Below are positions 1-64,000 of a stretch of DNA of 64,000 nt, in pieces. The position numbers and the translations under genes were made by a program. The number at the start of each line of letters is the position of its first letter. The stretch's first letter is position 1. Source of the DNA: Rhizobium sp. PDO1-076 (GTDB lineage Bacteria > Pseudomonadota > Alphaproteobacteria > Rhizobiales > Rhizobiaceae); assembly GCF_000247475.1 (NCBI RefSeq), contig NZ_AHZC01000419.1:1-64000 (forward strand), read 5' to 3'. A model generated the notes under the pieces. The model had not been told where the DNA came from. It saw only the letters and a program-made list of their open reading frames with translations, and ran no database searches.

Positions 1-200
1 TCAAGCTGCTTGCATCCGAACTGGCCCAGCCTGACGGCGTCAGGGCCCTGCCTGGCACAGTCCTTGACGAGCCCTTGGGTATAGCCTGCGGTGTGGGTGC
101 CGTTCGGCTTGTCCGCTTGCAGAAGGCTGGCGGCAAGCCACTGTCAGTCGAGGATTTCCTGCGCGGAACACCACTGCCGCCGGGTACGGTGATCGCCTGA
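1..200 (+). CDS. fmt: Methionyl-tRNA formyltransferase, C-terminal fragment
   Basis: The window opens inside this gene. One frame reads from base 3 to the TGA at 198-200, giving about 65 residues that contain [15 protein letters not shown] and end in [15 protein letters not shown]. This matches the C-terminal domain of Fmt, which clamps the initiator tRNA while the missing N-terminal domain formylates Met-tRNAfMet. The stop overlaps the truA start (TGATG), so the two are probably translationally coupled, as in the usual rhizobial def-fmt-truA order. The catalytic region lies outside the window. Confidence 0.85.
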
Positions 201-955
201 TGCCGCGCTTTCGCTTGTGTGTCGAATATGACGGCACCCCCTATGTCGGCTGGCAGCGCCAGGACAACGGTGCGTCGGTCCAGAGCGCCCTCGAAAAGGC
301 CATCCTCGCCCTCAGCGGCGAGACGGTGGTGATCCGCGGCGCCGGCCGCACCGATTCCGGCGTTCATGCCTTGGGTCAGGTGGTTCATGCCGATCTGTCG
401 CGCGATTGGGTCCCGGACAAACTGCGCAACGCGTTAAACGCCCATTTGGGACTGGCGGGCGAGCGCGTCGCTGTCATTGAAGTCAGGGCTGTTCCGGATG
501 ACTTCGATGCCCGCTTCTCGGCCCTGCGCCGTCATTATCTCTACCGCATCATTTCGCGGCCCGCACGATTGGCTTTGGAAGCGCAGCGCGCCTGGTGGGT
601 GCCCAAGCCACTGGATCATCTGGCCATGCACGAGGCGGCGCAGCAGTTGGTCGGCCATCACGACTTCACCACGTTCCGCTCGGTGCATTGTCAGGCCAAA
701 AGCCCGATGCGCACGCTGGATCGTCTTGATGTCAGCCGCACGGGCGACCTGATCGAGATCCGGGCAACAGCCCAGAGTTTCCTGCACAATCAGATCCGTT
801 CCTTTGCCGGCACGCTGAAGCTGGCAGGCGAAGGCAAGATGACGCCCGAGGATGTGCGCGCCGCCCTTGAATCCCGAAATCGTGCTGCATGCGGCCCCGT
901 CGCCCCGCCCGAGGGCCTGTTTTTCATGAAAGTCGATTATCCGGGCGACGAGTGA
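200..955 (+). CDS. truA: tRNA pseudouridine(38-40) synthase TruA
   Basis: The 251-residue protein has the usual TruA length. It isomerises uridines 38-40 in the anticodon arm of many tRNAs. The N-terminal strand ([16 protein letters not shown]) and the catalytic motif [12 protein letters not shown] are clear, placing the catalytic aspartate at Asp52. A second typical block, [14 protein letters not shown], follows near residue 195. The ATG overlaps the fmt stop by one base, so the start is well fixed. There is no obvious terminator in the 47 bases before the next, convergent gene. Confidence 0.97.
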
Positions 956-1002
956 TGCAGGCCTTTGACAGCTGACATGTCACTCGTACAAAGGTTTCGC
1001 CA

Positions 1003-1599
1003 TCAGCCGGGATAGACCCCGAGATAACGTTCCAGCATCTCGGCAATCAGCATGGATGGAACCAGCAACACCATGGTCACAGTGGCCACGGTCAGAATAT
1101 GATCGCCGATGATCATCCACAGGATGCGGAACAGCACGGCGATCAAGGTCAGCATCAGCAGGAACCAGAGCAGCGCAATAAGCCCGCTGAGTGCCGGGAT
1201 CAGCATCATCACCAGCACCAGCACGGCATAGGAATAGGACACTGGCAGGGAAAGCCAGTTGGCGGCCACCACGATCGATGCGAACTTCTCTCCGATCCCG
1301 ATCATCCAGCAGAGAATGCCGACGAGGATGACGGGCAGGACCCAGTTCATCGCCTCGACCATCACCAGCCGGAAATAGAAGAGGCCACCGACGCCGACGC
1401 CCTCCGGCAAAGTGCCGACAAACAGCATCTGCCACCAGATGAACGACACCAGGATGGCGGGCAGTGCCCAAGCAATGGCCCAGAACGAACGCAGGGCGCC
1501 ACGGTCCGAGAGATCGAGATAGGTGAAGCCGGCTGCATCCTTCCTGAACAGCAACCAGAGCCCCATCAGATAGAACTCGACCTCTTTAAGCGTCGGCAT
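1003..1599 (-). CDS. Conserved multi-pass membrane protein of unknown function
   Basis: The product is 198 residues, very hydrophobic, with about five or six predicted membrane helices (for example near residues 40-60, 88-105, 112-135 and 137-160). It begins MPTLKEVEFYLMGLWLLF and has no enzymatic motif I can recognise. Its ATG lies inside the end of dapE (14-base overlap), so it is probably co-transcribed with and coupled to dapE. I infer an inner-membrane protein kept in synteny with dapE in rhizobia; no function can be assigned from the sequence. Confidence 0.75.
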   Translation of the reverse strand: MPTLKEVEFYLMGLWLLFRKDAAGFTYLDLSDRGALRSFWAIAWALPAILVSFIWWQMLFVGTLPEGVGVGGLFYFRLVMVEAMNWVLPVILVGILCWMIGIGEKFASIVVAANWLSLPVSYSYAVLVLVMMLIPALSGLIALLWFLLMLTLIAVLFRILWMIIGDHILTVATVTMVLLVPSMLIAEMLERYLGVYPG

Positions 1600-2779
1600 G
1601 AGCGAACCATTGTTCGATGAAGGTCTTGTAGATCACTGTCAGCGTCTCGAGATCGCTGACCGCCACGCGTTCGTCGACCATATGCATGGTCTGCCCGACA
1701 AGCCCGAATTCCACCACCGGGCAATAATCCTTGATGAAGCGGGCATCCGACGTGCCGCCTGTCGTCGACAGCGACGGCGTGCGACCGGTGACGGTTTCGA
1801 TCGAGCTGGACAGCGAGGCGATCAGACTGTTGCTGCGCGTCAGGAAGACATGGCTCGGCCGCTCTGACCACGCCATTTCATAGGTCATGGGGCCACGGCC
1901 TGGCCGCAGGCTTTCGTCGGTTGCCGCCGCATCGAGCCGACGCAGGATCTCCGCCTGCACCGTCTCCGCGGTCCAGCGATCGTTGAAGCGGATATTGAAC
2001 TTGAAGCTCGCCGAAGCCGGAATCACATTGGTTGCCGGATTGCCGACATCGATCGTGGTCACCTCAAGATTGGACGGCTGGAAATTGTCCGAGCCTTCGT
2101 CGAAGGCCGGGGTCATCAGGCTCTCGGCAAAGCGCAGGGCGCCGCGCACGGGATTGTCGGCGAGATGCGGATAGGCTGCATGGCCCTGCACGCCGCGCAC
2201 AGTGACTGTGCCGGAAACCGAACCGCGTCGGCCGATCTTGATCATGTCGCCAAGCTGGTTCGGATTGGTCGGTTCGCCGACCAGGCAGGCATCCCAGCGC
2301 TCGCCGCGGCCGGCCGCCCATTGCAGCAGCTTGATCGTCCCGTTCACCGCAGGACCTTCCTCGTCACCGGTGATCAGCAGCGAGACGGAACCCTGTGGTG
2401 CGCCTTTTTCTTCGAGCAGGCGGGCATAGGCGGCGATGAAGCAGGCTATGCCACCCTTCATGTCGACAGCTCCACGGCCATAGAGCATGCCTTCGGCAAT
2501 CTCGCCGGCAAACGGACCATGCGACCAGTCGGCGGCTTGGCCGACTGGCACGACGTCGCTATGGCCGGCAAACATCAGATGCGGTCCGCTTGCGCCGGTC
2601 CGGGCATAGAGATTTTCGATGTCGGGCGTGCCGGTATCAGAATGCATCATGCGATCCACATGAAAACCGAGCGGCCGCAGCAGTGTCTCGATGACGCCGA
2701 GCGCGCCACCCTCTGCAGGCGTGACAGACGGGCAGCGGATGAGGGCCTGCAGGACATCGACGGGATTTGTAGCGATCAT
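1586..2779 (-). CDS. dapE: Succinyl-diaminopimelate desuccinylase DapE
   Basis: This M20-family zinc hydrolase releases succinate from N-succinyl-LL-diaminopimelate in lysine and peptidoglycan synthesis. I chose the ATG at 2779, giving 397 residues beginning MIATNPVDVLQALIRCPSVT, because conserved sequence begins there; in-frame ATGs exist upstream, to 2845, and no strong ribosome site separates them. Metal and catalytic residues are visible: H73 and D75 in AGHSDVVP, D106 in GRGAVDMKGG, and E140/E141 in TGDEEGPA. It lies downstream of dapD on the same strand, 157 bases away, with a weak hairpin between them, and overlaps the following membrane-protein gene. Confidence 0.95.
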   Translation of the reverse strand: MIATNPVDVLQALIRCPSVTPAEGGALGVIETLLRPLGFHVDRMMHSDTGTPDIENLYARTGASGPHLMFAGHSDVVPVGQAADWSHGPFAGEIAEGMLYGRGAVDMKGGIACFIAAYARLLEEKGAPQGSVSLLITGDEEGPAVNGTIKLLQWAAGRGERWDACLVGEPTNPNQLGDMIKIGRRGSVSGTVTVRGVQGHAAYPHLADNPVRGALRFAESLMTPAFDEGSDNFQPSNLEVTTIDVGNPATNVIPASASFKFNIRFNDRWTAETVQAEILRRLDAAATDESLRPGRGPMTYEMAWSERPSHVFLTRSNSLIASLSSSIETVTGRTPSLSTTGGTSDARFIKDYCPVVEFGLVGQTMHMVDERVAVSDLETLTVIYKTFIEQWFAHADA

Positions 2780-2902
2780 GACGACCAATGAATAGTGATG
2801 GCGCATCGGCGCGGGAAGAGCATGGCCTAGACTTAGCCCATGCACGAAACGCTGTCATCCGCCGCAGCGACGCGTAAGTGTCGCGGGCCGCCTCACGGAA
2901 GA

Positions 2903-2925
2903 CGCCGGGGTCTGGTGTCCCGGCG
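2903..2925 (-). terminator. Stem-loop between dapD and dapE, possible weak terminator
   Basis: CGCCGGG (2903-2909) pairs perfectly with CCCGGCG (2919-2925) around a nine-base loop, 12 bases past the dapD stop. On the minus strand it is followed only by a short mixed pyrimidine run (TCTTCC), so it may attenuate rather than terminate. Confidence 0.35.
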
Positions 2926-2936
2926 GGTTGGGGCGC

Positions 2937-3794
2937 TCAGTCGCGCAACAATTCGTTGATGCCGGTCTTGGAGCGTGTCTTGGCATCGACGCGCTTGACG
3001 ATCACGGCGCAGTAGAGGTTCGGCGCGACTAAGCCATTGGGCATGACATTGCCGCTGCCCATCGAACCCGCGACCACGACAGAATAGGGTGGTACTTCGC
3101 CATAGGTCACTTCACCGGTGGCGCGGTCGACGATCTTGGTCGACTTGCCGATGAACACGCCCATGCCGAGCACGGAACCTTCGCGCACGATGCAGCCTTC
3201 GACCACTTCCGAGCGGGCGCCGATGAAACAATTGTCCTCGATGATCGTCGGGCCGGCCTGCATCGGCTCCAGCACGCCGCCGATGCCGACGCCGCCGGAG
3301 AGATGCACATGGCTGCCGATCTGGGCGCAGGAGCCGACGGTGGCCCAGGTGTCGACCATCGTGCCTTCGCCGACATAGGCGCCGAGGTTGACGAAGGACG
3401 GCATCAGGATGGCATTCGGCGCGATATAGGCCGAACGGCGCACAACCGCATTCGGCACGGCGCGGAAGCCGGCAGCGCGGAATTCGCTTTCGCCCCAGCC
3501 TTCGAACTTCGAAGGTACCTTGTCCCACCAGGTCGACGCACCCGGACCACCCTTGACCACGTCCATGTCGTTGAGGCGGAAGGACAGGAGCACGGCCTTC
3601 TTCAGCCACTGGTGAACCGTCCAGTTGCCGTCGTCGCCACGGGTGGCGACCCGCGCCTTGCCGCTGTCGAGCAGGTTCAGCGCCTCGTCCACGGCGTCAC
3701 GGATCTCGCCTTTTGTACCGGTCGATACGGTGTCACGGTTGTCGAAAGCCGCGTCGATGACATGTTCGAGACTGGTGAGATCGAGTGCGCTCAT
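2937..3794 (-). CDS. dapD: Tetrahydrodipicolinate N-succinyltransferase DapD
   Basis: The 285-residue enzyme transfers succinyl from succinyl-CoA to tetrahydrodipicolinate, the step that commits to the succinylase branch of lysine/DAP synthesis. After a helical N-terminal domain, residues from about 105 show the left-handed beta-helix hexapeptide pattern ([40 protein letters not shown]). The start is supported by AAGGAA five bases before the ATG. It precedes dapE on the same strand, so two steps of the pathway are adjacent. Length and motifs are normal for alphaproteobacteria. Confidence 0.97.
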
Positions 3795-3936
3795 CTGAAT
3801 TCCTTAAACTTCCTTGGCTAATCTTGGCGATGGAAACGATCGGGATCGATCGGAAACTGGCGAATTGCTCTACCGCATTCAACGGCGGTTGGAAACAGCC
3901 AGGGACGCCCTACGTTTCTGCATGGAAGGATACGGA

Positions 3937-4815
3937 ATGGCAAAGCTTAAAAATGGCCGGCATCGGCGCAATGACGGGGTCTGGGACCCGCTCAAGGACA
4001 GCAAGGCGGATCGCCGCAGCGCAGAGGTCGTACCTCGCACCCCGCAATCGGAATCTCCCTCATATCGGCTTGCCTATGCCGACAATGATTTCCTCTGCCG
4101 CGAGGAACTCCGGCCGATACGCCTGCAGTTGGAACTTCTGAAGACGGAGATGATCCTCACAGAGCGAAACATCAAGTCGACGGTCGTCATGTTCGGCGGC
4201 GCCCGGATCCCGGCGCCGGGACAAAGCGCCTGGGCTGCGCGCAATGCGCTGCAGAAGCAAAATCTCGAAGCAGCCTCCGTCTATTACGAGGAGGCGCGCA
4301 AATTCGCCCGTCTTTGCTCGGAATTTTCCGCCCGCAGCACCTATCAGGAATATGTGGTGGTGACTGGCGGAGGGCCGGGCGTCATGGAAGCCGGTAATCG
4401 CGGCGCATCCGAGGTCGGCGCTCCTTCCGTGGGTCTCAACATCGTGCTTCCACACGAGCAGGCTCCCAATCCCTATGTCACGCCGGAACTCAGCTTCAAC
4501 TTCCACTATTTTGCCATTCGCAAGATGCATTTCCTCATGCGGGCCAAGGCGATTGCAATCTTCCCCGGTGGTTTCGGCACGCTGGACGAGTTTTTTGAGG
4601 CTGTAACGCTGATCCAGACGAAGCGCATGGCGCCGATCCCGCTGATCCTGTTTTCCAAGAGCTTCTGGCACGGCATGATCAATTTCGATGGGCTGGCGGA
4701 ATTCGGCACCATTGCCCCGGAGGATCTGAACCTCCTGCAATTTGCCGAGACGGCGGAAGACGCCTGGCGCATCGTCGCCGATTTTTACGACCTGAACGAA
4801 GAAGCGGCCCCGTAA
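3937..4815 (+). CDS. LOG family protein (nucleotide phosphoribohydrolase-like)
   Basis: This belongs to the 'lysine decarboxylase-like' LOG family, whose studied members cleave ribose-5-phosphate from nucleoside monophosphates (cytokinin activation or purine nucleotide turnover). Family motifs are present: GGGPGVMEA (144-152), R195/K196, and PGGFGTLDE (210-218). I start it at ATG 3937 (292 residues, MAKLKNGRHRR...) preceded by a GGAAGGA-like site; an upstream in-frame extension to 3814 lacks conserved character. The roughly 80-residue basic N-terminal extension before the Rossmann fold is longer than in plant LOG. It is divergent from dapD and ends in a terminator whose loop carries the stop codon. 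Confidence 0.85.
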   Translation: MAKLKNGRHRRNDGVWDPLKDSKADRRSAEVVPRTPQSESPSYRLAYADNDFLCREELRPIRLQLELLKTEMILTERNIKSTVVMFGGARIPAPGQSAWAARNALQKQNLEAASVYYEEARKFARLCSEFSARSTYQEYVVVTGGGPGVMEAGNRGASEVGAPSVGLNIVLPHEQAPNPYVTPELSFNFHYFAIRKMHFLMRAKAIAIFPGGFGTLDEFFEAVTLIQTKRMAPIPLILFSKSFWHGMINFDGLAEFGTIAPEDLNLLQFAETAEDAWRIVADFYDLNEEAAP

Positions 4816-4835
4816 GGGGCCGCCGGCATTTTTAT
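4804..4835 (+). terminator. Rho-independent terminator overlapping the LOG gene stop
   Basis: GCGGCCCC (4804-4811) and GGGGCCGC (4816-4823) form a perfect eight-base stem with loop GTAA, followed by CGGCATTTTTA. The TAA stop codon (4813-4815) sits in the loop, so the last codons form one arm. Confidence 0.7.
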
Positions 4836-4846
4836 GTCTGTGTGGT

Positions 4847-5518
4847 TTAGCGCATCATCCACATCGGACGCTTGGGCATGTCGTCGACCGAAATGACGCC
4901 GTCCTTGTTGCGGTCCGCCCGCTCGAACATCTTGTCGATCATCGCCATGGCTTCCGCCTGATTGATCTGACCGTTCTCGTCGGTATCGGCAACGCGGATC
5001 ATCCTGCCCGGACCGCGTTCGCCGTGGCCGCGGTGTCCGTCACGGTCGGCCATGTCACGTCCGCCGTGGCGTTTGCCATCATGATGCTTGCCGTGATGCG
5101 GCTTGCCATCAGGTCCGCGACTATCATCCTGGGCCTGTTCGTCTCCGGGTCCACCTGGCGGCGGCGGCGCGACTTCGTCGGCATCCTCTTCATCCGACGC
5201 GGCATTTGCCTTCAGATCGGCCTTGAATTGTTCGCGCATCGCGTCGCGGTGCTTGCGGAATTCGCCCGGAGTGATCGCGCCGTCCTTGTCGGCATCGATC
5301 GAGACAAACAGGGTTTCGCCCGCAGCCTTTGCCTCGTCCTTGGCAATCTTGCCGTCCTTGTTGGTGTCGAACTGCTGCAACATCCGGACGAACATCACTT
5401 CACGGCCGCCCGGAGGTCCGCGACGACCATCGCGATCCTGTGCAAGTACGGCGCTGGCCGAGGTTCCGATCAGCAATGAGCCTGCAACGGCTGCCAAAGT
5501 GAAGAACTTACTTGTCAT
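4847..5518 (-). CDS. Secreted EF-hand calcium-binding protein
   Basis: The protein is 223 residues with a cleavable signal peptide (hydrophobic residues 7-24, probable cut after VLA). Four canonical EF-hand loops are readable: DTNKDGKIAKDE (51-62), DADKDGAITPGE (75-86), DTDENGQINQAE (178-189) and DRNKDGVISVDD (202-213). They form two pairs separated by a Pro-, Gly- and His-rich linker (about 117-172) with HHGKHHDGKRHGG, which could bind metal. I infer a periplasmic or exported calcium-binding protein; its partner is unknown. The promoter region (5519-5631) holds a 20-base-period direct repeat. Confidence 0.85.
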   Translation of the reverse strand: MTSKFFTLAAVAGSLLIGTSASAVLAQDRDGRRGPPGGREVMFVRMLQQFDTNKDGKIAKDEAKAAGETLFVSIDADKDGAITPGEFRKHRDAMREQFKADLKANAASDEEDADEVAPPPPGGPGDEQAQDDSRGPDGKPHHGKHHDGKRHGGRDMADRDGHRGHGERGPGRMIRVADTDENGQINQAEAMAMIDKMFERADRNKDGVISVDDMPKRPMWMMR

Positions 5519-5593
5519 CTTATGGTCCTTTCGGGGGCCTGTTTCAGTCAGGAAACCCTACCGGTGCCATGTTGCCCATCCTACTTAAACATC

Positions 5594-5621
5594 GGTAAGC
5601 TGGATGAAACTTTGGTAAGCT
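5594..5621 (-). promoter_or_regulatory. Direct repeat upstream of the EF-hand gene (operator candidate)
   Basis: GGTAAGCT occurs at 5594-5601 and again at 5614-5621, exactly 20 bases (two helical turns) apart, 76 bases upstream of the EF-hand start. Same-face direct repeats are typical of response-regulator sites; which protein binds is unknown. Confidence 0.3.
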
Positions 5622-5631
5622 TTGACTTTCT

Positions 5632-6369
5632 TCAACCGGCAATCGGCAAAAGCCGCTCCAGGAAGCCGGCCAGATCGTCGGTGATGTAGTCGACGCTGTC
5701 GGGATCGATATGGTCGACCCGTTCCCAGGTCTCCAGGATGGCCGTGCCGAGATTGCGTGGCACCAGAAGCACAGTCTTCATGCCCAGTGCCTTCGGGACG
5801 AGAAGATTGCGCGGCAGATCCTCGAACATCGCTGCCTTTTCCGTGTCGATCCGGTTCAGGCTGGCAAACTTGTCATAGGTCGCACCCGCCGGCTTCGGCT
5901 GGTAGTCCGCCGCGACGATGTCGAAAATGTCGTCGAAATGGTCGAGAATGCCAAGCGCCCTGGCCGCGGCCTGCGCATGCGCCACTGTGCCGTTGGTGAA
6001 GATGAACTTGCGACCCGGCAATTGCTTGATCGCCTCACCGAGCGCAACATCCGGCAGCAGTGCCGAATAGTCGATCGCATGCGCCCGCTCCAGAAATGCG
6101 TTCGGATCCACATTGTGATGCAGCATCAGGCCAGCCAGTGTCGTGCCATGCTCCTGATAGTATCGCTTCTGCAGCAGCTTGGCCTCGGCCGGCTCCAGTT
6201 GCAGAAGTTCAGCGACAAATGCCGCCATGTTCCTGTCGATCTGCGCGAAGAGATCGACGTGGTGCGGATAGAGCGTGTTGTCGAGGTCGAAGACCCAGTC
6301 GCGAACATGGGCGAAATCAGCGGGCGAGGGGAGCTTTGCAGGTGTGTTCATGGGATCTATCTCTGCCAT
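5632..6369 (-). CDS. HAD-family pyrimidine 5'-nucleotidase-like hydrolase
   Basis: This 245-residue HAD subfamily IA phosphatase has motif I WVFDLDNTLYP (nucleophile Asp28, acid Asp30), motif II IFTNGT near residue 123 and a late acidic motif AMFEDLPRNL. The LDNTLYP and FTNG pattern is that of the SDT1/pyrimidine 5'-nucleotidase subgroup, so dephosphorylation of UMP/CMP-like substrates is the likely role; substrate is inferred. The ATG at 6369 gives MAEIDPMNTP; a second ATG at 6351 has a better-placed GAG and may be the true start. It is divergent from the DMT transporter at 6453. Confidence 0.85.
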   Translation of the reverse strand: MAEIDPMNTPAKLPSPADFAHVRDWVFDLDNTLYPHHVDLFAQIDRNMAAFVAELLQLEPAEAKLLQKRYYQEHGTTLAGLMLHHNVDPNAFLERAHAIDYSALLPDVALGEAIKQLPGRKFIFTNGTVAHAQAAARALGILDHFDDIFDIVAADYQPKPAGATYDKFASLNRIDTEKAAMFEDLPRNLLVPKALGMKTVLLVPRNLGTAILETWERVDHIDPDSVDYITDDLAGFLERLLPIAG

Positions 6370-6452
6370 GCAACGGGCTGAAAGGGAACTGCCGTTGAAG
6401 CACTCGCTGCCAGCCCTTGGCGTACCGTGCAGGACTGTGTTAACGCCGCATC

Positions 6453-7367
6453 ATGGAATTCTGGGCAATCATCACCTTCGGCAGCGCCTTCCTGCAGAAC
6501 ATGCGGTCGGCACTCCAGAAACATCTCAAGGGCAGGATGGGGACGACGGGCGCAACCTTCGTGCGCTTCGGCTTCGGCCTGCCATTTGCGTTTGTCTATC
6601 TCGGCCTGCTGCATTTTGCCTTCGGCCGTCCACTACCGGTGCCGGATGGCCATTTCGCCGTCTGGGCCATGCTCGGAGCCTTGGCCCAGATCGCCGCGAC
6701 CTTTCTGCTCGTCCACCTGTTTTCGTTCCGCAATTTCGCGGTCGGCACTGCCTACTCGCGAACGGAGCCAGCCCAGGCCGCATTGATCGCGCTTATCCTG
6801 TTCGGTGAGACGGTCAGGCTTTCGGTGGTCGGCGCGATTGGCGTGTCGATCCTCGGCGTGATGTTGATCTCCGTCGCTCGGACCGAATTCACCCTGAAGT
6901 CGCTGGTCACCTCGCTCGGCAGCCGCACCGCGATCATCGGTCTGACCTCCGGCTTCTTTTTCGGCATGTCAGGCATTTCCTACCGTGCCGCATCGCTCTC
7001 GCTGGAACCCAGCCTGCCGGCTCCCGATTCAATCATGCAGGCGAGCTTCACGCTGGCGGTCGTCATCGTCATCCAGACACTGGCCATGCTGGTGTGGATG
7101 CTCTGGCGCGAGCCGCAGGAATTGTCGCGCATCCGCGCTGCCTGGAAAACCAGTGTTCTGGTCGGATTTGTCGGGGCAACCGCATCGTTCGGCTGGTTCA
7201 TCGCCATGACCCTGCAGCAGGTCGCTGTCGTCAAGGCGGTCGCGCAGGTGGAAATGCTCTTCACCTTCGCGTCTTCGGTTCTCGTCTTCAAGGAGAAGAT
7301 CAACCGTCTGGAGATCGCCGGCTGCATTCTGATCGTCGCCGGCGTTCTCCTGCTTCTGGTTGCCTGA
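6453..7367 (+). CDS. EamA/DMT-family membrane transporter
   Basis: The 304-residue protein is hydrophobic throughout with about ten predicted helices in two EamA-like repeats (roughly 1-135 and 150-303), the drug/metabolite transporter architecture. The second repeat ends in the typical EKINRLEIAGCILIVAGVLL segment. Members export amino acids, metabolites or drugs; the substrate cannot be read from sequence. It converges on argB with only three bases between stop codons, so no separate terminator fits there. A second EamA protein lies at 11175-12092 but is not a close copy by eye. Confidence 0.85.
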   Translation: MEFWAIITFGSAFLQNMRSALQKHLKGRMGTTGATFVRFGFGLPFAFVYLGLLHFAFGRPLPVPDGHFAVWAMLGALAQIAATFLLVHLFSFRNFAVGTAYSRTEPAQAALIALILFGETVRLSVVGAIGVSILGVMLISVARTEFTLKSLVTSLGSRTAIIGLTSGFFFGMSGISYRAASLSLEPSLPAPDSIMQASFTLAVVIVIQTLAMLVWMLWREPQELSRIRAAWKTSVLVGFVGATASFGWFIAMTLQQVAVVKAVAQVEMLFTFASSVLVFKEKINRLEIAGCILIVAGVLLLLVA

Positions 7368-7370
7368 CGT

Positions 7371-8258
7371 TTAGGGAACGAGCAGCGTGCCGGCACCGGC
7401 TTCGGTGAACAGTTCGAGCAGCACGGAATGCGCCGTCTTGCCGTTCAGGATGACCACGCCCTGCACGCCGGCCTTGATAGCATCAATGCAGGTCTCGACC
7501 TTGGGGATCATGCCGCCGGAAATCGTGCCGTCCTTGATCAACTCATGTGCCTGGGCGACCGACAGTTCCTTGATCAGGTTGCCGTCCTTGTCGAGCACGC
7601 CCGGAACGTCGGTGAGGAACAGCAGGCGCGAAGCATTCAGCGCACCGGCGATCGCACCGGCAAAGGTGTCGGCATTGATGTTGTAGGTCGCGCCGTCACG
7701 ACCCGGTGCCACCGGCGCGATGACCGGGATCATTTCCGAGCGCGCGAGCAGGTCGAGAAGTGTGCGGTCGACCTCGACCACCTCGCCGACAAAGCCAAGA
7801 TCGAGAACCCGTTCGATGTTGCTGTCGGGATCGCGAACCTTTTTCTGCGCCTTTTCGGCAAACACCATGTTGCCGTCCTTGCCGCACAGGCCGATCGCCC
7901 ATTCGCCGGTCTGGTTGATCAGCGCGACGATTTCCTTGTTGATCGAGCCGGCCAGAACCATTTCGACGATCTCGACGGTTTTCTGGTCCGTGACGCGAAG
8001 GCCGTTCTCGAAGCGTGATTCGATGCCCATCTTGGCAAGCATCGCGCCGATCTGCGGGCCGCCGCCATGCACGACGATCGGGTTGACGCCCGACTGCTTC
8101 AAAAGCGCGATATCGGCGGCAAATGCCTTGCCCAGTTCCGGATTGCCCATGGCATGGCCGCCGTATTTCACGACGATTGTCTTGTTTTCATATCGCTGCA
8201 TGAAGGGAAGAGCCTGCACCAGCAGTCTTGCCTGGATTTCGCTTTCGGAAGCCGTCAT
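7371..8258 (-). CDS. argB: Acetylglutamate kinase ArgB
   Basis: ArgB phosphorylates N-acetylglutamate, the second step of arginine synthesis. The 295-residue protein shows the amino-acid-kinase fold signatures [10 protein letters not shown] (Lys and Gly for ATP phosphates), [13 protein letters not shown] for acetylglutamate, and [12 protein letters not shown] near residue 215. GAGG eight bases before the ATG supports the start. The presence of extended N-terminal sequence suggests the hexameric, arginine-sensitive class, but that is inference. argD and argF are 47 kb away in this window, so the pathway is dispersed. Confidence 0.97.
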
Positions 8259-8420
8259 CGGGAAAACCTCTTTTGGGATCGCGGCCTTTTAGCGCAAGTC
8301 CGGCCGGGATGGAATGATTGCCCTGCAATATAAGAGTGTGATGACACGCTTCTTTTTCCCGATGCATTGCCGAGCTCGGCCGCCACCCTATATGGCGCTT
8401 CGGCATTAAATGGGGAATTC

Positions 8421-8987
8421 ATGGAACGCGAAGACATTGCCGATTTGCTGGGCCGTGTGTCGCTCCGCGACCGGGCTGCATTTTCCCTGATCTATCAACG
8501 CTGCTCGGCGAAACTTTTTGCGATCTGTATTCGTATCCTGAAAGACAGGAACGATGCAGAAGAGGCATTGCAGGACATCTTCGTGAAGATTTGGCAGAAG
8601 GCCGGCAGCTATGCCGGCAATGGCGATGGCGCAAACGCCTTTGCCTGGATTGCAGCGATTGCCAGGTATCATTGCATCGATCGGTTGCGCCAGCGAAAGC
8701 CTCCGACCGTAGAGCTGGATGTCGCCACCGAATTGCCGGATCTCGGGCCAGATCCCGAACACCACGCAATCTTGCGTTCGGAAGGTGCGCGCATTGACAG
8801 CTGTCTGGAAGCATTGGATCCTGACCGCGCGCAAGCTGTTCGCCAGGCCTATGTCGAGGGAATGTCCTATCAGGAGCTTGCCGAGCGCTTCGCCGTTCCG
8901 TTGAATACGATGCGCACCTGGCTGCGACGCAGTCTGTTGAAACTGAGAGAGTGCATGGATGGCAACGCCCGACCAGAGCAAGGGTGA
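8421..8987 (+). CDS. ECF-type RNA polymerase sigma factor
   Basis: The product is 188 residues from ATG 8421 (MEREDIADLLGRVSLRD). Region 2 is clear (DAEEALQDIFVKIWQKA and AFAWIAAIARYHCIDRLRQRK), followed by a short linker and region 4 (EGMSYQELAERFAVPLNTMRTWLRRSLLKLR) with its helix-turn-helix. Upstream in-frame codons from 8367 are not conserved in character, so I exclude them. It overlaps the next gene by 29 bases; that gene encodes a membrane anti-sigma factor, so the sigma is probably held inactive until a signal releases it. The fasciclin gene downstream is a plausible target. Confidence 0.93.
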   Translation: MEREDIADLLGRVSLRDRAAFSLIYQRCSAKLFAICIRILKDRNDAEEALQDIFVKIWQKAGSYAGNGDGANAFAWIAAIARYHCIDRLRQRKPPTVELDVATELPDLGPDPEHHAILRSEGARIDSCLEALDPDRAQAVRQAYVEGMSYQELAERFAVPLNTMRTWLRRSLLKLRECMDGNARPEQG

Positions 8988-9681
8988 CCGATCACGCGAC
9001 GAAGTGCTCGCGGGTGAATATGTCCTGGGCGTCCTGAACCTGTCAGAACGCCAGCAGGTCGAGGCGCGCCTGCGTCATGATTGGCAATTCGCTGCCATTG
9101 TCCGCCGGTGGGAGGCCAATCTTGCGCATTTCAACGTCGATTACGATGAAGAAGCACCGCCGGCAGCGATATTTGCGGAGATCGAAAGACGGATCTTCGG
9201 GCCTAGTCTGGTGCTTCCATCGAACGGACCATTGGCGGCGATATGGAATTCCTTGCCTCTCTGGCGAGGTGTGAGCGTTGCGGCAATTGGCATGCTCGCC
9301 CTTCTTCTCGGGTTGCAATGGGCAAGTGAGCTGCGTCCGAAGCCGGATCAGCAATTGACGGCCGAACTCGCCGGCAAGGACAGCGCCATCAGCCTCGTCG
9401 CCCAGTATGACGGGGCATCGGGACGTCTGGCCATTACGCCGGTCGCCAATGGCGGTGCCGAGGAAAGATCTCTAGAACTCTGGCTGGTGGAGGGCGAGCA
9501 GCCCCCCACATCGCTGGGTGTGCTGCCACAGACCGGCCAGGGCGAGATCCTGATCCCGGACGAGATGCGCGCCCGGTTGACGGGCGGTGTCACGCTTGCT
9601 GTCAGCGTCGAGCCCTTCGGCGGTTCGCCGACCGGCAAGGCGACAGGCCCGATCGTGGCTGCTGGCGAAATTCTTCGCTAG
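8959..9681 (+). CDS. RskA-like membrane anti-sigma factor
   Basis: The 240-residue protein has an N-terminal anti-sigma segment (AGEYVLGVLNLSERQQVEARL, residues 18-39), a single membrane helix around 104-122 (GVSVAAIGMLALLLGLQW) and a C-terminal periplasmic RskA-type domain with LELWLVEGEQPPTSLGVLP and a glycine-rich end. No zinc-binding HxxxCxxC motif is present, so it is not of the ChrR/ZAS class. It overlaps the sigma gene and presumably binds it. The releasing signal and protease are not visible here. Confidence 0.9.
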   Translation: MATPDQSKGDRSRDEVLAGEYVLGVLNLSERQQVEARLRHDWQFAAIVRRWEANLAHFNVDYDEEAPPAAIFAEIERRIFGPSLVLPSNGPLAAIWNSLPLWRGVSVAAIGMLALLLGLQWASELRPKPDQQLTAELAGKDSAISLVAQYDGASGRLAITPVANGGAEERSLELWLVEGEQPPTSLGVLPQTGQGEILIPDEMRARLTGGVTLAVSVEPFGGSPTGKATGPIVAAGEILR

Positions 9682-9856
9682 GATAAAAATGGCGAGCCAA
9701 TTGAATGGCTTGCGCTTGGCAATGAGATTTTTTCAGGACCCCTGAAACTTAGATCTACTCCCCTCCGTCCTTTGTTGTGTTCCCCAAGAGGGAAACCAAC
9801 GCCATCCGGTGGCAAAAGCTGCCCGGATCGAGAACACCAGGACAGAGGAAACCGAA

Positions 9857-10414
9857 ATGTTCAAGACCACGCTTCGCCCGCTCGCTTTCACCGTTGCGCT
9901 GCTCGCCGGCACAGCTGCCGCCTATGCAGCCAACCCGATGGTTGGCGGTGCTGCCATGTTTGAAGACAAGAACATCGTCGAGAATGCCGTCAACTCCAAG
10001 GACCACACCACGCTCGTCGCTGCGGTCAAGGCCGCAGGCCTGGTCGAGACGCTCTCGGGCGCCGGCCCGTTCACCGTGTTTGCCCCGACCAACGACGCCT
10101 TCGCCAAGCTGCCGGCGGGCACGGTTGACACACTTCTGAAGCCGGAGAACAAGGCGCAACTGACAAAAGTCCTGACCTGCCACGTCGTGGCAGCGAGTGC
10201 GATGTCGGATGCCATCGGCAAGATGATTGCCGATGATGGCGGCACCCATGACGTCAAGACGGTTGGCGGCTGCGTGCTCAAGGCCAAGGCAACCGATGGC
10301 AAGATCACGCTGACCGATGAAAACGGTGGCGTCTCGACCGTGACCATCGCCGACGTCAAGCAGTCGAACGGCGTGATTCACGTCGTCGACGCGGTCATCC
10401 TGCCGAAGATGTAA
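9857..10414 (+). CDS. Secreted fasciclin (FAS1) domain protein
   Basis: Starting at ATG 9857 (GACAGAGGA site upstream), the 185-residue protein has a signal peptide (1-24, ending AAYA) and one FAS1 domain. H1 reads GPFTVFAPTNDAFAKLP and H2 reads GVIHVVDAVILPK. FAS1 proteins mediate adhesion or binding in the periplasm or outside the cell. It follows the sigma/anti-sigma pair after a 175-base gap that probably holds its own promoter; I infer that the ECF sigma controls it, as reported for other alphaproteobacterial fasciclin genes. Two cysteines (in LTCHVV and GGCVLK) might form a disulfide. Confidence 0.9.
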   Translation: MFKTTLRPLAFTVALLAGTAAAYAANPMVGGAAMFEDKNIVENAVNSKDHTTLVAAVKAAGLVETLSGAGPFTVFAPTNDAFAKLPAGTVDTLLKPENKAQLTKVLTCHVVAASAMSDAIGKMIADDGGTHDVKTVGGCVLKAKATDGKITLTDENGGVSTVTIADVKQSNGVIHVVDAVILPKM

Positions 10415-10417
10415 CAA

Positions 10418-10445
10418 AAAGGAGCCGTTACCGGCCCCTTCTTAC
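10418..10445 (+). terminator. Weak stem-loop after the fasciclin gene
   Basis: AAGGAGCCG and CGGCCCCTT around TTAC pair with one A-C mismatch, followed by CTTACCTTT. It sits between the convergent fasciclin and engB genes and could end the fasciclin transcript. Confidence 0.35.
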
Positions 10446-10465
10446 CTTTTGCCGGGATCTTTGCG

Positions 10466-11125
10466 TCAGGATTTCCGGCCGACGGTCTCGGCGATTGCCG
10501 CGCGCAATTCGTCGAGACCGTTGCCTTTTTCCGATGAGGTCGACAGCACTTCCGGAAATGCGGCCGGATGTTTCTTGATTTTCTCGAGCGTCTCGGCAAT
10601 CAGCCGCGGAACGCCGGCTTCCTTGATCTTGTCCGTCTTTGTCAGAACGATCTGATAGGATATCGCGGCCTTATCCAGCAGAGACAGAACCTCGTCGTCG
10701 TTCTTCTTGATGCCGTGGCGGGAATCGATCAGCACATAGACGCGTTTCAGCGTCGCGCGTCCGCGCAGGTAGTCGAAGACCAGCTTGGTCCAGGCATCCA
10801 CCTGCTCCTTCGGCGCCTGTGCATAGCCATAGCCCGGCATGTCGACCAGCGCCATCGGCGGCATGTCGTCGGCAGCGCCGGAATAACCGTCCGGAACGAA
10901 ATAGTTCAGCTCCTGCGTACGGCCCGGGGTATTGGACGTGCGTGCCAGTGCCTTCTGTCCCACCAGCGCGTTGATCAGCGATGACTTGCCGACATTCGAG
11001 CGGCCGGCAAAGGCCACTTCCAGCGGGCCTTCCGGAGGGAGGAATTTCATTGCCGGAACGCCACGGATGAAGATCCACGGGCGGCCGAACAGAGGCTGAT
11101 CGGCCTTTTGATTGTTGTTTGTCAT
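10466..11125 (-). CDS. engB: Ribosome biogenesis GTP-binding protein EngB (YsxC/YihA)
   Basis: This essential small GTPase of 219 residues assists late assembly of the large ribosomal subunit. G motifs are in order: G1 [10 protein letters not shown] (41-50), G2 threonine in [11 protein letters not shown]3 VDMPGYG, G4 LTKTDK and G5 STSSEKG. AAAGG upstream of the ATG supports the start. It lies in the rhizobial yidC-engB-argB neighbourhood, here with an inserted EamA transporter gene. A stretch [13 protein letters not shown] between G2 and G3 is an insertion often seen in alphaproteobacterial members. Confidence 0.97.
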
Positions 11126-11174
11126 GGGATCGCCTTTCGTATGCCCTGTGAAATCCGGGTTTTGACCGGCAAAG

Positions 11175-12092
11175 TCAAGACGCAGAGGGCACGCGCGGCC
11201 CCGGTTCGCGGCGCATATGGCCGATTAGATAGGTGAACAGTGCCGCAAGCACGATGCTTCCGCCGATCATCGTCCTGGCCGAGGGCACTTCATCGTGCAG
11301 CAGAACCATCCACACCGGGGCAAGGATCATCTCTGCTGTGCCGAGAAGAGCGGCAAGAGCCGACGGGATCATCCGGGCGCCGGTCACATACATCGCCATG
11401 CCCAGGCCAAGGTTCAACGCGCCGAAGGCAAACAGCAGCGCCAGATCCGGCAGGCCCACGGCAAAGCCGCCGACCATGGGCGCGGCAATGGCCGAGGCGA
11501 CGAAACAGCCCAGACAGGCTGCGGGCGTCATGCGAATTCCCGGATGACGCCGCGTCAGCACGGTCATGCACGCGAAGATCACCGGGATCAAGGCCGCTAG
11601 GCCAAGGCCGAGCAGAGAGCCGCCTTCGCCGATCGATGCCGAGACCATGATCGCCACGCCGACAAGCACGGCGCCGATCGCACCCCAGGTGATCGCGGTA
11701 ATGGGTTCGCCGAGCAGCACCCGCGCGAGCAGGGCTGCAAACAGCGGAATGGCCGCCATGAACAGCACGACATTGGCAACCGGCGTCATGCTGACGGCCA
11801 GGACGAAGCAGGTCGACACAGCCGCAAAGCCGGTTGCGATCATCAGTCCCGGCCATCCCATTGCCCGGAAGAGCTTTGCGGTTCCCGAAGCCTTGTCGCG
11901 GATCAGCATGAAGCTCAGCAGGAACAGGCCGCCAAACAGGCATCGCCAGAAGACGATCGCCCAGCTGTCTGTCATGCCGATGAAGCGCTGGATCGCGCCG
12001 CCATAGCTCCAAGCGGTGGCGGAGCCCAGAACCAGGGCAATGCCGAGCCAGGGGCGGACGGCAGATAGAGACGAAGAGCTTGAGGCAGTCAT
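11175..12092 (-). CDS. EamA/DMT-family membrane transporter
   Basis: About ten hydrophobic helices in two repeats characterise this 305-residue protein (start ATG 12092, [14 protein letters not shown]; a GTG at 12116 would add eight residues). The first repeat contains [14 protein letters not shown] and the end of the second [17 protein letters not shown]. It probably exports a small metabolite; the substrate is unknown. It sits between engB and yidC on the same strand, beyond the yidC terminator, so it likely has its own promoter. No obvious ribosome site precedes either start. Confidence 0.8.
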
Positions 12093-12115
12093 CACGGGCT
12101 CACAGGGGGAGGTCA

Positions 12116-12145
12116 CAAAAGAAAGCCCCGGTTGTTACCGGGGCT
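12116..12145 (-). terminator. Rho-independent terminator of the rpmH-rnpA-yidC operon
   Basis: AGCCCCGG (12124-12131) pairs perfectly with CCGGGGCT (12138-12145); on the minus strand the stem is followed by TTTCTTTT. It begins 9 bases after the yidC stop. Confidence 0.85.
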
Positions 12146-12153
12146 ATCTTTCA

Positions 12154-13959
12154 TCATTTGGTTTCGGCTGGCTTTCGCCGAAACACATTTCGGATGGTCT
12201 TGAACAACTCGATCTCGACGCCGTGGCGCTTCATGATGATCGACTGCTGCAGGACTGAAAGTGTGTTGTTCCAGGCCCAGTAGATCACCAGACCGGCCGG
12301 GAAGCTGCCAAGCATGAAGGTGAAGATCAGCGGCATCCAGTTGAACAGCATCGCCTGGGTCGGATCCGGAGGCGTCGGGTTCATGCGCATCTGTGCCCAC
12401 ATGGTCACGCCCATGATGATCGGCCAGATACCGAGATGCAGGAAGGTCGGCGCCTCGAAGGGCAGCAGGCCGAACAGGTTGACGAAACTCGTCGGGTCCG
12501 GCGCGGACAGATCCTGGATCCAGCCGAAGAACGGCGCATGGCGCATCTCGATGGTGACGTAGATGACCTTGTAGAGCGCGAAGAACACCGGGATCTGCAG
12601 CAGCACGGGCCAGCAGCCCGCGACCGGATTGATCTTTTCGGTCTTGTAGAGCTGCATCATCGCCTGCTGCAGCGCCATCTTGTCATCGGCATGCTTGACC
12701 TTCAGCTCTTCGAGCTTCGGTTGCACGCGCTTCATGTTGGCCATCGAAGCATACTGCTTGTTGGCCAGCGGGAAGAACAGGAGCTTGACGACGATGGTCG
12801 TCAGCAGGATGGCCACGCCGAAATTGCCGACATGACGGTAGAAGAAGTCCATCAGTTTGAACATCGGCTTGGTGATGAAGTAGAACCAGCCCCAGTCGAT
12901 CATCAGGTTGAACTTGGGGATGTTGAGGTTCTGCTCGTAGCTCTCGATCACCGGAACCTGCTTGGCGCCGGCAAAGACCATCTGCTTGACCGTCGTGCTC
13001 TGGCCCGCCGGGACGCTGATCGCATCGCCCTTGTAGTCGGCCTGGAAGCGCGGCTGGCCATCGGTGAAGTGCGAGAAGCGCGATTCATAAGGGATGGACT
13101 GCGTCGGGATCAGCGAAGAGGCCCAGTACTTGTCGGTGATGCCGAGCCAGCCGCCGGTCGCCTTAGCATTGGTGACGGCTTCCTCTTCGATATCACTGTA
13201 TTTGTGCTCCGAGAGGCTGCTTTCAGCACCCAGAACGCCAAGGAAGCCTTCATGCAGAACGAAGACCGAAGGTGTGGTCGGCTTGTTGTAGCGGGTCAGG
13301 CGGCCGTAGGGCGCCACGCTTGCTGCAGTCGTACCCGCATTGGCCACGGTGTCCTCGATCGTGAACATGTAATGTTCGTCAACCGAGATCGTCCGGGTGA
13401 AGGTCAGGCCGGCTTCGTTGGTATAGGTAAGCGTGACCGGCGTCGCCTGGGTCAGCTTCGCACCTTCAGGCGCGGTCCAGACAGTGGTCGGTCCAGGCGC
13501 GCTGCCGGCATTTTCGCCGGCGATGTAGCCGAGTTCGGCAAAATAGGCATCGGTCGTCTCAGCCGGGCTGAGCAGCGTGACGATCGGGCTGCTGTTGTCG
13601 ACGGTCTCGTGATACTGCTTCAGGCGCAGGTCGTCGAGGCGGGCGCCGGTCAGGTTGATCGAGCCGATCAGGTCCTGCGTATCGATGGCAACGCGCGCAG
13701 ATTTGGCGATTGCGGCTTCCCGGCTGGCTTCTGGCGATACAGCGGCAGCACCTGCGGGCAGGGCGCCATTGACCGAACCGGCGGCCGTTGTCGTTGCTGG
13801 TGATTGGGTCGCGGCCTGGCTTTGCTCAGCGGCGATACGCACTTCCTCGGCCTGGCGCTGGGCCTCGATCCGGGGGTTCATGTAGAAGAACTGCCAGGCA
13901 AGCACGATCACGACGGATAAGGCAATCGCGACAAAATAATTGCGGTTGTTTTGCATCAT
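12154..13959 (-). CDS. yidC: Membrane protein insertase YidC
   Basis: The 601-residue insertase has the Gram-negative layout: an N-terminal membrane helix (residues 7-26), a large periplasmic beta domain (about 60-350), then five helices of the conserved 60KD_IMP domain from about residue 365. Typical blocks are [37 protein letters not shown] and [16 protein letters not shown]. It inserts membrane proteins alone or with SecYEG. Its ATG overlaps the rnpA stop by four bases (ATGA), and it ends at a strong terminator, making it the last gene of the rpmH operon. Confidence 0.97.
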
Positions 13960-14345
13960 TCTTTCCTGGAACCGGCCTTCTGAGACCGTAGGTTAGTCGT
14001 CTGGCTGTTGGCTATGCGGTTGGTCAGTTGCGCTGCGAGCTGATCAAACGGCGCGTTCAGCACCTCGCGCCGGGCGACAATGACATAGTCGTGTCCCGGC
14101 TGCATTGCAAACGCTGCCTTCAGTCGCACGGCCTCTTTTAGCCGGCGGCGCATACGGTTGCGCTCGACTGCATTGCCATGTTTCTTGGTTACGGTGAAGC
14201 CGACGCGGGCTGGTGCGCTGTCTTTTCGGTCGAGAACCTCGAGAAGAATGAGGCGACCCTTGCGCTTTTCGCCGTTTCTGGCGGCGAGGAACTGGGGGCG
14301 GCTTTTCAGCCGCCCGACAGTGTTCTTCTGTTCTGTGTCTGTCAT
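13956..14345 (-). CDS. rnpA: Ribonuclease P protein component RnpA
   Basis: The 129-residue basic protein is the protein cofactor of RNase P, which trims tRNA 5' leaders. The RNR signature [14 protein letters not shown] (about 61-74) follows the strand [12 protein letters not shown]. It lies between rpmH and yidC as in most bacteria, 30 bases after rpmH and overlapping yidC by four bases, so translation of yidC is probably coupled. Length is slightly above the common 110-120 residues owing to tails at both ends. Confidence 0.96.
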
Positions 14346-14375
14346 GAGCCCGTCATCTCGTCGGGCGCCTGGCCG

Positions 14376-14510
14376 TTAGGCCGACAGCTTGGCGCGACCG
14401 CGACCGCGGCGAGCGTTCAGAACTTTGCGGCCGCCAGTGGTGGCCATACGCGCACGGAAACCGTGGCGGCGCTTGCGAACAAGCTTGGAAGGCTGGTAAG
14501 TACGCTTCAT
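14376..14510 (-). CDS. rpmH: Large-subunit ribosomal protein L34
   Basis: This short gene encodes 44 residues, starting [18 protein letters not shown] and ending GRGRAKLSA, with the typical KR-rich L34 sequence and length. It is the first gene of rpmH-rnpA-yidC and has a strong predicted promoter 110-140 bases upstream, leaving a leader of about 100 bases with a small stem-loop (near 14585-14603). Confidence 0.97.
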
Positions 14511-14851
14511 TTATTTAATACCGCGGTGTGCGGCCCTTCTTGGATTTTGCATGTCTGCAAAAGCGTTGGTGCTATCGCACGGCTACCCGCCGCCGGGGCG
14601 GGTTTCCGAACGTGCGCGGCTTATAGTGTCGAAGGGCCTCAGAGTCAATCGGGCGTAAAGACAGGCACGCCGGCGGCCCAGACGCCATGAAGACCACATT
14701 TTATTGGGAGCCGCAGCGCCAAGCCTCCAGACAAAGGGTGCGCCACATGGGCCTTTTCGCAGCCAAGTCTTTCGCGCTGCACTAAAATGGCTTAAATCAG
14801 GACTGGAAACCCCGACGGCGCCAAGCTGGCGTGCGACAGGAGATGATACGG
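14511..14851. other. Intergenic region between rpmH and the histidine kinase
   Basis: These 341 bases separate divergent genes. They hold the rpmH leader with an ACCCGCC/GGCGGGT stem-loop (14585-14603), the rpmH promoter (14620-14648) and the AGGAG site (14838-14842) of the kinase gene. I see no dnaA boxes in a cluster and no further gene. Confidence 0.6.
14620..14648 (-). promoter_or_regulatory. Predicted sigma-70 promoter of rpmH
   Basis: On the minus strand TTGACT (14648-14643) and TATAAG (14625-14620) are separated by 17 bases. A GANTC site (GAGTC, 14642-14646) overlaps the -35 box, so CcrM methylation could in principle touch it. Confidence 0.7.
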
Positions 14852-16336
14852 ATGCTTGATCGGCAGGACAGCGAAACGCAGTCCGACCTTGGCGAGGTCT
14901 ATCCCATGCCGCGCCGCATTCGAGGTCTGTCGGGCAAGCTGCTCTGGCTGACCATCGCCTTCGTCATGCTGGCGGAAATCCTGATCTTTGCCCCCTCCGT
15001 CGCCACCATGCGCCTGCGCTGGCTGCAGGACAGGCTGAACACGGCGGCTGCCGCCGGCGTCGTCATCGACGGCCTCCAGCCGCTTGAACTGCCGCGCCAG
15101 GTGCAGGACGATACCCTGATGACCACGGGCACCAAGGCGATCGTCCTGCGCAAGGACGGCACGTCGCGGCTGCTGGCCGTGACCGAGATGCCCAAGGAGG
15201 TCGACGCACAGTTCGATCTTGCCAACTACGGTGAGCTGCAATCCATCCGCGACGCCTTCTATACGCTTTTGTTCGGCGGCGACCGTTTGCTGCGTGTCTA
15301 CGGTCCGGTCGGCGAAAGCGACATGGTCATCGAACTGGTGATGGAGGAAAAGGCGCTGCGCAAGGCGATGCTCGCCTATGCGCACAACATCCTGATCGTC
15401 TCGCTGTTCATTTCGGTGATCACTGCCATCCTGATGTATCTGGCCATCAATCGCATGATGATCGTGCCGATCCGCCGCCTGACCAGCAACATGCAGTCCT
15501 TTGCCGAAAATCCGGAAGATCCGACACGCATTTGGTTTGCCGGAGATGGCAATGACGAGATCGCGGTTGCCGGCCGTCACCTTGCCCGCATGCAGGGCCA
15601 GCTGCAAAAGACCCTGAAACAGCAAAAAAACCTCGCAGACCTAGGGCTCGCCGTATCGAAGATCAATCACGACATGCGCAATATCCTGGCCTCCGCCCAG
15701 CTGATGTCCGACCGACTCGTCGATGTCGAAGACCCGCTGGTCAAGAGTTTTGCACCGAAGCTGCTGCGCACCATCGATCGCGCCGTTGGTTACACCAACG
15801 AAGTTCTGTCCTATGGCCAGACCTCGGAGGCCGATCCGCGCCGGCGCCTCTTCCGCCTCGCCGACCTGTGTCAGGAAGTTCGTGATCTTCTCAACATCGG
15901 ACCAGACAGTGGCATCGAGTTCATCGAAGCCATCGCACCCGATATCGAGGTCGATGCCGACAGCGAGCAACTGTTCCGCGTCATCCACAATATCTGCCGC
16001 AATGCATTCCAGGCGCTTGCAACCTATGTTCCGGAAGATCCGGACTATCCCCGCCGAATCACCGTCTCTGCCCAGCGCATGGGGGCCGTGGTGTCCATCA
16101 CCGTTGACGACACGGGGCCGGGCATGCCGAGAAAGGCGCGCGAAAACCTCTTTGCCGCCTTTCGCGGCTCGGCGCGCTCCGGTGGCACGGGGCTCGGCCT
16201 TGCCATTGCCCGCGAGCTGGTCATTGCCCATGGCGGAACAATCGCACTTGTGGAAAAGCCTGGCCCCGGAACCCTGTTTCGCGTCGAGATCCCAGACAGG
16301 CCAGTGTCTCTGAATGACTGGCGGGCACGCGCCTGA
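14852..16336 (+). CDS. Orphan membrane sensor histidine kinase with atypical H-box
   Basis: From ATG 14852 (AGGAG nine bases upstream) the protein has 494 residues; an ATG at 14843 and GTG at 14831 are alternatives. Order: membrane helix 29-51, periplasmic sensor about 52-178, membrane helix 179-200, HAMP-like region 201-255, dimerisation/phosphoacceptor domain with SKINHDMRNILASAQL (His273), then an ATPase domain with N-box NICRNAFQAL, G1 DDTGPGMP and G2 GGTGLGLAIA. The H-box HDMRN differs from the usual HE[LI]RTP, but similar boxes occur in a group of rhizobial kinases. No response regulator is adjacent. Confidence 0.9.
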   Translation: MLDRQDSETQSDLGEVYPMPRRIRGLSGKLLWLTIAFVMLAEILIFAPSVATMRLRWLQDRLNTAAAAGVVIDGLQPLELPRQVQDDTLMTTGTKAIVLRKDGTSRLLAVTEMPKEVDAQFDLANYGELQSIRDAFYTLLFGGDRLLRVYGPVGESDMVIELVMEEKALRKAMLAYAHNILIVSLFISVITAILMYLAINRMMIVPIRRLTSNMQSFAENPEDPTRIWFAGDGNDEIAVAGRHLARMQGQLQKTLKQQKNLADLGLAVSKINHDMRNILASAQLMSDRLVDVEDPLVKSFAPKLLRTIDRAVGYTNEVLSYGQTSEADPRRRLFRLADLCQEVRDLLNIGPDSGIEFIEAIAPDIEVDADSEQLFRVIHNICRNAFQALATYVPEDPDYPRRITVSAQRMGAVVSITVDDTGPGMPRKARENLFAAFRGSARSGGTGLGLAIARELVIAHGGTIALVEKPGPGTLFRVEIPDRPVSLNDWRARA

Positions 16337-16389
16337 GGGCTCCGGATTTCGTTCGTGACGGCAAAATGACTCTTTTTTTGCAAAGGCGC

Positions 16390-16418
16390 TTGCAATCCTC
16401 CGCGGTCCGCTTTAGAGG
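16390..16418 (+). promoter_or_regulatory. Possible promoter of tRNA-Arg
   Basis: TTGCAA (16390-16395) and TAGAGG (16413-16418) lie 17 bases apart and 35 bases before the tRNA. The -10 match is poor, so this is tentative. Confidence 0.35.
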
Positions 16419-16452
16419 ATCGCCAACGCCGACAAACACAGTCGGTTGGCAA

Positions 16453-16529
16453 GCACCCGTAGCTCAGCTGGATAGAGCACCAGACTACGAATCTGGGGGT
16501 CAGGAGTTCGAATCTCTTCGGGTGCGCCA
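16453..16529 (+). tRNA. tRNA-Arg (anticodon ACG)
   Basis: The 77-base cloverleaf has a perfect acceptor stem GCACCCG/CGGGTGC, D-stem GCTC/GAGC, anticodon stem CCAGA/TCTGG with loop CTACGAA (anticodon ACG, read as inosine-CG for CGN codons), a T-loop TTCGAAT and an encoded CCA. A T-rich run (TTTTTCTTCTT) follows and may end transcription. Confidence 0.96.
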
Positions 16530-16614
16530 TTTTTCTTCTTAAAATCATAGTCTTGTAAAGTTGCCTCTTGCTGGAGGCGATTTTCGATACGGACAAGTAA
16601 TGTCCCGGCTCGCG

Positions 16615-17118
16615 TTACTCGCCCATGCTGGAAAGCAGTTCGTCGAGCTGCTCCAACTGCTCCGGCAATGCTGCCGCCGAGCCCTCTAGGGCTTCTTCAA
16701 GCGCCTGCTTCGACGGGTAGATTTCCTGGAAACTCAACAGCGTCTTCCCGTCCTGATCCTTGAAGGTCACGGTCGTGACTGCGCCCTCTTCGTCCTCGTC
16801 GTTGGTCCAGACGATGCGCTCGTTCGGCACCACCTCGAGATACTTGCCGAAAAAGGCCATGGTATCCGAACCGCCGGCGGCGATTTCCAACCGATATTTG
16901 CCGCCGGTCCGGACATCCATGTCGCACGACACGAGCGAAATGCCGGTTACCGATTTAGGCATCCACCACCGCTGGAACAACTCGGGCTGGCTCCACGCCC
17001 TGTACACTGTGCTCGGCGGCGCATTGAATATCCGCACGGCAACGAGTTCGCGATCCCCTCTGCGCTCGACGGAGGTGCGGTTCTCTCCATCACCTCCACT
17101 GTCAACTTCCTGATTCAT
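16615..17118 (-). CDS. SRPBCC/AHSA1-domain protein
   Basis: The 167-residue protein carries the AHSA1-like START fold: VAVRIFNAPPSTVYRAWSQP, then FQRWWMPKSVTG, GGKYRLEI, and the block GKYLEVVPNERIVWTNDEDE. Such proteins bind hydrophobic ligands or act as stress-related accessory proteins; the ligand is unknown. I chose ATG 17118 because GGGAGGG lies five bases upstream; GTG 17121 would add one residue. It is a lone gene between tRNA-Arg and the HNH gene, with no operon partner. Confidence 0.85.
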   Translation of the reverse strand: MNQEVDSGGDGENRTSVERRGDRELVAVRIFNAPPSTVYRAWSQPELFQRWWMPKSVTGISLVSCDMDVRTGGKYRLEIAAGGSDTMAFFGKYLEVVPNERIVWTNDEDEEGAVTTVTFKDQDGKTLLSFQEIYPSKQALEEALEGSAAALPEQLEQLDELLSSMGE

Positions 17119-17450
17119 CACGACCCTCCCGTTTCATCTCACCGAAGTTTTCCTCCCGTGCTTCCTATCGGGCCTCGCAGAACTCGCAATGCGCCTCCGT
17201 GCGCCCGGCCTTCATCCTGAGCCTATCCGCGAGACTGATATCGACGCAACCTATCGTACAAGCTGTTCCGGCGCCAATCAGGTGATCGGCCCACGGCTAG
17301 CATATCGATACAGTGGTTTGATCGTTGTGGGCGGACGCATTCCAAAGTCCGCATTGCTCCATGCCGGCAGAGGCGGTATCTTTGGCAATGGTCGGCATCG
17401 ATCGCGATAGGCGCGCTTGGCCAGCCCGTGGAAAGACCGACCGAGGACCA
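17119..17450. other. Intergenic region without a recognised gene
   Basis: These 332 bases lie between the AHSA1 gene and the HNH gene, which are divergent. They hold the ribosome sites of both (GGGAGGG near 17125; GAGGA near 17443). I see no convincing gene, repeat, or copy of the tRNA-Arg 3' end that would mark an attachment site. Confidence 0.4.
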
Positions 17451-17801
17451 ATGGCCCGCAAGAACAGAGACGAAGTGCCTTCATCGGATGTGGTACTAGA
17501 GCCGGTGTTTTGCCCGCTATGCGAGCGCGTGATCCCGGATGATCAGATGGACCACCACCATCTCGTGCCAAAGAGCAAGGGTGGCAAGAAAACCGTTGGT
17601 CTGCATCGCATATGCCACGACCAGATCCATGCAATTTTCACCGATGCCCAACTCGCAAAGAAGTTCAGCACGATCGAGGCCCTCCTTGAGGATCCTGCCG
17701 TGCAGAAATTCGTCGCCTGGGTAAAAAGCAAGCCACCGGGTTTTTCCGACTCGGCAAGGGAGCAGCGGCAAACCTTCGGTTCGGGCCGTGGGCGAAAGTA
17801 A
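17451..17801 (+). CDS. Small HNH endonuclease family protein
   Basis: The 116-residue protein starts at ATG 17451 with GAGGA just upstream. It has a zinc-knuckle pair CPLC (C21, C24), a triple-His core MDHHHLVPKSKGG (H35-H37), and HRICHDQIH (H52, C55, H56, H60), the treble-clef HNH arrangement. It is shorter than restriction enzymes of the type and no methylase accompanies it, so a DNA-repair or standalone nuclease role is possible but unproven. The basic tail GSGRGRK may contact nucleic acid. Confidence 0.8.
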   Translation: MARKNRDEVPSSDVVLEPVFCPLCERVIPDDQMDHHHLVPKSKGGKKTVGLHRICHDQIHAIFTDAQLAKKFSTIEALLEDPAVQKFVAWVKSKPPGFSDSAREQRQTFGSGRGRK

Positions 17802-17883
17802 TCGCGCGGATCGTCAGCAATCGGCTGGCAAGCAGACCGCGCAGTCGTCTTGGTCAACCGCATCGCGTCAACGGTGACGTGCG

Positions 17884-18837
17884 TTAAATCTCATCCGACT
17901 TCTGGCTGCCGACCGCGGTGCAGGCAAGGCTATCGCGGATTTGATGCCGCAGCCAGTCATTCGCAGGGTCGCTGTCAGCGTGCTTTGCCCAGACCATTTT
18001 CACCGGCGGAAAGGTCAGATTAACGGGCAACGGGCTGACCTCAAGCCCGAGAAGCGCCGCATAGCGACCGGCAATCCGGCTCGGCACCGTGGCAATCACC
18101 GGTGCGACCTGTGCCGCCGAGAGCACCGACATATAGCCGGGTGCGGCCGTGATCACGTTCAAATCCACGCCGGCGATTTCCAAGGCATCCTTGATGCAGC
18201 CCTGCAATGTCTCGTTCTGGGAGATGGTCGCATGTTCGGCGGAAAGATAGTCCGAGAGTTCCACTGGGTTCGACAGAGCCACAAGCGCCGGATTGTAGCA
18301 GCATGCCATTTCCGGTTCGTACAGTGTCTCGAAGGACCGGCGGCTCGTCTTCGAATAGGTGCAGCCGACCGCGATGTCGATACTGCCATCCTCCAGCGAA
18401 GGCTCCATCGCCTCGTAAGGAAACACCCTGGCTAAAACCTTGAGGCCGGGTGCATCGCGTCGCAAGCGCATTGTCAGTTCGGGGATCAGCAACAGCTCGA
18501 TTTCCGGCGACATGGCGATGCGGAACGTCCGCTCTTCAGTGGCGGGGTCAAAAGCCAGGCTACCGGTCAGTGCCATCTGCGCCTGGCGCAGGGCATGGCG
18601 CACCGGGATGGCCAAACTGCGCGCCCGCGCTGTCGGCTGCATCACCTGGCCGACCCGTATGAACAAATCGTCCTGAAGCAGGACCCGAAGCGTTGAAAGG
18701 GAATGGCTCATCGCAGGTTGCTGGATCTTCAGCCGTCGAGCCGCCCTGGTGACATTCCCCTCCGAGATCAGGGCGTCGAACGCAACGAGCAGGTTGAGGT
18801 CAAATGATCGCAAATTGAAATGATCGATAGTTGTCAT
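17884..18837 (-). CDS. LysR-family transcriptional regulator (divergent from MBL gene)
   Basis: From ATG 18837 the protein has 317 residues (ATG 18846 would add three). The N-terminal winged helix-turn-helix reads FDLNLLVAFDALISEGNVTRAARRLKIQQPAMSHSLSTLR, of the NodD/SyrM-like branch, followed by the effector-binding domain from about residue 95. It is divergent from the MBL-fold gene across 103 bases, which contain a perfect 12-base palindrome; by the usual LysR pattern it probably controls that gene and itself. The inducer is unknown. Confidence 0.9.
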   Translation of the reverse strand: MTTIDHFNLRSFDLNLLVAFDALISEGNVTRAARRLKIQQPAMSHSLSTLRVLLQDDLFIRVGQVMQPTARARSLAIPVRHALRQAQMALTGSLAFDPATEERTFRIAMSPEIELLLIPELTMRLRRDAPGLKVLARVFPYEAMEPSLEDGSIDIAVGCTYSKTSRRSFETLYEPEMACCYNPALVALSNPVELSDYLSAEHATISQNETLQGCIKDALEIAGVDLNVITAAPGYMSVLSAAQVAPVIATVPSRIAGRYAALLGLEVSPLPVNLTFPPVKMVWAKHADSDPANDWLRHQIRDSLACTAVGSQKSDEI

Positions 18838-18861
18838 GAGCCACATCGATTTGATTGCTGG

Positions 18862-18873
18862 TGTAGCGCTACA
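18862..18873. promoter_or_regulatory. Palindrome between the LysR and MBL genes
   Basis: TGTAGCGCTACA is a perfect 12-base palindrome in the divergent intergenic region, 24 bases from the regulator start and 68 from the MBL start. It could be an operator; LysR sites usually have the T-N11-A form, which this does not show clearly. Confidence 0.3.
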
Positions 18874-18940
18874 TACGTGCTCTGCAGGTCAGTTCCAAGA
18901 CCCTCTGATCAACACGCCGCACAACACTCAGGAGTTTACC

Positions 18941-19912
18941 ATGCAGACCCGCCGTTCCCTTCTTATCAGCACAGCCGGTGCAGCCCTCGCCGCCGGTGCC
19001 ATAACCACCTTGCCGGCCGTTGCCTTCGCCAAGGCGCCGATGGTCGGCAAGCAGGCCGCCAGCTTCTACCGTTTGAAACTCGGTGACTACGAGATCACCG
19101 CGGTCTCGGACGGCACGGTGAAACTGCCGATGTCGAAAATATACAGGCACATCACCGAAAAGGACGCAGAGACCTATCTCGCAGGTCATTTTCAGGCCGA
19201 TTCCGAAGTTTCGGTCAACGCCTTTCTGGTCAACACCGGCGAGAGGCTCGTTCTGATCGACGCCGGCACGGGCGACCTTTTGGGGCCGGCGCTTGGCAAA
19301 CTTGTCTCCAACATCGAGGCAGCGGGGTACAGGGCGGACCAGATCGACGATGTCATCCTCACGCACATCCATGCCGACCATTCCGGCGGCCTTGTTGCCA
19401 ATGGCAAGCGCGTGTTCGAAAACGCGATCCTGCGCGTCAACCACCGCGAGGCCGAGTTCTGGCTGAAAGCCGATGCCACGGCCAAGGCCGATAAGGTCCT
19501 GGGTCCGCAGATCGCCCAGGCCGAGAAATGCGTTGGCCCCTATGTCGACGCGAAGAGGTTCGAAACCTTTGCAGATGATGCCGCGCCTTTGCCCGGCTTT
19601 GGTTCGGTTCTGAGGGCCGGCCACACCCCCGGCCACAGTGGTATCATTGTGGAAAGCCAGGGGGAGAAGATCGTGTTCTGGGGTGACATCGCCCATGGCG
19701 ACGTGTTGCAATATGACCATCCGGAGGTCACGGTCGATTTCGATGTGGACCAGACGATGGCTGCAGCCTCACGTTCGGTTGCTTTCGCCGAGGCCGCCGA
19801 TCAGAAATATCTGGTCGCGGGCGCCCATCACGCCTTCCCGGGCATCGGCCATGTCAGGCGCGATGAGACAAACTACGACTGGGTGCCGCTGGTCTACAGT
19901 GCCAATTACTGA
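18941..19912 (+). CDS. Tat-exported MBL-fold metallo-hydrolase
   Basis: From ATG 18941 (CAGGAG upstream) the protein has 323 residues. The leader MQTRRSLLISTAGAALAAGA resembles a Tat signal (RRSLLIS), suggesting export folded with bound metals. The metallo-beta-lactamase core has THIHADHSGG (H142, H144, D146, H147), a later histidine in AGHTPGHSG, and FWGDIAHG for the bridging aspartate. Relatives hydrolyse lactones, esters or phosphodiesters; the substrate is unknown. It faces away from a LysR gene that probably regulates it. Confidence 0.88.
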   Translation: MQTRRSLLISTAGAALAAGAITTLPAVAFAKAPMVGKQAASFYRLKLGDYEITAVSDGTVKLPMSKIYRHITEKDAETYLAGHFQADSEVSVNAFLVNTGERLVLIDAGTGDLLGPALGKLVSNIEAAGYRADQIDDVILTHIHADHSGGLVANGKRVFENAILRVNHREAEFWLKADATAKADKVLGPQIAQAEKCVGPYVDAKRFETFADDAAPLPGFGSVLRAGHTPGHSGIIVESQGEKIVFWGDIAHGDVLQYDHPEVTVDFDVDQTMAAASRSVAFAEAADQKYLVAGAHHAFPGIGHVRRDETNYDWVPLVYSANY

Positions 19913-20238
19913 GTTCGGACCAGGCCTCGTCTCCGCGACGGGGCCTGATATCGCTTGCTCCATTGCAAATGGCAGCAGCGCTTTGCCCGCCTGGCAATCA
20001 ATGCCCAGCATCGTAGTAAGTCGCTCAATGTTCGGGCCGCATTGACCGACAAGCTTTAAATCAGTGATCGCGCCTGCTCCGCGGCATATGACATCCGCCA
20101 GTCTGGCATGATGCTCAGCGCCGTCACCGATTGCCCCAGCCGGATTTTGGTCGTCCTTGCCATCGGTCTTGGCTTGCCTTCACGGGTCAAAAATTGTCAT
20201 GGTCTGATCACCCCATCTAATATATCAGTTCATGGAAA

Positions 20239-20295
20239 CGTTGCAGTGCGAGATTCGCCGCGCCTCACGGCGTGAAAGGCTCGACGACTGCAACG
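20239..20295 (+). promoter_or_regulatory. Nested stem-loop leader element
   Basis: Outer arms CGTTGCAGT (20239-20247) and ACTGCAACG (20287-20295) pair perfectly. Inside, CGAG pairs with CTCG, and CGCCG pairs with CGGCG around CGCCTCA. The element is 57 bases and ends 80 bases before the start codon. It could be an attenuator, an RNA-protein site or a DNA cruciform operator. Confidence 0.45.
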
Positions 20296-20308
20296 CGTGA
20301 CGGTTTGG

Positions 20309-20329
20309 GCTGCCAATATATTCGGCAGC
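20309..20329 (+). promoter_or_regulatory. Second stem-loop before the racemase family gene
   Basis: GCTGCC (20309-20314) and GGCAGC (20324-20329) pair around an AT-rich nine-base loop (AATATATTC). It lies 13 bases after the nested stem-loop and 46 bases before the gene. Confidence 0.4.
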
Positions 20330-20375
20330 GTGCGGCGGGCTTGGGTAATGCCGCTTCGATACGGGGAAATTACAG

Positions 20376-21416
20376 ATGAGATGGAAGCGGACGATACAGC
20401 TGCTCGACGTTCACGCCGAGGGTGAGATCGGCAAGGTCGCGATCGGTGGCGTGCCGAAGATCCCGGGCGACACCGTGGCGGATCAGTTGGCTTGGCTGAA
20501 CACCGACCCAAAGGGCGAGGAACTGCGCCGGATGCTGGTATTGGAGCCGCGTGGTGCGCCGATCGGCTCGGTCAATTTGCTCCTGCCTCCGAAAAATCCT
20601 GCCGCAGATGCCGCCTTTGTCATCCTGCAACCGGATCAGGCGCATGCAAGCTCCGGTTCGAATTCGATCTGCGTCACCACGGCATTGCTGGAGGCCGGCA
20701 TTGTCGAGATGCAGGAGCCGGAAACCATCGTCATGCTGGAAACGGCGGCCGGCCTCGTCAAGGCGACCGCGACCTGTCGCGATGGCCGCTGCGAGCGCGT
20801 CAAGCTGACCATGGTGCCCTCCTTTGTCCACGAGCTCGACGTTGCGCTCGAGACCGAGCATTGGGGCCGGATTACCTTTGATCTGAGCTATGGCGGCATC
20901 TTCTACGCCCTGGTCGATGTCGGCCAGGTCGGCCTGACGATCGAAAAGGCCAATGCCCGCGCGCTGGTCGAGGCAGGCATGATCTTGAAGCAGGAAATCA
21001 ATCGGCACATTCCTGTTGTGCATCCGGAGATCCCCGCCATTTCCGGCGTCGCCTATGTCATGTTCCGGGATGTCGACCCCGATGGTGCCGTGCGCACCTG
21101 CACGACCATGTGGCCGGGCCGGGTGGATCGTTCGCCCTGCGGCACCGGCAATTCGGCCAACCTGGCAACGCTGCATGCGCGTGGCCGGGTCAAGGTGGGT
21201 GATGTCATGCTGTCGCGCTCGATCATCGGCTCGGAGTTCGAGGTCGGCCTTGCAGGCGTCACAGAAGTTGCTGGGCGTCCGGCTGTCATTCCGACGATCA
21301 GCGGCCGCGGCTTCACCTTCGGCCTGCATCAGGTTGCGCTCGATCCGTTCGATCCCTTCGAGCATGGCTTTGCGCTGACCGACGTCTGGGGTCCATCATC
21401 CGGCTCGATCGGCTGA
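20376..21416 (+). CDS. Proline racemase superfamily enzyme, Ser/Cys type
   Basis: The 346-residue protein belongs to the proline racemase/hydroxyproline epimerase/trans-3-hydroxyproline dehydratase superfamily. The second catalytic cysteine is kept in DRSPCGTGNS (Cys255), but the first is replaced by serine: HASSGSNSI (Ser93) aligns with the usual CGH motif. Classical racemases and 4-hydroxyproline epimerases are Cys/Cys and eukaryotic T3LHyp dehydratases Cys/Thr; as I recall, Ser/Cys members act on 3- or 4-hydroxyproline. A role in hydroxyproline catabolism is therefore likely but the reaction is open. No other hydroxyproline genes are adjacent; the Crp/Fnr gene follows. Confidence 0.85.
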   Translation: MRWKRTIQLLDVHAEGEIGKVAIGGVPKIPGDTVADQLAWLNTDPKGEELRRMLVLEPRGAPIGSVNLLLPPKNPAADAAFVILQPDQAHASSGSNSICVTTALLEAGIVEMQEPETIVMLETAAGLVKATATCRDGRCERVKLTMVPSFVHELDVALETEHWGRITFDLSYGGIFYALVDVGQVGLTIEKANARALVEAGMILKQEINRHIPVVHPEIPAISGVAYVMFRDVDPDGAVRTCTTMWPGRVDRSPCGTGNSANLATLHARGRVKVGDVMLSRSIIGSEFEVGLAGVTEVAGRPAVIPTISGRGFTFGLHQVALDPFDPFEHGFALTDVWGPSSGSIG

Positions 21417-21592
21417 GGCAGCGATCCTGCAGGATGGGGCGATCACCATGGCATTGCGAAATTCGTTAAACTGCAATGCAAGTTGGTAGGCTAATCGTAA
21501 GGGTCTTGTTTTTCCCCATCTTGCTATCTGCCGACGCCACCGAATATGTAGGATCGATATGTGTAAATCTCAGATTGGCAAGTAATTTCTAA

Positions 21593-22327
21593 ATGAAAGA
21601 ACTCATTGCGATAGGATCAACCCTGCTGCCGTTTCCGGCAATGCCTTCCACACTTCGCGGAAGTGCGGTGTTTTCCGGTTTAACTCTTGAAGAGGACCGG
21701 GATTGGCTGTCCCGATGTCATACACGTGCTCTTTGTGCCGGTGAAAGCCTCGTCGACTTCGAAGATGCGTCGAAGGATGTCTTCATCGTCCAGACGGGCG
21801 AGGTTCGGGCGGTTCTTCGCTTTTCGGTGGGCAAGGAAGCGATCCTCGGCACTTTCAAGCGCGGCGATATTCTCGGTGAACTGGCGGCCATCGACGATCT
21901 GAGCCGTTCGGCGAGCCTGATGGCGGTCAGCGAAGCACTTGTCACCGTTATCCCCTATGCGGTGTTCCATGACATCTTGAGGCAACGCCCGGATGTTGCC
22001 CTGTCGCTGCTGCAGCTGTTGTCGAAGCGCGTTCGCGCGATGAACGAGCGCCTGTCGGAACTGTCGTTCCTCGACACCAAGCATCGCCTCTACAACACCC
22101 TGCTGCGGCTGTCGCGCCTTCGCTCTGATGGCGGGCGTGAGCGCATCATCTCGCCGCCGCTGGTCCATGCCGAGCTGGCCGAGCATATCGGTGCCAGCCG
22201 GGAAACCGTGTCGCGGGAAATGTCGCGCCTTGCGCGCGAACAGCTCGTCGAGCGCACCAGCCGTGCCATCGTGCTGAAGAACCCGGTCGAACTGTCGAAG
22301 CGCATCTCCCGTGCGCTTGAGGGCTAA
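21593..22327 (+). CDS. Crp/Fnr-family transcriptional regulator
   Basis: The 244-residue protein has an N-terminal cyclic-nucleotide-binding-type beta roll (about 25-140, with VFIVQTGEVRAVLRF and FKRGDILGELAAIDDLSRSASL), a long dimer helix, and a C-terminal helix-turn-helix LAEHIGASRETVSREMSRLAREQLVER. The RSAS in the phosphate-binding cassette resembles cAMP-type CRP (R-[ST]-A). There is no N-terminal cysteine cluster for an Fnr iron-sulfur centre. It converges on the mutarotase-like gene with eight bases between them. Targets are unknown. Confidence 0.9.
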   Translation: MKELIAIGSTLLPFPAMPSTLRGSAVFSGLTLEEDRDWLSRCHTRALCAGESLVDFEDASKDVFIVQTGEVRAVLRFSVGKEAILGTFKRGDILGELAAIDDLSRSASLMAVSEALVTVIPYAVFHDILRQRPDVALSLLQLLSKRVRAMNERLSELSFLDTKHRLYNTLLRLSRLRSDGGRERIISPPLVHAELAEHIGASRETVSREMSRLAREQLVERTSRAIVLKNPVELSKRISRALEG

Positions 22328-22335
22328 AGCCCCGA

Positions 22336-22764
22336 TCAGGGATAGATCACGCCCTTGCGCAGGATGACATTGGCATAGAGCCGCGGTTCGCCGGTCTGGA
22401 CAATTGTATGGGCCGCCTTAACCCGATTGTAGAAGTCGGCGCCGATCAGCGGCGTGACGGCGATTTTGGGTTCGTGGCGGGCGCAGCAGGCGATGATTTC
22501 CTCATGCACCGGATCGATCTGCTCGGGCTTGCCGCCAACTGTCGATCGGAAAATGGCTTCCGGCACGAAATCGTCGATCGGCATGACGCTCAACACCGCA
22601 TTCAGCACCGGGACGAGATGATGGCCGTCAAGCCGCACCAGCCGGCGCCCGTGTTCCAGCGCCGGATAGTTGCCGTCGACAATGGCAATCTCGTCGCCAT
22701 GGCCCATCGCGCGCAACGTCGCCAGGAGTTCGGGACTCAGGAGCGGATCAATTCCCTTCAGCAT
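22336..22764 (-). CDS. RbsD/FucU-family sugar mutarotase-like protein
   Basis: The 142-residue protein matches the RbsD/FucU fold: MGHGDEIAIVDGNYPA near the N-terminus with the conserved His22 and Asp30, and GEPRLYANVILRKGVIYP at the C-terminus with the family Tyr-Ala-Asn. These enzymes interconvert sugar anomers (ribose pyranase, fucose mutarotase) after uptake. It overlaps frcR by 17 bases and is downstream of it on the same strand, facing away from frcBCAK. I infer that it supplies the right anomer of fructose or a related sugar, but this is untested. Confidence 0.87.
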   Translation of the reverse strand: MLKGIDPLLSPELLATLRAMGHGDEIAIVDGNYPALEHGRRLVRLDGHHLVPVLNAVLSVMPIDDFVPEAIFRSTVGGKPEQIDPVHEEIIACCARHEPKIAVTPLIGADFYNRVKAAHTIVQTGEPRLYANVILRKGVIYP

Positions 22765-23992
22765 TTTCTATTTCCTTGAACAACACGGTTTGGTCGATGA
22801 GGTAGCGGGCAAAGATCGGCAGGCTGGCGCCGCCGATGGCGCGCGCCTGGGCGCCGACCGCCCCTTCGATGATCTCCGGAATGACGACGCCCTGCAGGTC
22901 GAGGCGGTTGACCGCTTCGACGGTGGCCGTCACCAGGCGGCTGCGCACCCAGTCGGGAAAGCCTCCGTCGATGATCGCGGCAGAAAAATCGATGATTGAC
23001 ACGGCAGCGATGACCGCTTGCGCGAGGGCTGCGGCCGTATCCTGGATCCAGATCTCCAGCGGTTCGCCGAAATCAATCCATTCCTCGGCCGCATACCAGA
23101 GCGGCTGCGGATCGATCCCGCGCTCGCGCAGCAGGTTTTCCAGAACGAAGATCGAGGCAATGTCGAGCAACTGCCGCGTTTGTCCATGCTTGTCGCGCAC
23201 AGGCAGGGGGCCGATCGCACCGGCGGTTCCGGTTCGCCCGACAAACAGCGAGGAATTGACCACGATGCCGCCGCCGATGAACGAGCCGATATAGAAATAG
23301 ACGAAGTCCGGATGCTGGGAGCCGGCCCCGAACACCAGTTCCGCCCCGCAGGCACTGGTTGCGTCGTTGCGCAGATAGACCGGATGGCTCATCCGGCTCG
23401 CCACCTCGGCCTGCAGGTCGACCGTGCGCCAGATCTCCATCGCACCGTCCGGCGCGCCGACCTCTTCCGCCCAGTTCCAGAGCTCGAAGGGTGCCGCGAT
23501 GCCAATGCCGGCAATGCGCGCCTGGTGCTCCTCGCTCATCTGCGCTTCCATCTCGGCAATGCCCTCGCAAATGAAGGGCAGAAGATGGTCGGGATGCGGA
23601 TAGCGATAGGTCCGGTGCTTCTGCATGCGGATCTGCCCTACGAAATCCATCAGCACCAGGTCCGCGCTGCGTCGGCCGATTTTCACACCGAACGAAAACA
23701 CCGCTTCCGGATTGAGATACATCGGGATGGAGGGTTGCCCCACGCGGCCACGCACCGGTTCGCCGCGCAGAAGCAGCTTGTCGCTTTCCAGCGAGCGCAT
23801 AATCACCGACACGGTCTGGGCGGACAATCCGGTCATCCGGGCGATATCCGCCTTCGAGTAACCGCGGTTCTGCCGGACCAGCGAAAGCACCAGCCGCTCA
23901 TTGTAGGCGCGCACGCGCACCTGGTTCGAGCCGCCGCCGGCACTCACCCTGGGCGTCTGTTCCACCAGCTGTGCTTGATCATTCTGTGACAC
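22748..23992 (-). CDS. frcR: ROK-family transcriptional repressor, FrcR-like
   Basis: The 414-residue protein has an N-terminal winged helix-turn-helix (RGYSKADIARMTGLSAQTVSVIMRSLESDKLL) and a ROK sugar-binding domain (FSFGVKIGRRSADLVLMDF, then RNDATSACGAELVFGAG and GSFIGGGIVVN). The zinc motif CxCGxxGC of NagC/Mlc is not evident. I accept the GTG start at 23992 because GGGAGGAG lies nine bases upstream. It is divergent from frcBCAK across 226 bases and matches the position of FrcR in Sinorhizobium meliloti, so it probably represses fructose uptake. Confidence 0.88.
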   Translation of the reverse strand: MSQNDQAQLVEQTPRVSAGGGSNQVRVRAYNERLVLSLVRQNRGYSKADIARMTGLSAQTVSVIMRSLESDKLLLRGEPVRGRVGQPSIPMYLNPEAVFSFGVKIGRRSADLVLMDFVGQIRMQKHRTYRYPHPDHLLPFICEGIAEMEAQMSEEHQARIAGIGIAAPFELWNWAEEVGAPDGAMEIWRTVDLQAEVASRMSHPVYLRNDATSACGAELVFGAGSQHPDFVYFYIGSFIGGGIVVNSSLFVGRTGTAGAIGPLPVRDKHGQTRQLLDIASIFVLENLLRERGIDPQPLWYAAEEWIDFGEPLEIWIQDTAAALAQAVIAAVSIIDFSAAIIDGGFPDWVRSRLVTATVEAVNRLDLQGVVIPEIIEGAVGAQARAIGGASLPIFARYLIDQTVLFKEIENAEGN

Positions 23993-24078
23993 TTGAGGCC
24001 GCTCCTCCCGACCGCTCCGTCGTAACGGAGCCTTAGCAGAATGTCACAGCGATTTAATAATTCAATTGGATTTATTTA

Positions 24079-24107
24079 TTGACAGCGAAAATGTTCTGAT
24101 GTTCTAA
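24079..24107 (+). promoter_or_regulatory. Predicted frcB promoter
   Basis: TTGACA (24079-24084) and TTCTAA (24102-24107) are 17 bases apart in the frcR-frcB intergenic region. The AT-rich stretch just upstream (24050-24080) contains AATTCAATTGGATT, a plausible but unproven repressor site. Confidence 0.5.
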
Positions 24108-24218
24108 ATAGTGGCGTGGAGGAGCGGTGCCGGGTGGCGCCGAACCGGGCTGATATTGATCGGCCCGGCCGACATGCGACGGCCAGAGGAACTGGCTGAA
24201 CACTTTCGGGAGGAAATT

Positions 24219-25244
24219 ATGAAGAAATCACTGCTTACCGCTGCCCTGTCGACCCTGGCTCTCGGCGTTGTCTTCGCCGCGCCGGTACAGGCCGCAGATG
24301 TATCGGCATGCCTGATCACCAAGACCGACACCAACCCCTTTTTCGTCAAGATGAAGGAAGGTGCGACGGCCAAGGCGGCCGAACTCGGCGTCACCTTGAA
24401 GGCCTATGCCGGCAAGGTCGATGGTGACTCGGAAAGCCAGGTCGCCGCCATCGAAACCTGCATCGCTGACGGCGCCAAGGGCATTCTGCTGACCGCCTCG
24501 GACACCAAGGGCATCGTCCCCGCCGTCCAGAAGGCACGCGACGCCGGCCTGCTCGTCATCGCCCTCGACACCCCGCTGGAGCCGATCGATTCAGCCGACA
24601 TGACCTTCGCGACCGACAATCTTCTTGCCGGCGAACTGATCGGCAAATGGGCGGCAGCCACCCTCGGCGACGCTGCCAAGGACGCCCGCATTGCCTTCCT
24701 CAACCTGACCCCGTCGCAGCCGTCGGTTGACGTCCTGCGCAACCAGGGCTTCATGAAGGGCTTCGGCATTGATGTCGTTGACATCAACAAGATCGGCGAC
24801 GAAACCGATCCGCGCATCGTCGGTCACGACGTCACCAACGGCAATGAAGAAGGCGGTCGTACCGCGATGGAAAACCTTCTCCAGAAGGATCCGACCATCA
24901 ACGTCGTGCATACCATCAACGAACCGGCAGCCGCTGGTGCCTATGAGGCGCTGAAGGCGGTCGGCAAGGAAGGCGACGTCCTGATCGTCTCCGTTGACGG
25001 CGGTTGCCCGGGTGTAAAGAACGTCGCGGAAGGCGTTATCGGTGCCACATCGCAGCAGTATCCGCTGCTCATGGCATCGCTCGGCATCGAAGCGATCAAG
25101 AAGTTTGCCGATAGCGGCGAAAAGCCGGCTGCGACCGAAGGTAAGAACTTCTTCGACACCGGCGTGGCACTCGTCACCGACAAGCCGGCTGCCGGCGTCG
25201 AATCGATCGACACCAAGGCAGGCCTGGACAAGTGCTGGGGCTGA
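24219..25244 (+). CDS. frcB: Fructose ABC transporter substrate-binding protein FrcB
   Basis: From ATG 24219 (GGAGGAAAT upstream) the 341-residue protein has a signal peptide (cut after VQA) and a periplasmic-binding-protein type 1 domain: [48 protein letters not shown], and [10 protein letters not shown]. It is of the CUT2 (ribose/fructose/xylose) class and begins frcBCAK, so high-affinity fructose binding is the likely role, as known for S. meliloti FrcB. Strong stem-loops separate it from frcC, which would give more FrcB than permease. Confidence 0.92.
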
Positions 25245-25271
25245 TCCCCAGCCCGGTCTGACGACGAAGTT

Positions 25272-25293
25272 CTGGCGGGAGACATCCCGCCAG
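25272..25293 (+). terminator. Stem-loop after frcB (attenuator or mRNA stabiliser)
   Basis: CTGGCGGGA (25272-25280) and TCCCGCCAG (25285-25293) pair perfectly around GACA, 27 bases past the frcB stop. No T-run follows, so it more likely protects the frcB mRNA 3' end than terminates. Confidence 0.5.
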
Positions 25294-25306
25294 CCAAGGT
25301 GCGAAG

Positions 25307-25370
25307 CGCCCGGCCCCGGCGGCGGCCCAATCCAGGCGGCTGCCCAACCCAATCAGCGGTAGGCCGGGCG
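25307..25370 (+). other. Second inverted repeat in the frcB-frcC gap
   Basis: CGCCCGGCC (25307-25315) pairs perfectly with GGCCGGGCG (25362-25370) across 46 bases. Together with the previous stem-loop it makes most of the 172-base frcB-frcC gap foldable. Confidence 0.4.
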
Positions 25371-25416
25371 TGTCCTTCGTGTAGAAAGAATTCCATAACG
25401 GCAGGGAGGATAACCC

Positions 25417-26499
25417 ATGCAGCCGGCCAATCCCGAAACGCGGACTGCGCAGGACTTCGAAAAGGTCCTGACCCAGAGTTCGACCCAGATCGCCTCGTTT
25501 GATCGCCATGAGCGAAGCGCTCTGGAGCATTTCCAGCACTTTCTACATTCGAGCCCTGCGGCAGTTGCCTTGATCGTTCTGGTCCTGTCACTTGCGGCCT
25601 TCGGCACCATTCTCGGCGGCAAGTTCTTCTCGGCCTTCACCCTGACGCTGATCCTGCAGCAGGTGGCGATTGTCGGCATCGTTGGGGCGGCCCAGACGCT
25701 GGTGATCCTGACAGCCGGCATCGATCTCTCTGTCGGCGCGATCATGGTCCTGTCTTCGGTGGTCATGGGCCAGTTCGCCTTCCGCTACGGTCTTCCGCCT
25801 TCGCTGGCCGTACTTTGCGGTTTTGCTGTCGGTGCGGCCTGCGGCTTCATCAACGGCGTGCTTGTGGCACGCATGAAACTGCCGCCCTTTATCGTCACGC
25901 TCGGCATGTGGCAGATCGTTCTGGCGACCAATTTCTTGTATTCCGCCAATGAAACGATCCGTGCCCAGGATATCGAGGCCAATGCGCCGATCCTGAAATT
26001 CTTCGGCGAGAACGTCCGTATGGGTGGCGCAGTTCTAACCTATGGCGTCATCGCCATGGTGCTGCTCGTCGCCCTGCTGTGGTATGTCCTCAACTACACA
26101 GCCTGGGGACGCCATGTCTACGCGGTCGGTGACGATCCGGAAGCCGCAGAACTTGCAGGCGTCAACGTGAAGCGCATGCTGGTTTCGGTCTACACCTTGT
26201 CCGGCCTGATCTGCGCGCTCGCAGGCTGGGCCCTGATCGGCCGCATCGGCTCGGTCTCGCCAACAGCCGGTCAGTTCGCCAACATCGAATCCATCACCGC
26301 CGTGGTGATCGGCGGCATCTCGTTGTTCGGCGGGCGTGGATCCATTCTTGGAATGCTGTTTGGCGCATTGATCGTCGGCGTCTTCCAGCTCGGTCTGCGC
26401 CTGATCGGCACCGACCCGCAATGGACCTATCTCCTGATCGGCGTCCTGATTATCTCCGCCGTTGCAATCGACCAATGGATCAGAAAGGTAGCAGGCTGA
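25417..26499 (+). CDS. frcC: Fructose ABC transporter permease FrcC
   Basis: The 360-residue permease is preceded by AGGGAGGA. A cytoplasmic N-terminal tail of about 45 residues leads into 8-10 membrane helices of the BPD_transp_2 (RbsC-like) type, with VILTAGIDLSVGAIMVLSS and the cytoplasmic loop YAVGDDPEAAELAGVNVKRM, which docks the ATPase. The C-terminal GGISLFGGRGSILGMLFGA block is characteristic. Its stop overlaps the frcA start by one base (TGATG). It forms the sugar channel of the FrcBCA transporter. Confidence 0.93.
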   Translation: MQPANPETRTAQDFEKVLTQSSTQIASFDRHERSALEHFQHFLHSSPAAVALIVLVLSLAAFGTILGGKFFSAFTLTLILQQVAIVGIVGAAQTLVILTAGIDLSVGAIMVLSSVVMGQFAFRYGLPPSLAVLCGFAVGAACGFINGVLVARMKLPPFIVTLGMWQIVLATNFLYSANETIRAQDIEANAPILKFFGENVRMGGAVLTYGVIAMVLLVALLWYVLNYTAWGRHVYAVGDDPEAAELAGVNVKRMLVSVYTLSGLICALAGWALIGRIGSVSPTAGQFANIESITAVVIGGISLFGGRGSILGMLFGALIVGVFQLGLRLIGTDPQWTYLLIGVLIISAVAIDQWIRKVAG

Positions 26500-27281
26500 T
26501 GACCCGGGAACCAATCCTCACCGCCCGCGGACTTGTGAAACGCTATGGTCGCGTTACCGCGCTCGACAATGCCGACTTCGATCTCTATCCGGGCGAAATC
26601 CTCGCCGTCATCGGAGACAACGGTGCCGGAAAGTCTTCGCTGATCAAGGCGATTTCCGGTGCGGTCATCCCCGACGATGGCGAGATCCGCCTCGATGGGA
26701 CGCCGGTGCAGTTCCGGTCGCCGATCGAGGCCCGCAAGGCCGGCATCGAGACGGTCTACCAGAACCTTGCATTGTCGCCCGCACTCTCGATTGCCGACAA
26801 CATGTTCCTCGGCCGCGAGATCCGCAAACCGGGCATCATGGGCTCGGTTTTCCGTTCGCTTGATCGCACTGCGATGGAAAAGATCGCCCGCGACAAGCTG
26901 TCGGAGCTTGGCCTGATGACGATCCAGAATATCAACCAGGCGGTGGAGACCCTCTCGGGTGGCCAGCGTCAGGGGGTTGCCGTCGCGCGTGCGGCCGCCT
27001 TCGGCTCAAAGGTTATCATCCTCGATGAGCCGACGGCCGCCTTGGGCGTCAAGGAGAGCCGCAAGGTTCTGGAACTGATCCTCGATGTGCGCTCGCGCGG
27101 CATGCCGATCGTTCTGATTTCGCACAACATGCCACATGTGTTCGAGGTGGCGGACCGCATCCATGTCCATCGTCTCGGCAAGCGCCTTTGCGTCATCAAT
27201 CCGAAGGACTACACCATGTCGGATGCGGTCGCCTTCATGACCGGTGCCCGCGAGGCCCCGCAGGAGGACCTTGCCGCATGA
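26499..27281 (+). CDS. frcA: Fructose ABC transporter ATP-binding protein FrcA
   Basis: The 260-residue ATPase has a single nucleotide-binding domain: Walker A GDNGAGKSSL (residues 41-50), signature LSGGQRQGVAVAR, Walker B KVIILDEPTAAL and switch ISHNMP. Many CUT2 ATPases are double-length, fused NBDs; the single-NBD form is the known FrcA type, so it should act as a homodimer. It overlaps frcC at its start and frcK at its end (ATGA), so the four genes are tightly coupled. Confidence 0.93.
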   Translation: MTREPILTARGLVKRYGRVTALDNADFDLYPGEILAVIGDNGAGKSSLIKAISGAVIPDDGEIRLDGTPVQFRSPIEARKAGIETVYQNLALSPALSIADNMFLGREIRKPGIMGSVFRSLDRTAMEKIARDKLSELGLMTIQNINQAVETLSGGQRQGVAVARAAAFGSKVIILDEPTAALGVKESRKVLELILDVRSRGMPIVLISHNMPHVFEVADRIHVHRLGKRLCVINPKDYTMSDAVAFMTGAREAPQEDLAA

Positions 27282-27901
27282 GCGGGCAGCTCGAAGCCCT
27301 GGTTGCTGAAATCGAGAAACGGGCGCAATCCAGCGCCCGTTTCATCGTCGCCATTGCCGGTCCGCCCGGAGCCGGAAAGTCGACGCTTGCGGACCGCCTC
27401 TACGAAAGGCTGCTCGCCCACGGACAGGCCGCCACGGTCCTGCCGATGGACGGCTTTCACCTCGACAATGGTATCTTGCAGGATCGTGGCCTGCTGGCGC
27501 GGAAAGGCGCACCCGAGACCTTCGATGTGCGCGGCCTTGGCGATATCCTGCGTGCCGTGCGCGCCGGCGGCGAGGTTCTCGTTCCGGTCTTCGACCGCAG
27601 CCGGGAACTGGCCATTGCCGCTGCTCGCTGTATCTCGGCGGACGATCGCATCATTCTGGCCGAGGGCAACTATCTCCTGCTGGATGACAAGCCCTGGAGC
27701 CTGCTCGCACCGCTGTTTGATTTCACCGTCTTGGTGTCACCACCCGTTAACGAATTGGAGCGGCGGCTGGTCGAGCGCTGGCAAAGTTTCGGCATGACAC
27801 CCGACGAAATCGCCGAAAAGGTCGGCGGAAACGATCTTCCCAATGGTCGGCTGGTGTTACAGCACAGCCGTCAGGCCGATATGAAAATTGATATTTTCTA
27901 G
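27278..27901 (+). CDS. frcK: P-loop sugar/nucleoside kinase-like protein FrcK
   Basis: The 207-residue protein has a P-loop GPPGAGKST (28-36), LPMDGFHLDNGIL, and a lid-like RLVERWQSFGMTPDEIAEKV segment, the phosphoribulokinase/uridine kinase/PanK-like fold. It is the fourth gene of frcBCAK and matches FrcK of S. meliloti, whose actual substrate is not established to my knowledge. It is unrelated to the PfkB fructokinase at 35537, so phosphorylation of fructose may not be its job. Start overlaps frcA by four bases. Confidence 0.88.
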   Translation: MSGQLEALVAEIEKRAQSSARFIVAIAGPPGAGKSTLADRLYERLLAHGQAATVLPMDGFHLDNGILQDRGLLARKGAPETFDVRGLGDILRAVRAGGEVLVPVFDRSRELAIAAARCISADDRIILAEGNYLLLDDKPWSLLAPLFDFTVLVSPPVNELERRLVERWQSFGMTPDEIAEKVGGNDLPNGRLVLQHSRQADMKIDIF

Positions 27902-27920
27902 ATATTACAAATGCTTGGGC

Positions 27921-27940
27921 GATTTACACCTGTGTAAATC
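27921..27940. promoter_or_regulatory. 20-base palindrome between frcK and the signalling operon
   Basis: GATTTACAC (27921-27929) and GTGTAAATC (27932-27940) flank CT as a perfect palindrome, 20 bases after frcK and about 175 before the receiver gene. It looks like a dimer operator; no T-run makes it a terminator. GTGTAAATC also occurs near 21561 before the Crp/Fnr gene. Confidence 0.4.
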
Positions 27941-28114
27941 CTTAAGTTCTAATTAAATCGCCGGTCGCTAAAATTGTATCTATTTGCTTCAGCGAATTTC
28001 AGCCTCCTCTTGATACAACTCCTCCTTGAAAGATTAACGCTGACACCCATGTCGTGGCGGTAAAAGCCAACGGGATGGCTCGCTTTGGATCGGTGTCGGA
28101 AAGGGGAGTGTGAA

Positions 28115-28504
28115 ATGACAATTCTGATCGTTGAAGACAACCCGACCAATGCGATGATCCTCAAGCATCTGGCGAAGAAGGTCACCGACGAGGAAATCCG
28201 CGTCGAACCGGATGGCGCATCCGCACTGGCCCTCTGCCACAGCCATGCCTTTTCCATGCTGATCGTCGATCATATGCTGCCGGGCATCTCTGGTCTGCAA
28301 TTCGTCAAGGCCGTTCGCCTGATGGATCGTTATGCCGATGTGCCCGTGATCATGGTGACGGCCGATACCGAGCCGCGCCTGCGCGAAAGCGCCGAGGCCA
28401 GTGGCGTGACGGACTTCCTGACCAAGCCTGTGGAAGCAGTGGCCTTCCGCCAGCTCCTTGCCGACCATCTTGGCGCCAATACAGAACTCTCGAAATCTGC
28501 GTGA
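28115..28504 (+). CDS. Single-domain response regulator
   Basis: The 129-residue protein is only a receiver: acidic pair ED (7-8), phosphoacceptor Asp52 in LIVDHMLPGISG, Thr83 in MVTADT, and Lys104 in FLTKPVEA. No output domain follows. It is the first gene of a four-gene signalling operon, 27 bases before the SUOX-like gene, and can act as a phosphate shuttle or sink for the hybrid kinase two genes on (DivK/CpdR style). ATG 28115 follows GGGGAG. Confidence 0.92.
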   Translation: MTILIVEDNPTNAMILKHLAKKVTDEEIRVEPDGASALALCHSHAFSMLIVDHMLPGISGLQFVKAVRLMDRYADVPVIMVTADTEPRLRESAEASGVTDFLTKPVEAVAFRQLLADHLGANTELSKSA

Positions 28505-28531
28505 GCCGAGTTCGGGCCTGAGGAAAGAGCC

Positions 28532-29026
28532 ATGAAGCGCATTCTCATTGCATTGCTGGCGGCAGCCATGTCGGGTGTTTCCGCATTCGCGCTGGAAGCG
28601 CCCACCGGCCTGGTCATCTTGACCGTCAAAGGCGCTGTAACCAACACCAATGTCGGCGATACCGCCGCTTTTGATTTTGCCATGCTGGAAAAGCTCGAGA
28701 GCCGCCAGGCGGTGGTGGAAACCCCGTGGACGACAGGCAAGACGACCTTCGAAGGGCCGCTTCTGCGCGCCGTGCTCCAGGAAGCCGGTGCATCTGGCAA
28801 AACACTCACTGTGCGCGCCCTCAATGATTATTCTGCAGAGATTCCCATTGTCGACGCGGAAATCGCCACCATCCTGGCAATCCGTCAGGATGGGCAACGC
28901 ATGTCGGTCCGCGAAAAAGGCCCAATGATGCTGGTCTATCCCTTTGACCTTGAGCCGGGCCTGTACAACGAAAAATACTTCTCGCGTTCGGTCTGGCAGA
29001 TCAAGGAAATCGAGGTCGCCAAGTGA
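28532..29026 (+). CDS. Periplasmic SUOX-fold (molybdopterin-oxidoreductase-like) protein without cysteine
   Basis: The 164-residue protein has a signal peptide (cut after about SAFA) and a domain resembling the oxidoreductase molybdopterin-binding (sulfite oxidase-like) fold: FEGPLLRAVLQEAGASGKTLTVRALNDYSAEIP, then PMMLVYPFDLEPGL and SRSVWQIKEIEV at the C-terminus. It has no cysteine, so the thiolate that holds molybdenum in sulfite oxidase is absent and redox catalysis is unlikely. It ends by overlapping the hybrid kinase start (TGATG). I infer a periplasmic ligand-sensing partner of that kinase. Confidence 0.75.
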   Translation: MKRILIALLAAAMSGVSAFALEAPTGLVILTVKGAVTNTNVGDTAAFDFAMLEKLESRQAVVETPWTTGKTTFEGPLLRAVLQEAGASGKTLTVRALNDYSAEIPIVDAEIATILAIRQDGQRMSVREKGPMMLVYPFDLEPGLYNEKYFSRSVWQIKEIEVAK

Positions 29027-31287
29027 TGAACCAGCGGGCAACAGTCAAGCAGGCAGCGGGTGAGGGCAGCGTTGCCCTGATCCTGCAGATCCTGTGCGCT
29101 GTGCTCCTCTTTGTCCTGATCCTGCTGTTTGTCGATATCGCCCGCCAATACCGGATCATGGAAGACGGCGTGCGCGAAAATGCCCTGTGGTCGGTCTATC
29201 AGCTGGACCGCGAGGTCAGCACACTCGAGGACAGCCTGGCAGATCTTCGCGTCCAGCCCGCGTCCGCAAAGCTCCATGATGAACTCGCCCTGCGCTATGA
29301 CATCTTGTATTCGCGCGTGGATATCGTCGAGCAAGGCAAGTTCGGCAGCTATTTTGCCGACGATCAGCAGATCCGCGGCCTGATCGCAGACATGGCTGCT
29401 GTCGTCCGTGCCCAGCAGCCGTTGTTCGATCGCTATGCTGCCGGGCGCTTGCCCACCGCTGCAGAGCTTGATGAACTCGATACGGCTCTGGCCTCTCTGG
29501 CTCTGACGTCGCAAGATCTGTTGATCCACACCAATGCCCGCCTCAGCCATGAGCGTGCCGATAGCCGCGACCTGATCCTCGGCCTGGAGCGGACCTCGTT
29601 CGTGATGCTCGGCCTGCTGATGGCTTCCGTCGTTTTCCTCGTGGTCACGCTGAACCGTCAGTTGAGATCGGTTCGCGAAACCAGCCGTGAGCTGGAGGTC
29701 ATGGCCAGCCAGTTGTCGGAGGCCTATGAGGCTGCCGATGCCGGAAACCGGGCGAAGTCGCAGTTCATGGCGACCATGGGCCATGAAATCCGCACCCCCC
29801 TCAATGCCATTCTCGGCATGTCGGAATTGCTGGAGCTTTCGGAGCTGCCCGAAGACACGCTCTATAGCGTCAAGACCATTCGCTCGTCCGGCGAAGCCCT
29901 GCTCGAAGTGATCAACGAGATCCTCGATTTCTCCAAGATCGAGCACGGTAAGCTTGAGCTTGAGCAGCGGGCATTCGATGTCTGCGGGCTCGCCGAAAGC
30001 ACCGTCAGCATCATCCGCGGTCGTGCCGAAGATCACAAGAACACGGTCATCCTCGACCTGCCGGAATCGCTGAACACGCTGTTCGTCAGGACTGATCCGA
30101 CCCGTTTGCGCCAGGTTCTGCTCAACCTCCTGTCCAATGCGGCGAAGTTCACCCATGACGGCACGGTCACGCTGCGCCTGCGCGAGTTCTATCGCGAAGG
30201 CAAACTGATGATCCGCTTCGAGGTCGAAGATACCGGTATCGGCATTGATGAAGCCGGCCTCGACAAGCTGTTCAAGCCTTTCTCGCAGGTCGATGCATCG
30301 ATCAGCCGTCGTTATGGTGGCACCGGCCTTGGTCTGACCATCTGCAAGCAGATTGTCGAAAAGCTGGGCGGCGAGCTCGGCATGAGCAGCACTGTCGGCG
30401 TCGGCAGCATATTCTGGTTCGAACTGGCGGTCGTGCCTGTCAGCCGCGAAGACATCAAGAAACTGACGGCCACACGCGACAGCGAAGAGGATCTGCCACG
30501 GCTGAAAATTCTGCTGGTGGAAGACAATCGTGTCAATCAGATCGTCGCGACGCGCTTTCTGGCAAGGCTCGGCCAGGACGTGGAAATCGCCAATGACGGC
30601 ACGGAAGCCGTGGTCCTTGCCCGCCAGCAGAAGTTCGATCTCGTGCTGATGGACATGCAGATGCCGGTGATGGACGGTATCGAGGCGACGCGCCGGATCA
30701 TCGCCGAGCGCGGCCCGTCGGCCGAAACGCCGATCATCGCGATGACCGCCAATGCCTCGGATGACGACCGCCGTCGCTGCCTGGATGCCGGCATGTCCGG
30801 CTTCGAATCCAAACCGGTAACCCTGGAAAGGTTGCGCAAGATGATTGCCGACGCAACAAACCCTGTCGACGAAACGGTGCTTCCGGCCACGGCCGACATC
30901 AGTGAAGAGGCCCCGGGCCTTCCACAGCCGGACTTGAGCGACGTCATGCCGCTCCAGGTTCTGCCGGGTCTCGGGATCGAGGGCCTTGATGAGGCTCGCC
31001 ATGCCGAACTTGTCGATGCGCTCGGCGAGGAGGTTTTCCAGGAACTGGTCGAATCGTTCTTCGACGACGCGACATCCCTGATGGTCGATCTCAACCAGGC
31101 TGTGCAGAAGCCGGACCCGGAAAAGATCGATCGTGTTCTGCACACGATCAAGGGCGCGGCGGTAAACGTCGGGCTGAACGAAATTGCGGTAAAGGCGAAT
31201 GCACTGCGGGGGCATCCGCCATCGCCTGCACAAGTCGAATTGCTGGGCGAAGAAATCCTCGCCCTTAAATTTAAATTGGTAGCCTGA
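29026..31287 (+). CDS. Membrane hybrid histidine kinase with receiver and HPt domains
   Basis: The 753-residue protein begins at ATG 29026, overlapping the previous stop. Order: membrane helix 15-38, periplasmic helical sensor 40-190, membrane helix 191-209, coiled segment, HisKA with MATMGHEIRTPLNAILG (His253), HATPase with NLLSNAAKFTHDG, EDTGIGIDEAG and GTGLGLTI, receiver with LLVEDN and VLMDMQMPVMDG (Asp543), and C-terminal HPt with HTIKGAAVNVG (His706). It therefore holds a complete internal relay to pass phosphate to separate receivers, which are the genes on either side. Confidence 0.95.
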   Translation: MNQRATVKQAAGEGSVALILQILCAVLLFVLILLFVDIARQYRIMEDGVRENALWSVYQLDREVSTLEDSLADLRVQPASAKLHDELALRYDILYSRVDIVEQGKFGSYFADDQQIRGLIADMAAVVRAQQPLFDRYAAGRLPTAAELDELDTALASLALTSQDLLIHTNARLSHERADSRDLILGLERTSFVMLGLLMASVVFLVVTLNRQLRSVRETSRELEVMASQLSEAYEAADAGNRAKSQFMATMGHEIRTPLNAILGMSELLELSELPEDTLYSVKTIRSSGEALLEVINEILDFSKIEHGKLELEQRAFDVCGLAESTVSIIRGRAEDHKNTVILDLPESLNTLFVRTDPTRLRQVLLNLLSNAAKFTHDGTVTLRLREFYREGKLMIRFEVEDTGIGIDEAGLDKLFKPFSQVDASISRRYGGTGLGLTICKQIVEKLGGELGMSSTVGVGSIFWFELAVVPVSREDIKKLTATRDSEEDLPRLKILLVEDNRVNQIVATRFLARLGQDVEIANDGTEAVVLARQQKFDLVLMDMQMPVMDGIEATRRIIAERGPSAETPIIAMTANASDDDRRRCLDAGMSGFESKPVTLERLRKMIADATNPVDETVLPATADISEEAPGLPQPDLSDVMPLQVLPGLGIEGLDEARHAELVDALGEEVFQELVESFFDDATSLMVDLNQAVQKPDPEKIDRVLHTIKGAAVNVGLNEIAVKANALRGHPPSPAQVELLGEEILALKFKLVA

Positions 31288-31304
31288 GAGGCACGGAGGC
31301 GTTC

Positions 31305-32393
31305 ATGCGTATTTTGTTGGTAGACGACAACAGTACTAATCTGAAGCTTCTGACGAAGCTCGTCGGCAAGCTCGATAATTGCGAGGCTTTGACCTATTCC
31401 AGCCCCGATGCCGTCCTGTCGGCCCTTCCGGAACTGGATTTCGACATTGCGATCATCGATTACCAGATGCCGGTGTACAATGGCGTCGAGCTCTACACCG
31501 AGATCGTGCGCTTCGAAAAATATGCCCAGGTGCCGGTCATCTTCATCACCGGTGACAAGGACATGACCACGCGCATGGCGGCGCTCAATGCCGGTGCGAT
31601 CGATTTTCTCACCAAGCCGGTCAATCCAGTCGAGTTCAACGCCCGTGTGCAGAACATCGTCAGCCTGGCTCGCGCCCGCCGCCAGCTTGCCGATCAGGCC
31701 GAATGGTTGCGTCGCGAGGTGGAGCGTGCCGTGGGAGAATTGCGCGAGCGCGAGCAGGAGATCATCCATCGCCTGACGCTGGCGGCCGGTTACAAGGATC
31801 CCGACACGGCCCGCCACACCCTGCGCGTTGCCGCCTATTCCGAGGCGATCGCTGTCGAGCTTGGTCTTCCGCCACAGGTCTGCCACGACATCCGCCTGGC
31901 GGCCCCGATGCATGACATCGGCAAGGTGGCAATGCCGGATACCGTGCTGCTGAAGCAGGGGCGGTTGACCGAGTCGGAATACCGCCAGATGCAGGCGCAT
32001 GCCCAGATCGGCAGCGACATTCTCGGCCAGGCACATTCCTCGCTTCTGCAGCTGGCCTCGGAAATTGCCGCCAGCCACCATGAGCGCTGGGACGGCCAGG
32101 GTTATCCGAACCGGATCACGGGCGCGGCCATTCCGATCTCCGGCCGCATCGTCTGCATCGCCGACAATTTCGATGCGCTGACGACGGAGCGCCCCTATAA
32201 GCCGGCCTGGAGCTTCGAGCGCACTGCCGAGCATATTCTCGGCCGCGCCGGCACCCAGTTCGATCCGGATTGCGTTGCAGCCTTCGAGAGGGCATTGCCG
32301 CGCATCCAGGCCATCATGGAGCAGGACAGGCGCGAGCAGGCCGAGGAAGCCGAGCGCTTGGCAATCGCATCCGGCGACCACCGGGTGGCCTGA
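31305..32393 (+). CDS. HD-GYP domain response regulator (c-di-GMP phosphodiesterase, RpfG type)
   Basis: The 362-residue protein has an N-terminal receiver (VDDN; Asp52 in AIIDYQMPVYNG; FLTKPVNP), a coiled linker (about 130-160), and an HD-GYP domain with HDIGKVAMPD (His203, Asp204) and HHERWDGQGYP (258-268), intact metal and GYP motifs. Such proteins hydrolyse cyclic di-GMP when activated. GGAGG lies seven bases before the ATG, and it follows the hybrid kinase by 17 bases. It is the probable output of this relay. The acidic C-terminal tail is unremarkable. Confidence 0.95.
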   Translation: MRILLVDDNSTNLKLLTKLVGKLDNCEALTYSSPDAVLSALPELDFDIAIIDYQMPVYNGVELYTEIVRFEKYAQVPVIFITGDKDMTTRMAALNAGAIDFLTKPVNPVEFNARVQNIVSLARARRQLADQAEWLRREVERAVGELREREQEIIHRLTLAAGYKDPDTARHTLRVAAYSEAIAVELGLPPQVCHDIRLAAPMHDIGKVAMPDTVLLKQGRLTESEYRQMQAHAQIGSDILGQAHSSLLQLASEIAASHHERWDGQGYPNRITGAAIPISGRIVCIADNFDALTTERPYKPAWSFERTAEHILGRAGTQFDPDCVAAFERALPRIQAIMEQDRREQAEEAERLAIASGDHRVA

Positions 32394-32434
32394 GAACCTT
32401 TGATCGTGTCTTCGAACGTGCTAAGGGCGGCAAG

Positions 32435-32479
32435 CTCTGCTAGCCCAAACTCGGCTGGCCCAAGTTCTGCAAGCCGGAG
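32435..32479 (+). repeat. Three tandem degenerate 15-base units before pyrC
   Basis: CTCTGCTAGCCCAAA, CTCGGCTGGCCCAAG and TTCTGCAAGCCGGAG follow each other without gaps. The last unit contains the pyrC ribosome site (GGAGG), so copy variation could alter translation. Confidence 0.4.
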
Positions 32480-32487
32480 GCACGTTC

Positions 32488-33525
32488 ATGCGCTCACTGA
32501 CTATCCGCCGCCCTGACGATTGGCACCTGCATCTGCGCGACGGCGCCATGATGGAAGGCGTGATCGGCGATACCAGCCGTCATTTCGCCCGCGCCATCAT
32601 CATGCCAAACCTCGTGCCGCCGGTGGTCACCACCGCGGATGCCCGCGCCTATCGCGAGCGCATCGTCAAGGCGATCCCGGCCGGCGACACGTTCGAACCG
32701 CTGATGACGCTCTATCTCACCGAAGGCACGAGCCCGGATGATCTGGAAGAGGGCAAAAACAGCGGGTTGATCACGGCGGTCAAGCTTTATCCCGCCGGTG
32801 CCACGACCAACTCCCATGGCGGCGTGCGCGATTTCGAAAAGGCGATGCCGGCGCTTGAGCGCATGGCGAAGATCGGCCTGCCGCTTTGCGTGCATGGTGA
32901 GGTGACCACACCCGAAGTCGACATCTTCGACCGCGAAAAGGTCTTCATCGACACTGTGCTGGATCCGCTGCGCAAGCGTCTGCCGGAACTCAAGGTGACG
33001 ATGGAGCATGTGACGACCTCAGACGGCATCGACTACATCAAGTCGGCCGAGAGCAACCTGGCCGGTTCGATCACCACCCATCACCTGATCATCAATCGCA
33101 ATGCCATCCTCGTCGGCGGCATCCGCCCGCACTATTACTGCCTTCCGGTCGCCAAGCGCGAGAGCCATCGTCTGGCCCTGCGCGCAGCCGCAACCTCCGG
33201 CGATCGCCGCTTCTTCCTCGGAACGGATTCCGCCCCGCATATCGACCCGCTGAAGGAATGCGGCTGCGGCTGCGCCGGCATCTATACCTCGGTCAACACG
33301 ATGAGTTGCCTCGCCCATGTCTTCGAGCAGGACAATGCGCTCGACAGGCTGGAAGCCTTCGCCTCGCTCAACGGCCCCGCCTGGTATGGCCTGCCTGCCA
33401 ATGACGAGACGATCACGCTGATGCGTCGCGACGAGCCGGTCGATTTCCCGGCAAAGATCGAAACCGGTGCCGGCACGGTGACTGTGTTCGACCCGATGTT
33501 CCCGCTGCATTGGGACGTCGCCTAG
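32488..33525 (+). CDS. pyrC: Dihydroorotase PyrC
   Basis: PyrC closes carbamoyl-aspartate to dihydroorotate in pyrimidine synthesis. The 345-residue length and motifs are those of the class II (E. coli-type) enzyme: DWHLHLRDG with zinc ligands His13 and His15, the carboxylated Lys99 in [12 protein letters not shown], a histidine in [17 protein letters not shown] and the catalytic aspartate in GTDSAPH. GGAGG lies seven bases upstream of ATG 32488. pyrE follows 1.2 kb downstream with two small genes between. Confidence 0.97.
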
Positions 33526-33731
33526 GCACAATCCACAGCCGCATCGCTTGTCAGCGGCGCGACGCCCGGCTAGTTTGCGGTCAGGCCGGATGCAGCCTGC
33601 CGCCCGCAGCGGAAACGCCATGGTGAATGCATCCCAACCTGTCTCATCCACCGGGTCCCGGTAGCCAGATGACGAAGGGGTCAGCAACGCGGGCGCTGAT
33701 AGCTCCATTCGTCTCTTGCAGAGGATGAAAC

Positions 33732-34295
33732 ATGCGTGATTTTCGCGATGCCAAGACAATGGCCAAGTCGCTCCGACAACGTTTGACGGAACGCGGCCTG
33801 ACAATCTCCCACAGTGAAGCGCTCGAACTCGTGGCCGAACAGTTTGGCTTCGAAAACTGGAATATTCTGGCGGCAAAACTGGCTGCGGACGTTGATCGTC
33901 CAACCCCTGTCGCTCCCCAATTTGCGCCGCCCATTCCGATATTCAGGATTTTCGATGTCGCAAAGGCCCGAGAATTCTATTGTGACTATCTTGGGATGAC
34001 GGTCGATTGGGAGCATCGTTTCGGCGAAGACTTTCCGCTCTATCTTCAGGTGTCGCGGGAAAACCTTGTACTGCATCTGAGCGAGCATTCGGGCGATGCC
34101 AGTCCCGGTGCCCGTATCTTCGTCTGGGTGACGGATGTCGTGGTTATCCACAAGCAGATCACGGCGCGCGCCTATCGCTTTCTCAAGCCCGGTCTGAAAG
34201 ACGCAGCTTGGGGTCGCGAACTGCACCTGACCGACCCGTTCAGCAACCGTATCACCCTGTGCCAAAAGGCCGAGGGTACCACGGACGGCCTGTAA
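33732..34295 (+). CDS. Glyoxalase-superfamily protein with N-terminal helical extension
   Basis: The 187-residue protein has a helical N-terminal part (MRDFRDAKTMAKSLRQRL ... FGFENWNILAAKL, residues 1-49) of the kind found in glyoxalase-related proteins, followed by one VOC module: PIPIFRIFDVAKAREFYCDYLG to DPFSNRITLCQ. This resembles bleomycin-resistance-like proteins that bind small toxic molecules. No known metal triad can be assigned with certainty. It sits between pyrC and pyrE without evident functional link. Confidence 0.8.
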   Translation: MRDFRDAKTMAKSLRQRLTERGLTISHSEALELVAEQFGFENWNILAAKLAADVDRPTPVAPQFAPPIPIFRIFDVAKAREFYCDYLGMTVDWEHRFGEDFPLYLQVSRENLVLHLSEHSGDASPGARIFVWVTDVVVIHKQITARAYRFLKPGLKDAAWGRELHLTDPFSNRITLCQKAEGTTDGL

Positions 34296-34319
34296 CGTTG
34301 CCTGTCTGCGTTAGAATGC

Positions 34320-34344
34320 CCCCGCCATCCCCCGGATGGCGGGG
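34320..34344. repeat. Perfect 11-base palindromic stem-loop
   Basis: CCCCGCCATCC (34320-34330) and GGATGGCGGGG (34334-34344) surround CCC, between convergent genes. No T-run follows on either strand. It may be a Rho-independent-like end, or a copy of a dispersed palindromic repeat. Confidence 0.5.
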
Positions 34345-34353
34345 AATGACACA

Positions 34354-34503
34354 TCAAAGGGTTACGAGTTGTGGCCACAGTCCGGTGATGCCGACAAGGA
34401 TCAGATAGATCGCCACGACATAGTTGAGCAGTCGTGGCATGACCAGGATCAGGATGCCTGCGATCAAGGCGATAATCGGCTGGATGGCGAGTGTGGCGTT
34501 CAT
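34354..34503 (-). CDS. Small membrane protein, DUF3096-like
   Basis: The 49-residue protein starts MNATLAIQPIIALIAGIL and ends GITGLWPQLVTL, with two hydrophobic helices (about 7-22 and 27-43) joined by MPRLLNY. This is the pattern of the DUF3096 family of tiny membrane proteins, function unknown. AGGAGA lies about ten bases upstream of ATG 34503, so it is a real gene rather than part of the longer open frame that runs through it. Confidence 0.8.
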   Translation of the reverse strand: MNATLAIQPIIALIAGILILVMPRLLNYVVAIYLILVGITGLWPQLVTL

Positions 34504-34767
34504 TATGTCTTCGTCTCCTGGTTTTGAAGGTCTCGAACATTCGCTCCGAGACAATGTCGGCGGCATTCTTGACCGCGACAAGCGCCCGCCGAATAGTGCG
34601 GGTGCCGCGCCAAAAAAAGCCTGCGGCGGATTAACCCGACCGAGGCCGAATTGTTCCATGGGCGGAACGCTCTCGACCGCTTTGTAGCACGTGAGGCAAG
34701 GCAACCATCTGGTTTCGCCGTCCTCTTCCTGCTATGGGCGCATGAACCGCATATCAAGGAGCGCCGG

Positions 34768-35460
34768 ATGACCCAGACCACATTCACCGATCCTGCCGTC
34801 ATGGCTGAACTCGTCGCGAAGATGCTTTGGGAAATCAAGGCGGTGCACTTCAATGCGGCCGAGCCCTACAAGCTTTCCTCCGGCATGAAGAGCCCCGTCT
34901 ATATCGATTGCCGCAAGCTCCTGTCCTATCCCCGCGTCCGGTCCGCGGTGATGGATTTTGCCGCCGCCACCCTGATGCGCAATGCCGGTTTCGAGCAGTT
35001 CGACTGCATCGCGGGTGGCGAGACGGCCGGTATCCCGTTTGCGGCACTGCTTGCCGATCGCCTCGGCCTGCCGATGATCTATGTCCGCAAGGCCCCCAAG
35101 GGCCATGGCCGCAATGCCCAGATCGAAGGCCATATGCCGGAAAACTCGCGCGTGCTCGTCATCGAGGACCTGACGACCGCCGGCGGCAGCATGTTCAAGT
35201 TCATCGAGGCTGTGCGCGCGGCAGGCGGTATCGTCGACCACGGCATTGCGCTGTTCTTCTACGGCATCTTCCCGGAGGCAGAGCAGCGCTTCGAAGACGG
35301 CAAGGTCAAGCTCCACTACATCGCCACCTGGCGCAACGTTCTCTCCGTCGCCCGCGAGCAGAAGCTTTTCGACGAACAGACCCTGTCGGAAGTCGAGGCC
35401 TTCCTCGATGCGCCGCTCGACTGGTCGGGACGCAATGGTGGGGTTTCGTCGCTCGGCTGA
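34768..35460 (+). CDS. pyrE: Orotate phosphoribosyltransferase PyrE
   Basis: PyrE joins orotate to PRPP to give OMP. From ATG 34768 the enzyme has 230 residues with [40 protein letters not shown], the flexible loop [15 protein letters not shown] and the PRPP motif [13 protein letters not shown]. An upstream in-frame extension to 34651 is not conserved in character and AAGGAGC sits just before the chosen ATG. It follows pyrC by 1.2 kb and precedes frk. Confidence 0.96.
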
Positions 35461-35500
35461 GCAATTGCCCAAAGTCGCGCTGGAAAAACGGAACGCTTTC

Positions 35501-35518
35501 GTTTAAATCGATTGAAAC
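35501..35518 (+). promoter_or_regulatory. LacI-type operator candidate before frk
   Basis: GTTTAAATCGATTGAAAC is an 18-base near-palindrome (one mismatched pair) with a central CG, the usual form of LacI/GalR-family operators, 18 bases upstream of the frk ATG. Confidence 0.4.
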
Positions 35519-35536
35519 ATCTATCGGGAGGTCGAG

Positions 35537-36463
35537 ATGATCCTGTGTTGCGGCGAAGCGCTGATCGACATGTTGCCACGCGAAACCACGCTCGGCGAGC
35601 GGGCCTTTTCGCCCTATGCCGGCGGCGCGATCTTCAACACGGCAATCGCGCTCGGCCGTCTCGGCATCGAGACGGGCTTCTTCACCGGCCTGTCCGATGA
35701 CATGCTCGGCGACATCCTGCGCGAAACACTGAAATCCTCCGGCGTCGATTTCAGCTATTGCGCCACGCTGTCGCGTCCGTGCACGATCGCACTCGTCAAG
35801 CTCACAAACGGCCAGGCATCCTACGCCTTCTATGACGAAAACACCGCCGGGCGCATGATCACCGAGGCCGATCTGCCCACCCTCGACGAGACCTGTGAGG
35901 CCCTGCATTCCGGCGCGATCAGCCTGATCCCGGAACCCTGCGGCTCGACCTATGAGGCGCTGATGACGCGCGAGCACAAGACCCGCGTCATCTCGCTCGA
36001 CCCCAACATCCGCCCCGGCTTCATCAAGGACAAGCAAGCCCACCAGGCCCGCATCGCCCGCATGGCGGACATGTCCGACATCCTGAAATTCTCAGACGAA
36101 GACCTGGACTGGTTCGATCTTCCGGGCACCCAGGACGAACGCGCCGCCTACTGGCTGACGCGCGGCGCCAAACTCGTGGTGCTGACCAGGGGCGCGGAAG
36201 GTGCCACCGGCTATACCGCCAACTTCAAGGTCTCGGTTCCGTCCAACAAGGTCGAGGTGGTCGACACCGTCGGTGCCGGCGACACGTTTGACGCCGGCAT
36301 TCTGGCTTCGCTGAAGCGTCAGGGACTGCTGACCAAGGACAAGGTCGCGACGCTGTCGGAAGAGGCGGTGCGCCAGGCGCTGACGGTTGGAGCGAAGGCT
36401 GCCGCCGTGACGGTGTCGAGGGCAGGGGCCAACCCGCCGACGGCGGCGGAGATCGGGTTCTGA
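35537..36463 (+). CDS. frk: PfkB-family fructokinase
   Basis: The 308-residue ribokinase-fold enzyme starts MILCCGEALIDMLPRE and carries the N-terminal GGAIFNTAIALGRLG and the catalytic DTVGAGDTFDAGILAS near residue 250, with the aspartate base in GAGDTFDAG. This is the pattern of bacterial fructokinase, giving fructose-6-phosphate. GGGAGG precedes the start. It lies 7.6 kb from frcBCAK and 1.1 kb from pgi, so fructose uptake, phosphorylation and isomerisation are encoded close together. A LacI-like palindrome overlaps its leader. Confidence 0.92.
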   Translation: MILCCGEALIDMLPRETTLGERAFSPYAGGAIFNTAIALGRLGIETGFFTGLSDDMLGDILRETLKSSGVDFSYCATLSRPCTIALVKLTNGQASYAFYDENTAGRMITEADLPTLDETCEALHSGAISLIPEPCGSTYEALMTREHKTRVISLDPNIRPGFIKDKQAHQARIARMADMSDILKFSDEDLDWFDLPGTQDERAAYWLTRGAKLVVLTRGAEGATGYTANFKVSVPSNKVEVVDTVGAGDTFDAGILASLKRQGLLTKDKVATLSEEAVRQALTVGAKAAAVTVSRAGANPPTAAEIGF

Positions 36464-36573
36464 GGTAGATCCTTTACCGCTGTTCACCGAAAGGTTTGGA
36501 TATCCGTAACTTGTCTGCAGCCTATTGTGGTGTCGATCCGACTGCGATGTATCGTGTGGCGATATAGAAGCAA

Positions 36574-37122
36574 GTGGATCTCCGCGTGTTTGGACATGAA
36601 TTTTTGCCGTCCCCAGAGTGGGCGTTGGGCAGCAAATACTACGCAATCTGGTTGGGCATCTTCATTGCTGCTTGTGCGTCCTGGGGTGCGTGGAAACTTT
36701 CGAAAACCCCGCCCGACACAAGGCTTTATAAGTTCGCGGATTTTTATTTGTCCCGGCCAGGGTACCTTTCAAGAGAAGTACGCAAGAAGATTGGGTTAGG
36801 ACTTATTCCAATAGCGGGTTTCTTGACAGGTTATGCCTTGATTACCGACCTGGTGCCCTTGTCGATCACAGTGGCGCTTGGCGCGAAGACCGAGCATTTC
36901 TACACGGTAGACCGCACCGGAGTGGAGGCGGGATGCCGATCTGCGGTCTATCTTCGGGATATGCCGTTCGCCAACGATCGCATATGCGGGCTACCTGATT
37001 GGTTTCGTATCTCGCTGAAACCCGGGAACGTCCTAGCGGTCAAGGGAGTTGGAACAGGTTTGGGTATCTTTGTTGATGTAGTTCGCGTGGTTGGCGATGG
37101 CGCCGCACAATCAGGCAATTGA
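36574..37122 (+). CDS. Hypothetical protein with two membrane helices
   Basis: I do not recognise this 182-residue product. It starts at GTG 36574 with no clear ribosome site, has hydrophobic segments near 22-42 (YYAIWLGIFIAACASWGAW) and 75-95 (LGLIPIAGFLTGYALI), and a C-terminal part with two cysteines (EAGCRSAV, ICGLPDW) and the RISLKPGNVLAVKGVGTG strand pattern. Codon use looks less GC-rich than its neighbours. It overlaps the convergent VOC gene by 12 bases. It may be an acquired or lineage-specific gene. Confidence 0.55.
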   Translation: MDLRVFGHEFLPSPEWALGSKYYAIWLGIFIAACASWGAWKLSKTPPDTRLYKFADFYLSRPGYLSREVRKKIGLGLIPIAGFLTGYALITDLVPLSITVALGAKTEHFYTVDRTGVEAGCRSAVYLRDMPFANDRICGLPDWFRISLKPGNVLAVKGVGTGLGIFVDVVRVVGDGAAQSGN

Positions 37123-37509
37123 AGCCGCCACGAACTCCACCTTGATCCGGTCTGGATCCTCGACGAAAAGCGCATAGTACTCTGTTCCGCCATTGGCAAA
37201 GGGATGGCGGTCCTCATAGAGAATAGTCACGCCATTGGCGCGGCAGAAGTCGTAGAGGGTATCGACCGTTTTCCGATCGGGCACGCGGAAGGCGAGATGG
37301 TTTAGACCGATACCGCTCCGGTGATAGTCCCGATGGGCATGCTTCGCTGCCACTTGCACGAAAGTAAGATAGGTCCCGCTCTCGTGATCGAGTGAAAAAC
37401 CATCCTCCCAACGACCGACTTCCTCATAGCCAATCTGCGTGAGCAAGGAAGTCCAGAACGCGTGCGACCCGTCCAGGTTTGAAACGTAGATTTCGACATG
37501 ATGAAGCAT
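37111..37509 (-). CDS. VOC-family (glyoxalase-like) protein
   Basis: The 132-residue single VOC module starts MLHHVEIYVSNLDGSHAFWTSLL and ends YYALFVEDPDRIKVEFVA. Likely metal ligands are a histidine in LHHVEIYV, a histidine in GLNHLAFRV and Glu in VEFV, so a metal-dependent lyase or dioxygenase-like activity is possible; substrate unknown. AAAGGA before ATG 37509 supports the start. It lies downstream of pgi's stop on the other side of nothing functional, 36 bases from the pgi end. Confidence 0.85.
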   Translation of the reverse strand: MLHHVEIYVSNLDGSHAFWTSLLTQIGYEEVGRWEDGFSLDHESGTYLTFVQVAAKHAHRDYHRSGIGLNHLAFRVPDRKTVDTLYDFCRANGVTILYEDRHPFANGGTEYYALFVEDPDRIKVEFVAASIA

Positions 37510-37545
37510 GCTAAGTCCTTTCGGTATAAGGACGATGCGGGGCGC

Positions 37546-39174
37546 TCACCCCATCTTCCGCTCCGCCAGCACCCCGACCAGCCCCGCCGTAGAGCTGTCG
37601 TGCCCGGTCGCCGCCACCTTGCCCTGCACCACCGGTAAAAGCCCTGTCGCCAGTTCCTTGCCGAGCTCTACGCCCCACTGGTCGAACGAGTTGATCCTGA
37701 ACAGCACGCCTTCGACAAAGACGCGGTGTTCGTAGAGCGCGATCAGGCGGCCAAGCGCAAAGGGTGTCAGCTGGTCATAGACGAAGGTGATCGACGGACG
37801 ATTGCCGGAGAAGACGCGGTGCGGGGCGAGGAAGTCGGCTTCTTCGTCGGGAACACCCTTGGCGGTCAACTGACCCTTGGCCTCTGCGAGCGTGCGGCCC
37901 TTCATCAGCGCTTCAGACTGCGCCAGGCAATTGGCGATCAGCAGCTCGTGCTGGTGGCGCAGCTTCGCCTCGAAGCCGTTGGCGGCGATCATGAACTCGG
38001 CCGGGATGACGCTCGTGCCCTGGTGGATCAGCTGGTAGAAGGCGTGCTGGCCATTGGTGCCGGGTTCCCCCCAGACGACCGGGCCGGAGGCGCCTGAAAC
38101 CGGCTTGCCGTCGATGGTCACGCTCTTGCCGTTCGATTCCATGTCGAGCTGCTGCAGATAGGCCGGAAAGCGCGATAGCCGCTGGTCATAGGGCAGGATC
38201 GCGCGGGTCTGGTAGCCCAGCACGTTGCGATGAAACACGCCGATTGCGCCGAGCAGCATCGGCAGGTTTTCCCGGAACGGTGCGGTGCGGAAATGCTCGT
38301 CCATCGCATGGGCGCCGTCGAGGAAGCGGCCGAAATTCTCAGCCCCGATCGCGATCATCAACGGCAGGCCGATCGCCGACCAGATCGAATAGCGTCCGCC
38401 GACCCAGTCCCAGAAGCCGAAGACACGGGTCGGATCGATGCCGAAGGCGGCGACCTTGTCGAGCGCGGTCGACACGGCGCAGAAGTGGTGCCCGACCGAT
38501 GCCTCGCCGAGCGCTTCGGCGATGAAGGCGCGCGCCGTCTGCGCATTGGTCATGGTCTCGATCGTCGTGAAGGTCTTGGAGGCGACGATGAACAGGGTGG
38601 TTTCCGCCGAAAGCTGCTTCAGCGTGTCGGCGACATGCGCGCCGTCGATATTGGAGACAAAATGCAGTTTGGGGCCGTCATGGAATGGCGAAAGCGCCAG
38701 CGTCGCCATCACCGGGCCGAGATCCGAACCGCCGATGCCGATATTGACCACATCCGTGATCGCCTTGCCGGTCGCGCCTTTGATGCTGCCCGAGCGAACA
38801 CCCTCGGCAAACCGACCCATGGCCTCCAGCACCCCGTTGACGTCAGGCATGACATCCCGGCCGTCGACCAGCACCGGGCGGTTGGATCGGTTGCGCAGCG
38901 CCGTGTGCAGCACCGCGCGTCCTTCGGTGAAGTTGATCGCCTCGCCGGAGAACATAGCCTCGCGCTTGGCTGCCACGCCGCCATCCGTACACAGCTGCTC
39001 GAGCAGCGCCATGACCTCGTCATTCACCGCGCATTTGGAATAGTCCATCAGCAGGTCGCCGGCTGCGGCGCTGAAGCGGCTGAATCGTGTGCCGTCGGCG
39101 GCGAAGGCGGCCCTGAGGTCGTCGGCATGTGTGGCCGCGACAGTGCTGGTCAGCTGATCGATGATGGCTTGCAT
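37546..39174 (-). CDS. pgi: Glucose-6-phosphate isomerase Pgi
   Basis: The 542-residue enzyme (ATG 39174, [17 protein letters not shown]) interconverts glucose-6-P and fructose-6-P. Family blocks include [49 protein letters not shown], and [20 protein letters not shown], with the catalytic glutamate in the last. An upstream in-frame ATG at 39222 lies outside conserved sequence. In rhizobia fructose-6-P is fed through Pgi into the Entner-Doudoroff route, which fits the nearby frk and frc genes. Confidence 0.97.
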
Positions 39175-39223
39175 GGACGGGTCCCCGTTTCGAAAACGAT
39201 GGCGGGACATTATGCGGAGCACA

Positions 39224-39260
39224 CGGCGGGATCAAGTCGGTGAAGAGCCCGATCCCGCCG
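39224..39260. terminator. Inverted repeat between fadD and pgi
   Basis: CGGCGGGATC (39224-39233) pairs perfectly with GATCCCGCCG (39251-39260) around 17 bases, 13 bases after the fadD stop. No T-run follows, so termination is uncertain. Confidence 0.4.
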
Positions 39261-39273
39261 CATTTCAATCGAT

Positions 39274-40980
39274 TTATTTTTGATCGCGCAATTCACGCCG
39301 GAGGATCTTGCCGACATTGGTCTTCGGCAGCTCGGTGCGGAATTCGATGAAGCGCGGCCGCTTGTAGTTGGTCAGGTTTGCGGCGCAATGGGCCTTCAGT
39401 TCGTCGATCGTCAGGGCCGGATCCTTCTTCACCACGAAGAGCTTCACCGCCTCGCCGGAATGTTCGTCCGGCACGCCGACGGCGGCGCATTCCAGCACGC
39501 CCGCATGCATGGCCGCCACTTCCTCGATCTCGTTCGGATAGACGTTGAAGCCGGAGACCAGGATCATGTCCTTCTTCCGGTCGACGATCTTCGAGTAGCC
39601 GCGTTCGTCCATGTAGCCCATGTCGCCGGAGCGAAAGAAGCCATCCTCGGTCATCACTTTGGCGGTCTCTTCCGGGCGCTGCCAGTAGCCGGCCATCACC
39701 TGTGGTCCGCGGATGCAGATCTCGCCGACCTCGCCGATCGGCAATGTCTGGCCCTCCTCGTCGCGGATCTCGATATCCGTCGAGGGCAGGGGCAGGCCGA
39801 TCATGCCGGAAAATTCATTGCTGTCGAGCCGGTTGACCGTTGCCACCGGCGATGTCTCGGACAGGCCGTAACCCTCGGTAATCGGGCGCCCGGTCATCTG
39901 CAGCCATCGTTCGGCGACCGGCCGCTGCACCGCCATGCCGCCACCCAGAACCAGCATCAGGGATGAGAAGTCGAGGTTCTTGAAGTCGGGATTGTTCATC
40001 ATCGCGTTGAACAGCGTGTTGAGCCCAGGAAACACATGCGCCTTGAACCCCTGCAATTCCTTGACGAAGCCTGGAATGTCGCGCGGATTGGCGATCAGGA
40101 GGTTGTGGCCGCCAAGTGCGACGCCCATCAGCGAATTCACTGTCAGCGCGAAGATATGATAAAGCGGCAGCGCGCAAACGAAATTGAGCACGTCCGGTCG
40201 GCCCTTGTCGGCAAAGGCCGCCTCCAGCCACAATGCGATCTGCTGCTTGTTTGCCAGAAGATTGGCATGGGTCAGCGTCGCGCCCTTGGAAACCCCTGTC
40301 GTGCCACCGGTATATTGCAGGAAGGCCACGTCGCTGGACACCACGTCCACCGGTTTTAATGTCTGGCGCGCGCCCTCAGCGAGCATAGACTTGAAGCCGA
40401 TATGGCCGGGGATCGACCAGGCCGGCACGAGCTTCTTCACCTTGCGCACGACGAGATTGACGATATGGCCCTTCAGGCCAAGCATGTCGCCCATGGCGCA
40501 GACGATCACATGTTTGACATCGGTGCGCGCCAGCACCTGCTCGACCGTATGGGCGAAATTCTCCAGCACCAGGATCGCCTTGGCGCCGCTGTCCTTCAAC
40601 TGGTGTTCCAGCTCGCGCGGTGTATAGAGCGGATTGACGTTCACCACGATCATGCCGGCGCGCAGGATGCCATAGACCATCACCGGGTTCTGCAGGATGT
40701 TCGGCGTCATCACGGCAACGCGGTCGCTCTTTTGAAGCCCCTTGGACTGCAGCCAGGCACCGACCTTGCGCGATTGTGCCTCGAGTTCGCGAAACGTCAT
40801 GCCGCGACCCATGCTCGAAAATGCCAGCCGGTCGCTGTACTTGGCGCAGCTCGCCTCGAAAAGCGCGCCAAGCGAGGGATGGGCATGCGGGGCAATGTCG
40901 GCAGGCACCGACGACGGATAAGAGTCGAGCCAGATTTTCTCGGCGGCGCGACCGCTGTGGCGGCTCAAGGTTTCCGACAT
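39274..40980 (-). CDS. fadD: Long-chain fatty-acid-CoA ligase FadD
   Basis: FadD activates fatty acids with ATP and CoA for beta-oxidation or membrane lipid use. The 568-residue protein has the AMP-binding motif LQYTGGTTGVSKGATLTH, a YGLSETSP adenine-binding block, GDMGYMDERGYSKIVDRKKD hinge region and a C-terminal KTNVGKILRR with the catalytic lysine. GGGAGGA precedes the start. A 16-base palindrome, TTGACGTAAACGTCAA, lies 119 bases upstream and is shared with the nitronate monooxygenase gene. Confidence 0.94.
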   Translation of the reverse strand: MSETLSRHSGRAAEKIWLDSYPSSVPADIAPHAHPSLGALFEASCAKYSDRLAFSSMGRGMTFRELEAQSRKVGAWLQSKGLQKSDRVAVMTPNILQNPVMVYGILRAGMIVVNVNPLYTPRELEHQLKDSGAKAILVLENFAHTVEQVLARTDVKHVIVCAMGDMLGLKGHIVNLVVRKVKKLVPAWSIPGHIGFKSMLAEGARQTLKPVDVVSSDVAFLQYTGGTTGVSKGATLTHANLLANKQQIALWLEAAFADKGRPDVLNFVCALPLYHIFALTVNSLMGVALGGHNLLIANPRDIPGFVKELQGFKAHVFPGLNTLFNAMMNNPDFKNLDFSSLMLVLGGGMAVQRPVAERWLQMTGRPITEGYGLSETSPVATVNRLDSNEFSGMIGLPLPSTDIEIRDEEGQTLPIGEVGEICIRGPQVMAGYWQRPEETAKVMTEDGFFRSGDMGYMDERGYSKIVDRKKDMILVSGFNVYPNEIEEVAAMHAGVLECAAVGVPDEHSGEAVKLFVVKKDPALTIDELKAHCAANLTNYKRPRFIEFRTELPKTNVGKILRRELRDQK

Positions 40981-41098
40981 GTATTCCTCCCGAATGTCAT
41001 TTTTGCCTGCGCGCCTGTCCCGGCACGAACTCCTCCTCAGGGCCCGTAAAGCTTATGCTTTCGCCGGATCAGTGCAAGCCCCGCGACCTTATATAACC

Positions 41099-41114
41099 TT
41101 GACGTAAACGTCAA
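41099..41114. promoter_or_regulatory. Palindromic operator upstream of fadD
   Basis: TTGACGTAAACGTCAA has perfect seven-base arms around AA. It matches 14 of 16 bases with the element at 43221-43236. It resembles the MerR-type LiuR operator as I remember it (TTTACGTAAACGTAAA), which would fit a fatty-acid or branched-chain regulon. Confidence 0.5.
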
Positions 41115-41212
41115 TAATTCACGTGTGCGTCGGTCGCCACCAGACAAAAACCGGAACCATAGAGGCTTGAAGCCGTTCTCTATCCATCGACAACAACAAA
41201 GGAGGCAACCCG

Positions 41213-41605
41213 ATGTTGCATCAGAATCAGTCCACGCAAGGTCGCGACCCTTACGTCAAGGATACGCCGACGCTGATCGCCAGCGACAAGGTTGAAGGCA
41301 CCGCAGTCTATGGCGCCGACGGCAAGCGCATCGGCTCGATCCAGCGCATTATCCTCGAGAAACGCGGCGGTCGCGTTGCCTATGCCGTGCTCAGCTTCGG
41401 CGGCTTCTGGGGTATCGGCGATGATTATTATCCGCTGCCGTGGGAAAAGCTACGTTACGACGAGGAGCTGGATGGCTACCGTCTGGACATGACCAAGGAC
41501 CAGATCGAAGGCGCGCCGCGCTACCGTGACGATGACGGCGACTGGTACAAGAACAACGGTCGCTCAGTCTACGACTACTACGGCGTCCCACCATACTGGA
41601 TGTAA
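41213..41605 (+). CDS. PRC-barrel domain protein
   Basis: The 130-residue protein starts after AAGGAGGCAACCCG. The PRC-barrel fold is shown by VEGTAVYGADGKRIGSIQRIILEKRGGRVAYAVLSFGGF and YYPLPWEKLRYDEELDGYRLDM. The C-terminal tail is rich in Asp, Tyr and Trp (DDDGDWYKNN ... YYGVPPYWM). PRC-barrel proteins of this kind are stress-related or bind RNA or envelope partners; the role is unknown. It stands alone with its own terminator. Confidence 0.88.
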   Translation: MLHQNQSTQGRDPYVKDTPTLIASDKVEGTAVYGADGKRIGSIQRIILEKRGGRVAYAVLSFGGFWGIGDDYYPLPWEKLRYDEELDGYRLDMTKDQIEGAPRYRDDDGDWYKNNGRSVYDYYGVPPYWM

Positions 41606-41620
41606 TCCACATTCGGAAAC

Positions 41621-41646
41621 AGGCCCCGTTCGCGGGGCCTTTTTTC
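41621..41646 (+). terminator. Rho-independent terminator after the PRC-barrel gene
   Basis: AGGCCCCG (41621-41628) and CGGGGCCT (41633-41640) surround a TTCG tetraloop, followed by TTTTTC. It is a textbook intrinsic terminator 15 bases after the stop. Confidence 0.92.
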
Positions 41647-41846
41647 TGGCCGGTCATTGCTGGTTACGTGGGTGAGAATGAACGGCAGCGTAATCTCGCT
41701 GCAGCGGGAGAGACGTCAATCAACCCACCCGAGCCCGTACTAGAATTACGGCACTCGCGCTCGCGGCGTCCACTGACACAAAATTTAGCGCGCGGCCAGA
41801 ACTTTTAAGTCAGCGGGTAGTTTTGGATGTAGCGATTCTGGAAAAA

Positions 41847-41922
41847 TGGTGCCGCTTGCAGGACTCGAACCTGCGACCCCATCATTACGAATGATGTGCT
41901 CTACCACCTGAGCTAAAGCGGC
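41847..41922 (-). tRNA. tRNA-Thr (anticodon CGT)
   Basis: The minus strand gives a 76-base cloverleaf with acceptor stem GCCGCTT/AAGCGGC, D-stem GCTC/GAGC, anticodon stem CATCA/TGATG, loop TTCGTAA (anticodon CGT, reading ACG), T-arm GCAGG/CCTGC with TTCGAAT, and an encoded CCA. Confidence 0.96.
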
Positions 41923-42236
41923 ACGCGGCGAAAGGGCAGGGCCCGTCCGCGTTTGGTGATGCGGCTGATACAGGCATTGCCCCATGATTTCAAGCCGGAT
42001 TTCTGTCAGCTGGGCAAAAAAAGGGGACAAAAAAGGACAAAGGCAGAGGTGTAGTGCGTGTCGATGTTTGCATGCCCAGGGCTCACGTCAGCCGCCCTTG
42101 CGCCGGTTGGTTCTGCGGTCCGCCGAGATCGCAGCTGTCGCAGTCCTTCGATGTCGCAAGTGTATGAGCGCGTCGGCGCCGTGGCATGGATGTCCTCCCG
42201 CAACGGTCTGCGGGAGGCACGCCAGCAGTGTTTGTG
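41923..42236. other. Intergenic region between tRNA-Thr and the nitronate monooxygenase
   Basis: These 314 bases hold the tRNA-Thr promoter (41965-41993), a purine-rich stretch with AAAAAAAGGGGAC, and a perfect stem CCTCCCGCA/TGCGGGAGG (42194-42217) 20 bases after the stop of the minus-strand monooxygenase gene, without a T-run. I see no gene here. Confidence 0.5.
41965..41993 (-). promoter_or_regulatory. Predicted promoter of tRNA-Thr
   Basis: On the minus strand TTGAAA (41993-41988) and TATCAG (41970-41965) are 17 bases apart, about 43 bases before the tRNA 5' end. Confidence 0.55.
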
Positions 42237-43196
42237 TCAGCTGCAAATGGTCTTTTTTGCCCCTAGATATTCACGTTCCAGCCGATCGACGACCATGGCC
42301 ACCGGCTCGATCGCCTTGACCGCGCCGATCCCCTGGCCACAGCCCCAGATATCCTTCCAGGCTTTGGCGCCCGTCGTCGCGTTGTCGAAATCCATTTTTG
42401 ATGGATCGGCCTCCGGCAGGTTGTCCGGGTCCATGCCGGCCGCAGCAATGGACGATTTCAGATAGTTGCCGTGAATGCCGGTGAAATAATTGGAATAGAC
42501 GATGTCATTGGCCTTGGCGTCGACGATTGCCTGTTTGTAGGCGTCGGAAGCGCGTGCCTCCGTGGTCGCAATGAAGGGCGAGCCGATATAGGCCATGTCC
42601 GCGCCCATCGCCTGAGCGGCAAGGACTGCTCCGCCATTGGCGATCGCGCCGGCCAGCAGCAGCGGCCCGTCGAACCATTCGCGGATTTCCTGGACAAGTG
42701 CAAACGGCGAAAGCGTACCGGCATGGCCGCCGGCCCCCGTCGCCACCGCGATCAGCCCGTCCGCACCCTTGCGGATGGCCGAATTGGCGTGCCGGTTGTT
42801 GATCACGTCATGAAGGACGATGCCGCCATAGCTGTGCACGGCGGCATTCACTTCCGGCACCGCGCCGAGCGAGGAAATAACGATCGGCACCTTGTATTTC
42901 ACGCACATCATTAGATCATGCTCGAGCCGCTTGTTCGACGTGTGCACGATCTGGTTTACGGCAAACGGGGCTGCCTTGGCGTCGGGATTTCGCGCATCAT
43001 GTGCCGCCAATTCCTCGGTGATCTCGGCCAGCCATTCGTCGAGTTGTGCCTCGGGGCGCGCATTCAGCGCCGGAAAGGCGCCGACAATGCCGGCCTTGCA
43101 CTGGGCAAGCGTCAACTGGGGGTTTGATATGATGAACAGCGGCGAGGCGACGACGGGAAGCCTCAGGTTGTCTTTCAGGATCGACGGCAGTGCCAT
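42237..43196 (-). CDS. Nitronate monooxygenase (2-nitropropane dioxygenase-like)
   Basis: The 319-residue FMN-dependent TIM-barrel protein starts at ATG 43196 (MALPSILKDNLRLPVVASPL) with GGGAGGT upstream; ATG 43209-43211 would add five residues. FMN-binding blocks are GADGLIAVATGAGGHAG and QAMGADMAYIGSPFIAT. Family members oxidise alkyl nitronates or act as flavin oxidoreductases in fatty-acid-linked pathways. An operator-like element shared with fadD lies 25 bases upstream, suggesting common control. Confidence 0.88.
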   Translation of the reverse strand: MALPSILKDNLRLPVVASPLFIISNPQLTLAQCKAGIVGAFPALNARPEAQLDEWLAEITEELAAHDARNPDAKAAPFAVNQIVHTSNKRLEHDLMMCVKYKVPIVISSLGAVPEVNAAVHSYGGIVLHDVINNRHANSAIRKGADGLIAVATGAGGHAGTLSPFALVQEIREWFDGPLLLAGAIANGGAVLAAQAMGADMAYIGSPFIATTEARASDAYKQAIVDAKANDIVYSNYFTGIHGNYLKSSIAAAGMDPDNLPEADPSKMDFDNATTGAKAWKDIWGCGQGIGAVKAIEPVAMVVDRLEREYLGAKKTICS

Positions 43197-43505
43197 CACT
43201 TCACCTCCCATGAAGTTACGTTTACGAAAACGTCAATTGATTATCAGAAGCCCGGTGTCGAGGGAAGGCAGGATCGGTATGATCGTCGCCGCATCCGGCA
43301 GCCACGCCGTTTTGGGTCTTGAGGTGCGCCCGGATGCCGGCCGGATCACCGGGCGGGAGACCGGAAAGTCTCGCATCGGTCGCATTCCTGTGTTTATTGT
43401 TGCCCAGTTCGGCTTTCTGGGCTTGCAGATAAAAAAGTCAGCGGTTACCGAATCGTTACCAGTTTGACGATGTGCAGGGGCGACCCCAGAGGAGTATGGC
43501 GGCCA
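43197..43505. other. Divergent intergenic region with two regulatory candidates
   Basis: These 309 bases contain the element TTTACGAAAACGTCAA (43221-43236) before the monooxygenase, and a direct repeat GTTACC-GAATC-GTTACC (43444-43460, 11-base period) 45 bases before the hypothetical gene. No other gene is apparent. Confidence 0.45.
43221..43236. promoter_or_regulatory. Operator-like element before the nitronate monooxygenase gene
   Basis: TTTACGAAAACGTCAA differs at two of 16 positions from the palindrome upstream of fadD (41099-41114). It lies 25 bases upstream of the start codon, a position suited to repression. Confidence 0.45.
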
Positions 43506-44747
43506 GTGAACGGATTGGAGACAGCCATCAGGAACGCGCTTGAGCGTTCGGATCGATCTAACGCCGAGACGCGCGCGCGCATCTACCAGTCTGCACGCCA
43601 GGCCCTGGAAAGCGGCTTGCGCAAGCAGAACATCAATGATGTCGAGACCGTCAACTACCAGCGGCGCAAGCTCGAAACACTGATCCATGAGGTCGAGCTT
43701 GAGGAGCGTGCACGCCTCGACATGGCCGTCTCGCCACCCGATGTGGCACCAAGCTCTACGCCGGCGCAGGCTGGCGATGCCGCACCAACTGTCTCGACGC
43801 ATATGCATACACCGGCACCGGCTCCGACCCAGGCACGGACCCCGGTCTCAGCGCAGGGCTCCCGCGCGGAACCTGCATTTGCCACGTCTCCCGCCTCCGC
43901 CGGGAGTGCCGGCGCGACCGATCGTGATGTCGATCGTGATGTCGACCGTGATCCGGTCTTCGACGACGACGACCTCTATGCCTCGTCGCGCGACGAGCGT
44001 GAACAATCCTCGGATGCCGATGGACCCATGCCGGACATGCGGTCCGAAGCGCCGCTGCGCAAGCCGCGCCGGCGTCGCGGCTTTTTTTCACGCCTGTTTA
44101 TTCTGGCCATTCTCCTGGCGGGCGCCGGAACGGCGGCCTGGTGGGTTTATTCCTCGGATCTGCTGCTCACCGATGCCGAGCGCGATACCAGCGTCCCCAA
44201 TCCGCCACCGCGCGCCGAGGAAGAGGATTTCAACGGACCCGAAAGCGCGCCGCAGGCACCACAGGGGCCCCAGGCCCTCGACAGCCGCGGCGGGTTTTCC
44301 GATGACTGGATCGATGTGTTCGAGCCTCAGCAGATCGCGGCCATCCGTCCGCGTGCCAATGGCATGGTCGATGTCGTGACGGCGAGCGACGGAACGGCGG
44401 TTCGCCTTGGTTCGCGCAGCGGTGACGCCGATGGCGCGATCGAAATCACGGTGCCCGCCGACGTATTGCGCGAGCTGGCCGGTCGCACGTCGACGATCGC
44501 GTTAACCTTGCAATCGGCCGATGACAAGCCGGTGCAGATTTCTGTCGATTGCGATTTTTCCCGCCTTGGTGCTTGCCCCCGCCACCGCTTCACCATCAAT
44601 CCGCAAAAGCTGGACGCCCTGTTCCGGGTCAGTTTCGACAGCGGGATGGCACCCGCCAGCGCTGGCCGCCTGGTCGTCAATGCCGATCTGTCGGGCGGCG
44701 GGCGCGGCGTCAACTTGTATTCGGTGCGTATCCTGCCCGGCCAGTGA
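43506..44747 (+). CDS. Conserved hypothetical single-pass membrane protein
   Basis: I start this 413-residue protein at GTG 43506 (VNGLETAIRNALERSDR) because AGAGGAG lies ten bases upstream; ATG 43464 is an alternative. The N-terminal 80 residues are helical and charged, then a Pro/Ala-rich linker, an acidic DRDVDRDVDRD repeat (12-base DNA repeats at 43920-43955), a basic stretch KPRRRRGF, one membrane helix (about 198-218) and a beta-rich extracytoplasmic domain (about 270-413) ending VNLYSVRILPG. The family is unknown to me; I infer an envelope protein. Confidence 0.7.
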   Translation: MNGLETAIRNALERSDRSNAETRARIYQSARQALESGLRKQNINDVETVNYQRRKLETLIHEVELEERARLDMAVSPPDVAPSSTPAQAGDAAPTVSTHMHTPAPAPTQARTPVSAQGSRAEPAFATSPASAGSAGATDRDVDRDVDRDPVFDDDDLYASSRDEREQSSDADGPMPDMRSEAPLRKPRRRRGFFSRLFILAILLAGAGTAAWWVYSSDLLLTDAERDTSVPNPPPRAEEEDFNGPESAPQAPQGPQALDSRGGFSDDWIDVFEPQQIAAIRPRANGMVDVVTASDGTAVRLGSRSGDADGAIEITVPADVLRELAGRTSTIALTLQSADDKPVQISVDCDFSRLGACPRHRFTINPQKLDALFRVSFDSGMAPASAGRLVVNADLSGGGRGVNLYSVRILPGQ

Positions 44748-44798
44748 CCTGGCCAGGTCGCGGGATCTGACCGCTCAAACACCTGCAGGCCCGTGCGG

Positions 44799-45680
44799 TC
44801 ATTTAAGGAAATCCGGCCCCTTGCCGATGATCTTCTTGTCCATCTTGCCGATCTTGTCCTCGTCCTTGCCCTCATAGTCGATCGACAGCAGCATGTGGCG
44901 TATGATGTTCAGGCGCGCGCGTCGCTTGTCGTTGGCATGCACGACCGTCCAGGGCGCGTGGTCTGAATGTGTCTCCTTCAGCATGCGGTCGCGCTTCGCC
45001 GTATAGTCGTCCCACTTGTTCAGGGCCGCGATATCCATCGGCGACAGTTTCCACACCTTTAGCGGATCGTGCCGGCGGTCATGGAAACGCTTCAGCTGCA
45101 TTTCCCGGCCGATATCCAGCCAGAACTTGAAAAAGAATATGCCTTCCTGGACGATCAGCTTCTCGAACCGGGTCGCCTGCTTGAAGAAGTCCTCGTATTG
45201 CTCCGGTGTGCAAAAGCCCATGACCGGTTCAACGCCTGCACGGTTGTACCAGGAACGGTCGAACAGCACGGATTCCCCGGCTGTCGGGAAGTGATAGACA
45301 TAGCGCTGGAAATACCACTGGCCGCGCTCCGTCTCGGTCGGCTTGGTCAGCGCCACAACCCGTGCAGAACGTGGGTTCATATAGGCCAGGGTCGAATGAA
45401 TGGCGCCGCCCTTTCCCGCCGCATCGCGCCCTTCGAACAGCGCCATCACCCGCTTGCCGGTCTTCTGCATCCAGAACTGCACCTTGACGAGTTCGATCTG
45501 CAGCCGTTCCAGTTCCTTGTCGAAGGTCTGCTGATCCAGCTTCTTGTCATAGGGGAAGCTGCCGGATTGCAGGGCATTGTCATCGATCCACTTCGGCAGC
45601 TCAACCGCGTCGATGTCGAACACCCGCTCCGCGCCGCCGATTTTCAACGTGGTCGCGCGGCTCTCTGTCTGCTTGTCCAT
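44799..45680 (-). CDS. ppk2: Polyphosphate kinase 2
   Basis: The 293-residue PPK2 starts at ATG 45680 with GAGAGGAA upstream; ATG 45728 would add 16 residues. Walker A is [15 protein letters not shown] (81-95), Walker [15 protein letters not shown], and the lid-region [18 protein letters not shown] is intact. PPK2 makes GTP or ATP from polyphosphate or the reverse. It is divergent from phoR across about 160 bases, at the edge of the pst-pho cluster, so polyphosphate turnover is linked physically to phosphate sensing. Confidence 0.95.
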
Positions 45681-45842
45681 GGGGTTCCTCTCCGGCTTGC
45701 CTGCGTCAATCCGCAGTTGTTCGCTCATAGTGAGCGTATGGAGGCCATGATTTCAAGCCTTTGCTGATAGGCGACGGAGTCTCGGCCGCCGGGATAAATC
45801 GAAAGCGCCGATAGCGAGTCGCTGAAACTTCTGTCATGAATC

Positions 45843-47210
45843 ATGGCTATCAGGGTTGTGACACATGATTGGCGAGGCCTTCTGCGCGTGACTGAAGACG
45901 ATGATACCGGCGGCTGGCGCCGCGCGACGCGGCATGTTTTGTCCGGCTGGCCGTATATTGTCGCAGCACTTGCCGTTTCGCTTTCGGCCTATGGCGCCGG
46001 CGCAAAGCCCGGGTTCGCAGCGGCACTGTTCATCATGTTTTTCGCGCTCATCCTGCTGCGCCGTTCGCCGCCGGTCGAAGGCCGGATCGCGACCACGGGT
46101 TCGTCCGAGGTCGAGCCGCTGGCGTCCGATCCGTCTCCCCAGATCGCGGCCGTGATCGATGCTCTGGACTTGCCGATCTTTGTCATGGGACGTGAGGCCG
46201 ACCTGCTGGCGCAGAACCGGGCGGCGGAAAAGGCCTTCGGTGCTTTGGCTGTGGGCGCGCATATTTCCGCCCGCTGGCGCTCGCCGGGCATTCTCGACAT
46301 GGTCCGGGAAACCATCGCGACCGGTGAACCCAACCAGATCGAACATTCCGAGCGCTTGCCGTCCGAGCGCGTCTATGTTGTGCGCATCGCCCCCGTTTCG
46401 CTCCGGGATCCGCCGGCCCAACCTGTCACGGTCCAGACTGGCGCCACTCAGACTGGTGAAGCAATGGACATGGCAGGCTATGCCCGGTTCTTCCTGCTGT
46501 CCTTCAAGGATATTTCCGACCTTCGGCGTCTTGATCAGATGCGCAGCGACTTCGTCGCCAATGCCAGCCACGAACTGCGCACGCCGCTTGCCTCCCTGCG
46601 CGGCTTCATCGAGACGATGCAGGGGCCGGCCAAAGACGACCTCAAGGCGAAGGAACGTTTCCTCTCGATCATGCTCGACCAGGCCAATCGTATGAGCCGT
46701 CTCGTCGATGATCTGCTGTCTTTGTCGCGGCTCGAACTGAAGGCCCATCTTGCGCCCGATCGCATGGTCGATCTCGTGCCGGTGCTCGGCCATGTCCGGG
46801 ATTCGCTGGCGCCGCTGGCAAGCGACTTGAATGTGGACATCCGGCTCCAGGTGCCCGACGGCAAAGTCGAGGTGCTGGGCGATCGGGACGAGCTGGTACA
46901 GGTGTTCGAAAACCTGATTGAGAATGCGTGCAAATATGGTCAGGACGGCCAGTTCATCGAAGTCACGGTTCGCCACGAAGCGGGAGGCTCCGCGGAAGTC
47001 AGTGTCCGGGACCATGGACCGGGCATCCCGGCAGAGCATGTTCCGCGACTGACCGAACGTTTCTACCGTGTCAGTGTCGAGGACAGTCGCTCGAAAAAGG
47101 GCACCGGCCTGGGTCTGGCTATCGTCAAGCATATCCTGACGCGCCACCGCGCCCGGCTGATCGTGAAGTCGGAATTGGGCAAGGGGACCGACTTTACCGT
47201 CCGCTTTTGA
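45843..47210 (+). CDS. phoR: Phosphate regulon sensor kinase PhoR
   Basis: The 455-residue protein has one or two N-terminal membrane helices (about 33-72), a PAS-like region (about 100-210) and a kinase core with FVANASHELRTPLASLRG (His243), N-box ENLIENACKYG, G1 DHGPGIPAEH and G2 KGTGLGLAIVKH. It phosphorylates PhoB when phosphate is low and is restrained through PstSCAB and PhoU, encoded next. No strong ribosome site marks the ATG at 45843; later starts are possible. PhoB lies at the far end of the cluster. Confidence 0.93.
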   Translation: MAIRVVTHDWRGLLRVTEDDDTGGWRRATRHVLSGWPYIVAALAVSLSAYGAGAKPGFAAALFIMFFALILLRRSPPVEGRIATTGSSEVEPLASDPSPQIAAVIDALDLPIFVMGREADLLAQNRAAEKAFGALAVGAHISARWRSPGILDMVRETIATGEPNQIEHSERLPSERVYVVRIAPVSLRDPPAQPVTVQTGATQTGEAMDMAGYARFFLLSFKDISDLRRLDQMRSDFVANASHELRTPLASLRGFIETMQGPAKDDLKAKERFLSIMLDQANRMSRLVDDLLSLSRLELKAHLAPDRMVDLVPVLGHVRDSLAPLASDLNVDIRLQVPDGKVEVLGDRDELVQVFENLIENACKYGQDGQFIEVTVRHEAGGSAEVSVRDHGPGIPAEHVPRLTERFYRVSVEDSRSKKGTGLGLAIVKHILTRHRARLIVKSELGKGTDFTVRF

Positions 47211-47245
47211 CATAAATCATCGGACTTTCAGCGATGCTCTGAGAA

Positions 47246-47273
47246 ATATCAAGCAATTTCAATTGCTTGATAT
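47246..47273. promoter_or_regulatory. Perfect 13-base inverted repeat between phoR and pstS
   Basis: ATATCAAGCAATT (47246-47258) and AATTGCTTGATAT (47261-47273) flank TC, 35 bases after the phoR stop. Its right end overlaps the first Pho-box repeat by two bases. It could be a repressor operator or a stem-loop ending phoR mRNA; no T-run follows. Confidence 0.55.
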
Positions 47274-47300
47274 GTCACAAATGTTTCATCGAACTGACAT
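47272..47300 (+). promoter_or_regulatory. Three-repeat Pho box of pstS
   Basis: ATGTCAC (47272-47278), GTTTCAT (47283-47289) and CTGACAT (47294-47300) repeat every 11 bases with four-base AT-rich spacers, close to the alphaproteobacterial PhoB heptamer CTGTCAT (16 of 21 matches). It lies about 95 bases before the pstS ATG. Confidence 0.8.
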
Positions 47301-47395
47301 AAAAGCAGTGGGCAAGAGCCGCTAAGACCGTCTTGCCGATCCTCGGAGAACGACGGTACGGCCGCAAAGACACACAAGCCCACCCTTGGGAGATT

Positions 47396-48424
47396 ATGAT
47401 GAACACTCTGAAACTTTCCGTCGCGGCGCTGGTCGCCTCCGTTGCCTTCGCTGGCGCGGCTGCTGCTCGTGATCAGGTACAGGTTGCCGGCTCGTCGACT
47501 GTTCTGCCCTATGCAAAGATCGTTGCCGAAACCTTCGGCGAAACCTTCCCCAACTTCAAAACCCCGGTTGTTGAATCCGGCGGTTCTTCGGCTGGCCTCA
47601 AGGAATTCTGCAAGGGCGTAGGCCCTGAGACCATCGACATTGCCAATTCCTCGCGCAAGATCAAGGATTCGGAAGTCGAGGCCTGCAAGGCTGCCGGCGT
47701 CACCGAAATCCAGGAAGTTCAGTTCGGTTACGACGGTATCGTCTTCGCAACCGACGCCGGCAATGCCGACCTGAAGCTCGTTCCGGCCGACCTCTACCAG
47801 GCTCTCGCCGCAGAAATCGTCGTTGACGGCAAGCTCGTTGCCAACCCTTACAAGAAGTGGTCGGAAGTCAACAAGGACCTGCCGGACGTCGCTATCGCTG
47901 CCTACATCCCGGGCGAAAAGCACGGCACCCGCGAAGTCTTTGAAGAAAAGGTCATGGCACACGGCTGCAAGGACACCGGCGCCCAGGACATCATCAAGAC
48001 CCTGGTTGACGAAAAGACCGCTCCGAAGAAGTGCATCGCAGTTCGCAAGGACGGCCTGGCTGTCGACATCGACGGCGACTACACCGAGACCCTCGCTCGT
48101 ATCTCGGCCAACAAGGACGGCATCGGCGTATTCGGCCTCTCCTTCTACGAAAACAATGCTGACAAGCTGAAGGTTGCGACCGTCAATGGTATCGCTCCGT
48201 CGGTTGAAACCGTCGCCAGCGGCGAGTATCCGGTTTCCCGTCCGCTGTTCTTCTACGTCAAGAAGGCTCACATGGGCGTTATCCCGGGCCTGAAGGAATA
48301 CGTGGAGTTCTTCGTGTCCGACCAGATGGTTGGCCCGGACAGCCCGCTGGCTGCCTACGGCCTCGTTCCGGCTCCAGACGCCGAGCGCGAAGAGACCCGC
48401 ACCAAGTTTGCCGGTGGCATGTAA
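47396..48424 (+). CDS. pstS: Phosphate ABC transporter substrate-binding protein PstS
   Basis: The 342-residue protein (ATG 47396 after GGGAGATT; the second ATG at 47399 is equally placed) has a signal peptide ending AAAA-RD and the phosphate-binding loops VAGSSTVLPYAKIVAE, ESGGSSAGLKEFCKGVG and ANSSRKIKDSE. It is of the alphaproteobacterial PstS type with a later PGEKHGTREVFEEKV loop. It captures phosphate in the periplasm for PstCAB. A Pho box lies upstream and a strong stem-loop follows, which probably raises its level above the permease genes. Confidence 0.96.
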   Translation: MMNTLKLSVAALVASVAFAGAAAARDQVQVAGSSTVLPYAKIVAETFGETFPNFKTPVVESGGSSAGLKEFCKGVGPETIDIANSSRKIKDSEVEACKAAGVTEIQEVQFGYDGIVFATDAGNADLKLVPADLYQALAAEIVVDGKLVANPYKKWSEVNKDLPDVAIAAYIPGEKHGTREVFEEKVMAHGCKDTGAQDIIKTLVDEKTAPKKCIAVRKDGLAVDIDGDYTETLARISANKDGIGVFGLSFYENNADKLKVATVNGIAPSVETVASGEYPVSRPLFFYVKKAHMGVIPGLKEYVEFFVSDQMVGPDSPLAAYGLVPAPDAEREETRTKFAGGM

Positions 48425-48432
48425 TCAACACG

Positions 48433-48463
48433 TTTGGCGCGGCAGCAATGCCGCGCCAAATTT
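48433..48463 (+). terminator. Strong stem-loop in the pstS-pstC gap
   Basis: TTTGGCGCGGCA (48433-48444) and TGCCGCGCCAAA (48449-48460) form a perfect 12-base stem with loop GCAA, followed by TTTCTG. It likely partly terminates transcription or protects the pstS message. Confidence 0.75.
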
Positions 48464-48605
48464 CTGTTGGAGAGGCGGAAGCCTCTGTAACCCTCGCTGG
48501 CCTTTTCCGCCACCGTGCGACAAATACCGCCAGCTGTGACTTTGTGCAGCGCAGTTCATTTTGCTTGACTGGCTGTTCATGCCGGTCATGTCGGGGGAAG
48601 TTCCG

Positions 48606-50093
48606 ATGAGTACATCCATTCTTCTGCTGCTTGTTTTCGCCATTGGCGTCGTCGCCTATGTTCTGGCGTCTGCGCGAGCCAATGCGCTGGCAGGGGGCAA
48701 GCCATCCAATTTGCATTCCCGCTACGGGTATCACGGTGCTTTTGCTGCAATCTGCGCCATCTTGCCGGCCATCCTGCTGATGGCGGTTTGGTCGCTGGCA
48801 ACGCCGGCCTTTGTTGAAAATCGCGTGCGTGCGTCCTTCCCCGAAGAGGTGAAGGCAATGCCGGATGCAACGATCAACCTCAACTACGGCATGGTCTCGG
48901 CAATTGCCCGCGGCATGAGCGGTCTTGATGCTGAAGAGCGCAGCCGCCTCGTCGCCATGCCAGGTGCCGATGCCCGTGCGCTGCTCGCCGATCGCGGCGT
49001 TCCGCTGGCCGATGATCCGCAGCCCTACATGGTCAAGGCCGCCGTCGAGGTACTCGATCTGTCCGCAACCAACCGGCTGATCCTGACGATCGCGGCACTT
49101 GTGATTTCTGTGGCTGGTGCCTTTTTCGGCCTGCGCTCCGTTGCGCCGCGCTTTCGCGCCCGCAACCGCGTCGAAAGCATCATCCTGGCCTCGCTCGTCA
49201 TGGCCTCGTCGATCGCCATCCTGACCACGGTCGGCATCGTTCTGTCGATGCTGACGGAGGCGACCCACTTCTTCCGCATGGTTCCGGCCTGGGAGTTCTT
49301 CTTCGGCACGGTTTGGGATCCGCGCTTTGCCTCCGCCGGCACGTCGGATTCGTCCGGTCAGTTCGGCTTGATCCCGCTGCTGCTCGGCACGCTTTATATC
49401 GGCTTCGTCGCCATGCTTTTTGCCGTGCCGATTGGCCTGTTCTCGGCCATCTACATGGCCGAATATGCTTCGCCACGGTTGCGCTCGATCGCCAAGCCGC
49501 TGCTCGAGGTCCTGGCCGGTATTCCGACCATCGTCTACGGCTTCTTTGCCTTGACCTCGGTCGGTCCGTTCCTGCGAGACATTTCGGCCCAGATCAACGG
49601 CATCGCGACGGGCGATTTCGTCAATTTCATCCAGGCGCAGTCCGTGCTTACCGCCGGCTTCGTCATGGGCATCATGCTGATCCCCTATGTATCGTCTCTG
49701 TCGGACGACATCATCACGGCTGTGCCGCGCTCGCTGCGTGACGGCTCGCTCGGCCTTGGCGCCACGCGCTCCGAAACCGTCAAGCGCGTCATCCTGCCGG
49801 CAGCACTTCCGGGCATTGTCGGCGCGCTGCTGATGACTGCCTCGCGCGCCATCGGTGAAACCATGATCGTCGTGCTGGCCGCCGGTGTTGCCGCCCGCAT
49901 GCAGCTCAACCCTTTCGAGCCGATGACCACCGTGACCGTCAAGATCGTCAACCAGCTGACCGGCGACCTTGAGTTTACCTCGCCGCAGACGCTCGTTGCC
50001 TTCGCGCTTGGCATCACTCTGTTTGCCATCACGCTTTGCCTCAACATCTATGCACTCTACATAGTGCGCAAATACCGGGAGCAGTACGAATGA
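48606..50093 (+). CDS. pstC: Phosphate ABC transporter permease PstC
   Basis: The 495-residue permease starts at ATG 48606 after GGGGGAAG; an upstream in-frame TTG at 48561 is unlikely. It is much longer than the E. coli protein (319) because of an N-terminal extension with two membrane helices and a periplasmic segment (about 60-155), as in other rhizobia. The conserved permease core has GIPTIVYGFFALTSVGPFL, ALRDGSLGLGATRSETV (ATPase-docking EAA-like loop) and ASRAIGETMIVVLAAG. It overlaps pstA by four bases. Confidence 0.94.
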   Translation: MSTSILLLLVFAIGVVAYVLASARANALAGGKPSNLHSRYGYHGAFAAICAILPAILLMAVWSLATPAFVENRVRASFPEEVKAMPDATINLNYGMVSAIARGMSGLDAEERSRLVAMPGADARALLADRGVPLADDPQPYMVKAAVEVLDLSATNRLILTIAALVISVAGAFFGLRSVAPRFRARNRVESIILASLVMASSIAILTTVGIVLSMLTEATHFFRMVPAWEFFFGTVWDPRFASAGTSDSSGQFGLIPLLLGTLYIGFVAMLFAVPIGLFSAIYMAEYASPRLRSIAKPLLEVLAGIPTIVYGFFALTSVGPFLRDISAQINGIATGDFVNFIQAQSVLTAGFVMGIMLIPYVSSLSDDIITAVPRSLRDGSLGLGATRSETVKRVILPAALPGIVGALLMTASRAIGETMIVVLAAGVAARMQLNPFEPMTTVTVKIVNQLTGDLEFTSPQTLVAFALGITLFAITLCLNIYALYIVRKYREQYE

Positions 50094-51409
50094 GCCAGGT
50101 CGTTTCTGCCACAACGACGGCCCCAGCCGGTGCCGCCACGCGCCGCGACATCGGGGTCAAGCGCCGCTACGCCGCTGAACGACGCTTCCGTGCCTATGGC
50201 ATTGCCGCGATCTCCTTCGGCCTGCTTTTCCTCTTTGTTTTGCTGAATTCCGTTGTGTCCAAGGGCTACACGGCCTTCCAGCAGACCATGATCACTGTTC
50301 CGATCGAGTTCAGCGAAAAGGTCATCGATCCGACCGGCAAGCGCGCTGAAAACCCGAATATCCTCGTGATGGCCAATTATCCGGTCCTCGCACGCGATGC
50401 GGTGGCCAAGGTCCTAGGCGTCGATGTCAAGAATCGTGCCGCGGCCCGTCAGGTCAGCGAACTGCTGTCAGACAGCATCCGCGTCCAGCTGCGCGATATC
50501 GTCCAGGCCAATCCTTCGGTGATCGGCAATACGGTGAATGTCACCCTCTTGGCACACGGCAATGTCGACAGCGCCTTCAAGGGCCAGATCGATCTGTCGG
50601 TTGCAGAGAGCAACCGCAAGATCTCCGACCAGCAACTGACCTGGATCAACACGCTGGCCGATAGTGGCGCCCTGTCGAAGCACTTCAACACGGGTATCTT
50701 CATCAACGGTGCTTCGAGCAGGCCGGAAGCTGCCGGCGTCGGTGTCGCCCTGATCGGCTCGGCCTACATGATGCTCATCGTGCTGGTTCTGTCGCTGCCG
50801 ATCGGTGTCGCCGCCTCGATCTATCTCGAGGAGTTTGCCCCGAAGAACCGCTTCACGGACCTTATCGAGGTAAACATCAACAACCTCGCCGCGGTTCCGT
50901 CGATCGTCTACGGTCTGCTGGGTCTGGCCGTGTTCATCAATTTCGGCGGCTTCCCGCGCTCGGCCTCGATTGTCGGCGGCCTGGTGCTCACCCTGATGAC
51001 TCTGCCGACGATCATCATCGCGACCCGTGCGGCGCTGAAAGCCGTGCCGCCATCGATCCGTGCGGCCGCGCTCGGGCTGGGGGCATCGAAGATGCAGACC
51101 GTGTTCCACCACGTCCTGCCGCTTGCCATGCCTGGCATCCTGACTGGCACGATCATCGGTCTGGCCCATGCGCTGGGCGAAACTGCCCCACTGCTGCTGA
51201 TCGGCATGGTCGCCTTCGTCGCCGATTATCCGACCACGCCGATGGATCCGGCAACGGCACTTCCGGTGCAGATCTACATGTGGGCCAATGAAGCCGAGCG
51301 GGCTTTTGTCGAGCGGACATCGGGAGCTATCATGATCCTGTTGATGTTCCTTCTCGTCATGAATGTGGGTGCAATTCTGTTGCGACGTCGTTTCGAGCGG
51401 CGCTGGTAG
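50090..51409 (+). CDS. pstA: Phosphate ABC transporter permease PstA
   Basis: The 439-residue protein starts at ATG 50090, overlapping pstC (ATGA). After a cytoplasmic N-terminus and one helix (about 37-57) there is a periplasmic insert of about 160 residues ([14 protein letters not shown] ... GASSRPEA), then the permease core with [39 protein letters not shown] and [13 protein letters not shown]. The insert makes it longer than E. coli PstA (296) and is typical of rhizobial forms. PstB follows after 13 bases. Confidence 0.94.
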
Positions 51410-51422
51410 AGGGAGTAGGGAC

Positions 51423-52238
51423 ATGAACATGATGTCGGAAGCAGCTGTTGAGAAAGCGCTGGAACAGAAGATGACTGAAGCGAACTACAAGATGATGGGC
51501 AAGGACGTGTCGGTTTACTACGGCGAGAAGCGCGCGCTTTTCGACGTGAACCTGAACGTCCGAGAAAACACGGTGACCGCGCTGATCGGCCCTTCGGGTT
51601 GCGGCAAGTCGACCTTCCTTCGCACGCTTAACCGCATGAACGATACGATCGACGGTTGCCGCGTTACGGGCAAGATCACACTCGACAGCACGGATATCTA
51701 CGATCCGTCGATCGACGTTGTCGAACTGCGTGCGCGCGTCGGCATGGTATTCCAGAAGCCGAACCCGTTCCCGAAGTCGATCTATGAAAACGTCTCCTAT
51801 GGTCCGCGCATTCACGGCCTCGCCAAGAACAAGGCCGATCTCGATGTCATCGTCGAACAGAGCCTTCAGAAAGCTGGTTTGTGGAATGAAGTGAAGGATC
51901 GCTTGCTTGAATCCGGCACGGGTCTGTCCGGTGGCCAGCAGCAGCGCCTGTGCATTGCCCGCGCGATCGCGGTCAGTCCGGAAGTGATCCTGATGGACGA
52001 GCCCTGTTCTGCGCTCGATCCGATCGCGACCGCAAAGATCGAGGAATTGATCCACGAACTGCGCACCAATTTCACCATCGTCATCGTCACCCACTCGATG
52101 CAGCAGGCCGCCCGCGTTTCCCAGCGCACGGCCATGTTCCATCTCGGCCTGCTGGTCGAGGAAAACGACACGGACAAGATGTTCACCAATCCGGATGACC
52201 AGCGCACCCAGGACTACATCATGGGTCGCTTCGGCTGA
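51423..52238 (+). CDS. pstB: Phosphate ABC transporter ATP-binding protein PstB
   Basis: The 271-residue ATPase has Walker [21 protein letters not shown], signature [16 protein letters not shown], Walker [14 protein letters not shown] and switch histidine [12 protein letters not shown], the standard PstB sequence. I chose ATG 51423 (GAGGGAG upstream); in-frame codons before it overlap pstA and are not conserved. It powers PstCA and, with PhoU, signals phosphate status to PhoR. Confidence 0.96.
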
Positions 52239-52285
52239 GGCGCCCCGCGCACGCTTCGTCTCAATCCAATTCAAGGAATGCGTTT

Positions 52286-52999
52286 ATGGCTTCTTCCCAC
52301 ATCTACTCGGCCTTTGACGAGGAACTGAAATACCTGATGCGCCGCATCTCGGAAATGGGTGGTATGGCAGAACAGATGGTCGCTGAAAGCGTCCGCGCTC
52401 TGGTCAACACCGACGGCGCTCTGGCCCAGAAGGTCATCTCCGACGACGTCGTCATGGATGCGACCGAGCGCGAAATCGGCGACAAGGCGATAGTCATGAT
52501 CGCGCGTCGCCAGCCGATGGCAGCCGATCTTCGCGAAATCATCGGCGCGTTGCGCATCGCCAGCGATCTGGAACGCGTCGGCGACCTCGGCAAGAGCAAT
52601 TGCAAGCGCGTCATGGCGGTCCAGAGCTCGGGCATCCCGCGCAAGCTCGCCCGTGGCATCGAGCATCTGTCGGATCTTGCACTTGCCCAGCTCAAGGAAG
52701 TGCTCGACGTCTACACCACCCGTTCGGCGGAAAAGGCGAAATCCATTCGCGATCGCGATGAAGAGATCGACTCCATGTACACCTCGCTGTTCCGCGAGCT
52801 GCTGACCTACATGATGGAGGATCCGCGCAACATCACCAGCTGCACGCATCTGCTCTTCTGCGCCAAGAACATCGAGCGCATCGGCGACCACGCGACCAAT
52901 ATCGCCGAAACGATCTACTACATGACGACCGGTGCCCAGCCCGAGGGCGAGCGTCCAAAGGAAGACCTCACGTCCTCCGTCGGCGCGATCAATGAGTAA
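52286..52999 (+). CDS. phoU: Phosphate-signalling protein PhoU
   Basis: The 237-residue all-helical protein has two PhoU repeats with the metal-binding motifs DATEREIGDKAI (first repeat) and DEEIDSMYTSLFRELLTYM (second), and the AADLREIIGALRIASDLERVGDL block. It links the Pst transporter to PhoR and prevents PhoB activation when phosphate is plentiful. AAGGAATG precedes the start. It lies 47 bases after pstB and 27 before phoB. Confidence 0.96.
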   Translation: MASSHIYSAFDEELKYLMRRISEMGGMAEQMVAESVRALVNTDGALAQKVISDDVVMDATEREIGDKAIVMIARRQPMAADLREIIGALRIASDLERVGDLGKSNCKRVMAVQSSGIPRKLARGIEHLSDLALAQLKEVLDVYTTRSAEKAKSIRDRDEEIDSMYTSLFRELLTYMMEDPRNITSCTHLLFCAKNIERIGDHATNIAETIYYMTTGAQPEGERPKEDLTSSVGAINE

Positions 53000-53026
53000 G
53001 CCGTCACTAACGGGGTTTTGCCTTTC

Positions 53027-53710
53027 ATGTTGCCGAAAATAGCTGTCGTAGAGGATGAGGAGGCGCTCAGCGTCCTCCTCCGCTACAATCTCGAGGCCGA
53101 AGGCTACGAGGTCGAGACGATCCTGCGTGGGGATGAAGCCGAGCTTCGCCTGCAGGAGCGTGTGCCGGATCTGTTGATCCTGGACTGGATGCTGCCGGGC
53201 GTTTCCGGCATCGAGCTCTGCCGTCGCCTGCGGGTGCGCCCGGAAACCGAGCGTCTGCCGATCATCATGCTGACGGCCAGGGGTGAAGAAAGCGAACGCG
53301 TTCGAGGGCTCGCTACCGGCGCTGACGATTATGTCGTCAAGCCGTTTTCGACGCCCGAACTGATGGCGCGCGTTAAGGCCATGCTGCGCCGTGCCAAGCC
53401 CGAGGTTCTGTCCAGTGTGCTGCGCTGCGGCGATATCGAGCTGGATCGCGAGACCCATCGGGTCCATCGCAAGAGCCGCGAAGTGCGTCTCGGCCCGACG
53501 GAATTCCGGTTGCTGGAATTCCTGATGGCCTCGCCCAGCCGCGTCTTTTCCCGCTCGCAATTGCTGGACGGCGTCTGGGGCCATGACATCTATGTCGACG
53601 AACGCACGGTCGATGTGCATGTCGGTCGCCTGCGCAAGGCACTGAACTTCTCCAACATGCAGGATGTCATCCGCACCGTCCGCGGCGCGGGTTATTCAAT
53701 GGAAGTCTGA
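53027..53710 (+). CDS. phoB: Phosphate regulon response regulator PhoB
   Basis: The 227-residue protein starts at ATG 53027 (an in-frame TTG at 53018 is unlikely). The receiver has EDEE (9-12), Asp53 in LILDWMLPG, Thr in MLTARG and Lys in DDYVVKPF; the OmpR-type winged helix follows with LGPTEFRLLEFLMASPSRVFSRSQLLD and YVDERTVDVHVGRLRKAL. It activates pstS through the Pho box at 47272-47300 and is the last gene of the cluster, ending at a strong two-way terminator. Confidence 0.96.
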   Translation: MLPKIAVVEDEEALSVLLRYNLEAEGYEVETILRGDEAELRLQERVPDLLILDWMLPGVSGIELCRRLRVRPETERLPIIMLTARGEESERVRGLATGADDYVVKPFSTPELMARVKAMLRRAKPEVLSSVLRCGDIELDRETHRVHRKSREVRLGPTEFRLLEFLMASPSRVFSRSQLLDGVWGHDIYVDERTVDVHVGRLRKALNFSNMQDVIRTVRGAGYSMEV

Positions 53711-53736
53711 GCATTTCGCCACCGGTATCCAGGCAA

Positions 53737-53767
53737 TAAAAAACGGGCTCGAAAGCCCGTTTTTTTA
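53737..53767. terminator. Bidirectional terminator between phoB and gcrA
   Basis: ACGGGCT (53743-53749) and AGCCCGT (53754-53760) form a stem with loop CGAA, flanked by AAAAA on one side and TTTTTTT on the other, so it works for phoB on the plus strand and gcrA on the minus strand. Confidence 0.92.
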
Positions 53768-53811
53768 TGTCTGGTCTTTGGGTTCGGCGCTCCGCCGTCA
53801 GCCGTTTGCCC

Positions 53812-54345
53812 TCAGCGGGCTGCCCTGCGACGTTCGCTTACCGGCTGGTAGGCCATCTTGGCATGATAGCCGCAATACGGCGACGCATCGTTGATTTCGC
53901 AACCGCAGAAGTGGAAGTCATCCTTCATCGGGTCGCCGATCGGCCACTTGCATGTGCGCTCGGTCAGTTCGGTCAATGCCAGGCGACGCGAAATGGGGAC
54001 CACGACATTCGACGGACGCGAAACTTCGGCTTCCTCGAAGATATCGACTTCGATCTCTTCCTTCAGCATGTTGCCGCCGGCCGCGCGGGTCACGGTACGG
54101 GTGGTTGTCGCGGTACGGCCCTGGAACGTGGTCGGGCGCTGTGTAGCCGGTGCCGGGCGCTTGGCCGGGCGGGCTGCCGAGGTGCTGCCGCCTGCCTTGG
54201 CGCGGCCCGGCAGGTTCAGCCGGTGTACCTTGCCGATGACGGCATTGCGGCTGACGCCGCCCAATTGCGCTGCGATCTGGCTCGCGCTCAGGCCTTCGGC
54301 CCAGAGGCGCTTTAGTCTCTCGACGCGTTCATCAGTCCAATTCAT
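53812..54345 (-). CDS. gcrA: Cell-cycle regulator GcrA
   Basis: The 177-residue protein has the GcrA N-terminal DNA-binding domain MNWTDERVERLKRLWAEGLSASQIAAQLGGVSRNAVIGKVHRL, a variable basic linker with APATQRPTTFQGR, and the C-terminal sigma-70-binding region with ERTCKWPIGDP and FHFCGCEI and YCGYHAKMAYQP. In alphaproteobacteria GcrA activates cell-cycle promoters carrying methylated GANTC sites. GGAGAA precedes the ATG. The region upstream has an unusual cluster of GANTC sites. Confidence 0.96.
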   Translation of the reverse strand: MNWTDERVERLKRLWAEGLSASQIAAQLGGVSRNAVIGKVHRLNLPGRAKAGGSTSAARPAKRPAPATQRPTTFQGRTATTTRTVTRAAGGNMLKEEIEVDIFEEAEVSRPSNVVVPISRRLALTELTERTCKWPIGDPMKDDFHFCGCEINDASPYCGYHAKMAYQPVSERRRAAR

Positions 54346-54492
54346 GCCGTATTTCTCCGCCGCTCGCGTGTATGATGGCAGAATCCCTCACCGTTGCTTC
54401 GAACGAATTCGAAACAAAAACCGCCTCGTTACTGTCGGTGACTATTTCCGCCGCATTGCTCAATTTATTGAATGTTAACCTACTGGTCGGGT

Positions 54493-54568
54493 GACTCTGT
54501 GACAAGAGTCGCGGGAATCATCTCGAATCGATTTCGCGGTTTTCCCCAACTTGCTTCCCGAGTGAGTC
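54493..54568. promoter_or_regulatory. Cluster of five GANTC (CcrM) methylation sites
   Basis: GACTC 54493, GAGTC 54506, GAATC 54515, GAATC 54525 and GAGTC 54564 lie in 76 bases, where about 0.3 would be expected in random sequence. The cluster is 150-225 bases upstream of gcrA and about 90 bases upstream of the argD promoter. Confidence 0.75.
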
Positions 54569-54658
54569 AAGTCTGCAACACTCCCAAACCGCGTCTGCGG
54601 CATGACGTCCGGTGCTCGCCGCAATCACTTGCAGACCCTCATTTTCCTGTAAGTTTCG

Positions 54659-54687
54659 TTGACATTGCAGGGTTAAATGGGGATAGT
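54659..54687 (+). promoter_or_regulatory. Predicted argD promoter
   Basis: TTGACA (54659-54664) and GATAGT (54682-54687) are 17 bases apart, about 95 bases before the argD start. Confidence 0.55.
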
Positions 54688-54782
54688 GCGTCCGCCGCCG
54701 CAAGGCGGCATTTTTAATTTTTGACCTGCCCACAGGCGTCTCCGCTGCCGCTGGACGCCGCCAATCAAGGATGACCAACGCC

Positions 54783-55979
54783 ATGGCCGAAGCGACGCCG
54801 CTTTATCAGACCTACAATCGAGCGCCTCTGCGTTTCGAGCGAGGCGAGGGCGTCTGGCTCATCACCGAGGGCGGCGATCGCTATCTCGATTTCGCCGCCG
54901 GCGTCGCCGTTAATTCGCTGGGGCACGCCCATCCGCATCTGGTCGAGGCGCTGAAGGCGCAGGCGGACAAGCTCTGGCATGTCTCCAATCTCTATGATGT
55001 GCCGGGCCAGGAAGCACTTGCCAAGCGCCTGACGGAGGCGACGTTTGCCGATCGGGTCTTCTTCACCAATTCCGGTGCCGAAGCGCTGGAATGCGCGATC
55101 AAGACCGCGCGCCGCTATCATTTCACCAAGGGCCATCCGGAGAAATTCCACATCATCACGATGGAAGGCGCCTTCCACGGCCGTACCATCGCGACGATCG
55201 CCGCCGGTGGCCAGGAAAAATATCTCGAAGGCTTCGGCCCCAAGGCCCCGGGCTTCGATCAGGTTCCGTTTGGCGATATCGACGCCGTCAAGGCGACCAT
55301 CTCCGATGCGACGGCGGCCATTCTTGTCGAGCCGGTTCAGGGCGAGGGCGGCATCCGCGCCATTGCCGTCGAGATGCTGCGCGAACTGCGCGCCATCTGC
55401 GACGAACATGATCTGCTGTTGATCCTCGACGAAGTGCAGTCAGGCGTCGGCCGCACCGGCAAGTTCTTCGCCCATGAATGGTCGGGCATTACGCCGGACA
55501 TCATGGCGGTGGCCAAGGGCATCGGCGGCGGCTTCCCACTCGGCGCCTGCCTCGCCACCGAAGAGGCCTCCATCGGCATGAAGGCCGGCACCCACGGCTC
55601 GACCTATGGCGGCAATCCGCTCGCCATGGCGGTCGGCAATGCCGTGCTCGATGTCGTGCTGGCCGATGGTTTCCTCGACCAGGTCCGCGATGTAGCACTC
55701 GTCTTCCGCCAGGGGCTGGCCTCGCTGCAGGATCGTTTCCCCGATGTCATCGCGGAAATCCGCGGCGAAGGCCTGATGCTGGGCATTAAGGCCAAGGGAC
55801 CGAATACCGAACTGCTGATGGCCATGCGCGACCAGCACCTTCTCGGAGTGCCGGCAGGCGACAACGTCATCCGGCTCCTTCCGCCGCTCGTGACGACGGC
55901 GGAAGAGGCGCGCGACGGCCTGCGTCGCATCGAGCTTGCCGCAGAGCAGGTTCGTCACAAGGCCGCAGCAATCGCTTGA
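54783..55979 (+). CDS. argD: Acetylornithine aminotransferase ArgD
   Basis: This PLP enzyme makes N-acetylornithine (and may act in DAP synthesis). I use ATG 54783 ([19 protein letters not shown]), 398 residues; ATG 54771 would add four. Family blocks: [58 protein letters not shown] and the PLP lysine in [15 protein letters not shown], then [20 protein letters not shown] lies upstream. argF follows after 24 bases, so the two form an operon behind a GANTC-rich promoter region. Confidence 0.96.
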
Positions 55980-56003
55980 AACGCGCAGGACAGGTAGACA
56001 TTC

Positions 56004-56921
56004 ATGGCATCTCCGAAGCACTTCCTCGATCTCTCCGCCGTATCCTCCATGGACCTTCGCTCCATGATGGACGATGCGCGCAGCCGCAAGCAGGCGACCA
56101 AGGCCGGCACGGCTGACAAGCCGCTGGCCGGCAAGATGCTGGCGATGATCTTCGAGAAGCCGTCCACCCGCACCCGCGTTTCCTTCGATGTCGGCATGCG
56201 CCAGCTCGGCGGCGAGACGCTGTTCCTGTCGGGCACCGAAATGCAGCTCGGCCGTGCCGAGACCATCGGCGACACCGCCAAGGTCCTGTCGCGTTATGTC
56301 GATGCGATCATGATCCGCACCACCGACCATTCCCGCCTGCTGGAAATGGCCGAACATGCGACGGTTCCGGTGATCAACGCCCTGACCGACCTCACGCATC
56401 CCTGCCAGATCATGGCCGATATCCTGACCATCGAGGAACATCGTGGCCCGATCGCCGGCAAGACGCTCGCCTGGACCGGCGACGGCAACAATGTGCTGCA
56501 TTCGCTCGTCGAAGGTGCTGCCCGTTTCGGCTACAAGATGAACATGGCCGTGCCGCTCGGCTCGGAGCCGGATGACAAGATCCTCAACTGGGCCCGCAAC
56601 AATGGCGGCGAGATCATGCTGTGCCATGATGCCGAGCGCGCCGTCGAAGGTGTCGATGCGGTCATCACGGACACCTGGATCTCGATGAACCAGGAACACA
56701 AGGCGCGCGGCCACAATGTCTTCCAGCCCTTCCAGGTCAATGCGGCGCTGATGAAGAAGGCCAGTAGCGAGGCCCTGTTCCTGCATTGCCTTCCCGCCCA
56801 TCGCGGCGAGGAAGTGACGGATGAGGTCATCGATGGTCCGCAGTCGGTCGTCTTCGACGAGGCGGAAAACCGCCTGCATGCACAAAAGTCCATTCTCGCT
56901 TGGTGCCTCGGCGCCATCTGA
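56004..56921 (+). CDS. argF: Ornithine carbamoyltransferase ArgF
   Basis: ArgF converts ornithine and carbamoyl phosphate to citrulline. The 305-residue enzyme has the carbamoyl-phosphate motif [13 protein letters not shown], the HPCQ motif in [22 protein letters not shown], and the ornithine-side [15 protein letters not shown]. It follows argD by 24 bases and precedes hslO by 126 bases with only a weak stem-loop between, so argD-argF-hslO may be one transcript. Confidence 0.97.
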
Positions 56922-56932
56922 AGGCCATGGAT

Positions 56933-56952
56933 GCGGGGTCTTGTCGCCCCGC
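56933..56952 (+). terminator. Weak stem-loop after argF
   Basis: GCGGGG (56933-56938) and CCCCGC (56947-56952) pair around eight bases, followed by TTGACCTTTG. Six pairs and no T-run make full termination doubtful. Confidence 0.35.
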
Positions 56953-57047
56953 TTGACCTTTGACGGCGGCGATACCATCTGAGCGCTTTCTCATGGGGCT
57001 GCTTTTGCGGCTCTGCTTTTCGCGCCGCCGGCGCACGGAGTACATTC

Positions 57048-58037
57048 ATGTCGAACAAACAAGCCGAGCTCGGCGAATTCGGTTTCGCCGGTGATGATCG
57101 TGTTGTGCCCTTCCAGGTCGAAGGCCTCGACGTGCGCGGTCGCGCCGTCCAGGTCGGCCCGCTGGTCAACACCATCCTCGATCGCCATGCCTATCCGCAG
57201 CCCGTCGCCCGCCTGCTGGCGGAAGCGATCGTGCTGACGGTGCTAATCGGCACCTCACTGAAATTCGACGGCAAATTCACCGTCCAGACCAAGGGCGATG
57301 GCCCGGTCGATCTGCTGGTTGCCGATTTTTCGACGCCGGAAAGCGTCCGCGCCTATGCACGCTTCAACGAGGACGCGCTGGCCGAGGCGGTGGCAGAAGG
57401 TCGGACCTCGCCGGAACAACTGCTCGGCAATGGCGTGCTCGCCTTCACCATCGACCAGGGCGCGTTCATGCAGCCATATCAGGGCATCGTGCCGCTCGAC
57501 GGCTCGTCGCTCGAGGATATCGCTGGCGTCTACTTCCGTCAGTCGGAACAGATCCCGACGCGGGTGCGCCTCGGTGCCGCCGAACTCTTCGACCGCGACG
57601 AGAACGGCAAGCCGCGCCGTACCTGGCGGGCAGGCGGCCTGATCGCCCAGTTCCTGCCGGAAGCACCCGACCGCATGCGCCTGCCGGATCTGCATGGCGG
57701 TGATGGCGACGAACGCGATTTTGAGGTTTCGCATGACGACGCCTGGGAAGAAGCGCGCATGCTGGTCGACACCATCGATGCCGACGAACTCACCGACCCG
57801 CAGGTCGGCATCGAGCGCCTGCTGTTTCGCCTGTTCCACGAGCGCGGCGTTCGTGCCTACGCCCCGCAGGCCGTCTACGACCGCTGCAGCTGCTCGCGCG
57901 ACAAGATCAAGGGTGTGCTTCAGGGCTTCTCGGCAGAAGAGATCGAGTCCAGCACCGAGGACGGCAAGATCACCGTCACCTGCGAGTTCTGCTCGACCAG
58001 CTATGACTACGAGCCTGCGGAAGTCGTCGCAGCGTAG
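57048..58037 (+). CDS. hslO: Redox-regulated chaperone Hsp33
   Basis: The 329-residue protein is the oxidation-activated holdase Hsp33. The N-terminal domain has VGPLVNTILDRHAYPQPVARLLAEA and FTVQTKGDGPVDLLVADF; the C-terminal redox switch has four zinc cysteines as CSC (YDRCSCSRDKI) and CEFC (VTCEFCSTSY). Zinc release and disulfide formation under oxidative stress switch it on. It follows argF as in other rhizobia and is ended by a short terminator. Confidence 0.96.
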   Translation: MSNKQAELGEFGFAGDDRVVPFQVEGLDVRGRAVQVGPLVNTILDRHAYPQPVARLLAEAIVLTVLIGTSLKFDGKFTVQTKGDGPVDLLVADFSTPESVRAYARFNEDALAEAVAEGRTSPEQLLGNGVLAFTIDQGAFMQPYQGIVPLDGSSLEDIAGVYFRQSEQIPTRVRLGAAELFDRDENGKPRRTWRAGGLIAQFLPEAPDRMRLPDLHGGDGDERDFEVSHDDAWEEARMLVDTIDADELTDPQVGIERLLFRLFHERGVRAYAPQAVYDRCSCSRDKIKGVLQGFSAEEIESSTEDGKITVTCEFCSTSYDYEPAEVVAA

Positions 58038-58057
58038 TGATCGCCACTGACATGCAG

Positions 58058-58081
58058 AAAGGCCGGGGTGATCCGGCCTTT
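58058..58081. terminator. Stem-loop between hslO and the alpha/beta hydrolase
   Basis: AAAGGCCGG (58058-58066) and CCGGCCTTT (58073-58081) pair perfectly between convergent genes; the stem ends in AAA/TTT, giving short T-runs both ways. Confidence 0.65.
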
Positions 58082-58158
58082 CGCGTGACTGTGATCCAGA
58101 GATAACCGGGGCCAGCTTGCGCATGACCCCGGGGTTCCGAACAACGATGGGCGGGTGA

Positions 58159-59076
58159 TCAGCGCCCGCTCTCCTGAAACGAACGCACCATGGTGATCGT
58201 GGCAGAGGGGTTTTCCTCCATGATCCAGTGGCCCGAGTCCGGGATAACGCCCTCGGCCACATCGGTTGCCGCCGACCGCATGACGGTCGCCATCATCGGG
58301 CCAAAGGACTTTTCGCCACCGATCGCCAGGACCGGCATGGCAAGCTTGCCATTCTTTGCCAGAATGGCCTTGTTGTCGATCGCATCCTGGTCGAAGGCGG
58401 CAAACTGGGCGAAGCCGGAATGCATGGCGCCCGGCAAGGCATAGAGCTTCGCATAATGCGCACGGGATTCTTCGGTAAAGCGATCCGGCGTTGCCGAAAA
58501 CTCGTTCCAGAAACGGTCGAGATAAATGCGTTCGCGTCCGGCCACGAGCCTTTCCATGTCCGGACCACCGAAGCGGAAATGCCACAGCAGCGGGTTCTTC
58601 AGGACCTCTTCCCACGGGCCAACCCCCGGGACGGGAGCGTCAATCAGGACGAAACGGGTCACGCGGTCCGGATGCCGGGCGGCAAACGCAAATCCAACCA
58701 TATTGCCGATGTCATGCGTGACCAGGTCGGCACGGTCGATATCGAGCGCATCCAGCACGCCCGCGACGTCTGCGGCCTGGGTCATCTTGTCGAAGCCGGC
58801 ATCGGGTTTCGACGAGAGGCCGAGCCCGCGCAGATCCGGAACGATCACCGTATGGTCGCGCGCAAGATCGGCGGCCATCGGCGCCCACATGTCGCCGGTT
58901 TCACCGTAACCGTGCAGCAGCACGGCGGCAGGTCCCTTGCCGCCGACCCGGACGTGGATCGTGGCACCATTCGTTGTAATGTCCTGGGTCTTGAACGATG
59001 CCGGAAAGTCCGGCATCTCGGCCAAAGAAGGCGTTGCAGACAGTATGGCTGCAAAGGCGGCAATCAATTTCAGCAT
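58159..59076 (-). CDS. Exported alpha/beta hydrolase (epoxide hydrolase/dehalogenase-like)
   Basis: The 305-residue protein starts at ATG 59076 with GGAGAA upstream; a longer frame to 59430 is not needed. A signal peptide (1-19, ATPSLA) leads to an alpha/beta fold with oxyanion HGYGET, DLRGLGLSSKPDAGFD, nucleophile Asp122 in THDIGNMVG, and the catalytic His in DSGHWIMEE. An Asp nucleophile points to epoxide hydrolase or haloacid dehalogenase-type chemistry. A 52-base element at 59159-59210 repeats the one before the SDR gene. Confidence 0.87.
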   Translation of the reverse strand: MLKLIAAFAAILSATPSLAEMPDFPASFKTQDITTNGATIHVRVGGKGPAAVLLHGYGETGDMWAPMAADLARDHTVIVPDLRGLGLSSKPDAGFDKMTQAADVAGVLDALDIDRADLVTHDIGNMVGFAFAARHPDRVTRFVLIDAPVPGVGPWEEVLKNPLLWHFRFGGPDMERLVAGRERIYLDRFWNEFSATPDRFTEESRAHYAKLYALPGAMHSGFAQFAAFDQDAIDNKAILAKNGKLAMPVLAIGGEKSFGPMMATVMRSAATDVAEGVIPDSGHWIMEENPSATITMVRSFQESGR

Positions 59077-59158
59077 GGCACTTCTCCTGTTTGTTGGGAG
59101 GACGGTCGTCTGGCCGTCGCTTTCGCCCCTGGTAATTTCGGTATAGCATCGGCTCGGC

Positions 59159-59210
59159 GTTCGGATTAGCCGCCCGAAGGTGGAGCTACATTCCGGAAAT
59201 GCCGAACAAT
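59159..59210. promoter_or_regulatory. LysR operator candidate, copy 1 (alpha/beta hydrolase promoter)
   Basis: GTTCGGATTAG (59159-59169) and CCGGAAATGCCGAACAAT (59193-59210) are spaced exactly as in copy 2 (60151-60202), with 13 of 23 matching bases between. The outer arms GTTCGG/CCGAAC are inverted. It lies 83 bases upstream of the hydrolase start. Confidence 0.65.
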
Positions 59211-59314
59211 CATCGTCCACCCGGCAGGCTGTCGTGCCTGAGCTTTGACGCGCACTCAGCCGGATGATCGAACGTGCAAAGGGCGACGGGTTCGATCGTC
59301 GCCCCTGATGCTGC

Positions 59315-60079
59315 TCAGGTGCGTGTGATCGATGCACCGCCATCGACGAGCGAAGCCGTGCCGGTGACAAAGCTTGAATCGTCCGAGGCAAGATAAAGAA
59401 CCGAGCGGGCCAGTTCCTCGGGCGTGGCAACCCGCTTCAATGCATGCAATCCGGTAATAAAGGCCTGCTTTTCAGCCGTGTCATTCATGTCGCGATACAT
59501 GTCCGTATCGACGGCACCGGGCAGGATCGCATTGATCCGCACATTCTTCGGGCCATATTCGGCGGCCAGCGCCTGGGTCAGGCCGATCAGCCCCGACTTG
59601 CTGGCAGCATAGGCTGCAACGCCGGGGAAGGCAAAGCTGTAGCCAACGAAGGTCGAGGTGAAGATGATCGAACCGCCGCCGTTGTTTTCCATCGCGCCGA
59701 CCTGGTGCTTGGCGGCCAGGAAAGAAGCCGTAAGGTTGATCGCCAGCGTATCGGTAAATCCGGCTTCCGAGACACCGGTGCTCGGTCCGGCTTCGCCCAG
59801 CGTGCCGGCGTTGTTGAAGGCGATGTCGAGTTTGCCGAAGCGTTCGACGGCTGTGGCAACGAGAAGCTTGTGATAGTCCTCCGAGCGCACATCGCCGGCA
59901 ATGGCGACCGCCGTTCCGCCGAGCGCCTCGATTTCGGCCACGAGGCTGTCAAGCTCGGCCTGTCGGCGCGCGCCGACCACGACCTTTGCACCCTCGGCGG
60001 CAAAAAGCCGGGCGGTTGCGCGGCCAATGCCGGAGCTTGCGCCGGTAACGATTGCGACTTTGTTGTTCAAGCGTGTCAT
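59315..60079 (-). CDS. SDR-family oxidoreductase
   Basis: The 254-residue short-chain dehydrogenase has cofactor motif TGASSGIG (12-19), NNAG (89-92), Ser142 and the catalytic YAASK (Tyr157, Lys161). GARRQ after the second strand suggests NADP(H). Substrate is unknown. AGGAGAA precedes the ATG. It is divergent from the LysR gene, with a 121-base gap containing operator copy 2, and is probably controlled by it together with the alpha/beta hydrolase gene. Confidence 0.92.
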   Translation of the reverse strand: MTRLNNKVAIVTGASSGIGRATARLFAAEGAKVVVGARRQAELDSLVAEIEALGGTAVAIAGDVRSEDYHKLLVATAVERFGKLDIAFNNAGTLGEAGPSTGVSEAGFTDTLAINLTASFLAAKHQVGAMENNGGGSIIFTSTFVGYSFAFPGVAAYAASKSGLIGLTQALAAEYGPKNVRINAILPGAVDTDMYRDMNDTAEKQAFITGLHALKRVATPEELARSVLYLASDDSSFVTGTASLVDGGASITRT

Positions 60080-60150
60080 CTCAGTTCTCCTGGATATGTG
60101 GCGACGTTTTGCCGCCGGTTTCGATGACCAGAAGATGGCATTTCCGCATC

Positions 60151-60202
60151 GTTCGGATTAGTCTCCAGGTGTTGGAACTGGAATCCGGAAATACCGAACA
60201 AT
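60151..60202. promoter_or_regulatory. LysR operator candidate, copy 2 (SDR-LysR intergenic)
   Basis: GTTCGGATTAG (60151-60161) and CCGGAAATACCGAACAAT (60185-60202) match copy 1 at 59159-59210 with identical spacing. It lies 72 bases upstream of the SDR start and reaches the LysR start codon at 60201. Confidence 0.65.
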
Positions 60203-61103
60203 GATCAAGACGGAATGCATCCTGGCCTTTGTCGCGATTGTCGAGGAGGGGTCGATCAGCGAAGCCGCAAGACGACTCCGCCTATCGAAATCGGTGGTCA
60301 GCGACAGGCTTTCCGAACTGGAAAAGACCTTGGGTGGTGTGCTTCTGCATCGCACGACGCGCAAGCTCTCGCTGACTGAGGACGGAACGTCGTTTCTGGA
60401 GCGCGCCCGTCGCATCAGTCGCGAGATCGAAGAGGCGACCGCCGACATGTCGGAGCGACGGGGCACGCTTGCCGGACCGGTGCGCATCGCAGCACCCGTC
60501 ACCTTCGGCCGCATGCACCTGGGGCCCGCACTCTATCCATTCCTCGCCCAGCACCCGGAACTCGAATTGACGCTGGATATCGACGATCGCCGCGTCGATG
60601 CCTTCTCCGCCGGCTATGATGCGATCATCCGCCATGGCCCCATCATGGATTCACGCCTCGTCGCCTGGAAGCTCGCGCCCAGCCGGCGCATGCTGTGTGC
60701 ATCCTCGGCCTATCTGGAAAGCCATGGCACGCCGAAAACCCTGCGCGATCTGGAAAGCCACAGGGGGCTTTTCTACACCAATCGCGGCATCGCAGACTGG
60801 CGCTTCCAGACAGAGGCCGGCGTCGAGATCGTGCGCGCCACGCTGGCGCTGGGCATGAACAATGGTGACATGTTGCGCGATGCCGCCATCGCCGGTCTCG
60901 GCATTGCCATGCTCCCACCCTTCATCGCGGCCCCGGCGATCCGGGATGGCCTGCTGCAGGAGATCAAGATCGACCATACCCCGGAACCGGAATTCATCTA
61001 TCTCGCCTATCCGCAGGGCAAGAAGCCTTCCGCCAAGGTCACGGCGATCGTCAACCATCTCCGGCAGGCCTTCGGCAGTCCGCCTTATTGGGAAGTCGAT
61101 TGA
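60201..61103 (+). CDS. LysR-family transcriptional regulator (AaeR-like)
   Basis: The 300-residue protein has the N-terminal helix-turn-helix TECILAFVAIVEEGSISEAARRLRLSKSVVSDRLSELEKTLG followed by the LysR substrate domain (GPVRIAAPVTFGRMHLGPAL). The ATG at 60201 falls in operator copy 2, so autorepression would block its own start. It is divergent from the SDR gene; I infer that it regulates both that gene and the alpha/beta hydrolase gene. The inducer is not known. Confidence 0.9.
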   Translation: MIKTECILAFVAIVEEGSISEAARRLRLSKSVVSDRLSELEKTLGGVLLHRTTRKLSLTEDGTSFLERARRISREIEEATADMSERRGTLAGPVRIAAPVTFGRMHLGPALYPFLAQHPELELTLDIDDRRVDAFSAGYDAIIRHGPIMDSRLVAWKLAPSRRMLCASSAYLESHGTPKTLRDLESHRGLFYTNRGIADWRFQTEAGVEIVRATLALGMNNGDMLRDAAIAGLGIAMLPPFIAAPAIRDGLLQEIKIDHTPEPEFIYLAYPQGKKPSAKVTAIVNHLRQAFGSPPYWEVD

Positions 61104-61358
61104 GGCTTGCTGCGGCGATGCCGCAGTCGGCTGTTTGTCAGCGCAGGAAGCTATGGCTGAACCCGAATGACCCGGCGCAGGGTCTGCCATTGCCAATCTT
61201 GTCATCTCGCCGTTCCCGCGCTACAAGCCTTGCATTCGCAAGGACCCGGTGAAACTCCGGGTGGCTCTTCTGGCCGCCAATCCGCCAGACAACACAGCAA
61301 CGCAACCCTCCCCCTTGGCTGATATCCCTCGGCCAGTTGCCTTTACCTGTGGAATCCC

Positions 61359-62828
61359 ATGTCAAATCTGTCTTCCTACCGCCGCGAGTGGTCCGCCAAT
61401 CCCATGCGCGAAATGCTCGCCGGCGCCGTCGCCACCTTCGCGCTGATTCCCGAAGTCATCGCCTTTTCCTTCGTTGCGGGCGTCGATCCGCAAGTCGGCC
61501 TGTTTGCCTCCTTCGTCATCGGCATCGTCATTGCCTTTACCGGCGGCCGCCCGGCGATGATTTCGGCCGCTGCCGGTTCGGTCGCGCTTGTCGTCGCGCC
61601 GCTGGTGCATACGCATGGGCTGCAATATCTGCTTGCCGCCGGGCTTTTGGCCGGTCTCTTCCAGATCCTGTTCGGCGTGCTGCGTCTCGGCGTCTTGATG
61701 CGCTTTGTGTCGAAATCGGTGCGCACCGGTTTCGTCAACGCACTCGCCATCCTGATCTTTGCAGCACAACTGCCGCATATCGTCCACGGCGACTGGATCG
61801 CCTATGCCATGCTGGCAGCAGGCCTTGCCATCATCTATCTCGTGCCACGCATCACGACGGCCATTCCCTCGCCACTGATCTGCATTCTTGTGCTGACAGC
61901 GGCAGCCGTTGCCTTCGATCTGCCGGTGATGACCATCGCCGATCTCGGCAAGCTGCCGGATTCGCTCCCGGTCTTTGGCTGGCCCTCGGTGCCGTTGACG
62001 CTGGAAACATTGTCGATCATCGCCGGCCCGGCGCTCGCCATCGCCATGGTCGGCCTGCTGGAATCGATGATGACGGCGAGCGTCGTCGACGACCTCACCG
62101 ACACGCCAAGCTCGAAGAACCGCGAATGCACAGGCCTCGGTATTGCCAACACGGCAGCCAGCCTGTTTGGCGGTATCGCCGGTTGCGGCATGATCGGTCA
62201 GACGGTCAGCAATGTGAAATACGGCGGACGCGGTCGCCTGTCGACACTGTTTGCCGGCGCCTTTTTGCTGGTTCTGATGGTGCTGCTGAAGCCCTGGGTG
62301 TCGCAAGTGCCGGTGGCGGCATTGGTTGCCATCATGGTCATGGTCTCGATCGATACGTTCGACTGGTCGTCGCTGCGCGCCGTCGTCATCCATCCGAAGA
62401 TGTCGAGCACCGTCATGGTCGCGACCGTCGTCGTCACGGTGTTCACCGCGAACCTAGCGCTTGGTGTCTTCGTCGGCGTGCTCTTGAGCGGCGTCTTCTT
62501 CACCTTCAAGGTCGCGCGCCTGCTGAAAGTCGAAGAGCAAGCTGATACCGCGGCCAACCGTTTGACCTACCGCGTCTCCGGTCAGATCTTCTTCGCCTCC
62601 GCCGATGTCTTCATCGACGCCTTCGACATCGAGGACGCCACCGGCATGACCGCTGTCATCGACGTGTCGGACGCGCATTTCTGGGACATCACCGCAGTGG
62701 CCGCTCTCGATCGTGTCGTCCAGCGCTTCCGGGCGCATGACATAACCGTCGACGTCGTCGGCCTCAATCAGGCCAGCGCGACCCTGATCGGCAGCCTCGA
62801 CGGCGGCGAACGTCTGAAGGAAGTGTAG
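61359..62828 (+). CDS. SulP-family inorganic anion transporter
   Basis: The 489-residue protein has about ten to twelve membrane helices over residues 15-390 with the SulP start [29 protein letters not shown] and [27 protein letters not shown], then a C-terminal STAS domain (about 398-489, [17 protein letters not shown]). Family members carry sulfate, bicarbonate or dicarboxylates; the substrate cannot be fixed here. It stands alone between the LysR gene and the convergent apaG. Confidence 0.93.
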
Positions 62829-62874
62829 GCAATCGGCGGCCGTCGTTGCCAAACATGGCGCGGCGGACGAGCGC

Positions 62875-63267
62875 TCAGTTGAGCGTACGGCTCATGCCGG
62901 GACTGTCGAGCGAAAAGGCAGGGATGTCCACGTCAAAGGCTTCCCCGTCGTCGGTTTCCATACGGTAGGTGCCATGCATCATGCCCGACGGTGTGTCGAG
63001 CGGACAGCCGGAGGAATATTCATAGGTATCGCCCGGGCTGAGGCGGGGTTGTTCGCCCACGACTCCGGGGCCGCTGACTTCATCCACCTGGCCATTCTGG
63101 TCGGTGATATGCCAGTAGCGATGGGTCAGCCGCACGGACTTTCCGGAGTGATTGGCAATGACGATGCGGTAGCCCCAAACATAACGGCTGTCATCCGGAT
63201 CGGACTGCTCCTCCAGATAATAAGGCTCGACGCTGACTTCGATGTCCCGTGTCAGAGCGCGATACAT
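62875..63267 (-). CDS. apaG: ApaG (DUF525) protein
   Basis: The 130-residue protein starts at ATG 63267 ([22 protein letters not shown]), the usual ApaG beginning, with AAGG upstream; in-frame ATGs at 63291 and 63300 give non-conserved extensions. The fibronectin-III-like fold shows [26 protein letters not shown] and [12 protein letters not shown]. ApaG is linked to magnesium and cobalt tolerance and Ap4A levels in enterics, but its biochemical role is unclear. It lies downstream of metZ, as in other rhizobia. Confidence 0.94.
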
Positions 63268-63401
63268 GCCTGAACCTTCTGAATGCTTCATTACCAACAT
63301 TAAACTAGTCTTCGTGGAAGGCAGCGCAAGGTCCTGCTGTCCGGAGCGAATTAATAAGCCGATTGCATATTAGCCTATATCACCGCGTCAAGGGCAAGTG
63401 C

Positions 63402-63436
63402 CCGGTCACGCGCGCGCGCGTGGCCGGACTTTTTTT
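63402..63436 (+). terminator. CG-alternating palindrome with T-run
   Basis: CCGGT-CACGCGCG (63402-63414) pairs with CGCGCGTG-GCCGG (63415-63427), then AC and seven Ts. The 16-base core (63407-63422) alternates pyrimidine and purine, so it might form Z-DNA. The T-run lies on the plus strand, while both neighbouring genes are on the minus strand. Confidence 0.4.
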
Positions 63437-63459
63437 GGTTTCGGTTATCGCGGCAGGCC

Positions 63460-64000
63460 TCAAATCCCCTTAAGGGCCTGAGCGAAATCCTCGAGCAGAT
63501 CGGTGGTGTCCTCGATACCGCAGGAGAGCCGCACCGTACCGCCCGACATGCCGAGTTCAGCGCGGGCCTCATCGCTCAGGTTCTTGTGTGTCGTCGTTGC
63601 CGGATGGGTGATCAGGCTCTTGGCGTCGCCGAGATTGTTGGAGATCTTGACGATATCCAGCGCGTTCTGCAGCTTGAAGGCCGCGTCCTTGCCACCCTTC
63701 ATCTCGAAGCATACCAGCGTCGAGCCGCCGCTCATCTGCTTGGCGACAAGGTCGGCCTGCGGATGGTCGGCGCGACCCGGATAGATCACCTTGGCAACAG
63801 CGCCCTGTTCGGCGAGGAAATCGGCAATTGCCGCAGCATTCGCCGTCTGCTGCTTGACGCGCAGCGGCAGAGTCTCGATGCCCTTCAGAAGCGTCCAGGC
63901 GTTGAACGGCGACATCGCCGGGCCGGTATGGCGGAAATAGTCCTGCAGGTTCTCGGTGATCCATTCCTTGTCGGACAGAACCACGCCACCGAGGCAGCGT
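63460..64000 (-). CDS. metZ: O-succinylhomoserine sulfhydrylase, C-terminal part
   Basis: The window ends inside this gene; the frame runs from base 64000 to the TGA at 63460. About 180 residues of a Cys/Met-metabolism PLP enzyme are present: RCLGGVVLSDKEW just after the PLP lysine, FRHTGPAMSPFNAWTLLKGIETLPLRV, KISNNLGDAKSLITHPATTTH and GMSGGTVRLSCGIEDTTDLL. This matches the C-terminal half of MetZ, which makes homocysteine from O-succinylhomoserine and sulfide. The PLP lysine is upstream, outside the window. Confidence 0.92.
   Translation of the reverse strand, partial: RCLGGVVLSDKEWITENLQDYFRHTGPAMSPFNAWTLLKGIETLPLRVKQQTANAAAIADFLAEQGAVAKVIYPGRADHPQADLVAKQMSGGSTLVCFEMKGGKDAAFKLQNALDIVKISNNLGDAKSLITHPATTTHKNLSDEARAELGMSGGTVRLSCGIEDTTDLLEDFAQALKGI

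Follow-up and report, generated by a model that had tools for sequence, protein, structure and literature searches.

A strongly conserved GANTC array at the gcrA promoter of Rhizobium sp. PDO1-076 and its probable role as a methylation-sensitive, replication-timed switch

The GANTC sites upstream of gcrA in Rhizobium sp. PDO1-076 form a genuine promoter array under strong conservation. This array probably acts as a methylation-sensitive core promoter of gcrA, timed by the passage of the replication fork. In the window, by which we mean the whole stretch of 64,000 nucleotides that was analysed, six GANTC sites lie between gcrA and argD (54381, 54493, 54506, 54515, 54525, and 54564); this site listing confirms the initial annotation, which had reported five sites within 54493-54568 and a sixth at 54381. 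The methylation-sensitive switch for gcrA that it had suggested also holds, with methylation as an OFF mark, in view of the fixed sites of the orthologs and the published behavior of the Agrobacterium tumefaciens gene (PMC11514494). As a probable replication-timed switch of gcrA, it is for the most part already known.

Read on the gcrA strand, one pair of GANTC sites brackets the -35 element as GACTC-TTGTCA-xx-GAGTC, and two more sites lie upstream (Table 1). The reported transcription start of Sinorhizobium meliloti gcrA is at -122 from the AUG, and the EcpR1 site follows it 13 nt downstream (PMC4414408). In Sinorhizobium saheli (L032), the first base of the -35 element is 158 bp from the ATG, i.e., 36 bp from a start at -122, and that of the EcpR1 element is 109 bp from the ATG, i.e., 13 from the same start. 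A -35-to-start distance of 36 bp is as expected for sigma-70, and the promoter placement agrees with the published S. meliloti start site. The start in the window was placed at about 54469 by carrying over the S. meliloti start and the -35 spacing of S. saheli.

Table 1. Features of the gcrA-argD region, in window coordinates, and of the EcpR1 gene found on another stretch of the genome (L193).
Feature	Position	Strand	Relative to gcrA start	Remarks
gcrA coding sequence	53812-54345	minus		PF07750, 201.7 bits; NCBIfam sig70cofacGcrA 151 bits, under its 280 cut-off
TCTGCC (putative pairing segment)	54377-54382	minus		can pair with Shine-Dalgarno GGCGGA (54356-54361) or leader GGCGGA (54447-54452)
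Leader GATTC	54381-54385		about +85 to +89	five letters 36/36 each (chosen set); 78-81/81 per letter (wider alignment)
Leader hairpin	54397-54414	minus		6/6 pairs changed on both sides
EcpR1 sRNA target ATGCGGCGGA	54447-54456	minus	about +14 to +23	complement of published EcpR1 loop (PMC4414408)
CtrA-like TTAA-N7-TAAA	54464-54478	minus	over start site	one mismatch to TTAA-N7-TTAA
gcrA transcription start (predicted)	54469	minus		36 bp from first T of -35; equal spacing between species assumed
Weak -10 element TAGGTT (putative)	54477-54482	minus		17-bp spacer; placed from sequence and alignment
GAGTC (gcrA strand)	54493-54497		-28 to -24, between -35 and -10	104/108 -35-anchored upstreams, all GAGTC
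-35 element TTGTCA	54500-54505	minus		exact TTG[T/C]CA 140-200 bp upstream of ATG in 108/110 (without: L055, L073)
GACTC (gcrA strand)	54506-54510		-41 to -37, abuts -35	102/108, all GACTC
GATTC (gcrA strand)	54515-54519		-50 to -46	exact offset in 72/108, GATTC in 71 of these
GATTC (gcrA strand)	54525-54529		-60 to -56	offset -24 or -23 from -35 in 92/108
Box CAAGTTGGGGAAAACC	54538-54553	minus		contains TTTTCCCCA on plus strand (54540-54548), a DnaA/W-box-like 9-mer
Fifth GANTC (GACTC on gcrA strand, GAGTC on plus)	54564-54568		-99 to -95	less conserved; offset -63 or -64 in 36/108
Likely argD promoter, TTGACA-17-GATAGT (putative)	54659-54687	plus		without GANTC
argD	54771-55979	plus		
EcpR1 sRNA gene	L193 1419-1531	minus		RF02500, 96.9 bits vs gathering score 60; exact published target loop

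Conservation was followed in two samples of orthologs, which both favor close relatives and overlap in part (e.g., L003/L109, L010/L089, and L046/L103). One consists of the best 80 of 581 tblastn relatives, from named genomes, and the other of 29 relatives (30 loci obtained for 60 genomes, each of which had a match, with the window's own locus among the 30). Counts of exact words were preferred because an alignment in window coordinates hides insertions, e.g., one in L055. The GANTC-N8-GANTC pair, 13 bp apart and in the form GACTCTTG[T/C]CA..GAGTC, is present in 103 of the 110 gcrA upstreams, window included, and absent from seven (L044, L048, L050, L055, L066, L073, and L102). The initial annotation had proposed counting GANTC in orthologous gcrA upstream regions, and the excess is present there, at fixed positions. 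Within 400 bp upstream, the maximum per 76 bp is five in 34 of the 110 regions, four in 44, three in 17, two in 14, and zero in one; for the flanking DNA of the named loci the corresponding maximum is two or fewer in 78 of the 80, three in one, and four in one. There are 95 distinct 67-base cores among the 108 upstreams anchored at the -35 element.

The comparison was extended to 57 wider upstreams, from 22 of 24 other-family genomes of the same order, G117, and 34 of 75 further matching genomes, with lower-scoring and split matches left out; the remaining two of the 24 are counted among the 110 (L093, which has the pair, and L102, which does not). That the order is Rhizobiales was taken from the named relatives. 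In other Rhizobiales families the anchor GANTC-TTG is found in 7 of 23 genomes, all seven of which have a GANTC at +13, and it is missing in the other 16 and in all 34 other members of the class examined. The letter N of the +13 site is T in five of these seven, G in one, and A in one, and the letters between the sites differ. Because N and the intervening letters vary and the spacing is constant, it is the methylatable motif itself that is kept, not one fixed word. The arrangement of GANTC and -35 is conserved across rhizobia and is met again in some other families of the order.

The genome encodes a CcrM protein of 376 amino acids with a full-length match to NF050803 (628 bits), PF01555, and a RAMA domain; the NF050803 cut-off of 830 is reached by no tested genome, nor by the Caulobacter control. 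A full-length CcrM-like match was found in all 21 genomes tested, and on this basis a loss of the sites following loss of CcrM was rejected. As 13 of these genomes are without the GANTC pair and eight have it, CcrM does not predict the cluster. In A. tumefaciens, gcrA has six GANTC sites upstream, and CcrM methylation lowers its promoter both in A. tumefaciens and in Escherichia coli; the gene is 2.8-fold up on CcrM depletion and lower on CcrM overproduction, and its activation upon hemimethylation has been proposed (Martin et al. 2024, PMC11514494). The sections of that paper considered here describe no mutation of any single gcrA site.

We propose that CcrM would methylate the four GANTC sites between -60 and -24, which follow one another at intervals of 9-13 bp; two of them bracket the -35 element and two lie upstream. 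The upstream pair falls in the zone where the alpha C-terminal domains of RNA polymerase usually bind. With all of the sites fully methylated, sigma-70 RNA polymerase would bind poorly and gcrA expression would be low. Passage of the fork through the locus (which in relatives is roughly 0.4-0.85 Mb away from the hemE/origin region) would leave the sites hemimethylated and gcrA would rise, until remethylation by CcrM late in the cycle brought the rise to an end. Further timing would come from CtrA, over the start site, and possibly from DnaA, at the box with TTTTCCCCA, and EcpR1 would act later, on the leader. We infer that the effect depends on the sites flanking -35, that RNA polymerase reads the methylation, and that this timing applies in the present organism. 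With hemE, which we take to be a marker of the origin, the distance to gcrA is 0.41-0.85 Mb in 6 of 8 genomes (two assuming a circular contig and one outside the order), a comparison in which the window's draft genome and G015 were left out.

A more specific version of this scheme, which we hold tentatively and with less than even confidence, is that RNA polymerase itself reads fork passage at gcrA. N6-methyladenine (m6A) beside the -35 element and in the upstream contact zone would weaken the binding of sigma-70 and alpha, with no methyl-reader protein, and the device would be ancestral in the Rhizobiales. The same region would hold the DnaA-like box, the CtrA-like site, and an EcpR1-driven leader, whose sRNA site and Shine-Dalgarno sequence would compete for a segment that overlaps the sixth GANTC.

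Several other readings of the array have to be weighed. In Ensifer, GANTC is enriched about 2-fold in intergenic DNA (PMC8725594), as might suit a chance cluster in an AT-richer spacer. The window and 20 other stretches of the genome contain 437 sites in 433,420 bases, or 1.008 per kb, so that about 0.08 sites are expected in 76 bp; the 0.3 sites given in the initial annotation are the uniform expectation and stand as such, but are too many for the genome's own rate. Over the whole window GANTC is rarer than in dinucleotide shuffles (68 versus a mean of 338). Elsewhere in the 433 kb sampled, the maximum is three per 76 bp, seen at one place among the 20 stretches (L186 from 10901) and at one in the window (45777-45842). 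When the 425-bp intergenic region was put through 20,000 dinucleotide shuffles, none gave five sites in 76 bp, and 94 had six or more in total (mean 1.77). By a Poisson estimate, 0.006 such clusters would be expected in the whole 5.5 Mb at the genome's own GANTC rate; with the shuffled window's rate, which is much higher, the figures are about 18 per 5.5 Mb and 0.0014 for the 425 bp. A chance origin, to which we assign practically no probability, is refuted by conservation, i.e., by the retention of the pair in so many gcrA upstreams. Conservation could also reflect the site of another regulator, for example the dyad GACTC-N8-GAGTC, which merely contains GANTC. The N letters and the inverted repeat are near-invariant in Rhizobiaceae and near relatives (GACTC in 102/102 and GAGTC in 104/104), which is more than methylation alone would require and could, from the sequences, mean a protein site. 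However, other families keep GANTC and its spacing mostly without the dyad: their downstream site is GATTC in five cases, GAGTC in one, and GAATC in one, and the upstream site is once GAATC. Furthermore, the 12-mer GACTCTTGTCAC is unlike the operator of a regulon, since it occurs once in the genome, with two places at one mismatch. The dyad is therefore disfavored as an operator, and we consider a site of another regulator improbable.

A further candidate is GcrA itself, which together with sigma-70 on methylated sites might activate or repress its own promoter, as at its Caulobacter targets. One GANTC does lie between -35 and -10, and in Caulobacter promoters of this kind are switched on 40-60 min into the cycle (PMC4287350); in addition, the GcrA ChIP peaks of Brucella are rich in GANTC (PMC6813329). 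The extended GcrA motif has been given as YGAKTCK (PMC7987155). The GATTC at 54525 matches it in the window and, on the gcrA strand, in 41 of 92 upstreams, as does the next site (-50/-46) in 18 of 72 and the leader GANTC in 11 of 114. Against this reading, neither of the sites flanking -35 ever matches the motif (0 of 102 and 0 of 104 upstreams), the window site between -35 and -10 reading AGAGTCA. This test is not decisive, since no such extended motif was seen for Brevundimonas GcrA. The Agrobacterium promoter, moreover, is lowered by methylation in E. coli, where the GcrA family was not found (control list), and this effect in E. coli points to RNA polymerase, or to some other general factor, as the reader. 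GcrA may still act at the gcrA promoter, but we regard autoregulation as rather unlikely. Finally, the divergent arrangement and single intergenic region would allow one switch to time argD-argF as well, as the initial annotation had suggested. This shared control is unsupported and in our view very improbable, because argD has a likely promoter of its own, with a core free of GANTC, whose TTGACA (54659) starts 91 bp past the end of the cluster. In 62 of the 80 named loci, the neighbor genes of which were not checked one by one, a TTGACA was present at a suitable distance, and 57 of these 62 promoters likewise have no GANTC in the 60-bp argD-side promoter region. Neither argD nor argF is named in the main text of PMC11514494, supplements aside.

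Besides the methylation-sensitive core promoter, the region contains the box CAAGTTGGGGAAAACC, its most conserved piece, which is near-invariant over Rhizobiaceae and near relatives. The part TTGGGGAAAA is found by exact word in 107 of 110 upstreams and is present in 81 of 81 in each alignment column, and the 14-base core occurs once in the genome, with three places at one mismatch. Several other Rhizobiales families also have boxes resembling TGGGGAAAA, read by eye, at distances that vary. As a lead only, DnaA is a candidate for the protein that would bind this box. The 9-mer TTTTCCCCA differs from the DnaA box TTATCCACA by two mismatches, and the TCCCCA inside it is a weak DnaA site in Caulobacter (PMC4285127), whose gcrA is activated by DnaA and has one box in the promoter (PMC3193534). 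For S. meliloti gcrA, a DnaA motif was not predicted (PMC4414408); the invariant box could be the DnaA site that was missed in earlier motif searches. An NtrX site was rejected, as the S. meliloti gcrA site CAAACCTTG (PMC9223101) differs from the conserved box.

In this genome TTTTCCCCA is also present 175 bp upstream of hemE, near two TTATCCACA. The exact 9-mer is absent upstream of hemE in four other genomes examined, and its TCCCCA core is there in three. The segment at about 2678-3104 of L208, upstream of hemE, carries two TTATCCACA, one TTTTCCCCA, and close GANTC pairs, and is the probable chromosomal origin. With regard to CtrA, a motif overlapping the gcrA start has been described in S. 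meliloti (PMC3616915); visual inspection of the alignment rows read for Phyllobacterium and Mesorhizobium showed none resembling the CtrA-like site of the window.

The gcrA leader (54346-54469) carries elements of its own. The GCGGCGGA of the EcpR1 target is conserved in 35-36 of 36 per column (chosen set). The 12-mer of the EcpR1 loop is weak evidence alone, with one exact match and, at one mismatch or fewer, 74 matches versus 59 for a reversed control. The covariation score of the structure containing the leader hairpin was reached in none of 500 shuffles, and no known RNA family was found in 54200-54900, where the search gave one chance-level match. The bases beside the leader GATTC are conserved in 30/36 and 28/36 of a set of 36 chosen from 81. 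Pairing between TCTGCC and the Shine-Dalgarno sequence is possible in 84.3% of cells, with double changes in 3 of 6 pairs and failure of the outermost pair in 20 of 36; pairing with the GGCGGA of the EcpR1 target is possible in 92.6%, with zero double changes. It is possible that the EcpR1 site and the Shine-Dalgarno sequence could compete for TCTGCC and form an sRNA-driven translation switch, a model that suggests how sRNA binding far upstream could shut translation. Apparent start and stop variation suggested a leader micro-ORF of the form [A/G]TG CGG CGG A.C TA[G/A], which was rejected: many rows lack the short stop, at least four loci (L020, L021, L022, and L046) have AAG in place of the start, and the element is the EcpR1 site.

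The closest counterpart of this leader is the EcpR1-regulated gcrA leader of S. meliloti (PMC4414408), which likewise has the target just past the start, a long leader, and EcpR1 present. The competing pairing of the Shine-Dalgarno sequence is our proposal, whereas the passages of that study considered here leave the mechanism open. The GcrA-activated promoters of Caulobacter (e.g., ctrA P1) likewise have a GANTC between -35 and -10, here at 54493-54497, and are replication-timed. However, GcrA activates in Caulobacter, whereas the ortholog of the present promoter is lowered by methylation in the absence of GcrA and the sites beside -35 differ from YGAKTCK. In our searches of open-access literature, supplements aside, we did not find the fixed GANTC geometry, the invariant box with TTTTCCCCA, or the competition between EcpR1 and the Shine-Dalgarno sequence. 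The nearest known system is PG of A. tumefaciens (PMC11514494), an orthologous region which, as here, has six GANTC within 250 bp and CcrM in the genome. In the related A. larrymoorei (L022) the sites lie 32, 147, 160, 169, 179, and 218 bp upstream of the gcrA ATG, compared with 40, 152, 165, 174, 184, and 223 bp in the window. The methylation response was measured for the A. tumefaciens promoter, whereas for the window we infer it; no transcription start or fixed geometry is given in the sections of that paper considered here. The main effect, that methylation lowers the gcrA promoter, is already published for the Agrobacterium ortholog, and the present analysis turns it into a model that can be tested base by base, at specific adenines around -35.
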